Shown here piece after piece: positions 1-40,416 of a DNA stretch of 40,416 nucleotides. Source of the stretch: a bacterium (GTDB lineage: Bacteria; Desulfobacterota; Binatia; UBA12015). Both the position numbers and the translations under genes were made by a program. Positions within the stretch are counted from its first letter, which is position 1. Each line of letters begins with the position of its first letter. The notes under the pieces are model-generated. The model was not told the DNA's origin. It saw only the letters and a list, made by a program, of their open reading frames with translations, and ran no database searches. Where the stretch lies: contig JAUIFY010000015.1 in the NCBI GenBank assembly GCA_030430245.1, forward strand, positions 1-40,416, written 5' to 3'.

Positions 1-1
1 G

Positions 2-1696
2 TTCGAGTTCCGAAGCTGGCAGGGCGTGGTGATCCCCATCCTCTCGGGGGGCTTGTCCGCGATCTGGGGCCTCGGGTTCGGTGGGCTCTTCGGGTTGTCC
101 CTCGACCCTCTCGTGCTCGTCATCCCGCTCCTGATCTCGGCGCGCGCCCACTCGCACTCGGTGCAGTCGATGGAGCGCTATCACGAGGAGTACCACAAGC
201 TCGGCGACAAGGACGCCGCGATCGTCAAGTCGTACACCGAGATCTATGCTCCGGCGATGGTGTCGATCGTCGCCGACGGCATCGCGATTCTGACGCTGAT
301 CGTCGCGCGGATCCCGATCATCCAGAAGCTGGCCATCCTCTGCAGCTTCTGGATCATCTCGATCTTCGTGAGCGTCGTGACGCTCCATCCGATCATCCTC
401 GCGTACGTGAAGCCGCCGAAGGACCACCCCGACCACGGCGACGAGAAGGGGTTCTTCGCCCGATCCTACGACCGGTTTCAGGCGTTCCTGGTGTACTGCT
501 CGACCGGCCCGCGTCGCGGCTGGATGGCGGTCATCCTCGTGTTCCTTCTGCTGTTCGGCTTCTACTTCGCGCAGAAGGTGCGGCCGGGCGACACGTCCCC
601 CGGCAAGGCGCTGCTCTACGACGACCATCCACACAACGTCGCGTTCGACGTCGTGAACGAGAAGTTCGTCGGCGCGAGTCAGCTCATCGTGATCGCGGAA
701 GGCAAGAAGCCCGAGGCGTTGAAGGACGCCCGGTCACTCAACTCGCTCGATCTGTTCGCCCGCTACATGAAGCAGAGCGACGAGACCGGGGCGGTCGGCG
801 GAACGATTTCGGCCACCACGATGCTGAAGCGCATCTTCCGGACGTTCCACGAGGGCGATCCCAAGTGGGAGACGCTGCCGATCACGAGTGACCACGTCGG
901 GCAGCTGTTCTTCCTCCTCACGTCGAACACGTCCCGCGGCGAGATGGATCGCTTCTTCGACATGTCGCTGACGAACGCGACGCTGACGATCTTCTACAAG
1001 GACTACAATCACGAGATCATCAAGAATTCGATCGCCAAGGCGAAGGAGTTCATCGACACGGAGGTGAGCGAGGAGGACACGGTTCGATACCTGCTCGCGG
1101 GCGGCCTTCTCGGCATCCTCGCGGCCACGAACGAGGAGGTCGAGTGGTCCTATCGAGTGAACCTCGCCCTCATCCTGATCGTCGTCTTCATCCTGAGCTA
1201 CCTCACGTACGTGTCCGTGATCGGTGCATTCATCGTGATGCTGCCGTCGCTGATCTCGCAGCCGCTCTCCGAAGCGTGCATGTACTTCCTCGGGATCGAC
1301 TTCAACATCAACTCGTTACCCGTGGCCGCGGTCGGGATCGGGATCGGGATCGATTACGGGTACTACGTGCTGTCGCGAATCGTGGAGGAGTACCCGAAGG
1401 ACCGAAGCTTCGACAACGCGATCGTGCGCGCCTATGACACCACCGGCAAGACGGTGTTGTTCACCGGGATGTCCCTCACGGCGAGCATCGTCTACTGGTG
1501 CTTCTTCCCGATGAAGTTCCAGGCGCAGATGGCGATCCTGCTCGTCATCCTGCTCGCATTCCACCTGATCGGTGCGCTCCTGTTCATTCCACCGATGGTC
1601 TCGCTTCTGCGGCCGAAGTTCGCGATCAAGTACGCCGACGAGCACGATCAGCGCGTGCTGGAGGAGGGGATCGAGGGCGACGAGGCCCCGGCGTAG
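2..1696 (+). CDS. RND/MMPL-family exporter, C-terminal part (5' end outside window)
   Basis: The reading frame is open from base 2 to the stop at 1694-1696 and has no start at the left edge, so the N-terminus lies outside the window. About 565 residues are visible. They begin inside the first transmembrane bundle with a stretch rich in Gly, Leu and Pro, followed by a His-rich cytosolic turn (ISARAHSHSVQSMERYHEE). A single helix near residue 180 leads into a large periplasmic domain of about 200 residues, then a second bundle. The second bundle carries the GIGIGIDYGYYV segment, the conserved Gly-x-Asp-Tyr region of RND/MMPL proteins thought to sit in the proton relay. The family moves lipids, hopanoids or other hydrophobic compounds out of the inner membrane using proton-motive force. 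Two acyl-CoA enzymes directly downstream suggest a lipid-like substrate, but that is inference. Confidence 0.85.
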   Translation, partial: FEFRSWQGVVIPILSGGLSAIWGLGFGGLFGLSLDPLVLVIPLLISARAHSHSVQSMERYHEEYHKLGDKDAAIVKSYTEIYAPAMVSIVADGIAILTLIVARIPIIQKLAILCSFWIISIFVSVVTLHPIILAYVKPPKDHPDHGDEKGFFARSYDRFQAFLVYCSTGPRRGWMAVILVFLLLFGFYFAQKVRPGDTSPGKALLYDDHPHNVAFDVVNEKFVGASQLIVIAEGKKPEALKDARSLNSLDLFARYMKQSDETGAVGGTISATTMLKRIFRTFHEGDPKWETLPITSDHVGQLFFLLTSNTSRGEMDRFFDMSLTNATLTIFYKDYNHEIIKNSIAKAKEFIDTEVSEEDTVRYLLAGGLLGILAATNEEVEWSYRVNLALILIVVFILSYLTYVSVIGAFIVMLPSLISQPLSEACMYFLGIDFNINSLPVAAVGIGIGIDYGYYVLSRIVEEYPKDRSFDNAIVRAYDTTGKTVLFTGMSLTASIVYWCFFPMKFQAQMAILLVILLAFHLIGALLFIPPMVSLLRPKFAIKYADEHDQRVLEEGIEGDEAPA

Positions 1697-1770
1697 CCGC
1701 CGGGGGGCGACGCGTCCGGTGTGACGCGGCGTTCTGCGGGCCTGCGGCGGGGATGCTAGGGGACGCGGCG

Positions 1771-2940
1771 ATGGAGTTCGCACCTTCGCCGGCGGAGGAG
1801 GCCTTCCGGACCTCGGTGCGGGACTGGCTCTCGGCCCACGTCCCGACCGAGCCGTATCCGGCCGACGCGGGAGAGCGGGTGCAGTACTCGCGGCGGTGGG
1901 CACGCACGATGTACGAGGGAGGTTGGGCGGGCCTCGCCTGGCCGAAGGAGTACGGCGGGCGTGACCTGTCTCCGCTCGAGCATCTGATCTTCGCCGAGGA
2001 GTACGCGGCGGCGGGGGCGCCGCCCCTCATCGACATCGGCGTGGGCCCGGCGCTCACCGGGCCGACGCTGATCCACCACGGGACCGAGGAGCAGAAGCGA
2101 CGCTTCTTGCAGCCGATCCTGTCGGGCGACGAGGTCTGGTGTCAGGGCTTCTCCGAACCCGAGGCCGGATCGGATCTGGCCGGTCTACGGACGCGAGCGG
2201 TGCTCGACGGCGACGACCTCGTCATCAACGGTCAGAAGGTGTGGACCAGCTATGCGCGTTTCGCGGACTGGTGCATCCTGATCGTCCGCACGAACCCGGA
2301 CGTCCCGAAGCACAAGGGCCTCACGTTCGTCCTGCTCGACATGAAGACGCCCGGCATCACCATTCGGCCCCTCGTCGAGATGACCGGCGTCGCCTGGTTC
2401 AACGAGGTGTTCTTCGAGGACGTCCGCGTCCCGAAGAGGTTCGTCGTGGGCGAGATCGACAAGGGCTGGGACATCACCGTCACGACGCTCAGTGTCGAGA
2501 GGGGGGCCCACAATCCCTACCCGCGACTCGTGAGCGAGCTGCAGGACATGATCGCGCTCGTGAAGCGACTCGCCGACGATACGCCCAAGGCCGCGGACCC
2601 TCGCCTGCGCCAGAGAATCGCCCGGATCGCGACGGAGGTCCATGCTCTCCGTCTGACCGTCCTCCGGAGCGTCAGCGAGACCATGCGCAAGGGTCGTCCC
2701 GGCCCGGAGGGCTCGATTCTCAAGCTCATGTGGAGCGAACTCGAGCAGCGATTGATGGAGGCTGCCTCGGAGATCTCGGGCGCCTACGCGGCTCTCGACG
2801 AGCACGCGCCGCAGGCGATCGACGGCGGTCGGTGGCAGTACGGGCTTCTCTGGTCGCGCGCCGCATCGATCTACGCGGGTACGTCGGAAGTGCAACGGAA
2901 CATTCTCGCCCAGCGGGTGCTGGGCTTGCCTCGCGGCTGA
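1771..2940 (+). CDS. acyl-CoA dehydrogenase
   Basis: A 389-residue flavoprotein of the acyl-CoA dehydrogenase family that would oxidise an acyl-CoA to the 2,3-enoyl-CoA and pass electrons to electron-transfer flavoprotein. It shows the usual order: N-terminal helical domain, the FAD/substrate strand around residues 123-139 (WCQGFSEPEAGSDLAGL), the GQKVWTS strand near 154-160, and the C-terminal signature YAGTSEVQRNILAQRVLG. The MCAD-type catalytic Glu of the YEGT motif is Ala here. Glu243 in a VERG context sits where isovaleryl-CoA and long-chain dehydrogenases carry their base, so the enzyme is probably active. ATG at 1771 is preferred; ATG at 1753 would add six residues. The gene starts 74 bases after the exporter and lies 43 bases before a crotonase gene, suggesting one operon. 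The acyl substrate cannot be told. Confidence 0.9.
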   Translation: MEFAPSPAEEAFRTSVRDWLSAHVPTEPYPADAGERVQYSRRWARTMYEGGWAGLAWPKEYGGRDLSPLEHLIFAEEYAAAGAPPLIDIGVGPALTGPTLIHHGTEEQKRRFLQPILSGDEVWCQGFSEPEAGSDLAGLRTRAVLDGDDLVINGQKVWTSYARFADWCILIVRTNPDVPKHKGLTFVLLDMKTPGITIRPLVEMTGVAWFNEVFFEDVRVPKRFVVGEIDKGWDITVTTLSVERGAHNPYPRLVSELQDMIALVKRLADDTPKAADPRLRQRIARIATEVHALRLTVLRSVSETMRKGRPGPEGSILKLMWSELEQRLMEAASEISGAYAALDEHAPQAIDGGRWQYGLLWSRAASIYAGTSEVQRNILAQRVLGLPRG

Positions 2941-2983
2941 GTGCCGCCTCTCTCTGGACACGATTGCAAGGAGCTTCTCGAAG

Positions 2984-3769
2984 ATGGCCGACCTCGAAGT
3001 CGAACGCGAAAACGGAATCCTGTGGCTCACGCTGAATCGCCCGGAGCAGATGGGGGCGCTGACCGTCGAGATGCGCAATACGATTCTCTCCGAGCTGGAG
3101 GTCGCGCGGTCCGACGACGACGTGCGTGGCATCGTGATCGGGGGCACCGGGAAGGGCTTCTGTACCGGTGCGGACCTCTCGCAATCGCGTGGGGGGGAGA
3201 CGAGCTCGCCGGGACGCATGCGCGAGATGATGCGCACGGGGGGCGCCCTGATGCTGCGCAAGATCTGGGAGATCGAGAAGCCAGTCATCGCTTCCGTGAA
3301 CGGCACGGCGGCGGGGCTTGGCGCCCACCTCGCGCTCTTCTGCGACCTCGTGATCGCCGCGGAAGGGGTTCGCTTCATCGAGGTGTTCGTCCGGCGGGGA
3401 ATCGCCATGGACGCGCTCGGCGGCTTCCTGCTCCCGCGTGTCATGCCGCTGCACAAGGCGAAGGAGCTCGCCTTCTTCGGTGATTCGTTCACGGCGGAAG
3501 AGGCGCTCGCGCTCGGCGTCATCAACAAGGTCGTCCCCGGCGAGGAGTTGGAGGCCGCCACGAAGGAGTGGGCCGACCGGCTGGCGAAGGCGCCGACGTT
3601 TGCGATCGGATGCACGAAGCGGCTCCTGAACCGGGGCACCGAGGTCGACCTGGAAGCGATCCACGACGACGAGGCCCTCATCCAGTGCATGGTGATGGGC
3701 TCCGAGGATGCACAGGAGGGGATGCTCTCCTTCCGCGAGCGCCGCAAGCCCGAGTTCAAGGGCCGGTAA
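2984..3769 (+). CDS. enoyl-CoA hydratase/isomerase (crotonase) family protein with non-canonical active site
   Basis: A 261-residue crotonase-fold protein with the CoA/oxyanion-hole motif GFCTGADLS near residues 58-66 and the second oxyanion segment NGTAAGLGAHLALFCD near 106-121. Aligned by eye with rat enoyl-CoA hydratase, the two catalytic glutamates are absent: His115 replaces Glu144 and Phe135 replaces Glu164. Asp143, in a GIAMDALGGF context, falls where PaaG-type isomerases carry their single acidic residue. It is therefore more likely an isomerase, hydrolase or other crotonase chemistry than a standard hydratase; this is inference. An AAGGAG ribosome-binding site at about 2968-2973 supports ATG 2984. 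It probably acts with the upstream dehydrogenase on one acyl-CoA pathway. Confidence 0.85.
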   Translation: MADLEVERENGILWLTLNRPEQMGALTVEMRNTILSELEVARSDDDVRGIVIGGTGKGFCTGADLSQSRGGETSSPGRMREMMRTGGALMLRKIWEIEKPVIASVNGTAAGLGAHLALFCDLVIAAEGVRFIEVFVRRGIAMDALGGFLLPRVMPLHKAKELAFFGDSFTAEEALALGVINKVVPGEELEAATKEWADRLAKAPTFAIGCTKRLLNRGTEVDLEAIHDDEALIQCMVMGSEDAQEGMLSFRERRKPEFKGR

Positions 3770-3791
3770 GAGGGGCGCGAGGGTCGACTCG

Positions 3792-5723
3792 TTGGATGCA
3801 CCGCCCCCCGAGGCTTCCGTTGCCGAGACCGGCGGCGGGTCGGGAAGCGGCGACGCGACGAGCCGCTCCCTGGTCGCGGTTGCGGTCCTCCTCGTCGCAC
3901 TGGCGCTCGCGTTCGCCTCGTGGGGGCTCGTGCGACTCAATACGTGGTACCTCGCGAGCGATCAGTTCGCCTTCCTGACGCTCGCGGACGACCTGCGGCG
4001 CGGTACCGTCTTCCACGACGACTGGGGACTCGCGACGATCCAGCCGTACCCGCGGGACGGATGGGCCTACGATGCCCTGGCGCAGACCTACTACTGGCGC
4101 GATGGAAAGCTCTTCACGCGCTATCCACCGGGCTTCCCTCTGCTGCTCGCCGCCGCCGGGGTCCTGGGGGGGGAGAGCGCACAGCACGCGCTGAACCCGC
4201 TGCTCTATCTCGTGACCCTGGTGGTGCTGGCAGGCTTCACCTGGACGGTCTTGCGCGACGTCTCGACGCCGATCGCGATCGGTGCCGCCGCGGCGGTTCC
4301 GTGGTTGTTCCTCCTCCTCCCGACACGGGTCCACCTTTGGGGCATCACCGTCGCGCGCGATCTGCCGGCGCACCTGTTCGGCATCCTCGCTCTCATCGCG
4401 GCGGCCCGTCGCGCCCCCGTCTGGAGCGGTCTCGCTCTCGGGTTCGCGTGCACGATCCGGCCGGACGCGGGGCTGTATCTCCTCTCGGTGGCCGCGCTCC
4501 TGTGGCGGACACGGCCCCCGATGGGCCGACTCGCCGCGGGGGCCGCGGCTTTCGCGGTGAGCGCCAGCCCGGTGCTGATCTACAACTACGTCGTCGAAGG
4601 GAATCCGTTTCGCTTCACGCAGGGCTCGGAGTTTCGCGACGTCCTCGGAGGAGTCGCGCCCGTGGACGGCATCGTCCGGGTGGCGGCCGAGGTGATGCCG
4701 TCGGGCGGTGCGTTCCAGCTCTCGAACCTCGCGACCACGATGCCGGGGAATGCGATCTTCCTCGTGTCGGCCTTCGGCTGGTTCACCGCGCTGGTCGTGG
4801 TGGGAGTGCTTTGGGCGGCGCGACGTTCTCCGCTTCTCGTCGCGGCGACGGTGCCGTACGCCGTCGTCGCGTTTCTCTTCTACAGCTGTTGGTCGCATCC
4901 CGATTCGCGGTACCTCGCCGGCGTTGCAGCCTGCCTCATGCCCCTGGCCGCGGTGGGGGCCGTCGTCGCGTGTGGTGCGGCCGCGACGGCCGGACCCGTC
5001 GGTCGGCTCGTCGCGCTCGTCGTGGTCGCGGTTCCCCTCGCGCGGGGGGTGGGGCTCGCTCCCGGCGTCATTCCCGCGCCGGGCCGGGCCGGGGCGGCGC
5101 TCGCGTGGAGCGCGCTGGTCGTTTCCCTTCGAGGATGGATTCCGCGGCTGGCGGCTCGGCCCGTCGGGTGGGTTCCGCTCGCCCCGGCGATCGGCTTCGC
5201 GCTCCTGGGCGTCGTCCTCGTCGGCCGGAGCGCGGGCGCGCGCGATCCCTTCCAGGCGGCGCAGGTCGAGCGCGCACGGGCGGCCGTGGCGACGACGATG
5301 CCGGCCGGGTCGTTGGTGGTCACGACCACCGGGCTCGGCCGACCGGCGGAGAACCTCCGGCACTACTCGGACCTCGAGGCGTTCTACACCGAGGAGCTCT
5401 CTCTCCTGCGCGTGAACGGTGACAAGGCGATGGTGCAGTTCGCGCTCGAGGGCCGTCGGACGTTCTACCTGCTGGACGCGCGCGATCGAGCGAGCCTCGA
5501 CCGCGTACGCGAGAAGGTGGACGTGCGCGTGGTGGAGCGGCGAGAGGGCCCCGCACTGCTGGACTGGTACATCGATCCACGCCGCGCACCGGCCGGCGCG
5601 GTTCTCTACGAGCTCGTACTGCCGGAGGCGCTCCAGAGACAGATCGAGCAGTTCCTGGACGCGGGCGACCGGGTGCGCAGGGAGCGGAAGGCGGCGGAGA
5701 GGGCCGGCGGGCCCGAGGGGTGA
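3792..5723 (+). CDS. GT-C type integral membrane glycosyltransferase-like protein
   Basis: A protein of about 643 residues from a TTG start. A Gly/Ser-rich cytosolic tail of about 25 residues precedes the first helix, followed by many hydrophobic segments up to about residue 490 and a soluble C-terminal region of about 150 residues ending in a charged tail. Near residues 111-120 it has YPPGFPLLLA, resembling the YPP-x-hydrophobic motif of GT39/ArnT-like polyprenyl-phosphate-sugar transferases, and acidic residues follow the first helix (LTLADDLRR). These features suggest a GT-C glycosyltransferase adding a sugar on the periplasmic side, but no donor or acceptor can be named. It starts 22 bases after the crotonase and may be cotranscribed. 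The start is uncertain: no ATG lies near the first helix, and TTG 3792 has only a purine-rich stretch upstream. Confidence 0.65.
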   Translation: MDAPPPEASVAETGGGSGSGDATSRSLVAVAVLLVALALAFASWGLVRLNTWYLASDQFAFLTLADDLRRGTVFHDDWGLATIQPYPRDGWAYDALAQTYYWRDGKLFTRYPPGFPLLLAAAGVLGGESAQHALNPLLYLVTLVVLAGFTWTVLRDVSTPIAIGAAAAVPWLFLLLPTRVHLWGITVARDLPAHLFGILALIAAARRAPVWSGLALGFACTIRPDAGLYLLSVAALLWRTRPPMGRLAAGAAAFAVSASPVLIYNYVVEGNPFRFTQGSEFRDVLGGVAPVDGIVRVAAEVMPSGGAFQLSNLATTMPGNAIFLVSAFGWFTALVVVGVLWAARRSPLLVAATVPYAVVAFLFYSCWSHPDSRYLAGVAACLMPLAAVGAVVACGAAATAGPVGRLVALVVVAVPLARGVGLAPGVIPAPGRAGAALAWSALVVSLRGWIPRLAARPVGWVPLAPAIGFALLGVVLVGRSAGARDPFQAAQVERARAAVATTMPAGSLVVTTTGLGRPAENLRHYSDLEAFYTEELSLLRVNGDKAMVQFALEGRRTFYLLDARDRASLDRVREKVDVRVVERREGPALLDWYIDPRRAPAGAVLYELVLPEALQRQIEQFLDAGDRVRRERKAAERAGGPEG

Positions 5724-5766
5724 TCACGCTGGCGTCCGGGCCGCGGCCCGTCGTATGGGGAGCGTC

Positions 5767-7023
5767 ATGGATTTCGACGACACGTCCGAAGAGGCCGCCT
5801 TTCGCGCGGAGGCCCGTGCGTGGCTCGAGGAGAACGCCGAGCCGCTGGCCGAGGGGGCGCGACCGGTCTCGATCGCCGAGTTTCGCAAGCGTCCGGACGC
5901 GATCGCCGCGGCGAAGGAGTGGATGGCCCGCAAGGCGGACGGTCGGTGGGCCTGCCTCAGCTGGCCGGAGGCGTTCGGCGGCCGCGGGGCGAGTCGCATC
6001 CAGTCCGTGATCTGGGAACAGGAGGAGGCCCGATTCCGCACGCCCCCCAACATGTTCACGATCGGGCAGGGCATGCTGGGGCCGACGATCATGGCGCACG
6101 GCACCGAGGACCAGAAAGCCCGCTACCTCGGACCGATGCTTCGGGCCGACGAGGTGTGGTGCCAGCTCTTCAGCGAGCCGGCCGCGGGCTCCGACCTGGC
6201 CGGCCTCGCGACACGCGCGGTCCGGGACGGCGACGACTGGATCGTGAACGGGCAGAAGATCTGGACGAGCGGTGCGCAGTACTGCGATTACGGGATGCTG
6301 CTCACCCGGACCGATCCCGACAGCCCGAAGCACGCGGGGATCACCTACTTCATCGTCGACATGCGCTCGCCCGGGATCGAGGTCCGCCCGATTCGCCAGA
6401 TGAATGGCGCGAGCACGTTCAACGAGGTGTTCTTCACGGATCTCCGCGTGCCCGATCGCAACCGGGTCGGCGAGGTCGACGAGGGCTGGCGCGGTGCCCT
6501 CACGACCCTCATGAACGAGCGACAGACGCTCTCGGGCGGCGGCGTGGGACCCGGCTTCGCCGAGCTGCTGGAGCTGGCGCGGGTCGCGCGCAAGGCCGGC
6601 CGACCCGCGATCGAGGACGAAGCCGTTCGGGCGCGACTCGCGGACGTGTACGTCCTGCAGAAGGGCGTGCAGTTCACGCGCTACCGGTCGATGTCGGCCT
6701 TGTCGCGTGGCGCGACGCCCGGACCGGAGAGCTCGATCGGGAAGATCGTGAGCGCCCCGCTTCGTCAGCAGATGGCGAGCCTCGCCCTCGAGCTGTTGGG
6801 CCCGGCCGGTGGCATCGTCGACGCGGGCGCGTTGCCCCTCGGTGCGAGCTTCTCCGAGGCGTACCTCGCAGCGCCCGGAGGGCGGATCGCCGGCGGCACG
6901 GACGAGATCCTGCGCAACGTCGTCGCCGAACGCGTTCTGGGCCTTCCCCCCGAGCCGCGCGTCGACAAAGGCATGCCGTTCTCGAAGATCCCAACGGGAC
7001 GCGAGTCCCCGTCGACGTCGTGA
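5767..7023 (+). CDS. acyl-CoA dehydrogenase
   Basis: A second acyl-CoA dehydrogenase, 418 residues, of the same subfamily as the one at 1771-2940. It has the FAD/substrate strand WCQLFSEPAAGSDLAGL, then GQKIWTSGAQ, a helix with MNERQTL (candidate catalytic Glu in the isovaleryl-CoA/long-chain position), and the C-terminal signature GGTDEILRNVVAERVLGLP. It ends with a short extra tail after the signature. ATG 5767 has a GGGGAG sequence about six bases upstream and is preferred; ATG 5755 is also in frame and would add MGSV. The gene is 43 bases after the glycosyltransferase-like gene. Two paralogues flanking a membrane protein suggest either a heteromeric enzyme or sequential oxidations; the sequence does not decide. 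Confidence 0.88.
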   Translation: MDFDDTSEEAAFRAEARAWLEENAEPLAEGARPVSIAEFRKRPDAIAAAKEWMARKADGRWACLSWPEAFGGRGASRIQSVIWEQEEARFRTPPNMFTIGQGMLGPTIMAHGTEDQKARYLGPMLRADEVWCQLFSEPAAGSDLAGLATRAVRDGDDWIVNGQKIWTSGAQYCDYGMLLTRTDPDSPKHAGITYFIVDMRSPGIEVRPIRQMNGASTFNEVFFTDLRVPDRNRVGEVDEGWRGALTTLMNERQTLSGGGVGPGFAELLELARVARKAGRPAIEDEAVRARLADVYVLQKGVQFTRYRSMSALSRGATPGPESSIGKIVSAPLRQQMASLALELLGPAGGIVDAGALPLGASFSEAYLAAPGGRIAGGTDEILRNVVAERVLGLPPEPRVDKGMPFSKIPTGRESPSTS

Positions 7024-7045
7024 AACGACGCCTGCGCGTGCGGGG

Positions 7046-8254
7046 CTAGCGTCCGCGACGTGCGCGCTCCTGCTCGGCCATCGCCTGTTGCGGCGTGACG
7101 ACGAGCGAGGACTCGTCCTTCTCCTTCTGCTCGCTGCTCCGCATCTGCAAGGCGAGTGCGAGGCTGCGGCGCGTGATCTCGGCCAGGACCGGGATCTCGG
7201 CGATCGGCCTGCCTTCCCGTGTCGCGAGGGCCGCGGCGAGCGCGCTTCGCGCATGCGGCAGATCGTCGCGTCGAGCGATCAGGAATGCGCTCTCCTCGAG
7301 GCGATGCGCGAACCGGCGTCGTCGCGCTTCGTCGCCGAGGAGGGTTCGCACGCCTTCCTCCAGAGCCTCGCGCATGCGTTCCTCCTGGGCGGCGGGGCTG
7401 ACGACGACCAGCGAGCTCTCCGTATCCGCGAGCTTGCCGAGCGTTTCCTCCATCCACGGAAGCGGCAGGAGCCACGTGCCGATCTCCGGCTCGCCCAAAA
7501 GCTCCGCGCTCGCGGCGAGGGCTTCGGCGTCGCTCGAGACGTCGCCGCGATCGAGCACGCCATCGATGGCCGGCGGAGGATTCTCGGGCGCGTCCGGCGC
7601 GAGCGTCTTGAGAACGCGGGGAACGTCGGGGAACCGCCCCCGTTCGGTGCGGTCGAAGGCGTCGCGGAGCACGTGATGAACCCAGGGCCAGGGGGTCTCG
7701 GTCAGCGGGATGCCGCTGCGCTGGGCGATCTCCTTGTGGGCGTCGCGCAGCGCGCTTCGCGTCGTCTTGCCGGAGTGGAACTCGCGGATGCCGTGGTCCT
7801 CGGAGATCACCGCGGACAGAGACGCCATGCCGCCGGGTACCTTGCGCGCCATCCAGACCAGCCGGGTTCCCGTCGGGTCGATCGGGCTCAGCCATCCGGC
7901 GGGCGCGTCGGCCTCGTCGGCTCCGAGGAGCTCGCGGGCCGTCGGCGGTGTCGGCGCGTCCGGCGCCGACCAGTGGCCGCGCTGCTCGAGTCGGTAGAGC
8001 GCGCGCTTGATCTCGCGACGCACGTTCTTGTCCGTGGTCCTCGCCTCGAGCCCGTGCAGGATCCCGCCCACTTCGGCGTCGTCGATGCCGCCGGCCAGAC
8101 TCACGACCCAGGCGTCCAGGTCGGGCTCGGCGCCCCAGCGGTCGCCGAGGCGTGCGAGCGACGCCTTCGGGTCGGCGGGATCGAGGCCCGCGGCGGCGAT
8201 GCGCGCCGCGTCGGGGGTCTTCGGGCTCCGGGTCTTCTTCTTCGAGCGACTCAT
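7046..8254 (-). CDS. hypothetical protein, third gene of the dciA-lytM operon
   Basis: A 402-residue protein whose family I do not recognise. It has no signal peptide or membrane segment and starts with a very basic tail (MSRSKKKTRSPK). The first 100 residues look helical, with alternating short hydrophobic and charged stretches ending in REIKRALYRLEQRGHW, a pattern that could be HEAT-like or another helical repeat. The middle contains a more beta-like stretch with PTGTRLVWMARKV and a conserved-looking SEDHGIREFHSGKTTR segment. The C-terminal half is again helical and ends in EQERARRGR. Its start lies 18 bases after the stop of the LytM-type peptidase, so the two are almost certainly cotranscribed. 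No function is proposed. Confidence 0.7.
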   Translation of the reverse strand: MSRSKKKTRSPKTPDAARIAAAGLDPADPKASLARLGDRWGAEPDLDAWVVSLAGGIDDAEVGGILHGLEARTTDKNVRREIKRALYRLEQRGHWSAPDAPTPPTARELLGADEADAPAGWLSPIDPTGTRLVWMARKVPGGMASLSAVISEDHGIREFHSGKTTRSALRDAHKEIAQRSGIPLTETPWPWVHHVLRDAFDRTERGRFPDVPRVLKTLAPDAPENPPPAIDGVLDRGDVSSDAEALAASAELLGEPEIGTWLLPLPWMEETLGKLADTESSLVVVSPAAQEERMREALEEGVRTLLGDEARRRRFAHRLEESAFLIARRDDLPHARSALAAALATREGRPIAEIPVLAEITRRSLALALQMRSSEQKEKDESSLVVTPQQAMAEQERARRGR

Positions 8255-8272
8255 GGGGGCGTGGGTGGAGTT

Positions 8273-9700
8273 CTACTGCACCGGGCCCGAGCCCGCATCG
8301 GCCGTCGCAGAACCCGTCAGCCCGGCTTCGGCGAGGGGCTCCTCGATGTGGAGACGCACCCACCGGGGGTCCCACCACTCGATGGGGTCGACGTGTCGAC
8401 CTCGGATCAGGATGCTGAAGTGCAGGTGGTCGCCGGACGCGAGTCCGGTCTCGCCGCTGCGACCCACCGTCTGTCCGGCCTCGACGAGGTCCCCCTGCGA
8501 GACCTCGGTGCTGCTCAGATGTGCGTAGAGCGACGCGAGGCCGAGCCCATGGTCGATCAGGACCACGTTGCCGTAGATGCCGAGGTCCTCGACGGCGATG
8601 ACCGTGCCGTCCTGCGCGGCGAGGATCGGGGTCTGTTTCACCGACGCCAGGTCGTATCCCAAGTGGTCCTGGTGGTCGACGACCTGGTCGCCGTAGAGGT
8701 AGCTGCGCCGCTCGGCGAAGCGCGAGCCCACCTTCGTTCCCGGCTGCTGCCGGAACGCGCCGGTGAGAGCCAGGCGCGGCATGGACTCGGCGGTGAGCTC
8801 GCGGATGCGTCGCTCGCTCGCCCGCCGCATGACGCGGTTGACCGCGAGAAACGCCTCCACCGGGTCGGCCGGAACTTCCTTGTCGTGGGCTTCGAGCAGA
8901 GGACGCACGGTGCCGTCGATGAACGAATCGCCGACGCGGATCTCCTCGGCCGGGAAGGTCTTGGCGCGGACCTCGACGGGGAACGCGACGACGCGCCGGT
9001 TCCCCGCGGCGTCGAGCGCGGTGACGCGCGGGGTCATCCCGTCCGGGGCGTCGTGGGGAACGGTGTAGAGGGCGACCCGGATGTGCTCGGGAAGACTCTG
9101 CGGGCGCTGGCCCGGAAAGACCGACTTGCCGACTTCGACGCCCGAGGACACGGTGTCGGGCTCGACCTCGTAGACGACGAGGTCGCTCCCCCCGCGCGTG
9201 ATCCAGTGTTGGCCGCCCAGGACCCGGACCTTCGGAGGCGTCAGGTCGACGCGGAACGGGATCCGCAGCAGAGGTTCCCGCGGCCGAAGGAACGCCGTGG
9301 GGGCGTGGTCGGTCGCGTACACCTCGATCTCGCCGGGCCCCTCGGGCAGCCCGAGGGCCTTGGCATCGAGCTCGAGCGTCGCCGTCCGCTCGGTCACGCC
9401 GCTTCCGAGAAGCCCCGTCTCGGGGATCTGCTCTTCGGCGAGGAGCACGAGGGTACCGTCCGGCCGCCGAGCCATCATCTCGAAGCTCGCGAGTCCGGCC
9501 CGGCCGGCGGAGAGCGAGACCTCGAGCGGCGTGGTGCGGCCGACGACGTCGATGGGGGCGAGCAGTCGTGCCGAGGGCCCGCCCGTGCCCGCCCAGAGGA
9601 TCCATCCGCCGCCCACGACGACGCCGACCAGGATCGTCCAGAGCAGAAGGCGTCGTCCGAGTCGGCGGGGACGCTCGCGTCGGCCGAAGGAATCGCGCAT
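8273..9700 (-). CDS. M23/LytM-family peptidase, membrane-anchored
   Basis: A 475-residue protein with a basic N-terminus, one membrane helix at about residues 17-37, a large periplasmic beta-rich region of about 280 residues (Ig-like, with a VDLTPPKVRV segment typical of such domains) and a C-terminal M23 domain. The zinc/catalytic set looks complete: HxxxD at His346-Asp350 (HLGYD), His393 in YAHL, and HxH at His425/His427 (GDHLHFS). It is therefore probably an active peptidoglycan endopeptidase rather than an EnvC/NlpD-like degenerate regulator. It would cut or regulate peptidoglycan in the periplasm. It lies 50 bases downstream of dciA on the same strand and just upstream of an unknown gene. 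Confidence 0.88.
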   Translation of the reverse strand: MRDSFGRRERPRRLGRRLLLWTILVGVVVGGGWILWAGTGGPSARLLAPIDVVGRTTPLEVSLSAGRAGLASFEMMARRPDGTLVLLAEEQIPETGLLGSGVTERTATLELDAKALGLPEGPGEIEVYATDHAPTAFLRPREPLLRIPFRVDLTPPKVRVLGGQHWITRGGSDLVVYEVEPDTVSSGVEVGKSVFPGQRPQSLPEHIRVALYTVPHDAPDGMTPRVTALDAAGNRRVVAFPVEVRAKTFPAEEIRVGDSFIDGTVRPLLEAHDKEVPADPVEAFLAVNRVMRRASERRIRELTAESMPRLALTGAFRQQPGTKVGSRFAERRSYLYGDQVVDHQDHLGYDLASVKQTPILAAQDGTVIAVEDLGIYGNVVLIDHGLGLASLYAHLSSTEVSQGDLVEAGQTVGRSGETGLASGDHLHFSILIRGRHVDPIEWWDPRWVRLHIEEPLAEAGLTGSATADAGSGPVQ

Positions 9701-9750
9701 GGCGCCGACCTATAGGGGACGACTGGCGCTCCGTCGACCCGCGCAGGACT

Positions 9751-10254
9751 TCACGCGCGCCGCCCCCGGCGCCGGCGAGGGGCGATGCGGTCGGCCTCGA
9801 TGCGCCGTTCCCGTGCGGCGGCCAGCGCCTCGAGCGCGGCCGCGAGGTCGGAGGGGGGCGAGGCTCCCGGGCCGCTCGGTTGCGCGGGGACGGGCGGCGA
9901 CGTGGCGGACTGCGGGGGGCGGATGCGAAGACGTCGCCGGCGGCGGCGGGGCGACTCGGGGTCGCGCGTGTCGCCGGAGATGAGGCGAATCCGTCGAATC
10001 AAAGGCTTGCCGAGGTTTCGATTGACTCGATCCGCGATGTCGGGTCCGAGCATAGTTAGCTCTTGACGCCAGACGGCGTCCGGAGCCGCCAGGACGAGCT
10101 CGTCGCCCCGGACGCGCACCGGCGCGGCTCGCGTTGCGATGCGAGGGCCGACGATCTCCGGCCAGCTCTCCGCGATCCGCCAGATCGTCGAAGTCGCCTC
10201 CAGGCCGGCGCCCTTGAGGGCGGGATCGAGCAGTTCGGAGAGTCGGAGAATCAT
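9751..10254 (-). CDS. dciA: DciA-like (DUF721) replicative helicase-loading protein
   Basis: A 167-residue protein. The first 95 residues match the DUF721 pattern: short N-terminal helix (LSELLDPALKGAGLE), WRIAESWPEIVGPRIATRAAPVRVRGDELVLAAPDAVWRQEL split over helix and strands, and a closing IRRIRLI strand. DUF721 proteins were identified as DciA, the ancestral loader or operator of the DnaB helicase in bacteria without DnaC/DnaI. The C-terminal 70 residues are Arg- and Pro-rich and probably disordered; basic tails are common in this family. It is the first gene of a leftward operon and is transcribed divergently from nrdJ, placing two DNA-replication functions around one promoter region. Confidence 0.75.
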   Translation of the reverse strand: MILRLSELLDPALKGAGLEATSTIWRIAESWPEIVGPRIATRAAPVRVRGDELVLAAPDAVWRQELTMLGPDIADRVNRNLGKPLIRRIRLISGDTRDPESPRRRRRRLRIRPPQSATSPPVPAQPSGPGASPPSDLAAALEALAAARERRIEADRIAPRRRRGRRA

Positions 10255-10305
10255 GGCTTGACTCCGGAGTCGGCCGAGTCAAGCGCATCGCGTTTGCCAG
10301 GTCGT

Positions 10306-10334
10306 TTGACAGCACTACATGTTGTGTGGCTTAT
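10306..10334 (+). promoter_or_regulatory. candidate nrdJ promoter
   Basis: A perfect TTGACA lies at 10306-10311. After a 17-base spacer there is GCTTAT at 10329-10334, a three-of-six match to the -10 consensus. A start would fall near 10341. The spacer is almost exactly filled by a NrdR-box-like palindrome. Promoter strength and start site are inferred. Confidence 0.5.
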
Positions 10335-10357
10335 GCACGCAACACACAAGATCGAGG
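10312..10357 (+). promoter_or_regulatory. candidate NrdR operator (tandem boxes)
   Basis: GCACTACATGTTGTGT at 10312-10327 matches the NrdR consensus ACACwATATaTwGTGT at 13 to 14 of 16 positions. A weaker copy, ACACACAAGATCGAGG, starts 30 bases later at 10342-10357, close to the roughly three-helical-turn spacing known for NrdR box pairs. The first box sits between the -35 and -10 elements of the nrdJ promoter and the second overlaps the predicted start, as expected for repression of ribonucleotide reductase when dATP is plentiful. The second box is degenerate. NrdR itself is not in the window. Confidence 0.6.
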
Positions 10358-10614
10358 GACCGCTCGGGGGGGCGGCTCCCCAGCGGCGAGCCCCGAAACG
10401 GCGTTTTCTGGTACCTTGGAGACGGGGCCCGGACGCCGGGAATCGGCATCGGAGCCACGTTCGGGGCGCGCCGGATCCCAGAGACGAACACGAGGCAACG
10501 CAAGAGACGACGGGGACCGAGGCGAGGATTTCAGAACGACGAGGCGCAGGGGCCGGGCTCCTGACGTCGCCGGATCTGGGCCGCAGCGGGTCATCGTGAG
10601 GAGGGGGACGAAAC
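10341..10614 (+). other. long nrdJ leader with hairpins
   Basis: About 274 bases separate the predicted transcription start from the nrdJ GTG. No gene is supported here. The stretch has several potential stems: TCGGGG near 10364 with CCCCGA near 10394, and CCCGG-ACG-CCGGG near 10428-10440. I looked for a cobalamin-riboswitch B12 box and did not find a convincing one. The leader may carry regulatory RNA or may simply be a long untranslated region. Confidence 0.3.
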
Positions 10615-13470
10615 GTGGAGACATCGACGCAGAAGGACCGACCAGGGGCTTCTCCGGGCGCGGCGCCGGCGGCACCAGCCGCGGCCGCGCCGGCACCGGC
10701 CACCTCCGATCGGGCCCAGGCCCGGGGAAGGGGGATCGCCATCGAGCGCCGATTCACCCTGGCCGATGACGGATCCCGCATCGACCCGATCGAGAGCGAG
10801 GATTGGGAGCGTCGAACGGCGGTCATTTCGGGCGAGGGCGGCGACGTCGTGTTCGAGCAGAAGGACGTCGAGGTGCCGTCCGCATGGTCACAGCTCGCCA
10901 CCAACGTCGTCGCGTCGAAGTACTTCCGGGGCCAGCTCGGCACGCCGGCCCGAGAGACGAGCGTGAAGCAGCTCGTCGGTCGCGTGGTGGGCTCCGTCCG
11001 GACCTGGGGGCTCGACCAGGGGTACTTCAAGACGCCGGCCCAAGCCGACGTCTTCGCCGACGAGCTCTCGCACCTGCTCGTAAAGCAGAAGGCCTCCTTC
11101 AACTCGCCGGTCTGGTTCAACGTCGGAGTGGAGAAGCACCCCCAGTGCTCGGCCTGCTTCATCCTCTCGGTCGACGATACCATGGATTCGATCCTCGACT
11201 GGTATCGCCGCGAGGGCGTGATCTTCAAGGGAGGCTCGGGCTCGGGCGTGAATCTCTCGAAGATCCGCTCCTCTCGAGAGGCGCTCGGGGGTGGCGGGAC
11301 CGCCTCGGGGCCGGTTTCCTTCATGCGTGCGGCCGACGCCTCGGCCGGAGTGATCAAGTCGGGTGGCAAGACCCGGCGGGCCGCGAAGATGGTCGTCCTG
11401 GACGCCGATCACCCGGACATCGCCGAGTTCGTCTCGTGCAAGGCCGATGAGGAGCGCAAGGCCTGGGCGCTGATCGACGCAGGCTACGACGGCTCTCTCG
11501 ACGGGCCGGCCTACAGCTCGATCTTCTTCCAGAACGCGAACAACTCGGTGCGCGTGACCGACGCGTTCATGGAGGCCGTCGAGGCCGACGCCGATTGGTC
11601 GACGACGGCCGTCACCGACGGAACCACGGTCGAGATCCTGAAGGCTCGAGGCCTGATGGAGAAGATCGCCGACGCCGCGCACTTCTGCGGCGACCCGGGC
11701 ATGCAGTTCGATACCACGATCAACGACTGGCATACGTGCCCGAATTCCGGCCGGATCAACGCCTCGAACCCCTGCAGCGAGTACATGCATCTGGACGACT
11801 CGGCGTGCAATCTGGCGTCGATCAACCTCATGAAGTTCCTGAACGAGGCGGGGGATCTCGACACGACCTCGCTCCGTCACGCCGTGGACGTTCTGATCAC
11901 GGCCATGGACATCCTGGTCGACGCCTCGAGCTATCCCACCGAGGAGATCGGCAAGAACGCCCATGCCTTCCGCGAGCTCGGGCTCGGATACGCCAACCTC
12001 GGCGCGCTGCTGATGGAGCTCGGCCTCCCGTACGACTCCGAGGCCGGGCGGCAGTACGCCGCCGCCGTGACGGCTCTCGTGTGCGGTGAGGCCTACCTCC
12101 AGTCGGCCCGCCTGTCGGGCGAGATGGGGGCCTTCGAGGGGTACGAGGTCAACAGGGAGCCGATGGCGGGCGTCATCGAGAAGCACCGGGCGCATGCGTT
12201 GAAACTCTCGACGACGCACGTCCCGCTCGATTTGCTGCACGCGGCGCGAAGCTCCTGGGACCAGGCGCTGGCGGCGGGGCGGGAGCTCGGCTTCCGGAAC
12301 TCGCAGGCGACGGTGCTCGCGCCGACCGGGACCATCGCCTTCATGATGGACTGCGACACGACGGGCATCGAGCCGGACATCGCCCTCGTGAAGTACAAGA
12401 AGCTCGTCGGCGGCGGCATGCTGAAGATGGTGAACAACACCGTCCCAGGGGCGCTGAAGCGGCTCGGTTACGACTCGAAGGACGTCCAGGCGATCGTCGA
12501 GTACCTCGAGTCCGAGGACACGATCGAGGGGGCTCCCGGCCTCCTGGACGAGCACCAGCCGATTTTCGACTGCGCCTTCAAGGCGGCTCGCGGAACGCGG
12601 GCGATCGCGCCGGAGGGCCATCTGCGGATGATGGGAGCGGTCCAGCCGTTCCTCTCGGGCGCGATTTCCAAGACGATCAACATGCCGTCGGAGACGACGC
12701 CGTCCGAGGTCCAGGACGCTTTCATGCTCGCCTGGAAGCTCGGTCTGAAGGCCGTGGCGATCTACCGCGACGGATGCAAGCGGACGCAGCCGCTCAATAC
12801 CTCCCGAGGCGAGCCCAAGAGCGAGGAGACGACGGCGGTGGCGGAGGCTCCGGTCGAGGCCGCTCCCGCGGCGGTCCCGGTCGCGGCCGAGTCGCAGGCG
12901 GTTCGTCGGAGGCTTCCGGCCGACTGCCGCTCGATCCGACACAAGTTCGACGTGGCGGGGCACGAGGGCTACATCCACGTCGGGTTCTACGACGACGGGA
13001 CTCCCGGTGAGATCTTCATCAAGATGGCCAAGGAGGGAAGCACGATCTCCGGCCTGATGGACACCATCGCGACGCTCACCTCGATGTCGCTGCAGTACGG
13101 TGTCCCGCTGGACGCTCTGGTGTCGAAGTTCGGCCACGTGCGGTTCGAGCCGTCGGGCTTCACCAAGAACCCGGAGATCCCCTACGCCAAGTCGATCACG
13201 GACTACATCTTCCGTTTCCTGGGCGTACGGTTTCTCGCGGCCGAGAAGCGTGGCCTCGTGGGTCTGGCGGTCGAAGGCGAGGACGCGGAAGGGGGCGAAG
13301 CGACGGCGGTCGAGGCGATCGGCGTGACGGTGACCGGAACCGTCGAGACCACGGTCGCCTTCCAACCGCAGTCCGACGCGCCGAGCTGCTCGGATTGCGG
13401 ATCCATCATGATTCGAAACGGGTCCTGCTATCGCTGCTCCAACTGTGGAGCGACGAGCGGCTGCTCGTAG
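10615..13470 (+). CDS. nrdJ: adenosylcobalamin-dependent (class II) ribonucleoside-diphosphate reductase
   Basis: A 951-residue single-chain reductase that makes deoxyribonucleotides using coenzyme B12 to start radical chemistry, independent of oxygen. The GTG start has a GAGGAGGGG site at 10598-10606. A low-complexity Ala/Pro tail of about 35 residues precedes the fold. Cysteines around 178-181 (PQCSAC) and the SGSGVNLSKIRSS segment fit the vitamin B12-dependent family. The active-site loop NPCSE (Asn385, Cys387, Glu389) followed by DDSACNLASINL is clear, as is the late LAPTGTIAFMMDCDTTGIEP loop. An Ala/Glu/Val-rich linker near 745-760 joins a C-terminal domain ending in a Cys-rich zinc/redox tail with cysteines at about 925, 928, 938, 941, 944 and 950. 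It stands alone after its promoter and is probably NrdR-regulated. Confidence 0.96.
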   Translation: METSTQKDRPGASPGAAPAAPAAAAPAPATSDRAQARGRGIAIERRFTLADDGSRIDPIESEDWERRTAVISGEGGDVVFEQKDVEVPSAWSQLATNVVASKYFRGQLGTPARETSVKQLVGRVVGSVRTWGLDQGYFKTPAQADVFADELSHLLVKQKASFNSPVWFNVGVEKHPQCSACFILSVDDTMDSILDWYRREGVIFKGGSGSGVNLSKIRSSREALGGGGTASGPVSFMRAADASAGVIKSGGKTRRAAKMVVLDADHPDIAEFVSCKADEERKAWALIDAGYDGSLDGPAYSSIFFQNANNSVRVTDAFMEAVEADADWSTTAVTDGTTVEILKARGLMEKIADAAHFCGDPGMQFDTTINDWHTCPNSGRINASNPCSEYMHLDDSACNLASINLMKFLNEAGDLDTTSLRHAVDVLITAMDILVDASSYPTEEIGKNAHAFRELGLGYANLGALLMELGLPYDSEAGRQYAAAVTALVCGEAYLQSARLSGEMGAFEGYEVNREPMAGVIEKHRAHALKLSTTHVPLDLLHAARSSWDQALAAGRELGFRNSQATVLAPTGTIAFMMDCDTTGIEPDIALVKYKKLVGGGMLKMVNNTVPGALKRLGYDSKDVQAIVEYLESEDTIEGAPGLLDEHQPIFDCAFKAARGTRAIAPEGHLRMMGAVQPFLSGAISKTINMPSETTPSEVQDAFMLAWKLGLKAVAIYRDGCKRTQPLNTSRGEPKSEETTAVAEAPVEAAPAAVPVAAESQAVRRRLPADCRSIRHKFDVAGHEGYIHVGFYDDGTPGEIFIKMAKEGSTISGLMDTIATLTSMSLQYGVPLDALVSKFGHVRFEPSGFTKNPEIPYAKSITDYIFRFLGVRFLAAEKRGLVGLAVEGEDAEGGEATAVEAIGVTVTGTVETTVAFQPQSDAPSCSDCGSIMIRNGSCYRCSNCGATSGCS

Positions 13471-13802
13471 GAACGAACCAAGCTCGGATGTTGCGGTCGC
13501 GGAACCTGGACGCGGCCGCGATGGGGGAGGGCACGGTGGTGCGTGGGGTCGTGTGGGCCCTCTCCCGCGGTGGTGTGGGGAGGACCAGGTAGCGAACGGG
13601 GCGGGGCGTCCCCGCCACCGTGGGGCCGCCGATGAAGGAGAGACATCGCCGGCCAGACTCCCCAACTTCTCAGGGTCTGGCGGGTTAGATCAACCCCCTC
13701 GGATTCTTGCGCGGAGCCCGAATTCTGATCGCGAATCGGACCTCGCAGGTCCCGCTCGCGGTACGCCGCGCGGCGGTCTTCGCCGTACGGCGGTGCTCGC
13801 AA
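13471..13802. other. 332-base convergent intergenic region with multiple stems, no gene
   Basis: No convincing protein gene lies between nrdJ (+) and the ftsB-like gene (-). The DNA is unusually rich in inverted repeats: GGCGGGG-CGT-CCCCGCC at 13600-13616; an 11-base stem with one mismatch at 13624-13634/13644-13654 with the purine loop AAGGAGAGA; GCCAGAC/GTCTGGC at about 13652-13681; GGGTT/AACCC just after; and CGGCG-GTCTT-CGCCG close to the ftsB stop. These may be terminators for the two converging genes or parts of a structured RNA. No T-tract follows the stems. Confidence 0.4.
13600..13616 (+). terminator. GC hairpin, possible nrdJ terminator
   Basis: A perfect 7-base-pair stem GGCGGGG/CCCCGCC with a three-base loop, enclosed by a further CGGTGG/CCACCG pairing. 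It lies about 130 bases after nrdJ and lacks a following T-run, so termination is only a possibility. Confidence 0.3.
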
Positions 13803-14108
13803 CTAAGGATTCGCGGGAGGGAGCCGATAGAGGATCTCACCGGGCCGAACGAGGTGGGCCTGGCGGCGGGCCGCGCGCTCGAGGGTCGCATCGTTGCTCT
13901 CGATGGCGCGGATCTTCTGTCGAATCCTGGTGATCTCCTGGACAAGCTCAAAGTTCTCGTGCTCGGCCTCGGCGACCTCTCTCCGGAGCTCCCAGGCGCC
14001 GAGCAGGCCCCGGTCGCCCGTGACCGCGGAGGCGAGCATGGCCAGCGCGATTCCTCCCAGCACGAGGCCGAGGCCGTTCGTGCGGAGGTTCTCGAGGCGA
14101 GCATCCAT
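13803..14108 (-). CDS. FtsB/DivIC-like septum formation initiator protein
   Basis: A 101-residue single-pass protein. A short N-terminus is followed by a hydrophobic helix at about residues 12-30 (LGLVLGGIALAMLASAV), a coiled coil at about 38-75 with heptad-like Glu/Ile/Leu/Arg spacing, and a C-terminal RPGEILYRLP strand resembling the closing segment of FtsB/DivIC proteins. FtsB-type proteins form a complex with FtsL and FtsQ and activate septal peptidoglycan synthesis. Size, topology and C-terminal motif all fit, but the family is weakly conserved. It is a lone gene, divergent from the lysine-rich protein gene and convergent with nrdJ. An alternative is any small coiled-coil membrane protein. 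Confidence 0.7.
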   Translation of the reverse strand: MDARLENLRTNGLGLVLGGIALAMLASAVTGDRGLLGAWELRREVAEAEHENFELVQEITRIRQKIRAIESNDATLERAARRQAHLVRPGEILYRLPPANP

Positions 14109-14260
14109 GGTTCGATCTAAACGGGAACCGCGGACGCTGGCAAGGGTGCGCTCCGATACAGAACGGCATTCTCGCGCGTCGAGTCGAACTTGTGAACGCC
14201 ATTTTGAACGCGGCCTCCGGTTCGGCCCCGACAGGGCGACTTTAAAATGTCATTCTCCTG

Positions 14261-14290
14261 TTGACAGGGTTTAGCGCCTTCGAGTAAAAT
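14261..14290 (+). promoter_or_regulatory. strong sigma70-like promoter of the lysine-rich protein gene
   Basis: TTGACA at 14261-14266 is a perfect -35 element. After 18 bases, TAAAAT at 14285-14290 matches the -10 consensus at five of six positions. The surrounding DNA is markedly AT-richer than its neighbours. Transcription would start near 14297, giving a leader of about 80 bases before ATG 14378. This is the best-looking promoter in the window and suggests high expression. Confidence 0.75.
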
Positions 14291-14377
14291 GCTGTTTATC
14301 AGTTGTGGTGGTGGATGTGGGGTGGTGTTCTCGCCTGAGAGGGGAACGAGGTTCCTTGTGAACCAAAGGAGGGTTTC

Positions 14378-14710
14378 ATGGCGGTAAAGAGGAAGGCGGC
14401 CAAGAAGAAGGCTGCGAAGAAGAAGACCGCGAAGAAGCGGACTGCGAAGAAGAAGACCGGCGCCCGCAAGAAGAAGAAGGCTCCGGCGCGCAAGAAGAAG
14501 AAGGCGGCCAAGAAGAAGACCGCCAAGAAGCGGACGGCGAAGAAGAAGACAGGCGCCCGCAAGAAGAAGAAGACCGGCGCCCGCAAGAAGAAGAAGGCTC
14601 CTGCACGCAAGAAGAAGAAGGCGGCCAAGAAGAAGACCGCCAAGAAGCGTGCGAAGAAGAAGACCGGCGCCCGCAAGAAGAAGGCAGGCGGCCGCAAGAA
14701 GAAGCGCTAG
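14378..14710 (+). CDS. lysine/alanine/arginine-rich histone H1-like DNA-binding protein
   Basis: A 110-residue protein made almost wholly of Lys, Ala, Arg, Thr, Gly and Pro, with no acidic residue and no hydrophobic core, so it must be disordered and highly positively charged. It consists of imperfect repeats built from KKKTAKKRTAKKK, TGARKKKK and APARKKKK. This composition is that of histone H1-like bacterial proteins and of the basic tails of AlgP/HctA-type proteins, which bind and condense DNA. A strong AAAGGAGG site lies 5-6 bases before the ATG. A near-consensus promoter upstream and a hairpin/T-run terminator downstream make it a single-gene transcript, probably abundant. Nucleoid packaging is inferred from composition; RNA or polyanion binding would also fit. 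Confidence 0.85.
   Translation: MAVKRKAAKKKAAKKKTAKKRTAKKKTGARKKKKAPARKKKKAAKKKTAKKRTAKKKTGARKKKKTGARKKKKAPARKKKKAAKKKTAKKRAKKKTGARKKKAGGRKKKR
14411..14680 (+). repeat. in-frame tandem repeats in the lysine-rich gene
   Basis: Three imperfect copies of a coding unit encode AAKKKTAKKRTAKKKTGAR plus a KKKKAPARKKKK tail. They start at about 14411, 14504 and 14621. The second copy carries an extra eight-residue KKKKTGAR insertion, and the third lacks one Thr and the APAR tail. Such repeats readily expand or contract by slippage or recombination, so length is likely to vary between strains. Confidence 0.75.
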
Positions 14711-14722
14711 TACGCGCTTGAT

Positions 14723-14742
14723 CCGGCCAGCGGCCGGGTTTT
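14723..14742 (+). terminator. Rho-independent terminator of the lysine-rich gene
   Basis: A perfect stem CCGGCC/GGCCGG with loop AGC is followed by GTTTT. It lies 12 bases after the stop codon of the histone-like gene. Confidence 0.7.
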
Positions 14743-15085
14743 GCGAGGGGCCTCGGGTCTCTCGACTTCTACAAGAGGTTAGATAACCAGAACGCATCGA
14801 TTCTGGTCTCAGGCTGAGAAGGGCAAGGCCCTCGCGTCCGAACGGAGCGAGGGCCTTCGCCGTTTCTGGGGGTGCGAGAGGCGGCTCGGGGGCGTGAGCC
14901 GGCGTGTCTCGCCACGATTTGCTAGAGGCTCGGGGTCGGCGACGTTCCGGCACCTTCGGCGAGCCGTCGACGCTCCTGGCAAGTGGGGAGCGGCGGAGGG
15001 GCGTCGCGCGTGTCTCGCGTCGGCCGGACGCCGCGAGGCGCGGTGCCGGCCGGTGGGATCGGTGTCGGGTCGCCCACGCAACCGC
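14743..15085. other. 343-base gap with palindromes and a second strong terminator; possible small RNA
   Basis: No protein gene is supported before the hydrolase start. The region holds a GTTAGATAAC palindrome (about 14779-14788), a perfect 7-base hairpin ACCAGAA-cgcatcga-TTCTGGT at 14786-14807, a 13-base dyad TCTCAGGCTGAGA at about 14807-14819 and an 11-base-pair terminator-like hairpin at 14825-14857. The cluster would fit a small RNA of about 100 bases, or stacked termination signals. The remainder up to 15085 is ordinary GC-rich DNA in which I see nothing. Confidence 0.35.
14825..14857 (+). terminator. strong 11-bp terminator hairpin
   Basis: AAGGCCCTCGC at 14825-14835 pairs perfectly with GCGAGGGCCTT at 14847-14857 across an 11-base loop that can itself pair TCC with GGA. 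CGCCGTTTCT follows. The A-stem/T-stem ends make it usable on either strand. Confidence 0.65.
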
Positions 15086-15850
15086 ATGGCGTCCCTGCAC
15101 CTCATCGAGGCGGAGAACGAACGATACGCCGCCACCCTCGTGTTCCTGCACGGTCTCTGGGCCGCTCCCGAGATCTGGCGGGGCATGGCGCTCGGCTTCG
15201 CGCATCGGGGCTGGCGGTCGGCGGTCGCCGACTCGCGTGCGACGGCGCCGACGCGACCGAGCTTTCAGGAGTGGTGCGACGACGTGGCCGACGCGATCGC
15301 GAAGCTCGAGATGCCGGCCATCGTGATCGGCCACGACGCGGGCGGCCTGGTCGCGCTCGCGCTCGCGGCGCGCGGTCGGGTCGCGGCGTCGGTCGCGGTC
15401 GCGCCTCTCCTGGAGGGCGCGGGGCCGCTGGTCGATCCGGTGACGCGCTTGCGGAGCCGGTTCGGAATCGGTCCGGTCGAGCCGCCGGCTCCCGGCCACC
15501 CCTACCGCCATGCGTCGAGCGAGGCGGCGGCCTCGATCCTGGACCGGGCCCTCGTGGTCGAGCCCGCCGCGCGGGTCGGTAGTCTGCGGGGCGCCGCGCT
15601 GGCGCCGGGAGCCTCGGCGGCGCCGTCGCTTCTCGTGGCACAAGCGAGTGATCCGATCGTTTCGGTGCCACTCGTCGAGGTCACGGCTTCGGGCATCGAC
15701 GCCGACGCGATGACGCTTCCGGGCACGCACTGGCCGATGCTGGAGCCGCGGCCCGATGCGTGGATGTCGCCCGTACACCGCTGGCTCGTCCGAAACCTGG
15801 GACCGGAGATCCTCCTCCTTCGCGGAGACGAAGACCTGCTCGAGGAGTAG
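15086..15850 (+). CDS. alpha/beta-hydrolase fold protein with Asp nucleophile position
   Basis: A 254-residue alpha/beta hydrolase. The oxyanion-hole strand reads FLHGLWAAPEIW (about residues 20-31). The nucleophile elbow is GHDAGG with Asp84 instead of Ser; Asp at this position marks haloalkane dehalogenases and epoxide hydrolases (usually GHDWGG). The acid is probably Asp189 in AQASDP and the base His215 in GTHWPML, so the triad is complete. The protein is shorter than typical dehalogenases and its cap region (about residues 108-160) is small. No ribosome-binding site is strong; ATG 15086 is chosen because it begins right at the first strand. It converges on cysH and has no obvious partner genes. 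Substrate unknown. Confidence 0.75.
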   Translation: MASLHLIEAENERYAATLVFLHGLWAAPEIWRGMALGFAHRGWRSAVADSRATAPTRPSFQEWCDDVADAIAKLEMPAIVIGHDAGGLVALALAARGRVAASVAVAPLLEGAGPLVDPVTRLRSRFGIGPVEPPAPGHPYRHASSEAAASILDRALVVEPAARVGSLRGAALAPGASAAPSLLVAQASDPIVSVPLVEVTASGIDADAMTLPGTHWPMLEPRPDAWMSPVHRWLVRNLGPEILLLRGDEDLLEE

Positions 15851-15916
15851 ACCGGCGGTCGCGCACGGGCCCCGACGACCCGGAACGCCGCCCCGTCGTG
15901 GCGCGGCGCCGCGGTC

Positions 15917-16702
15917 TCAGGAGGGGTCTTTGTCCGCCCCGGTCGCGTCGGTCGCGGCCGGTGTCTCGTCGTCGTCGGCCGGCTCCATGAAGGTGTGCAG
16001 GCCGCACTCGGTCTTGCCGCTGCCGGCCCACCGTCCCGCGCGCTCGTCTTCGCCCGCCAGGATCGGGCGCGTGCAGGGCGCGCAGCCGATCGACGCATAT
16101 CCCTGCTCGAAGAGCGGGTGCGTCGGGATGTCGAAGCGCATCATGTATTCGTAGGTGTCCTTCGCGGTCCAGTTGGCGAGAGGGTTCACCTTCACGATCT
16201 CGCCGTCGGCCCGCTTGAGGCGCTCGGCGATCTTCATCCCGGCGCGGGTGCCCGCTTGGTCGCGACGCCGGCCGTTGATCCACGCGCGGACGCCGCGGAG
16301 GGCGAGCTGAAGCGGCTCGACCTTGTTGATCTTGCAGCACAGGTCGGGGTCGCGTTGATGAAGATCGTCGCCGTACTTCGCGATGAACTCCGGGCGTGGC
16401 ATGGTCGAGGTCAGGTTCTGGATGGGCAGGCCGAATCGCTCGACCAGCTCGTCCCGGTACGCGAGGGTCTCGGGGAAGTGATAGCCGGTATCGATGAAGA
16501 GGATCGGCGTGTCCGGCGCGATGTCGCGCAGCATGTGCGCGATCACGACGCCCTCGTGCTGGAACGACATGGTGAGGACCGCGTCGGTGCCGAACGTGTC
16601 GGTCACCCAGCGCAGGATCTCCCCGGGTGGCGTGGTCTCGAAGACGTCGTTTTGCGCGGCCAGATCGAGACGCGGAGCGCCATCCTTGCCGGAATCCGCC
16701 AT
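15917..16702 (-). CDS. cysH: adenylyl-sulfate (APS) reductase, assimilatory CysH family
   Basis: A 261-residue enzyme reducing adenylyl sulfate to sulfite and AMP with thioredoxin in assimilatory sulfate reduction. It has the PP-loop-related SFQHEGVV segment (about 46-53), the FIDTGYHFPET loop (69-79) and the cysteines that ligate the [4Fe-4S] cluster of the APS-specific type: Cys122-Cys123 and Cys207/Cys210 (CAPC). The catalytic cysteine is Cys233 in the conserved ECGLH motif. PAPS-type CysH lacks the cluster cysteines, so APS is the likely substrate. The C-terminal tail after the motif is acidic and probably disordered. Transcribed divergently from anmK across 71 bases; no cysDN or cysI is present in the window. 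Confidence 0.92.
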   Translation of the reverse strand: MADSGKDGAPRLDLAAQNDVFETTPPGEILRWVTDTFGTDAVLTMSFQHEGVVIAHMLRDIAPDTPILFIDTGYHFPETLAYRDELVERFGLPIQNLTSTMPRPEFIAKYGDDLHQRDPDLCCKINKVEPLQLALRGVRAWINGRRRDQAGTRAGMKIAERLKRADGEIVKVNPLANWTAKDTYEYMMRFDIPTHPLFEQGYASIGCAPCTRPILAGEDERAGRWAGSGKTECGLHTFMEPADDDETPAATDATGADKDPS

Positions 16703-16773
16703 GGGACTCGGCTACCACAGCCCCAGAACTCCGGCAATTCGCGTCTTTTTTCGAGCGTAGGAGGGGATCCGCG

Positions 16774-17922
16774 GTGCGCGCGATCGGTTTGATGTCGGGG
16801 ACGTCGCTCGACGGGATGGACGCGGCTCTCGTGCGGGTTCGGCGCCGCGCGGGTGCGGGCCCGGGGGCCTACCGCGCCACGCTGGAGGCCTTCCGCACGG
16901 TCCCCTACCCGGGTCCTCTGCGCGCGCTCGTGACCGACATCGCGCACGGAGAGGCCCGAGACGCGCGCGCGTTCGCCGACGCCGACCGTGGCGTCGCCGA
17001 GCTCGCGGCCCGCGCAGCCGCCGCAGTGGCCGCCAAGGCGGACGTGCCGCTTCGTCGCGTGGCCGTCCTCGGGAGTCACGGCCAGACCGTGTTCCACGGG
17101 CCGTCGATCGACGCCGGCCCGACCTCGATGCAGATCGGGGCTCCCGCGCGCATCGCGAACCTGACCGGCGTTCCGACCGTGGGCGACTTCCGGACGGCGG
17201 ACATGGCCGCCGGCGGTTGCGGGGCGCCGCTCATGCCGATCGTGCATCGCATGCTGGCCTCCGACCCGAGGCGACGGCGGGCGATCCAGAACCTCGGCGG
17301 CATCGGCAACGTGACGTGGCTCGGACCCGCCGGACGGGGCATGACGGCCTTCGACACGGGGCCGGGCGTGATGGTGATCGATCGGATGGCGCGCACCGTG
17401 TCGCGCGGTCGCCAGCGCTTCGACCGGGGCGGGCGTCTCGCCGAGCGCGGGCGTGTCGATCGCGTGCTGGTGACGGAGCTGCTCCGCGATCCGTACTTCC
17501 GGCGCCGTCCGCCCAAGGCGACGGGCCGTGAGGCGTTCGGCGAACCGTTCGCGCGCGTCTTCGAGGCTCGCGCCCGTGGGCGCGGGCTGCGCGGCGCGGA
17601 CCTGGTGGCGACCGCCACCGCCTTCACCGCGGCCTCGATCGCCGACCAGTATCGTCGATTCCTCGTGCCACGGCCGGGCATCGACGAGGTCCTGCTCGCC
17701 GGCGGTGGCGCGCGAAATCGGGCGCTCGTGGCAATGCTCGAGCACGAGCTCGGGGGTGTTCCGGTCCGGCCCATCGAGTCCATCGGCATCGACGGCGACG
17801 CGCTCGAGGCCGTCGGGTTCGGGATCCTGGCCGTGGCCGCGCTCGATGGGGTCCGCTTCGATCTGGCGCGGGTGACGGGCGCGAAGCGCCCGGTCCGGCT
17901 CGGTGTGATCGCCCGCCCCTGA
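16774..17922 (+). CDS. anmK: anhydro-N-acetylmuramic acid kinase
   Basis: A 382-residue kinase that opens and phosphorylates 1,6-anhydro-MurNAc, released from peptidoglycan turnover, to MurNAc-6-phosphate. Family motifs are all present: N-terminal IGLMSGTSLDGMDAAL (nucleotide-binding and catalytic Asp region), LGSHGQTVFHGP, IQNLGGIGNVTWL, AFDTGPG and LLAGGGARNRAL. The length is normal. GTG 16774 is preceded by TAGGAGGGG at 16758-16766 and places the first motif at residue 4, as in the family. The enzyme belongs with AmgK and MurU about 6 kb further on; AnmK product needs a MurNAc-6-P phosphatase (MupP-type) to feed AmgK, and none is seen here. Confidence 0.93.
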   Translation: MRAIGLMSGTSLDGMDAALVRVRRRAGAGPGAYRATLEAFRTVPYPGPLRALVTDIAHGEARDARAFADADRGVAELAARAAAAVAAKADVPLRRVAVLGSHGQTVFHGPSIDAGPTSMQIGAPARIANLTGVPTVGDFRTADMAAGGCGAPLMPIVHRMLASDPRRRRAIQNLGGIGNVTWLGPAGRGMTAFDTGPGVMVIDRMARTVSRGRQRFDRGGRLAERGRVDRVLVTELLRDPYFRRRPPKATGREAFGEPFARVFEARARGRGLRGADLVATATAFTAASIADQYRRFLVPRPGIDEVLLAGGGARNRALVAMLEHELGGVPVRPIESIGIDGDALEAVGFGILAVAALDGVRFDLARVTGAKRPVRLGVIARP

Positions 17923-17946
17923 CCCCGCGCGCCGTGTCGGGCTCGG

Positions 17947-19257
17947 CTAGAGGTTGCCCGCGTTCAGCAGGAACTCGTCCGGGCCGAGTTGCTCGCGAAT
18001 TCGATCGGCACCTTCGTCCATCGGGCGGGGATTCACCCGAAGATCGTAACGTTCGAAGATCCGGGACAAGGCCTCCTGGTGCGCGTCGATCGAGCTCGAG
18101 ACGGAGAGGTAGCCATGGTCGGCCGCCTGCTTCCGCTCGAGGAAGTTCAGCGGGAACATGTTGAAGAACGTGTCGTCGGAATCGGAAGGCTCGATCAGGA
18201 TGATGTCGCCGCGGAAGTTCGGATCTTCGCGGTATTGGTTCAGTCCGAGGTGCAGTCGCGAATGCAGCAGGGAGCGGAAGACTTGGTTCGCCACGGCGAT
18301 CAGCCCATGGTCCGCCAGAGGTGCGCCGTGGGTGCGACGCCCTTGGTGGTCGGCGCGAACCTCGTTGTTGAACGGGCGGAACGGGTTGTAGGCGATCACG
18401 AGGTCCGCCCCGTGCTCGATCGCCACGTCGATGTTCGCGGTACGACGCACTCCCCCGTCGATGTAGTCGACGCCCTTGATCCGCGCGGGCTTGTAGAAGC
18501 CGGGCAGGGCCGTCGTCGCCTGCACCGCCTGCGAGATCGAGAGCGCGGCGTCTTCGTCGTGTCCGAAGACCGCGCGCTCGGCCGTGTCGAGGTTGACCGC
18601 GACGACGTACAGCTCCTTCCCCCGCTCGCGGAACAGCGTCCGGAAGTCGTTGGACAGACCGCGTGCCTCGAACGACCGTCGCAGGAACCGCTCCAGTCGT
18701 GCGTTGTCGAAGATGCCGCTCGGGACGTAATCGAGGAAGAACGGGAACGGCTTCTCGATGCGAAGGCCTTCCAGGAGCGTGCGCGCGACCTCGCGTCCCG
18801 TGTGCAGCGATGGCTCCTCGAAGAAGCGATCGATCGGAGCGCGCAGGGCACCCAGGATCTCGGGGCTGTTCGACAGCACCTCTCGAGTCGCATGAGGGAA
18901 CCAGGTCGTGAGATCGGCCAGGAACTCGATCGGGCGCCACAGGAGCTCCTCGACGTTCGGCGCGTAGAAGTCGAGCGCCGAGAGCTCGGGAACGTCGCCG
19001 ATCCCCTCGAGGCTGCCCAGCAGCTCTTCCGGTGTGAGGCCGGCCGCGAGGGGCGCCGCGAGCAGCGCTCCGGCCGAGAGGCCCACGTAGAGATCGAAGT
19101 CGACGACCTTCCGGTCGGCGAGGTAGTCGTCGAGGGCCGCGAGACCTCCGAGCTTGAAGGCGCCGCCCGTGACCGCTCCGCCGGCGAGGACGAGCGCGAG
19201 CTTGGGGGAGAGCTTGCGGGTCCGCGGCGTGCTCTTCTCGATGATGGTGATGCCCAT
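17947..19257 (-). CDS. patatin-like phospholipase/acyl hydrolase
   Basis: A 436-residue patatin-fold protein. The glycine-rich oxyanion loop LAGGAVTGGAFKLG (about 24-37) is followed by the nucleophile elbow GLSAG with Ser61, and the catalytic dyad Asp is Asp267 in YIDGGVRR. The central region (about 90-210) is a helical insert containing aromatic, membrane-seeking stretches. No signal peptide is present, so it would be cytosolic or peripherally bound to the inner membrane. Patatin proteins hydrolyse phospholipid or other acyl esters. It converges on anmK and is divergent from the ACAD-like operon. Its substrate and role are unknown. Confidence 0.85.
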   Translation of the reverse strand: MGITIIEKSTPRTRKLSPKLALVLAGGAVTGGAFKLGGLAALDDYLADRKVVDFDLYVGLSAGALLAAPLAAGLTPEELLGSLEGIGDVPELSALDFYAPNVEELLWRPIEFLADLTTWFPHATREVLSNSPEILGALRAPIDRFFEEPSLHTGREVARTLLEGLRIEKPFPFFLDYVPSGIFDNARLERFLRRSFEARGLSNDFRTLFRERGKELYVVAVNLDTAERAVFGHDEDAALSISQAVQATTALPGFYKPARIKGVDYIDGGVRRTANIDVAIEHGADLVIAYNPFRPFNNEVRADHQGRRTHGAPLADHGLIAVANQVFRSLLHSRLHLGLNQYREDPNFRGDIILIEPSDSDDTFFNMFPLNFLERKQAADHGYLSVSSSIDAHQEALSRIFERYDLRVNPRPMDEGADRIREQLGPDEFLLNAGNL

Positions 19258-19465
19258 GGGCGGCTCGTCGCTTCGTCAGATTCTCGGATGCAGGCGGCGG
19301 GGGCAATAGGGCCCCCGACAGCGACGCGGGCGGGGCGAGCCGGCGTCGAGGAGGCCCGAGGGAGAACGTCGCGAAGGCGCGCGGGATCGGCCCGAAACCA
19401 CGTGACCTCGTCAGACGTCCACGCTAGCCTTCCGCCCGTGAGCCGCTTCCGCTGAATCGTGAAAC

Positions 19466-19536
19466 GGCCCGGCGTGTCCGGGCCCGGCTGACGCGGGTGT
19501 CGGGACTCCTCCGGAGCTCGTGTCGGGAGGAGAGCC
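19466..19536 (+). promoter_or_regulatory. leader with hairpin and Shine-Dalgarno-sequestering stem
   Basis: GGCCCGG at 19466-19472 pairs perfectly with CCGGGCC at 19478-19484. Just downstream, CTCCTCC at 19506-19512 is the exact complement of the Shine-Dalgarno GGAGGAG at 19526-19532, with a 13-base loop. The second stem would hide the ribosome-binding site of the first gene of the operon (ATG 19537). This suggests translational control, but no ligand or sensor is identified. Confidence 0.4.
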
Positions 19537-20655
19537 ATGTCGAAGTACCTCGATGCGCTCGAGGAGATCGCTGTGAACGTCGTCGCCGCCGAGGCGACGG
19601 CGGTCGACCGGGACGGCGCGTTCCCCGAGCGCGCCCTGCGGGCCCTGCGGGAACAGGGGCTGCTGGGGCTCCTGGCCCCGACGGAGCTCGGGGGGCTCGG
19701 TGGCGGTCCGCGGGATGCCGTCACCGTCGTCGAGCGCCTCGCTCGCGAGTGCGGGTCGACGGCCATGGTCGTCTGCATGCACTACACGGCCTCTCGCGTG
19801 GTCGAGGCCTTCGGCTCGGACGAGGTCCGGAGCGCCAACGCGGCGGGCGAGCACCTTCTGACGCTCGCGTTCTCCGAGGCAGGCTCGCGCAGCCACTTCT
19901 GGGCGCCGCTCGGCACCGCCGAGGTCCGCGCCGACGAGGTGCATCTCGATGCGCGCAAGAGCTGGGTGACCTCGGCCAGCCACGCGACCGCGTACGTCTG
20001 GTCGAGCCGGCCGACCAGCGGAGCGGAGGGAAGCACTCTCTGGCTCGTCCCGTCGGACGCCGACGGACTCTCCACACCGGCGCCGTTCGACGGCCTGGGC
20101 CTGCGGGGGAACGACTCGACGCCGATCACGGCGGAGGGCGTCGTCGTGCCGCTCGCGAACCGGCTCGGGGACGATGGCGCCGGGTTTCAGATCATGCTCG
20201 ACGTGGTCCTGCCGGTGTTCAACGCAATGACGGCGGCGTGCGCCGTCGGCCTCATGGAGGGCGCGACCGCCGCCGCATGCGAGCACGCCTCCGGCACGCG
20301 CTACGAGCACCTCGACGAGAGCTTGTCGTCGCTCCCGACGATCCGAGCGTATCTCGCGCGCATGCGCATCCAGACGGATCAGACCCGCTGTCTCCTGTAC
20401 GACACGGTCGACGCGCTCGAGCGCGGTCGAGAGGACGTGATGCTCCGTGTCCTCGAAGCGAAGGCCGCGGCCGGCGAGGCGGCAACGCAGGTTCTGGACA
20501 CCGCGATGAGGGTTTGCGGCGGCGCCGCGTTTCGGCGCGACGTCGGCGTGGAGCGCCGCTTCCGCGACGCCCGCGCCGGTACGGTGATGGCTCCCACGAC
20601 GGACCAGCTCTACGACTTCATCGGCCGCGCGATCTGCGGGCTGCCGGTCTTCTGA
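19537..20655 (+). CDS. acyl-CoA dehydrogenase-fold flavoprotein (possible flavin monooxygenase)
   Basis: A 372-residue protein of the acyl-CoA dehydrogenase superfamily: N-terminal helices ending in LLGLLAPTELGGLG, a middle beta domain with TLAFSEAGSRSHF and a KSWVTSASHATAYVWSS strand, and a C-terminal helical domain ending in RRFRDARAGTVMAPTTDQLYDFIGRAICG. The final motif lacks the EGT/GTSE catalytic signature, and the helix before it has no ER motif, so neither known position of the dehydrogenase base is occupied by Glu. That pattern resembles DszC/SfnB-type flavin oxygenases more than dehydrogenases. ATG is preceded by GGAGGAG. The stop is 16 bases before the binding-fold protein gene, so the two form an operon with the diiron protein gene. 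Reaction unknown. Confidence 0.75.
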   Translation: MSKYLDALEEIAVNVVAAEATAVDRDGAFPERALRALREQGLLGLLAPTELGGLGGGPRDAVTVVERLARECGSTAMVVCMHYTASRVVEAFGSDEVRSANAAGEHLLTLAFSEAGSRSHFWAPLGTAEVRADEVHLDARKSWVTSASHATAYVWSSRPTSGAEGSTLWLVPSDADGLSTPAPFDGLGLRGNDSTPITAEGVVVPLANRLGDDGAGFQIMLDVVLPVFNAMTAACAVGLMEGATAAACEHASGTRYEHLDESLSSLPTIRAYLARMRIQTDQTRCLLYDTVDALERGREDVMLRVLEAKAAAGEAATQVLDTAMRVCGGAAFRRDVGVERRFRDARAGTVMAPTTDQLYDFIGRAICGLPVF

Positions 20656-20671
20656 CGGAAAGGAACATCCG

Positions 20672-21478
20672 ATGTCCGAAACGCTGCTTCTGGGGGCGGT
20701 GGCCTACGATGCGAAGGTCGTGACGATCTGGGACGGGTTCCAGAAGTGGTTCGCGGCGCGCGACTTCGACTTCGACTACGTCCTCTACTCGAACTACGAG
20801 CGACAGGTGGAGGGCCACTTCGCGGGCCACTTCCACGTCGCGTGGAACTCGCCCCTGGCGTGGCTTCAGGCCAGGGCGGTCGCGGAGCGTCTGGGTCGCA
20901 GCGCGGCAGCCGTCGCGATGCGCGACACCGACTGTGATCTGACCAGCGTGATCGTCGTGCGCGCCGACTCGGAAATCGCGTCGGTCGAAGACCTGCGCGG
21001 CAAGACCGTCGGGGTCGGTGCGGGGGACTCGCCCCAGGCGACCCTCATCCCGCTCGTCCATCTGGACGACTTGGGGCTCGCACCGGATCGCGACTTCACG
21101 GTGCGCCGTTTCGACGTCCTCGTCGGCAAACACGGGGATCACGTCGGGGGGGAGAGGGACGCCGCACAGGCGCTTCTCGCGGGCGAGGTCGACGCGGCCT
21201 GCATGATCGACGGAAACCACTTCGTGTTCGGGAAGGACGGAACGCTCCCGAGCGGCTCGACCCGAATTCTTTCGCAGACGGGAGACTACGACCACTGCAA
21301 CTTCACGGTCCTCGACGACGCGCCCGACGCTCTGGTGCAGCGCTTCGTGGCGCTTCTGCACTCGATGGATTTCGCCAAGCCGGGACGAACGGACCACTAC
21401 GGGCTGCTCGAACGGTCGATCGCCCGGTTCGGCACGATCGACGACTTCGTGGACCGCGTCGCCCGTACGCATCGGTGA
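20672..21478 (+). CDS. PhnD-like periplasmic-binding-fold protein lacking a signal peptide
   Basis: A 268-residue type II periplasmic-binding-protein fold of the phosphate/phosphonate-binding (PhnD) group: the N-terminal strand LLLGAVAYDAKVVTIWDGF, a HVAWNSPLAWL segment like the PhnD 'W-x-x-PL' helix, VEDLRGKTVGVG with a following DSPQAT ligand loop, and a GEVDAACMIDGN hinge segment. The protein starts directly at the first strand with no signal sequence or lipobox, and no ABC permease or ATPase gene is nearby. It therefore probably works in the cytoplasm, as a sensor, carrier or enzyme; DszB and Thi5/NMT1 are known enzymes with this fold. An AAAGGAAC site precedes ATG. The stop overlaps the next start (GTGA, 21475-21478), showing translational coupling. 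Confidence 0.8.
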   Translation: MSETLLLGAVAYDAKVVTIWDGFQKWFAARDFDFDYVLYSNYERQVEGHFAGHFHVAWNSPLAWLQARAVAERLGRSAAAVAMRDTDCDLTSVIVVRADSEIASVEDLRGKTVGVGAGDSPQATLIPLVHLDDLGLAPDRDFTVRRFDVLVGKHGDHVGGERDAAQALLAGEVDAACMIDGNHFVFGKDGTLPSGSTRILSQTGDYDHCNFTVLDDAPDALVQRFVALLHSMDFAKPGRTDHYGLLERSIARFGTIDDFVDRVARTHR

Positions 21479-22653
21479 AGCACCTCGACCTCGAGAGCCT
21501 GGGCTTCGACGAGGGCGCGCATCTTCTCGTCAAGCACGCCCTGGTCGGCCTCCGTCCCGGGGAGCGCCTCTCGGTGACCGGCGCCGCGCCGTCGCTGACC
21601 GTTCACCTACGCGCGTGGTGCCGCGGCCTGGGGCACGGCTTCGAGCCGCATTCGGGTGACCAGGGGGGGGTCGTTCGCCGGGGCGCGGCCGACGTCGGGC
21701 GATGGCGCGGTGCCGACCTCGCCGGATCGCCCGACGACGTCGCGGAGGAGGCCCCGTCGCACTGGGGCCTCGGCGCGCGTGGCTGCACCGTCGAGGCCGG
21801 CGCGCCCGAGTACGGGTTCGCGCTTCGCTCCCGCGACGAGGTCTGGGCGGAGGACGCGCCGCGTCTCTACGCGCAGGGCGTGGCCGCGCAGTGGGATCCG
21901 GCCACCGCAGTCCCGTGGGACGCCCCGTTCGATCTCGACGACGAGGTCGAGGATGCGGTGGTGCAGGTCATGACGTACCTGATCGAGAACGAGACGGCGG
22001 CGCTCGTCGTCCCCGCCCGGTTCGCGTCGCAAGTCCATCCCCACTACCGCGAGGTGCTCCAGCTGCTCGCCCTCCAGGCGGCGGACGAGGCCCGGCACAT
22101 CGAGGTCTTCACGCGCCGGGCCCTCCTTCGCCGCGAGCGGCCCGGGCTGTCGACGGTCGGGGGGCAGGCGTCGCTCAAGACGCTCGTGGACGAGCGGGAG
22201 TTCGCCGAGGCCACGCTTCTTCTGTCCGTCCTGGGTGAAGGCAGCTTCCTCGTGCTGCTTCACTTCCTCCACGAGCACGGGCCGGATCCGGTCACGCGGG
22301 AGATCTGCCGTCTCGCCGCCCAGGACGAGGCCCGCCACGTCGCCTTCGGCGTGTCCCATCTCGCGGAGCAGGCCCGTCGGGCGCCGGCTCTGCTCGGGCG
22401 TTTGGAGAGCTGCGTTCGCCGCCGGCACGACGCGCTTGCCACGACGGCGGGGCTCAACGAGGAGGTGTTCGACGCTCTCGTCGTCCTCGCGGCCGGGAGC
22501 TGGACGTCGTCCGCGCTCCGCGAGGGATGGAAGCGGGTGCAGGCCCTCGAGCGAGCGATGCACCAAGGCCGAAAGCTCCGGCTCGCGCGGATCGGCTTCG
22601 ACGATGCCGCTGCGGAGGAGCTGGCGGGGCTCCACACCAGGAACTTCATGTGA
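21475..22653 (+). CDS. TusA-like domain fused to a diiron ferritin-like oxygenase domain
   Basis: A 392-residue protein from GTG 21475, which overlaps the previous stop by four bases. Residues 1-58 resemble TusA/SirA (LESLGFDEGAHLLVKHAL, GLRPGERLSVTG, LRAWCRGLGHGF), but the catalytic Cys-Pro of TusA is replaced by Asp-Glu. A linker follows to about 155. Residues 158-300 form a ferritin-like four-helix unit with a full set of carboxylate/His ligands: Glu171 or Glu173 (LIENET), Glu205-His208 (DEARH), Glu255 (LGEGSF) and Glu285-His288 (DEARH). Two E-x-x-H motifs with separate Glu partners are the hallmark of a non-heme diiron site that activates oxygen. The C-terminal helices are unassigned. It probably works on the same substrate as the two preceding gene products; substrate unknown. 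Confidence 0.75.
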   Translation: MKHLDLESLGFDEGAHLLVKHALVGLRPGERLSVTGAAPSLTVHLRAWCRGLGHGFEPHSGDQGGVVRRGAADVGRWRGADLAGSPDDVAEEAPSHWGLGARGCTVEAGAPEYGFALRSRDEVWAEDAPRLYAQGVAAQWDPATAVPWDAPFDLDDEVEDAVVQVMTYLIENETAALVVPARFASQVHPHYREVLQLLALQAADEARHIEVFTRRALLRRERPGLSTVGGQASLKTLVDEREFAEATLLLSVLGEGSFLVLLHFLHEHGPDPVTREICRLAAQDEARHVAFGVSHLAEQARRAPALLGRLESCVRRRHDALATTAGLNEEVFDALVVLAAGSWTSSALREGWKRVQALERAMHQGRKLRLARIGFDDAAAEELAGLHTRNFM

Positions 22654-22692
22654 CGGCCGGCCGCGGGGCCCGGGGTGCGGCGCCTCTCCCGT

Positions 22693-23451
22693 CTACGTGC
22701 GGGCGAGCGCGTCCATGTAGGAGGGGAGGCCGTCGCGGACGAGGGCCCTCTCGGTGACCACGAGGTCGTCGATGGTGTCGGCGGTGTGCCAGCGGCCGTC
22801 GTATCGGTAGCCGCAGAGGGCGGCTCCCGCCTCGAACAGCTTGGGATAGAGGCCGTGCATCGAGCTGAAGGCGCCGTCGGGCATCTCGTCCACGATGCGC
22901 GGGGAGAGGATTTGCACCGAGGCGAACATGTACTCGGGCAGCCCGGGCGGGGCGCCGCGGCCGAGGAACCGGCGGATCCGTCCCCCGTCGTCGATCCCGA
23001 ACACCCCGTATTGGTCCTTTTGGGGGTCGTCCCGCAACACGAACGTCGCGAGGGCGTCGCGCGCCTCGTGGAACGCGAGCACGTCGGGCAACGGCACCTC
23101 CGAGATGACGTCCGAGTTGAGGACGACGAGCGGTCGATCGATCGGAGCCTCGAAGACGGTGGCGGCCTGGCGAATCCCCCCGCCGCTGTCGAGGAGCTCG
23201 TCTTCGACCGAGTAGCGGATGCGGACCCCGTAGCGAGAGCCGTCGCCGAGTGCGGACTGCACGCGGTCGGCGAGGTGGTGCACGTTGATCACGACGTCCT
23301 CGATGCCGTGAGCGCGGAGGAGGCCGAGGCCGTAGGCGATGAGGGGGTAGCCCGCGACCTCGACGAGGGGTTTCGGTGTCGTGTCGGTGAGGGGGCGCAG
23401 ACGGGAGCCGAGGCCCGCGGCGAGGATGATCGCGTGTGCGCGGGCCGTCAT
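22693..23451 (-). CDS. murU: MurU-like sugar-1-phosphate nucleotidyltransferase
   Basis: A 252-residue nucleotidyltransferase with the N-terminal signature AIILAAGLGSRLRPLTDTTPKPLVEVAG, the metal-binding NSDV near residue 105 and a late FASVQILSPRI segment. In the MurNAc recycling route, MurU joins MurNAc-1-phosphate to UMP, giving UDP-MurNAc and bypassing fosfomycin-sensitive MurA. The assignment rests on coupling to AmgK: the ATG at 23451 overlaps the amgK stop by four bases (ATGA), and the pair occurs in this order in known systems. By itself, the sequence could also be a glucose-1-P or heptose-1-P transferase. The open frame continues far upstream of 23451, but that extension is Arg-rich antisense of amgK and is not used. 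Confidence 0.8.
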   Translation of the reverse strand: MTARAHAIILAAGLGSRLRPLTDTTPKPLVEVAGYPLIAYGLGLLRAHGIEDVVINVHHLADRVQSALGDGSRYGVRIRYSVEDELLDSGGGIRQAATVFEAPIDRPLVVLNSDVISEVPLPDVLAFHEARDALATFVLRDDPQKDQYGVFGIDDGGRIRRFLGRGAPPGLPEYMFASVQILSPRIVDEMPDGAFSSMHGLYPKLFEAGAALCGYRYDGRWHTADTIDDLVVTERALVRDGLPSYMDALART

Positions 23452-24488
23452 GCGAAATGGGGGCTCCGGTCGGCGAGAATGTGCGCGAGGGGGGATGCGT
23501 CGAGCGCCTCGAGCGCGCGCTTGGTCTGGTGCGCCATTCGCGGGATGTACGGAAGATATCGCTTCACGCCGTCCTCGATCGCGAGCCAGCGAAAGCGCCC
23601 GATCACTCGGAGCGTGCGGAAGACGACGCAGGCGAAGTAGTCGCGTTCGAGCATCGTGCGATCGGTGTAGAGGTCGACGCCGGCGTCCGCGAGCGCTGCG
23701 TGCAGCGCGCCGAGGAGGAAGCTCTCGCGCGCCGGTGTGATGAAGCGGTCGCTGTCGCGATCGGTGCAGAAGCTCGCGACGTCGTACATGGGCGGGCCGA
23801 GCATCGCGTCCTGGAAGTCGATCACGCGCAGGTCGCCGCGAGTGTCGACGTGCAGATTCCATGCGTGGAAGTCCCGGTGCATGAGCCGCCGGGGCTGGAG
23901 GGCGATCGTGGCGCCGAGCTCGTCGAGCGCGGCTGCCGCCTCCGGATCGTCTCCGCGACCGCGCGGCGGTCCGTCGTCGGCGGCCGCGAGTCCGTGCGTC
24001 AGGACGACGTCGAGCTCGCGGCGGATCAGGGTCTCGTCGTGGCTTCGGTCGAACGCCACGCAGTCCCGAGATCCTCCCGACGCGGTGAGGTCGGCGAGGA
24101 GCCGGGCGACCTGAGTCAGGCGGCGCTCGGCCTCGGCCTCGGTGGTCGCCGGCGAGGCGAGCACGTCGGCGAGCGGCGCCTCGCCGGCGTCGTCGAGGAG
24201 CAGCGCTCCGAGATCGCGGTCGCGGACGGCGTAGACGGCTGGCACCGCGATCCCGCGTGACGCGAGGTAGCGCGCGACGTTCGCGAAGGGCAGCTCCGGT
24301 GCCTCCGCGGGAGTCGGCACCGGCAGGATCATCGCGATCGCGGTCGCCGGCGCGCCCGGCCCGTCCAGACGGAGACGCACGTAGCGCCGCGTCGAGGCGT
24401 CGCCGGCGAGCCCCTCCTCGCCGGTGACGATCGCACCTGGAAAACGGCCCTCGACCAGCTCTGCTAAAGTGCCGCCCCGGTTTGACAT
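23448..24488 (-). CDS. amgK: AmgK-like N-acetylmuramate/N-acetylglucosamine 1-kinase
   Basis: A 346-residue aminoglycoside-phosphotransferase-fold kinase. It shows the N-lobe opening GDASTRRYVRLRL (29-41), the Brenner motif LMHRDFHAWNLHV with Asp206 and Asn211, and the metal-binding VIDFQDAMLGPPMYDVASF with Asp224. This set and the downstream murU identify AmgK, which phosphorylates MurNAc at C1 in the anabolic recycling pathway described in Pseudomonas. The ATG lies at 24486-24488 and overlaps a candidate -35 element of the opposite nuo operon, so the two transcription units share about 70 bases. An alternative is another APH-family sugar kinase. Confidence 0.85.
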   Translation of the reverse strand: MSNRGGTLAELVEGRFPGAIVTGEEGLAGDASTRRYVRLRLDGPGAPATAIAMILPVPTPAEAPELPFANVARYLASRGIAVPAVYAVRDRDLGALLLDDAGEAPLADVLASPATTEAEAERRLTQVARLLADLTASGGSRDCVAFDRSHDETLIRRELDVVLTHGLAAADDGPPRGRGDDPEAAAALDELGATIALQPRRLMHRDFHAWNLHVDTRGDLRVIDFQDAMLGPPMYDVASFCTDRDSDRFITPARESFLLGALHAALADAGVDLYTDRTMLERDYFACVVFRTLRVIGRFRWLAIEDGVKRYLPYIPRMAHQTKRALEALDASPLAHILADRSPHFA

Positions 24489-24512
24489 CGGCCCGCCTAA
24501 TTCCTAGCTAAT
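24482..24512 (+). promoter_or_regulatory. candidate nuo operon promoter
   Basis: TTGACA at 24482-24487 is followed after 19 bases by GCTAAT at 24507-24512, or after 17 bases by the poorer TAGCTA. The -35 overlaps the amgK start codon on the other strand. If real, transcription starts near 24519, which favours GTG 24558 over GTG 24525 as the nuoA start. Confidence 0.35.
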
Positions 24513-24557
24513 CTCGGGCTCGCGGTGGAGCGCGGGCCCGTCATTTCGGGACTTTTC

Positions 24558-24914
24558 GTGAATCCGTATCTCGCTCTATTGATGAGCTTCGGCCTGTGCG
24601 CGCTCGTGGCCACGATCATGGTCTGCGCGAGTTGGATCCTCGGGCCGAAGAACCCCACGAAGACCAAGCTCGAGATCTTCGAGACGGGGAACCCACCCCT
24701 CGGCTCGCTGCGGGGCGTCCGCTTCCCGATCAAGTTCTACCTGACCGCGATCCTCTTCATCGTCTTCGATATCGAGGTGGTCTTCATGTACCCCTGGGCA
24801 GTGGTGTTCCGACAGCTCGGGTGGGCCGGCCTCGTCGAGATGGCCGTGTTCGTGGCCGTCCTGGCGGTGGGCCTGGCCTACGTGTGGCGGGTCGGCGCGC
24901 TCGAATGGGAATGA
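24558..24914 (+). CDS. nuoA: NADH-quinone oxidoreductase subunit A
   Basis: A 118-residue inner-membrane subunit of complex I with three membrane helices. Helix 1 covers about residues 4-25, followed by the loop with ILGPKNPTKTKLEIFETGNPP. The highly conserved RFPIKFYLTAILFIVFDIEVVF segment (split here: RFPIKFYLTAILF, then IVFDIEVVF) marks helix 2, and the third helix ends before the C-terminus. The loop Cys found in many NuoA/ND3 proteins is Thr here (FETG), as Ser occurs in E. coli. GTG 24558 is chosen since VNPYLALLM matches the family N-terminus and a GGGA lies upstream; GTG 24525 is an in-frame alternative adding 11 residues. Next gene is nuoH, not nuoB. Confidence 0.9.
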   Translation: MNPYLALLMSFGLCALVATIMVCASWILGPKNPTKTKLEIFETGNPPLGSLRGVRFPIKFYLTAILFIVFDIEVVFMYPWAVVFRQLGWAGLVEMAVFVAVLAVGLAYVWRVGALEWE

Positions 24915-24974
24915 CCGGGCGACGGGGCCGAGCGAAGCGACGGGTGGAATCGACGATGCGGCGGTGGGGCTGAG

Positions 24975-26081
24975 ATGGAGGCGCTGTTCACGTTCGGGAA
25001 GGTCGTTTTCGCCTTCGTCATCGTCCTCCAGCTGACGTTGATTCTCCTCTGGGTCGAGCGCAAGGGCTCCGCCCTGATCCAGGACCGCGTCGGCGCGAAC
25101 CGGGCGAACATCTTCGGCGGGATCCTGCCCTTCAATCTGGGCATCGTGAACACGTGGATGGCCGACCCGATGAAGCTCTTCCACAAGGAGGACATCGTCC
25201 CCGAGGCGGCGGACAAGTTCCTCCATTGGCTCGCCCCGTGGATTGCGATCTTCCCGCTCTTCGTGACCTTCGCGGTCATCCCGTTCGGAGACATCCTGGT
25301 CGTCGGCGGCTACACGATCAATTTGCAGGCGGCCGAGCTGAATCTCGGCATCCTCTACATCCTCGCGATGCTGTCGCTCGCGGTCTACGGCGTCGTCGTG
25401 GGAGGCTGGGCCTCCAACTCGCGGTACTCCTTCCTGGGCGGCGTTCGTGGCTCCGCCCAGATGGTGTCCTACGAGATCGCGATGGGGCTCGCGTTGGTCA
25501 GCGTCGTGCTGACGTACGGCACGCTCGACTTCCAGCAGATCGCCCGCGACCAGGGCGAGCTGATGTTCGGGTTCCTGCCGGCCTGGGGCGTCTTCTACCA
25601 GCCCATCGCGCTCATCGTGCTGTTCATCGCCGGCATGGCCGAATCCAAGCGTGCTCCGTTCGACCTTCCCGAGGCCGAGTCCGAGCTCGTGGCGGGATTC
25701 TACACGGAGTATTCGGGGTCGAAGCAGTCCGTCTTCATGATGGCCGACTTCGTCGAGGTCGCGATCGTTGCGGGCCTCGTCACCACGCTGTTCTTCGGGG
25801 GCTGGCAGGTTCCGTATCTCTACCGCGAGGGCTTCTCGTTCCCGGGCGGCTTCGAGATCGCGCTTCCCTCGATCGTCGTGACGATTCTCCAGGTCGTGTC
25901 GTTCCTCGTGAAGCTCTTCTTCTTCTGCTGGTTCCAGATCCTCGTCCGATGGTCGCTCCCGCGGCTTCGCTACGATCAGCTGATGGACCTGGGTTGGAAG
26001 CGTCTTCTCCCGATCGGGTTGGTCAACGTCGCCGTGACCGCCGTGATGGTCCTCCTCTTCGATGGGATGACGATCCCGTGA
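24975..26081 (+). CDS. nuoH: NADH-quinone oxidoreductase subunit H
   Basis: A 368-residue membrane subunit with about eight or nine helices that forms much of the quinone chamber and its link to the proton channels. The diagnostic first loop WVERKGSALIQDRVGANR (about 28-45) and the acidic loop AESKRAPFDLPEAESELVAGF with TEYSGSKQSVFMMADF are intact; they line the quinone path and E-channel. The length is slightly above the E. coli protein. It starts 60 bases after nuoA; the space between holds nothing recognisable. Its stop overlaps the nuoJ GTG by four bases (GTGA), so it is translationally coupled to nuoJ; nuoI, usually found at this position, is absent. Confidence 0.95.
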   Translation: MEALFTFGKVVFAFVIVLQLTLILLWVERKGSALIQDRVGANRANIFGGILPFNLGIVNTWMADPMKLFHKEDIVPEAADKFLHWLAPWIAIFPLFVTFAVIPFGDILVVGGYTINLQAAELNLGILYILAMLSLAVYGVVVGGWASNSRYSFLGGVRGSAQMVSYEIAMGLALVSVVLTYGTLDFQQIARDQGELMFGFLPAWGVFYQPIALIVLFIAGMAESKRAPFDLPEAESELVAGFYTEYSGSKQSVFMMADFVEVAIVAGLVTTLFFGGWQVPYLYREGFSFPGGFEIALPSIVVTILQVVSFLVKLFFFCWFQILVRWSLPRLRYDQLMDLGWKRLLPIGLVNVAVTAVMVLLFDGMTIP

Positions 26082-26563
26082 CGCTCTTCTGGATCCTCGC
26101 CCTTTTGACGGTGCCGGCGGCCCTCATGGTCGTCCTGCATCGCAACCCCGTGTATTCGGCGCTCGCGCTCGTGTTCACACTCTTCCAGATCGCGATCATG
26201 TTCGTCGCGCTGGAGGCGTATCTGATCGCGTTTCTGCAGGTGATCGTCTACGCCGGCGCGATCGTGGTCCTGATCCTGTTCGCCATCATGCTGCTGAGCC
26301 TCGAGCCGGAGGAGCCATCGCCCGACCGCAGCAATCTGCGCGCGTGGGGCTGGGGGATGGCCGCGCTGCTCGGAATCGAGCTCGGAGCGGTCGCGACGCT
26401 CGAGGGTCCGACGTCGAGCGAGCCGGGGCCGGCGGATTTCGGCTCGGTCGCGGACGTGGCGGAGCAGCTGTTCTCCACGCACCTCCTGCCGTTCGAGCTG
26501 ACCAGCATTTTGCTGCTCGTCGCGGTCGTGGGCGCGGTCGTGCTGGCGAGGCGGCGGGGCTGA
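26078..26563 (+). CDS. nuoJ: NADH-quinone oxidoreductase subunit J
   Basis: A 161-residue membrane subunit with five hydrophobic helices. The signature [22 protein letters not shown] (residues about 48-69) is the conserved helix 3 region that forms a pi-bulge and moves during turnover. [12 protein letters not shown] precedes it. A polar, Glu/Pro-rich loop separates helices 3 and 4, and the C-terminus is short and basic (ARRRG). The GTG start overlaps the nuoH stop. The next gene, nuoK, follows after 19 bases. Confidence 0.93.
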
Positions 26564-26582
26564 GAGGGACGAGGCTCAGGCG

Positions 26583-26888
26583 ATGGACACTCCAGTCGAG
26601 AACTACCTCATCCTGGCCGCGGTGCTCTTCGGCATCGGAGGGCTGGGCGTGCTGATCCGGCGCAACGTGATCGTCATCCTCATGTCGATCGAGCTGATGC
26701 TGAACGCCGTCAATCTGACCTTCGTCGCCCTGGCGCGCCAGCACTGGTCCGTCGACGGACAGGTGATCGTGTTCTTCGTGATGACCGTGGCCGCGGCGGA
26801 GGTCGCAGTCGGACTCGCCATCGTGCTGATGAGCTTCGCTCAGAAGAAGACCATCAATGCGGACGAGATCAATCTCCTGCGCTGGTAG
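26583..26888 (+). CDS. nuoK: NADH-quinone oxidoreductase subunit K
   Basis: A 101-residue three-helix membrane subunit, the normal length. The [18 protein letters not shown] segment carries the conserved membrane Glu of helix 2, and a second Glu lies in [13 protein letters not shown] of helix 3. Both are part of the proton-translocation chain. A GAGGGA lies about ten bases before the ATG. It is in the middle of the membrane-arm operon, 27 bases before nuoL. Confidence 0.94.
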
Positions 26889-26915
26889 CGGACGGACTCT
26901 GAGAGCTTCGAGAGC

Positions 26916-28855
26916 ATGACCGACATGGAGACCTCACTGCTGCGCTACATCGTCCTGCTGCCGCTCGTCGGCTTCGGGATCGGCGCGCTCGCGGCGAATC
27001 GCGATCGGCCGGAGATCGCTCGGGTGAGTGGGCCGGGCGTCTTGATTCTCGCGTTCGTGCTCGCCGTCGTCGCCGTGGGGCGGCTCTGGGGGCTCGCGCC
27101 CGATGGAGCGATCATCGATCACGTCTTCACGTGGATCGAAGCGGGACCGCTCGAGATCGATCTGACCTTCCGGGTCGACCGCCTCACGAGCGTCATGATC
27201 CTCATCATCACGGGCGTGGGCTCGCTGATCCACCTGTACTCGCTCGGGTACATGGACGACGACCCGGACGTGGCGCGCTACTTCGCGTATCTGAACCTCT
27301 TCGTCGCCTCGATGCTGATCCTGGTGCTCGGCGACTCGTTGCCGGTCCTGTTCATCGGTTGGGAGGGCGTGGGCCTGTGCTCCTACCTGCTGATCGGCTT
27401 CTGGTACAAGGAGATGCCGAACGCGGACGCGGGCCAGAAGGCGATGATCGCGAACCGCGTGGGCGATGCCGCCTTTCTGATCGGCATGTTCCTGCTCTTC
27501 TGGAGCCTGAACGATGTCGGGACGGCGACCCTGAACCTGCAAGGCATCAACGAGCCGGCACCCTCGCAGAGAAGATGCCATGGGTGCCGCCCGCCGCCTG
27601 CCTGCTGCTCCTGATCGGCGCGACGGGCAAGTCGGCGCAGGTCCCGCTCTACGTCTGGCTGCCCGACGCGATGGCGGGCCCGACGCCGGTCTCCGCGCTG
27701 ATCCACGCGGCGACGATGGTGACGGCCGGCGTGTACATGATCGCTCGGCTGTCGTTCCTCTACGTCGAGGCGCCGGCCGCGATGGAGGTCGTCGCGACGA
27801 TCGGCGGGATCACGTGTCTCTTCGCCGCGACCATGGCGATCGTGCAAGAGGACCTGAAGAAGGTCCTCGCGTACTCCACCGTCTCACAGATCGGCTACAT
27901 GATCATCGGTGTGGGGGTCGGGGCCTTCTCGGCGGGCATCTTCCACCTGATGATGCACGCGTTCTTCAAGGCGCTGCTGTTCCTGTGTGCGGGCTCGGTC
28001 ATGCACGCCCTGCACGGCGAGCTTCGTATGTCGCACATGGGCGGCTTGAAGGAGCACATGCCGATCACCGCCAAGACGTTCCTCATCGCCGCATTGGCGA
28101 TCGCGGGGGTGCCGGGCTTCGCCGCGTTCTTCTCGAAGGACATGGTGCTCGAGGCGGCGTTCGTGAACGGGAACACCTTCGTTTGGTTCCTGGGGACGAC
28201 GGCAGCCGGGTTCACGGCCTTCTACGTGTTCCGGGCGTACTTCCGGACCTTCACCGGGGACAGTCGGCTCGACGAGGAGAAGGCCGCGCACGTGCACGAG
28301 ATGCCGCGTGTGATGACGGTTCCCCTCATGATCCTGGCGGTGCTCTCGATCGTCGGCGGGTACATCGGGCTGCCGTTCCACCTCTTGTGGGGCGACGCGA
28401 TCGGGGACTACCTCTCGCCGTCGCTGGCGCACGTCGAGCACCACGGACACCCGAGCACGGGCACGCTGCTCCTGTTGATGCTGACCGCGACCGGAGTCGC
28501 CCTCTTCGGTATCTGGTGGGCCTACAATCTCTACGTGAAGTCGCCCGAGACGCTGGATCGCGTCTACGCGCGGACGACGCGGATCTACGAAGTCCTCTGG
28601 AACAAGTACTGGGTCGACGAGCTGTACGCGTTTCTCATCATCGATCCCTACAAGCGCGCGTCACGCTTCTTCTGGAAGGGCGTGGACGCGGTGTTCGTCG
28701 ATGGGTTGGTCAACGGCGTCGGCGCGGTCGTGGTCTGGAACAGCGGCGTCCTACGACGGCTTCAGACCGGCAACGTCCAATCCTACGCGCTCGGCATGTT
28801 GCTCGGCGCCGTGGCGATCGTCGGGGGCTACTGGCTCTTCGGGGGGGCAGGCTAG
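26916..28855 (+). pseudogene. nuoL: NADH-quinone oxidoreductase subunit L, split by an apparent 1-base deletion
   Basis: The frame starting at ATG 26916 encodes the NuoL N-terminus, including WEGVGLCSYLLIGFWYK with the conserved helix-5 Glu, to about codon 214 (INEPA). It then runs into nonsense and stops at 27614. The frame one base back continues cleanly from about 27557 with GTLAEKMPWVPP, the channel Lys in GATGKSAQVPLYVWLPDAM, HAFFKALLFLCAGSVMH, FFSKD and the long C-terminal helix region, to the stop at 28853-28855. Reading a third G in the GG at 27557-27558 would restore one continuous NuoL of about 646 residues, a normal length. The flanking nuo genes are intact, so an assembly error or a recent mutation are both possible. 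No slippery heptamer is visible at the site. Confidence 0.88.
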
Positions 28856-30400
28856 ATGGACCTCCCGATTCTGAGTCTGATCACCTTCTCCCCCCTCGTC
28901 TTGGGCGTGATCCTCCTGTTTCTTCCCGCCGAGCCGGTGAAGATCCCGCAGCGGGCCGCGTTCGCCTTCTCGCTCATCCCGTTCGCCTTCTCCCTCGTGA
29001 TGCTGAATGCCTTCGATCCGTCGGTCGGGGAGCTTCAGATGACCGAGACGGTCGAGTGGATGCCCTCGCTCGGCATCTACTACTCGCTCGGGGTCGACGG
29101 GTTCTCTCTGTGGCTGATCGTGCTCACGACGTTGCTCACGCCGGTCGTGATCCTGGGATCGTGGACGGACATCCGGCACCGCGTGAAGGAGTTCCTCTTC
29201 TTCATGCTCGTGCTCGAGTGGGGCATGCTCGGGGCCCTCGTCGCGGTCGATCTCTTCCTGTTCTTCATGTTCTGGGAGCTGATGCTCTTCCCGATGGCGT
29301 TCGTGCTCGGGATCTGGGGTGGCCCCCGTCGCTACTACGCGACCTTCAAGTTCGTCCTCTACACGATGGCGGGCAGCGCGCTGATGATGGTCGCGATGCT
29401 GTACCTCGTACTCGCGCACGCGAAGTCGGGCGCGATGACCTTCGACATCGTCACGCTGTACGACACCGCACTGACCCAGCGGGAGCAGACCTTTCTGTTC
29501 TGGGCGTTCGCGATCGCCTTCTTCATCAAAGTGCCGATGTTCCCGCTCCACACCTGGCTGCCGGACGCACATACCGAAGCACCGACGGGCGGCTCGGTGG
29601 ACCTCGCCGGAATCCTGCTGAAGATGGGTGGGTACGCCTTTCTTCGATTCGCGATCCCGCTGTTCCCGCTCGCGGCGCAGGACGCGTTTCCGATCGTCAT
29701 CACGCTTTGCGTGATCGGCATCATCTACGGGGCGATGGTCGCGTACCCGCAGCCGGACATGAAGAGGCTCGTCGCCTACTCGTCCGTGAGCCACATGGGC
29801 TTCGTGATGCTCGGCCTCTACGCGTTCGACGTGACCGGCATGACCGGCGGCATCTTGCAGATGGTGAACCACGGCCTGACGACCGGCGGCCTCTTCCTCC
29901 TGATCGGCTTCGTCTACGATCGTACGCACACCCGACAGATCGCCGAATACGGCGGCATCTGGGCGGTCACGCCGATCTTCTCCGTCCTCTTCCTGATCGT
30001 CACGATGGGGTCGATCGGTCTGCCGGGAACCAACAGCTTCGTCGGCGAGTTCATGATCCTCATCGGGATGTTCCGCGTACACCCCTGGGCCGCGGCCGTG
30101 GCCACGACGGGCGTCATTCTCGGAGCCGCGTACATGCTCACCATGTACAAGCACGTCATCTTCGGGCCGCTCAAGAACTCGGCGCTCGAGACGCTGAAGG
30201 ACCTGGAGCCGCGTGAGGTCCTGGCAGTTCTTCCGATCATCTTGTTGATCTTCTGGATCGGCATCTACCCGAAGCCGTTCCTGAACCGCATCGAGCCGAC
30301 CGTCGAGGTCCTGCTCGGCCGGCTCGAGCGGGCCGGGGCGACCCGGTATTTGGCTGACGCGACCGAGCCGGAGGCTCCGACCCGGGTGGTCGTGCGATGA
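28856..30400 (+). CDS. nuoM: NADH-quinone oxidoreductase subunit M
   Basis: A 514-residue antiporter-like membrane subunit with about 14 helices. Conserved features are the helix-5 Glu in FMFWELMLFPM, the channel segment FFIKVPMFPLHTWLPDAHTEAPTGGS with its Lys, the helix-8 region around KRLVAYSSVSHMGFVMLG, and GLPGTNSFVGEFMIL. It pumps protons through one half-channel pair of complex I. ATG 28856 starts directly after the nuoL stop, and the last four bases overlap the nuoN start (ATGA). Confidence 0.96.
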   Translation: MDLPILSLITFSPLVLGVILLFLPAEPVKIPQRAAFAFSLIPFAFSLVMLNAFDPSVGELQMTETVEWMPSLGIYYSLGVDGFSLWLIVLTTLLTPVVILGSWTDIRHRVKEFLFFMLVLEWGMLGALVAVDLFLFFMFWELMLFPMAFVLGIWGGPRRYYATFKFVLYTMAGSALMMVAMLYLVLAHAKSGAMTFDIVTLYDTALTQREQTFLFWAFAIAFFIKVPMFPLHTWLPDAHTEAPTGGSVDLAGILLKMGGYAFLRFAIPLFPLAAQDAFPIVITLCVIGIIYGAMVAYPQPDMKRLVAYSSVSHMGFVMLGLYAFDVTGMTGGILQMVNHGLTTGGLFLLIGFVYDRTHTRQIAEYGGIWAVTPIFSVLFLIVTMGSIGLPGTNSFVGEFMILIGMFRVHPWAAAVATTGVILGAAYMLTMYKHVIFGPLKNSALETLKDLEPREVLAVLPIILLIFWIGIYPKPFLNRIEPTVEVLLGRLERAGATRYLADATEPEAPTRVVVR

Positions 30401-31851
30401 TCGACATCGGATTCGGAGCCGCCGAGGCATGGGCAATCGCGCCGTTCACGACCGTGGTCGTGTTCGCGATGGGCATCTTGCTCTACGAGACGTTCTTCCC
30501 CGACAACGAGCGCGGGGTGGAGCTACCGTTCTGGTTCTCGGTCCTGGGTTTGTCCATCGCCGGAGTCCTCTCGCTCGTCGCGTGGTCGGAGGGGCCCGCT
30601 GCCTACCGGGGGACCTTCTCGACCGACGGCGTCGCCGTCTTCACGAACATGGTCTGCATTCTCGCGGCCGGCCTCTCTCTCATGATGGGCGTCCACTACA
30701 TGGGCCTCATCGGAGTGACGGCCCGGGAGTTCCATCCCCTGGTGTTGTTCACGGTGGGTGGGATGATGATCATGGGAGGCGCTCGCGATCTGATCGTCCT
30801 GTTTCTCGGGATCGAGGTGATGTCGCTGCCCGCATACGTGCTGGCGGGCATACGCCGCCAGGACGAGAACTCGGGCGAAGCCGCGCTGAAGTACTTCTTG
30901 CTCGGCGCATTCGCCACGAGCTTCCTGCTCTACGGCATCGCGCTTCTCTACGGCGCGACCGGCACGACCACCTACGCGGGCATCGCGGCGGGACTCGGGG
31001 AGGCGAATCGGCTCGTCGTTCTCGCGGGCATCGGAATGTTGATCGTCGCGCTGGGCTTCAAAGTCGGGGTCGCGCCCTTCCACTTCTGGGCTCCGGACGT
31101 CTATCAGGGGGCCCCCACCTCGGTCACGGCGCTGATGGCGGTGGGAGTGAAGGCCGCCGCCGTGGTCGGAGCAGCGCGATTGTTCCTGACCGCCCTCTCG
31201 GGTCTCCACGTCGAGTGGAGCGTGGCTCTGTGGTGGATCGCGGTCGCGACGATGACGATCGGCAATTTCGTCGCGATCTCGCAGAACAACGTCAAGCGAA
31301 TGCTCGCCTACTCGAGCGTCGCGCACGCCGGCTATCTGTTCGCAGCCATCGCCGCCGGCACGCCGCGTGGTGGCGGCGCGGTCCTCTTCTATCTCCTCAC
31401 CTATGCCTTCATGAACCTGGGCGCGTTCGCGGTCGTGATTGCCGCCGGAGCCAAGGACGAGCCGAACGAGATGCTGTCGGACTTCGCCGGGCTCGGGGCC
31501 CGGCGGCCGTTGCTGGGCGGAGCGATGGTCCTCTTTCTGCTGTCGCTGATGGGCATCCCACCGCTCGCCGGGTTCGTCGGCAAGCTCTATATCATCGAGG
31601 CCCTGGTCGACGCCCAACACATCTGGCTGTCGGTGATCCTGATCCTGAACAGCGTGGTCTCGGGCTACTACTACCTTCGCGTGATCGTGGAGATGTTCAT
31701 GCGCGATCCGACGAAGGACGCGTCCGTCGTCGAGCCGCAGCCCTACCTCATGGTCTGCGTCTTCGTTGCACTCGTCGGGACGGTCTTCTTCGGGCTCTTC
31801 CCGGATCTGGCCCTCGACGCCGCTCGCGATTCGTTCGCCGCCCTGCGCTGA
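30397..31851 (+). CDS. nuoN: NADH-quinone oxidoreductase subunit N
   Basis: A 484-residue antiporter-like subunit with about 14 helices, last gene of the membrane-arm operon. Diagnostic segments are LGIEVMSLPAYVLAGI with the helix-5 Glu, GEAALKYFLLGAFATSFLLYG, FKVGVAPFHFWAPDVYQGAPTSV and VKRMLAYSSVAHAGYLF. It is coupled to nuoM by an ATGA overlap. A terminator-like hairpin follows about 100 bases after the stop. Confidence 0.96.
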   Translation: MIDIGFGAAEAWAIAPFTTVVVFAMGILLYETFFPDNERGVELPFWFSVLGLSIAGVLSLVAWSEGPAAYRGTFSTDGVAVFTNMVCILAAGLSLMMGVHYMGLIGVTAREFHPLVLFTVGGMMIMGGARDLIVLFLGIEVMSLPAYVLAGIRRQDENSGEAALKYFLLGAFATSFLLYGIALLYGATGTTTYAGIAAGLGEANRLVVLAGIGMLIVALGFKVGVAPFHFWAPDVYQGAPTSVTALMAVGVKAAAVVGAARLFLTALSGLHVEWSVALWWIAVATMTIGNFVAISQNNVKRMLAYSSVAHAGYLFAAIAAGTPRGGGAVLFYLLTYAFMNLGAFAVVIAAGAKDEPNEMLSDFAGLGARRPLLGGAMVLFLLSLMGIPPLAGFVGKLYIIEALVDAQHIWLSVILILNSVVSGYYYLRVIVEMFMRDPTKDASVVEPQPYLMVCVFVALVGTVFFGLFPDLALDAARDSFAALR

Positions 31852-32169
31852 CGCACCGAGAGCGCGTCCCCCCCATCGGGGCCGGGGCCTTCCCGGAACG
31901 GGCGTTCGAGCGTCGGATCTTGCTGGACACCGCGCATCTGCCGTGCAGAGCGGCCCGTTCCGGCCGCGTTTGCCGCAATTTTTGGGGTTCTCCAGACCTC
32001 GACGCGCGTGCTAACCCAGGGGGCCAGTCGGCCATCCCTGCGGCGCGGGCGCCTGCCCGTGCCTCCTCCTGAATCCTGCCCCGATCACAATTCCGAGACC
32101 GCCTCATGGGCTGACGGCGAATATTGAGCACGTTCCCCACTACGTGATCGCCCAACGAAGGAGAGAAAC
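31852..32169. other. 318-base gap between the nuo operon and the secreted-protein cluster
   Basis: No gene is supported. It contains a terminator-like hairpin at 31950-31967, a GATCAC/GTGATC pair at 32083-32088 and 32144-32149, a CACGT/ACGTG pair near 32130-32147, and an AT-richer patch (GAATATTGAG) near 32118 that could be part of a promoter for the downstream cluster. An AAGGAG ribosome-binding site lies at the right edge. Confidence 0.5.
31950..31971 (+). terminator. probable nuo operon terminator
   Basis: GCGGCC at 31950-31955 pairs with GGCCGC at 31962-31967 around CGTTCC, followed by GTTTG and, a few bases later, a run of five T. Confidence 0.45.
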
Positions 32170-35100
32170 TTGCGCACACGAAGCCTGCTGGCTCTGATCT
32201 CGATTCTTGCCTTGCCAGGGCTTTCGGCGGCCCAGCCGCTGATCTACGTCACCAATCAGGCGACGAACAACGTCCAGGTCCTGCAGTCGACGGATGGTCT
32301 CCAGGTCGGCGTCATTCCCGTCGGCCAGGCGCCGACCGGAATCGCACTCGACACGACCGGGACCTTTGGCTTCGTCGCGAATCGGGGTGACAACACCGTG
32401 AGCCGGCTCGATCTCGGCACGAATACGGTGAGCGCCACGGTGCCGGTGACGGGGAACCCGACGGCGGTTGCTCTCACGCCGGACGGCGGAACGGCCTACG
32501 TGGTGCAGTCGACCGAGTGCTCCGTGCCGGTTCCCGCGCCGACGCCGACCCCCACGCCCGGGCCGACACCGACACCGGGACCGTCTCCATCTCCTTCTCC
32601 CGTGCCGAGTCCCGTCTGTCAGGTCGCGGCGATCGACACCGCGACCAATACCGTCGTCGCGAACGTCGAGGTCGGCAACGAGCCATTCGACGTGGCCGTT
32701 TCGCCGAGCGGCGGCTTCGCGTACGTCACGAACCGCGCGGACGACAGCGTCTCCGTCATCGACACGTCGACGAACCTCGTCATCGACACGATCCCGGTCG
32801 GGGACACACCGGAAGGCATCGCGGTCGGCGGCGGCGAGCTCTACGTCACGAACGACGCCGCGAACACGGTGACGGTCATCCGCGAACTCGATCTGCAGAT
32901 CGTCGGCACGATCCTGGTGGGCGCCGGCCCGCTCGGCGTGGCGGCCTCGCCGGATGGAACGAAGGGTGTCGTGAGCAACGATGTCGACGGCAGCGTGTCC
33001 ATCTTCGAGGGCGGCAGCCAGGCCGTCATCGGGTCGATCCCCGTGGGGACGAATCCCGCCGGCATCGCCTTCTTCCCGAACTCGGCGATGGCCGTCGTGG
33101 CGAACACGACCGGCAATTCGATCACCGTCTTCAGTATGGATGGCCTCACGGTAGCGAGTTATCCGGTGATCGGGTCTCCGGCGGAGGTCGCCGTCACGCC
33201 CGAGCCGAACATCACCCTCACCAAGGGCGGCACCCCGCTTCCGGCACCCGCCGGCGGCATGATCGACTTCTCGCTCGTGTACACCAACGTGGGCACCGCG
33301 GCGGCCGCGAACCTCGTGCTGACCGACCCGGTTCCCAATCACCTCACGTTCGTTTCGGCGAGCGCCGGCGGATCGCTCGTCGGCAGTGACGTCGTCTGGA
33401 ACATCCCCGCGTTGCCGCCAGGGGGCTCGGGCACGGTGACCGCGACGTTCTCGGTCGCGAGCCCGCTCCCGACGGGAACCACCACCACCAACATCGCCGA
33501 CCTCGTCGACGGCGCCAGCGGGCAGGCCGTTCAGGCCATCCTCGAAGTGCCGATCGACTCGAACCCGTCGTACAGCCTTTCCGCGAGCGCGCCCAACCCC
33601 TTCGTGGCCGACGGCCAGGCGACGTACACTCTGACCTACTCGAACCTGGGGACGGCGACCTCGCTCAATACCCAGCTCGAGGTCACGTACGATCCGGCGC
33701 TCACATTCGTCTCGGCGGTTCCGCCGCCCGACGCCGGCGACAACATCTGGAGCCTCGGCAACCTGCCTCCGGGCGCGGGTGGCACCCTGACGGTCACGGT
33801 GGACATCGGTAGCCCGCTCGCGAACGGCAGCACGCTCGCGACCGACTTCACGATGAGCGACGCGTTCGGGAACCACGTGACCGCGACGGCGCTGAACACC
33901 GTACAGAGCGCGCCACAGCTCGCTCTTTCGATCACGGACATCCCCGACCCGGCACCGGCGGACGGGATCGTTCTCTACGACATCGTCTACTCCAACCCCG
34001 GAACGGATGACGCGACCGGCGTCATTCTCAACGTCGCCTACGATGCCGCCGTCACGTTCGTGAGTGCCGACGTCGAGCCCGACGACCCATCGGGCACGGT
34101 GTGGAGTCTCGGCACCGTGGGCGGCGGCGCGAACGGCCGCGTCCGCGTGCAGGTGCAGATGCCGAGCGTGATCCCCAACGGCACGGTCGTGACGACGACG
34201 GCCGACGTCGTCGACGATCTCGGAAACACGGCGAACGGCGTGGTCGACACGACGGTCCAGAGCTCGCCGGCTCTGAGCCTGATCGTGACCGACGCACCGG
34301 ATCCGGTCCTGAGCGGAGACCCGGTGACCTACACGCTCACCTATGCGAACACGGGTGGGGACACCGCAACCGGCGTCGTCGTGAGCGCGACGTACTCCCC
34401 ACAGCTCGCCTTCGACTCGGCCGTGCCGGTGCCGGATGGCGGCTCGAACAACGTCTGGACGATCGGCACCCTCGCGCCGGGCGCCTCCGGCGTCATCTCG
34501 GTCGTGGCCGATGCGATCGCACCGAACGGCTCGATCGCGACGTTGACGGGCGTCGTGAGCGATGGCGCGTCGAACAGCGCGTCGGCGCAGGCCTCGACCG
34601 TCATCGATCAGATCCCGGCGCTCCAGGTCGGCATTGCGGCGACGCCGGAGCCGGTCCTGCCGGCGAATCTCGTCACCTACACGATCAACTACGGGAACAC
34701 CGGCACCGACGTGGCAAACGGTGTGGAGCTCTCCCAGTCTCTGCCACCCGGCGTGAGCTTCGTCTCCGCCGTCCCGCCACCCGATCTCGGCACGACCGAC
34801 ACCTGGACGCTCGGGGCGCTGGGCATCGGCGCCTCCGGCTCCGTGACGGTGACGGGCATCGTGGCCCCGGGGCTCGCCGACGGGACGCTCCTTCCGGCGA
34901 GCGTGACCCTCCGCGATGGCGGCAGTCAGCTCACGACGGCGAACGTCACGAGCACGGTTCTCGCCGTCGACGGCGTGTCGCTCGCGAGCGCAGCGAACAC
35001 CGATCCGGTGCCGCCGGGCGGGCAGGTGACGTACACGGTCGTCTACGGGAACGCGACGGGGAACACCCTGATCGACACGATGGTGACCGCGATCTACGAC

Positions 35101-36099
35101 GCGAATCTGAGCTTCGTCGCGTCGAATCCTCCGCCGGCTTCGGCGACGAACGATTTCTGGCTCCTCGGCGATCTTCTGCCGGGAGAGGGCGGAACGATCG
35201 AGATCACCCTTGCCGTGAACGGAGGTGCGCCCAGTGGTGGCGTGCTCTCGAGTGAGATCGGCATCGCGGCCGCCGGGGGCGAGACCGGGAACGTCGCTCA
35301 GCTGACGTCCGTCGAGGCGACGCCGGGCCTCGCGCTCTCGATGTCGTCCGTGCCGATGGTCACCGGACCGGCGGGCATGGTCGACGTGTCGATCGACTAC
35401 GCGAACGATGGCGCGGCGCCGGTCGACGGCGTGGTGATCTCGCTGGATCCGGGCGCGAACGCCCAGGTCGTGTCGAGCAACCCCGCCGTGGCCGATCTCG
35501 GCGCCCCGAGCTGGAATCTCGGCACGCTGGCGCCGGGTGCGAACGGGACCCTCACCGCGACGGTGCTCACCGCGGCAGAAGCGGGTGGCATCGTCTCGAT
35601 GACCTCGTCGGCCATCGGCGTCGGACAGTCGCGCAGCGCGACCCTGAACCTGCCCTCCGTTGGCTCGAACACGGTCGAGGTGACGAAGGCGCAGTACCGC
35701 ATGAGCAAGAAGAACAACGTGCAGATCCAGCTGGTCGTCGACGAGCTCCCGCCCGGGTTCACCGGTCTGGAGGACGTGATCGCGACGGTGTCCTCCCCGA
35801 CGCAGCTGCTGGCGAGCTTCGTGTTCCCGGGAGGTGTGCTCACCCCGAAGGGGTCGGGCTGGAAGGCGAAGTACCTGCCGCCGGAGGGGGGGAAGCTCTC
35901 GATCGGCATCAAGCAGAAGAAGGACGTCTGGCGGATTCGCATCAAGGCGAAGAAGCTGCCGTCGCTGCCCTTCTCGGATTCGCACGACCTGCGCCTGAGC
36001 ATCGGTCTCGGATCCGGTGGGTATTCCGCGGAGCGGACGTTCTCCGTGCGCGGTCCGGAGACTCCGCAGAACCAGTACCTGCGCTACAAGGGCGACTGA
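32170..36099 (+). CDS. large secreted protein: YVTN beta-propeller plus DUF11 repeats
   Basis: A 1309-residue exported protein from a TTG start with AAGGAGAG upstream. A signal peptide (RTRSLLALISILALPGLSAA, cleaved before QP) leads into a YVTN-type beta-propeller at about residues 21-345, with repeats such as IYVTNQATNNVQVL and AYVTNRADDSVSVID. One blade carries a Pro/Thr/Ser-rich insertion flanked by Cys117 and Cys150. From about 346 to 1160 there are seven DUF11 (Ig-like) repeats of about 117 residues with the YTLTYxNxG opening. The last 145 residues form a separate lysine-rich beta domain (GWKAKYLPPEGG, WRIRIKAKKL). It is a surface or extracellular scaffold protein; binding partner unknown. 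No LPXTG or PEP-CTERM sorting signal is visible. It is followed after 31 bases by a second secreted protein. Confidence 0.88.
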   Translation: MRTRSLLALISILALPGLSAAQPLIYVTNQATNNVQVLQSTDGLQVGVIPVGQAPTGIALDTTGTFGFVANRGDNTVSRLDLGTNTVSATVPVTGNPTAVALTPDGGTAYVVQSTECSVPVPAPTPTPTPGPTPTPGPSPSPSPVPSPVCQVAAIDTATNTVVANVEVGNEPFDVAVSPSGGFAYVTNRADDSVSVIDTSTNLVIDTIPVGDTPEGIAVGGGELYVTNDAANTVTVIRELDLQIVGTILVGAGPLGVAASPDGTKGVVSNDVDGSVSIFEGGSQAVIGSIPVGTNPAGIAFFPNSAMAVVANTTGNSITVFSMDGLTVASYPVIGSPAEVAVTPEPNITLTKGGTPLPAPAGGMIDFSLVYTNVGTAAAANLVLTDPVPNHLTFVSASAGGSLVGSDVVWNIPALPPGGSGTVTATFSVASPLPTGTTTTNIADLVDGASGQAVQAILEVPIDSNPSYSLSASAPNPFVADGQATYTLTYSNLGTATSLNTQLEVTYDPALTFVSAVPPPDAGDNIWSLGNLPPGAGGTLTVTVDIGSPLANGSTLATDFTMSDAFGNHVTATALNTVQSAPQLALSITDIPDPAPADGIVLYDIVYSNPGTDDATGVILNVAYDAAVTFVSADVEPDDPSGTVWSLGTVGGGANGRVRVQVQMPSVIPNGTVVTTTADVVDDLGNTANGVVDTTVQSSPALSLIVTDAPDPVLSGDPVTYTLTYANTGGDTATGVVVSATYSPQLAFDSAVPVPDGGSNNVWTIGTLAPGASGVISVVADAIAPNGSIATLTGVVSDGASNSASAQASTVIDQIPALQVGIAATPEPVLPANLVTYTINYGNTGTDVANGVELSQSLPPGVSFVSAVPPPDLGTTDTWTLGALGIGASGSVTVTGIVAPGLADGTLLPASVTLRDGGSQLTTANVTSTVLAVDGVSLASAANTDPVPPGGQVTYTVVYGNATGNTLIDTMVTAIYDANLSFVASNPPPASATNDFWLLGDLLPGEGGTIEITLAVNGGAPSGGVLSSEIGIAAAGGETGNVAQLTSVEATPGLALSMSSVPMVTGPAGMVDVSIDYANDGAAPVDGVVISLDPGANAQVVSSNPAVADLGAPSWNLGTLAPGANGTLTATVLTAAEAGGIVSMTSSAIGVGQSRSATLNLPSVGSNTVEVTKAQYRMSKKNNVQIQLVVDELPPGFTGLEDVIATVSSPTQLLASFVFPGGVLTPKGSGWKAKYLPPEGGKLSIGIKQKKDVWRIRIKAKKLPSLPFSDSHDLRLSIGLGSGGYSAERTFSVRGPETPQNQYLRYKGD
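33205..35665 (+). repeat. seven tandem DUF11 (Ig-like) coding repeats
   Basis: Repeat units begin near 33205, 33565, 33913, 34262, 34615, 34972 and 35323, a period of about 350 bases (117 residues). Each has the pattern P-x-LxLxxxxxPxPV, YTLTYxNxG, a TFVSAxPxP turn and WxLGxLxPGxxGxxTVT. The units have diverged in sequence, so this is an old protein repeat and not a recent DNA amplification. Confidence 0.85.
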
Positions 36100-36130
36100 C
36101 TCATTCACACCAGAAAGAGGGGATTGTCTT

Positions 36131-37411
36131 ATGAGACGTTGGAGCGCCGTAGTTCGCGGCTCGATCACGTGCGGGGCGCTGTCGTTGATGCTCGCGTCGG
36201 CCGCGAGCGCTCAGCTCGCGAACTCGGCCTGGCCGAAGTTCCAACACGATGCGCAGAACACCGGTCTCGGGACGGATGTCGGTCCGCAGGGGCCCAATCC
36301 GCAGGTGGCGTGGTCGTACCGCGGGGACTCCCGCTTCCGCAGCATCGCGAGCGTCGGTCCGAACGGACTCGTCGTCGGCAACGGCAAGCGGCCGATGACG
36401 AGTCTCGATCCCGCGACGGGTGCGGAGATCTGGAACGCGAACATCCTGCCGGTGCTGGGGAAGAGTAAGACCGGCCTGGCCGACCGTTCGCAGCCCGCGA
36501 TCGCGGCCGACGGCACCTCCTATCAGGGCGCGCGCGACAACAACCTGTGGTCCGTCGCGAGCGACGGCGAGGTCAACTGGTTCTACAAGGTCCTCCACGA
36601 CGGCGACGTCACGACGTCTCCGAACGTGCACCCCGACGGTACGGTCTACATGGGGTCGGAGGCGCTGGGCTCGGGCTGGTTCTTCGGTTTGAACCCCGAC
36701 GGCACGGTGAAGGGCTTCACGGTTCTCGGCGGCAGCCTGAAGAACGTGTCGCCCGCGATCAGTTCGGACGGAACGAGGGTCTTCGTCTCCATCAAACGTG
36801 AGGCGATCGCCCTCAATGCAGACGATCTGTCCGAGATCTGGCGATGCACCATCGCCGACAAGGGCTTCGGAAGCCGGACGCCGAACTTCTCGCCGGTCGT
36901 CTACAACGACGGGGTCCAGGATCAGGCCGTCTACTTCGGCTCGCGCGAGGGCCTGTGGGCGTTCGATCCGAACGCCGACGAGAGCTACGACTGCACGCCC
37001 AAGTGGCTCTTCGTCCCGCCGAACCCGCTCGGCGCGAAAAAGCACGAGGAGATCAAGTCGGCCCCGGCCATCGGGCCGGACGGCACCGTGTACCTCGGTG
37101 CGTCGAAGTCGAAGAAGTCGAGCACCTTCTACGCGCTCGACCCGGTCGATGGCTCGATCAAGTGGCAGCACAACCACCAGGACAAGGGGCGCTACATCAA
37201 CACGAACGCGGCGATCGGAGCGGACGGAACTGCCTACGTGGGCTTCGGGCGCTTTCTCTACGCGTTCGATGGGCAAGGGGACGGCAACGGCGGGAGCATC
37301 GTGAAGTGGACGATGCTGGTGCCCGGCAAGTTCGAGACCGGCCCCGCGATCGGCGGGCCCGGTGTCCTCTACGCCGCGGTCGGCAAGACGCTCTTCAAGA
37401 TCACGGACTGA
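36131..37411 (+). CDS. secreted PQQ-like beta-propeller protein
   Basis: A 426-residue exported protein. The signal peptide (ITCGALSLMLASAASA) is followed by WPKFQHDAQNTGLG, a motif common at the start of PQQ-like propellers (the 'W-x-x-x-xHD-x-x-xTG' opening). Several blades follow with the pattern G-PDGTVYxG or ADGTxYxG and alternating W/L strands (LWSVASDGEVNWFYK, FYALDPVDGSIKWQH, FLYAFDG). These propellers mostly serve as structural or binding modules; no quinoprotein catalytic residues are evident. AAGAGGGG lies about ten bases before the ATG. It is 31 bases after the DUF11 protein and 44 before the beta-helix protein, so all are probably cotranscribed. Confidence 0.85.
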   Translation: MRRWSAVVRGSITCGALSLMLASAASAQLANSAWPKFQHDAQNTGLGTDVGPQGPNPQVAWSYRGDSRFRSIASVGPNGLVVGNGKRPMTSLDPATGAEIWNANILPVLGKSKTGLADRSQPAIAADGTSYQGARDNNLWSVASDGEVNWFYKVLHDGDVTTSPNVHPDGTVYMGSEALGSGWFFGLNPDGTVKGFTVLGGSLKNVSPAISSDGTRVFVSIKREAIALNADDLSEIWRCTIADKGFGSRTPNFSPVVYNDGVQDQAVYFGSREGLWAFDPNADESYDCTPKWLFVPPNPLGAKKHEEIKSAPAIGPDGTVYLGASKSKKSSTFYALDPVDGSIKWQHNHQDKGRYINTNAAIGADGTAYVGFGRFLYAFDGQGDGNGGSIVKWTMLVPGKFETGPAIGGPGVLYAAVGKTLFKITD

Positions 37412-37455
37412 CTCTCCAACCGAGGGACTCCAACCACGACACGAAAGGCACGACC

Positions 37456-39354
37456 TTGACTCCCGTTCACGCAACCATGCGCTCGTCTCTCCCGGCGTTG
37501 GCCGCAGCCTGCCTCGCTCTCACTCCCGCCATCGCCTCCGCGGATCGTTGGGTCGACCCGGCGGGGTCGGACGCCGCGAACGATTGCACGGCCGCGGTCT
37601 CGCCGTGCGCCACGATCCAGCACGCGGTCGACCAGGCGACGGGCGGGGAGAGCGTCTTCCTGGCCGCGGGCGCCTACGCGGAGTCGCCGTCGCTCGCGAC
37701 CGGGATTCGCCTCCTCGGTCCCAAGGCCGGGCAGGATGCCCGGAGCCGGGATACCTCGACCGGGGAGTCCACGATCACGGGTACGATCTTCGTGCGCGCG
37801 AGCAGCGTGAGCATCGACGGCGTGCAGATCACGCCGACGGCGGCGCCCGCGGTGCACGCGGACGACACGAGTGTCGTCGGTACCACGATCGAGAACGTGC
37901 ACGTGAGCGGCGGAAGCGCCGGACTTCTGCTCGAACGTTCTCTCTCGGCGGACGTGCGGCGCAACCTCATCGAGAACACGACGGGAGCCGGGATCGACGT
38001 CGGCTCCGACCTGGGTACCGCCGATCCGGTGGACGACATCGAGACCATCGCGACGGTCGAGAGCAACGACGTCGTGAACTGCGCGCGGGGCATCACCGGG
38101 TACTACGATCTGTCGTTCCTCCGCTTCAACGTCGTCCGCGATTACGTCGGGGGCGGGGCGGCTCTTTCGGGGCAGCTCATCGACACGGTCGTCGAGGGCA
38201 ATACGCTGAGCGGCTACACCGCGGGCGACGGCGTTCTGCTCGAGGCCGATCCCGAACGGGATCTCACCGAAGACACGATCTACAAGTGCAACGACATCAG
38301 CGGGAACGCCTTCGGGGTTCGCATCCACGCACTGCAGACCACGCTCGACGGTGTGGTCTTCAGCTCGAACAACATCACGGGCAACACGGCGGGTTTCGCG
38401 AACCAGAGCGCCGCAGTTGCGGATGCGATCTACAACTGGTGGGGCTGCGCGACCGGCCCGAGCACCCCGGGCTGCGACAGTGAGTTCGGTTCGGTGAGTG
38501 TCGTTCCCTTCCTGACCGCGCTCTCGACGTGCTCGAGCTGCTTCCAGGATGCGGATTGTGCGGATGGACTGGTCTGCAACGGAGACGAGACCTGCGACGT
38601 CAACACGAACGTCTGCCAGGCGGGCACGCCGCTCGTCTGCGACACCGGCGCCCTCGACCCGCAGTGCAACATGGCGGCATGCGAGGAGCCCACCGGCTGC
38701 ACGGTCACGCAGCTGAGCGATGGGACCGCCTGTGACGACGGTGCCGCATGCTCGGTCCCCGACCTCTGTCAGTCCGGGATCTGCGAGGCGGGTGGCAACG
38801 GCGACTTCGACGGAGATCTGATCTGTCAGGACGAGGACAATTGCCCCGGCATCGCCAACCCCGGCCAGGAGGATCCCAACATGGACGGGGAGGGGGAGGT
38901 CTGCGACGCGGACGAGCTCGGAATCAGCGTGGACCGCATCGCGCTCAAGTCGGCGATCAAGGGGCCGGGATCCGGCCAGTACATCGTGAAGGCGAGCCTG
39001 GTCGCGAACCCCGAGGCGGGGGATGTCCTGGACGCCGAGGGTGACATCACGATCACGCTGAAGGATGGCTCCGGCTATGCGTTCACCCGAGTGTTCACGC
39101 CGGCGGAGTGCATCGAGAAGAAGGGCAAGATCAAGTGTCGGAGTGCGGACAAGAAGCAGAAGGCGACCTTCAAGCCGAAGAAGAAGGGTCTCCCCGGCAC
39201 CTACAAGGTGAAGATCGGATTCAAGAAGCTCTCGGAAACGGTGCTCTTCATGCCGGTCGGGAGCGTGACCGTCAGCCACGAGAACGGACTCGTCCGCTAC
39301 GGCGAGAACCAGAACTGCAGCACGTCGGGAGGTCCGATTCTCGTCTGTGACTGA
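37456..39354 (+). CDS. secreted beta-helix protein with Cys-rich, calcium-binding and lysine-rich C-terminal domains
   Basis: About 632 residues from TTG 37456 (ATG 37477 is possible; an AAAGG lies upstream of the TTG). A signal peptide (AACLALTPAIASA) precedes WVDPAGSDAANDCTAAVSPCATIQHAVDQA, the usual opening of a right-handed beta-helix (DUF1565/pectate-lyase-like), with many N-x-(I/V) rungs to about 355. Residues about 358-445 are Cys-rich (DADCADGLVCNGDETCD), like repeats seen in myxobacterial surface proteins. About 449-487 resemble thrombospondin type 3 calcium loops (DFDGDLICQDEDNCPG). The last 140 residues are a lysine-rich beta domain (KKGKIKC, KATFKPKKKGLPG, YKVKIGFKKL) resembling the end of the DUF11 protein. 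No catalytic residues could be assigned. Confidence 0.82.
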   Translation: MTPVHATMRSSLPALAAACLALTPAIASADRWVDPAGSDAANDCTAAVSPCATIQHAVDQATGGESVFLAAGAYAESPSLATGIRLLGPKAGQDARSRDTSTGESTITGTIFVRASSVSIDGVQITPTAAPAVHADDTSVVGTTIENVHVSGGSAGLLLERSLSADVRRNLIENTTGAGIDVGSDLGTADPVDDIETIATVESNDVVNCARGITGYYDLSFLRFNVVRDYVGGGAALSGQLIDTVVEGNTLSGYTAGDGVLLEADPERDLTEDTIYKCNDISGNAFGVRIHALQTTLDGVVFSSNNITGNTAGFANQSAAVADAIYNWWGCATGPSTPGCDSEFGSVSVVPFLTALSTCSSCFQDADCADGLVCNGDETCDVNTNVCQAGTPLVCDTGALDPQCNMAACEEPTGCTVTQLSDGTACDDGAACSVPDLCQSGICEAGGNGDFDGDLICQDEDNCPGIANPGQEDPNMDGEGEVCDADELGISVDRIALKSAIKGPGSGQYIVKASLVANPEAGDVLDAEGDITITLKDGSGYAFTRVFTPAECIEKKGKIKCRSADKKQKATFKPKKKGLPGTYKVKIGFKKLSETVLFMPVGSVTVSHENGLVRYGENQNCSTSGGPILVCD

Positions 39355-39376
39355 CGAGCCTCCCCGGGAGGACATC

Positions 39377-40416
39377 TTGCCTACGAGCCGCCACTCGCCT
39401 TCGTCACTCCTTCGCGGCACCGGCTTCGTGCTCGCGTCGCTCTTGCTCCGTCTCGCGTGGCCCTCCGCCGCCCCGGCGCAGCCGACGATCGCCCTGAGCG
39501 TCGACGTCGGCGGGGATCCCGGCAACGACGTCTCCGATGCGCCCTCGATCTCGGAGGAGGGTCGCTACGTCGCCTTTGCGAGCAAGGCGACGGACCTGAT
39601 CGCCCTCGACACCAACGGGCGGACCGACGTCTTCGTGCGCGACCGGGTCTCGGGGACGACCGTGCGCGTGAGCGTGAGCTCCGCCGGGGTCGCGGCGGAT
39701 CGCGACTGTGAGAACCCGTCGATCTCTCGGAACGGGCGTTGGGTGGCGTTCGATTCGACCGCGACCAACCTCGTCGCGGCCGACGGGAACGGCGTCCGCG
39801 ACGTCTTTCTGCACGATCGGGACGTGGATGAGGACGGGATCTTCGACGAACCCGGCGAGATCTCGACGATTCGCGTGAGCGTGGACGAATTCGGACTCGA
39901 GCGGACCCGTGCGAGCAGTGTCGCCTCGGTCTCGGCCGACGGGGAGTACGTGGCGTTCCAGGGCAACAAGTCCTCCGGTCAGTCGGACATCTTGATCTTC
40001 GATGCGGTTGCCGGGACGACGATCGTCGCGAGTGTGGATTCGGCGGGAGCCGTCGGGAACGGGGATTCCGAGAACCCCCAGATCTCGGCGTCGGGTCGCT
40101 ACCTCGTCTACGACTCGAACTCGGACAACCTGGTGGCGGCCGACGGGAACGGGAAGATCGACTCCTTCCTGCACGACCGTGACACCGACGAGGACGGCAT
40201 CTTCGACGAGGTCGGGGAGATCTCGACCATCCGGGTGAGCGTGGACTCCGTGGGGGCCGAAGCGAACGATCACAGTCGATACCCGTGGGTCTCGGACGAC
40301 GGCCGGTTCGTCGTCTTCGCCAGTACGGCGGACGATCTCGTTGGCTCCGACGCGAACGGAAAGCGCGACGTGTTCCTCCGCGACGTCGCTGGAGGCAGCA
40401 CGACGCTGGTGAGCCA
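39377..40416 (+). CDS. secreted TolB/PD40-like beta-propeller protein (3' end outside window)
   Basis: A frame from TTG 39377 stays open to the window end (346 codons). GGGAGGA at about 39366-39372 precedes the TTG at normal spacing, and the first 34 residues form a signal peptide (LLRGTGFVLASLLL, ending APA before QP). The mature part shows PD40/TolB-type blades: PSISEEGRYVAFASKATDL, PSISRNGRWVAFDSTATNL, ASVSADGEYVAFQGNK, PQISASGRYLVYDSNSDNL and PWVSDDGRFVVFASTADDL, each followed by a D-x-x-x-R-DVF(L/V)xD strand. Such secreted propellers serve binding roles. It is 22 bases after the beta-helix gene, the fourth gene of the cluster. Confidence 0.8.
   Translation, partial: MPTSRHSPSSLLRGTGFVLASLLLRLAWPSAAPAQPTIALSVDVGGDPGNDVSDAPSISEEGRYVAFASKATDLIALDTNGRTDVFVRDRVSGTTVRVSVSSAGVAADRDCENPSISRNGRWVAFDSTATNLVAADGNGVRDVFLHDRDVDEDGIFDEPGEISTIRVSVDEFGLERTRASSVASVSADGEYVAFQGNKSSGQSDILIFDAVAGTTIVASVDSAGAVGNGDSENPQISASGRYLVYDSNSDNLVAADGNGKIDSFLHDRDTDEDGIFDEVGEISTIRVSVDSVGAEANDHSRYPWVSDDGRFVVFASTADDLVGSDANGKRDVFLRDVAGGSTTLVS
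39770..40261 (+). repeat. two near-identical propeller blades, 360-base period
   Basis: Bases 39770-39901 and 40130-40261 encode 44-residue copies beginning LVAADGNG and containing FLHDRD, DEDGIFDE, GEISTIRVSVD. They differ at about eight residues. The 360-base period equals two or three propeller blades, so this looks like recent duplication of a blade set. Confidence 0.7.

Follow-up and report, generated by a model that had tools for sequence, protein, structure and literature searches.

The window analysed here, a stretch of 40,416 nucleotides, carries at 19537-22653 three co-directional plus-strand genes whose translated open reading frames correspond to an ACAD-fold flavoprotein, a cytosolic PhnD-like SBP and a TusA-like/diiron fusion. 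The ACAD and SBP genes are separated by 16 bases, while the SBP and diiron genes overlap by 4 bases, and the open reading frames agree with the positions and spacing given in the first-pass annotation of this DNA. Its domain calls were likewise supported by Pfam, ortholog matches and structure models.

19537..20655, + strand: gene 1, ACAD-fold flavoprotein, 372 aa, distant member of the FadE16/Rv1679 family
20672..21478, + strand: gene 2, cytosolic PhnD/PtxB-like binding-fold SBP, 268 aa, distant member of the Rv1680 SBP-like family
21475..22653, + strand: gene 3, TusA-like domain fused to a ferritin-like diiron domain, 392 aa, GTG start

When bacterial and archaeal genomes were scanned, 64 of the best 80 loci proved to keep the order ACAD-SBP-diiron. 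Since the same three genes recur in the same order in so many of them, the arrangement exceeds what chance would produce, and the co-occurrence of the three families in other genomes, which had been proposed as a check, is borne out. Hosts include Nitrosomonas, Planctomycetota, Myxococcota, Acidobacteriota and Burkholderiales, among others, and the same gene set was also found in three further genomes of the window's class. The triad is a real, conserved gene unit across many bacterial phyla. Neighbour families conserved around its loci were all clade-specific, and a search for the diiron protein on plasmids gave no match. Literature searches that combined selenium with diiron proteins, ACAD or SBP returned no account of the triad, and as a set it is previously undescribed.

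The product of gene 1 contains all three ACAD Pfam domains (N, M and C, 1e-10 to 5e-19). Its match to NF049984, the Rv1679 FadE16 equivalog model, reaches 434 bits (E 3.8e-130) against a cut-off of 600; judged by this score, the protein is a relative of FadE16 and not an equivalog. When aligned with SBCAD (2jif), the window protein places 'vmapt' opposite 'iyega', with the following residue at the critical position.

20590..20592, + strand: Ala352, at the site of the catalytic YEG-motif Glu (alignment with SBCAD 2jif)

The A352-P353-T354 stretch is at least 95% conserved among 77 ACAD orthologs. At what we take to be the location of the alternative, isovaleryl-CoA-type Glu, there is a conserved LPxF stretch with no Glu. 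The protein thus has the fold of acyl-CoA dehydrogenases and lacks their catalytic Glu, and is predicted from the alignment to have no dehydrogenase base.

Gene 2 encodes a protein matching the Phosphonate-bd family (PF12974, 1.1e-27) and, at 198 bits with a cut-off of 400, the Rv1680 SBP-like model NF049985. Its nearest relatives are PhnD/PtxB, not DszB; the structure model of a sister ortholog (pLDDT 95.1) matches PtxB with a Z of 24.2. As the first-pass annotation had noted, the protein has no export signal (the first strand of the model begins at residue 5), and no ABC transporter genes adjoin it in the window. It therefore falls outside ABC-transporter substrate-binding proteins, which are defined by an export signal and partner permease/ATPase genes. 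Four of its features are conserved.

20795..20797, + strand: Tyr42, pocket residue, invariant, aligns with the PtxB/PhnD tyrosine
21029..21031, + strand: Ser120, oxyanion-loop residue, invariant, aligns with the PtxB 'STSS' loop
21131..21133, + strand: His154, pocket histidine, invariant, aligns with the PtxB 'GTH/GAH' histidine
21290..21298, + strand: Asp207-His208-Cys209, candidate specificity motif, from conservation

The histidine equivalent to His154 is a ligand contact in both PhnD and AioX (PMC5908839). Cys209 is invariant (85/85), and Asp207 and His208 are conserved to at least 95%. The protein thus retains the PhnD/PtxB oxyanion pocket, with an invariant Cys in addition. PhnD, PtxB, HtxB, AioX and ArrX share its fold (Z up to 24) and the pocket Tyr, Ser and His; the SBP differs from them in that it lacks a signal peptide, has no ABC genes beside it in the window and carries the invariant Asp-His-Cys motif. 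A selenocysteine within the triad was considered and rejected, as the stop in the SBP of one locus (L094) is a TAG at residue 130, not a TGA at a Cys. One further SBP match (genome G034) was discarded as an ordinary exported PhnD-type protein.

The third protein matches AurF (PF11583, 1.1e-5) and TusA (PF01206, 0.0078), in both cases under the curated cut-offs. Among 56 orthologs, AurF was matched at E<=0.01 by 37 (best 1.3e-9) and TusA by 26 (best 5.4e-8). A structure model reached pLDDT 95.2, and the protein is organised as follows.

21481..21654, + strand: TusA-like N-terminal domain, residues ~3-60, PF01206 in 26/56 orthologs
21865..22650, + strand: diiron domain, residues ~131-392, structural match to ADO/VlmB
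21985..21993, + strand: first-helix glutamates E171/E173 (ENE), invariant, one a likely diiron ligand
22087..22098, + strand: E205xxH208, diiron ligand motif, invariant
22237..22239, + strand: E255, third-helix diiron ligand, invariant
22327..22338, + strand: E285xxH288, diiron ligand motif, E285 invariant, H288 at least 90% conserved

The catalytic Cys of TusA sulfurtransferases lies in a CPxP motif. In the alignment, LGLDxGGHLL occupies that position, so the usual first Cys is absent from the TusA-like domain; the second Cys position holds a Cys in 60 of 77 proteins. The diiron domain superimposes on cyanobacterial aldehyde-deformylating oxygenase (ADO) with a Z of 21.4 (rmsd 2.3 over 214 residues) and on the azoxy synthase VlmB with a Z of 21.0 over 249 residues, and shares with both the E...ExxH...E...ExxH ligands. 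It differs from them in sequence (14-22% identity), in the added TusA-like domain and in gene context. With its modelled four-helix bundle, a pair of ExxH motifs and another two Glu, gene 3 is predicted to encode a ferritin-like diiron oxygenase.

A link to selenium, not visible to the first-pass annotation, emerges from gene context. In Variovorax the order is fdhABC-fdhE-selA-[ACAD-SBP-diiron]-selB, followed downstream by selD, a PhnD-type ABC transporter with its own exported SBP, selU and fdhD. The selA-[triad]-selB arrangement recurs in Hydrogenophaga (L084) and Pseudacidovorax (L100), and at another locus (L069) selB lies some genes further downstream. In an Eremiobacterota locus (L081) the gene next to the triad is selD, and in Miltoncostaea sel genes adjoin the ACAD-SBP pair. 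Outside Burkholderiales, Eremiobacterota and Miltoncostaea (the pair only), no sel genes were found within 10 kb of the triad.

Co-occurrence across genomes, given here as raw genome counts with no tree correction, points the same way. SelD exceeded the cut-off in 49 of 50 triad genomes, and the exception (G069) carries selB and selU. All 14 Nitrosomonas carriers of the diiron gene encode a ~730-aa NADH-dehydrogenase-like SelD fusion; the gene is present in 14 of 17 Nitrosomonas genomes with this fusion and in 0 of 64 without it, though these carriers may represent one clade. In Planctomycetota, selD occurs in 10/10 triad carriers against a 67% background. Only these two sets are discriminating, because selD is widespread among the groups that were sampled: it is found in 67-71% of triad-free genomes in three of the four sampled sets, and Burkholderiales, with a background of 72%, were uninformative as a control. 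The diiron gene was not found in selD-less genomes of any sampled set. Most selD-bearing genomes have no triad, which makes the triad dispensable. Among the 50 triad genomes, 20 have SelB only, 11 SelU only and 12 both (43/50 with either), and those with neither are mostly incomplete assemblies. The window's own MAG (87.5% complete) contains selD, with SelB not over the cut-off and SelU absent. By these uncorrected counts the triad occurs almost only in selenium users and shows linkage with sel genes, and we consider it very probably tied to selenium use, the tie being correlative. It probably aids aerobic cells in acquiring or processing selenium.

The first-pass annotation had suggested an oxidative route acting on a sulfur- or phosphorus-containing small molecule, by analogy with dibenzothiophene desulfurisation. 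Oxidation of a chalcogen compound or oxyanion remains plausible, whereas the analogy found no support. A DszC/DszB-like organosulfur desulfurisation would draw on the ACAD fold, the binding fold and a match of gene 1 to 3-sulfinopropanoyl-CoA desulfinase (115 bits). However, the DszC match is weak (44 bits, against 434 for FadE16), the SBP is PhnD/PtxB-like, sulfur-scavenging neighbours are absent, and the cysH gene 3 kb away, offered earlier as support, is unconserved, appearing only in 2-3 Nitrosomonas loci at 3-10 kb. We regard this explanation as very improbable; selenium, not organosulfur, is the best functional lead. A pathway of general sulfur, phosphorus or thiol metabolism akin to Rv1679-Rv1681, with selenium enrichment reflecting a shared lifestyle of large aerobic genomes, is also unlikely. 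The ACAD and SBP do belong to the Rv1679/Rv1680 families, and two actinobacterial plasmid loci carry DoxX in one case and a deiodinase-like protein with a radical SAM protein in the other, with no sel genes; but the triad sits between selA and selB, and agrees 14/14 with one SelD type within a single genus of similar lifestyle. Arsenic sensing was also considered, as AioX/ArrX share the SBP fold, and was rejected since no neighbour family is conserved outside single clades.

Two other explanations accept the selenium linkage, which the first predicts equally well. The triad could act downstream of SelD, making or modifying a selenium small molecule or cofactor from selenophosphate as an extra, selenoneine-like trait. 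Small-molecule pathways often use oxygenases and flavoproteins, and four triad MAGs (G000, G049, G076, G087) have a non-selenoprotein SelD with neither SelB nor SelU matched. As these are only 4 of 50 genomes, all of them MAGs, a further SelD-dependent trait indicated by orphan SelD was rejected. SelB or SelU in 43 carriers, insertion between selA and selB, which fits the Sec pathway better, and the lack of a glycosyltransferase or methyltransferase among conserved neighbours make a downstream role unlikely. Homeostasis or detoxification, in which the triad would oxidise and sequester selenium that is reactive or in excess (as selenide, selenite or methylated species) and supply none, would suit two redox/oxygen enzymes and a thiol-bearing oxyanion-binding protein. 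It would also lead one to expect carriers lacking selD, where the diiron gene is absent in every sampled set, and we hold it to be quite unlikely.

We favour, tentatively and at somewhat less than even confidence, a mobile, self-contained, O2-dependent selenium-supply module acting at or before SelD (selenophosphate synthetase). Since carriers include both selenouridine-only and selenocysteine-only users, which indicates a step that the two traits share, the triad probably acts no later than SelD, although we regard this placement as evenly balanced. The full diiron ligand set, the ADO/VlmB fold, the Glu-less ACAD and the SBP pocket residues fit the supply model; the ACAD-SBP pair that actinobacteria carry beside a radical SAM gene counts against it, as do the dispensability of the triad and, in the window's MAG, the lack of SelU and of a SelB above the cut-off. 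In such a module, the diiron oxygenase and the base-less flavoprotein would oxidise a selenium compound and cleave its bond to selenium, the substrate most likely being organic or otherwise not directly usable. The SBP would bind the small selenium species released in its PhnD-type oxyanion pocket, probably with Cys209, and pass it on toward reduction and SelD, and the TusA-like domain may serve in docking or carrying. This specific oxidative-release chemistry is doubtful, and a complete new O2-dependent pathway, freeing organic or bound selenium and delivering it to SelD via a cytosolic PhnD-type carrier and a TusA-diiron oxygenase, is rather unlikely as drawn.

Such a pathway would amount to an aerobic assimilation system devoted to selenium. 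If the supply model is true, a widespread set of three genes that depends on O2 and occurs almost only in selenium users would provide aerobes, ammonia oxidisers and soil bacteria among them, with a selenium route of their own. A 2026 review states that a specific high-affinity selenium transport system has not been identified in prokaryotes (PMC13188914).

The closest known arrangement is the mycobacterial Rv1679 (FadE16)-Rv1680-Rv1681 (MoeX) set, in which members of the same ACAD and SBP families, the latter without a signal, follow one another as in the triad. In third place it has a radical SAM gene where the triad has the TusA-diiron fusion, and both shared members of the triad score under the NCBIfam cut-offs for the Rv1679/Rv1680 families. 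To our knowledge M. tuberculosis has no selD. A literature search found no function for the mycobacterial set, only antigen, biomarker and proteomics papers; a role for the triad would suggest one for these families. YedF is a TusA/SirA-like protein. Lin et al. 2015 (PMC5322559), whose text contains neither 'acyl-CoA' nor 'diiron', linked YedE, YedF, DUF3343 and LysR_Se to selD by gene context. Like the triad, these are thought to act near selenium supply, but they belong to other protein families.

All three genes of the triad lie on the forward strand, with the positions and spacing proposed in the first-pass annotation:

19537-20655, + strand: gene 1, ACAD, 372 aa
20672-21478, + strand: gene 2, SBP (cytosolic PhnD/PtxB-like binding-fold protein), 268 aa, after a 16-base gap
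21475-22653, + strand: gene 3, diiron protein (TusA-like domain plus ferritin-like diiron domain), 392 aa, GTG start, overlapping gene 2 by 4 bases

By Pfam and NCBIfam searches, gene 1 belongs to the acyl-CoA dehydrogenase superfamily, nearest to FadE16/Rv1679 (434 bits, cut-off 600). Gene 2 falls near the NCBIfam Rv1680 SBP-like family (198 bits against a cut-off of 400) and matches Phosphonate-bd at 1.1e-27 (Pfam). The Pfam AurF and TusA calls for gene 3, though weak in the window protein, appear solid across its orthologs as judged by sequence (at E<=0.01, AurF in 37/56 and TusA in 26/56). The window SBP lacks 16 residues after residue 237 (48 bases, in frame, at window 21383); this RPLLxLEGLKxW region is well conserved in SBP orthologs, including that of the sister genome, and the gap may reflect either an assembly error or a natural deletion that makes this copy weaker. 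The triad's neighbours in the window are peptidoglycan-recycling genes, AnmK on one side and MurU- and AmgK-like genes on the other, followed by the nuo operon (16627-17919, 22693-24488); this peptidoglycan-recycling flank is not kept at other triad loci.

The trio is a real and widespread set, and the expectation that its three families co-occur in other genomes was borne out. It is found in the same order in three other genomes of the window's class (identities of 75-77%, 56-64% and 40-45%). A scan with SBP, using one genome per species, gave at least 544 relatives; in the 80 best loci, which were fetched, ACAD directly precedes SBP in 71, the diiron gene directly follows it in 72, and all three are contiguous in 64, four of the exceptions being contig ends. 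Hosts named in the records are Nitrosomonas, Planctomycetota, Myxococcales, Acidobacteria, Variovorax, Hydrogenophaga, Caulobacteraceae, Acidimicrobiia and Eremiobacterota. No further neighbour family is conserved at trio loci outside single clades, and the trio thus forms a cassette of its own, self-contained; the nearby cysH, once taken as weak support for a sulfur- or phosphorus-related route, is not a conserved neighbour either. Six Caulobacteraceae loci (L074, L075, L078, L082, L093, L094) have SBP and the diiron gene without ACAD within the flank, some with an SDR or rhodanese gene upstream.

The triad occurs in selenium users. All 50 triad genomes belong to selenium users: 49 have selenophosphate synthetase (selD) above the family cut-off, and the remaining one carries selB and selU. 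Carriers were selD-positive in Planctomycetota (10/10, from 199 genomes; background 67%), in Burkholderiales (5/5, from 300; background 71%) and among relatives of the window (4/4, from 39). Over these three sets and Nitrosomonas together, the association gives P ~3e-5 by Fisher's method, ignoring shared ancestry and with slight overlap of sets, as Nitrosomonas genomes are also in the Burkholderiales draw.

Of 81 Nitrosomonas genomes, 42 have selD and 14 have the diiron gene (one as a partial match). All 14 carry SelD as a long frame (~730 aa), present in 17 genomes in all, and the diiron gene was found in none of the 64 genomes without it. For this long SelD frame and the diiron gene alone P is ~4e-13, ignoring shared ancestry, which matters most within Nitrosomonas. 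We take the long frame to be the known fusion of SelD to an NADH-dehydrogenase-like domain (PMC4561486). The other Nitrosomonas SelD is a standalone form of ~350 aa, and the triad was found only in genomes with the long one, which stands in these three loci:

L105:8754-10940: long SelD frame
L106:8611-10797: long SelD frame
L107:7665-9851: long SelD frame

In these same loci selU is close by.

Selenium genes also adjoin the triad in some genomes. The order in one Variovorax locus (L070) is formate dehydrogenase genes, fdhE, selA, ACAD, SBP, diiron gene and selB, and beyond it selD (other strand), a PhnD-type ABC transporter, selU and fdhD. In the other Variovorax loci, as in Hydrogenophaga L084 and Pseudacidovorax L100, selA and selB likewise enclose the triad. 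Hydrogenophaga L069 has selA before it and selB a few genes further downstream, and in Eremiobacterota L081 selD comes next to the triad.

As for its place in selenium metabolism, 20 of the 50 triad genomes have only the selenocysteine trait (SelB), 11, all of the Nitrosomonas group, only the tRNA selenouridine trait (SelU), 12 both and 7 neither. In three of these seven, selD contains an in-frame TGA, so their selenocysteine machinery is probably just absent from the assembly. The window's own MAG (87.5% complete) has SelD within an 861-aa frame (G000:C127:15422-16339), with no SelB above cut-off and no SelU. That genomes with only the selenocysteine trait and genomes with only the selenouridine trait share the triad's function suggests that it acts at SelD or upstream of it. 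It is possible that the triad instead serves selenium detoxification, or that it makes a downstream selenium metabolite.

A step at or before SelD could be built from the three proteins as follows. The flavoprotein and the diiron oxygenase of an aerobic selenium user would oxidise a selenium compound and cleave a bond to selenium; SBP would then hold the small selenium species, to be reduced and used by SelD. ACAD has Ala352 at the position of the dehydrogenases' catalytic Glu and is therefore, from its sequence, probably other than an ordinary acyl-CoA dehydrogenase. The suggested analogy to DszC is not supported: among named families, DszC (44 bits) is further from ACAD than dehydrogenases and 3-sulfinopropanoyl-CoA desulfinase (115 bits) are. 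In the model of the diiron protein (pLDDT 95.2), the C-terminal domain resembles cyanobacterial aldehyde-deformylating oxygenase over 214 residues (Z 21.4, rmsd 2.3) and the azoxy synthase VlmB over 249 residues (Z 21.0). The ligand pattern is conserved (E171/E173, E205xxH208, E255, E285xxH288), and the cysteine usually found first is missing from the TusA-like domain.

The SBP model, built on the sister-genome ortholog (pLDDT 95.1), is structurally similar to PtxB and PhnD (Z 23-24), and also to the arsenic sensors ArrX and AioX. Tyr42, Ser120 and His154 align with PtxB/PhnD pocket residues, and the Asp-His-Cys motif at 207-209, whose Cys209 is invariant (85/85), aligns with a stretch interpreted as the pocket's specificity side. 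AioX binds arsenite via a cysteine at a position different from Cys209 (PMC5908839), thus this fold offers a precedent for a bond between a thiol and an oxyanion.

An O2-dependent role is favoured by two observations. Most carriers with a named taxon belong to groups usually regarded as aerobic, and in the related actinobacterial set a radical SAM enzyme takes the diiron enzyme's place. This kind of swap is known for O2-independent and O2-dependent enzymes of one step. In Miltoncostaea the ACAD-SBP pair lies ~7 kb from selABD and is followed by a hypothetical gene and then the radical SAM gene. As far as the searched sources show, ACAD-SBP pairs are known solely as uncharacterised mycobacterial families, and no description of the full trio or of its selenium association was found in the open-licence literature searched.

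Plasmids of Miltoncostaea (L019:10844-14844) and Mycolicibacterium (L021:10855-13814) carry ACAD-SBP followed by radical SAM genes. Carboxymuconolactone-decarboxylase-like genes lie upstream in both, with an additional DoxX in Miltoncostaea and a deiodinase-like gene in Mycolicibacterium. In a planctomycete locus (L115:5661-9348), a second, long SelD adjoins a DUF2064-type glycosyltransferase-like gene, as in the Miltoncostaea locus; this is possibly a seleno- or arsenosugar cluster.
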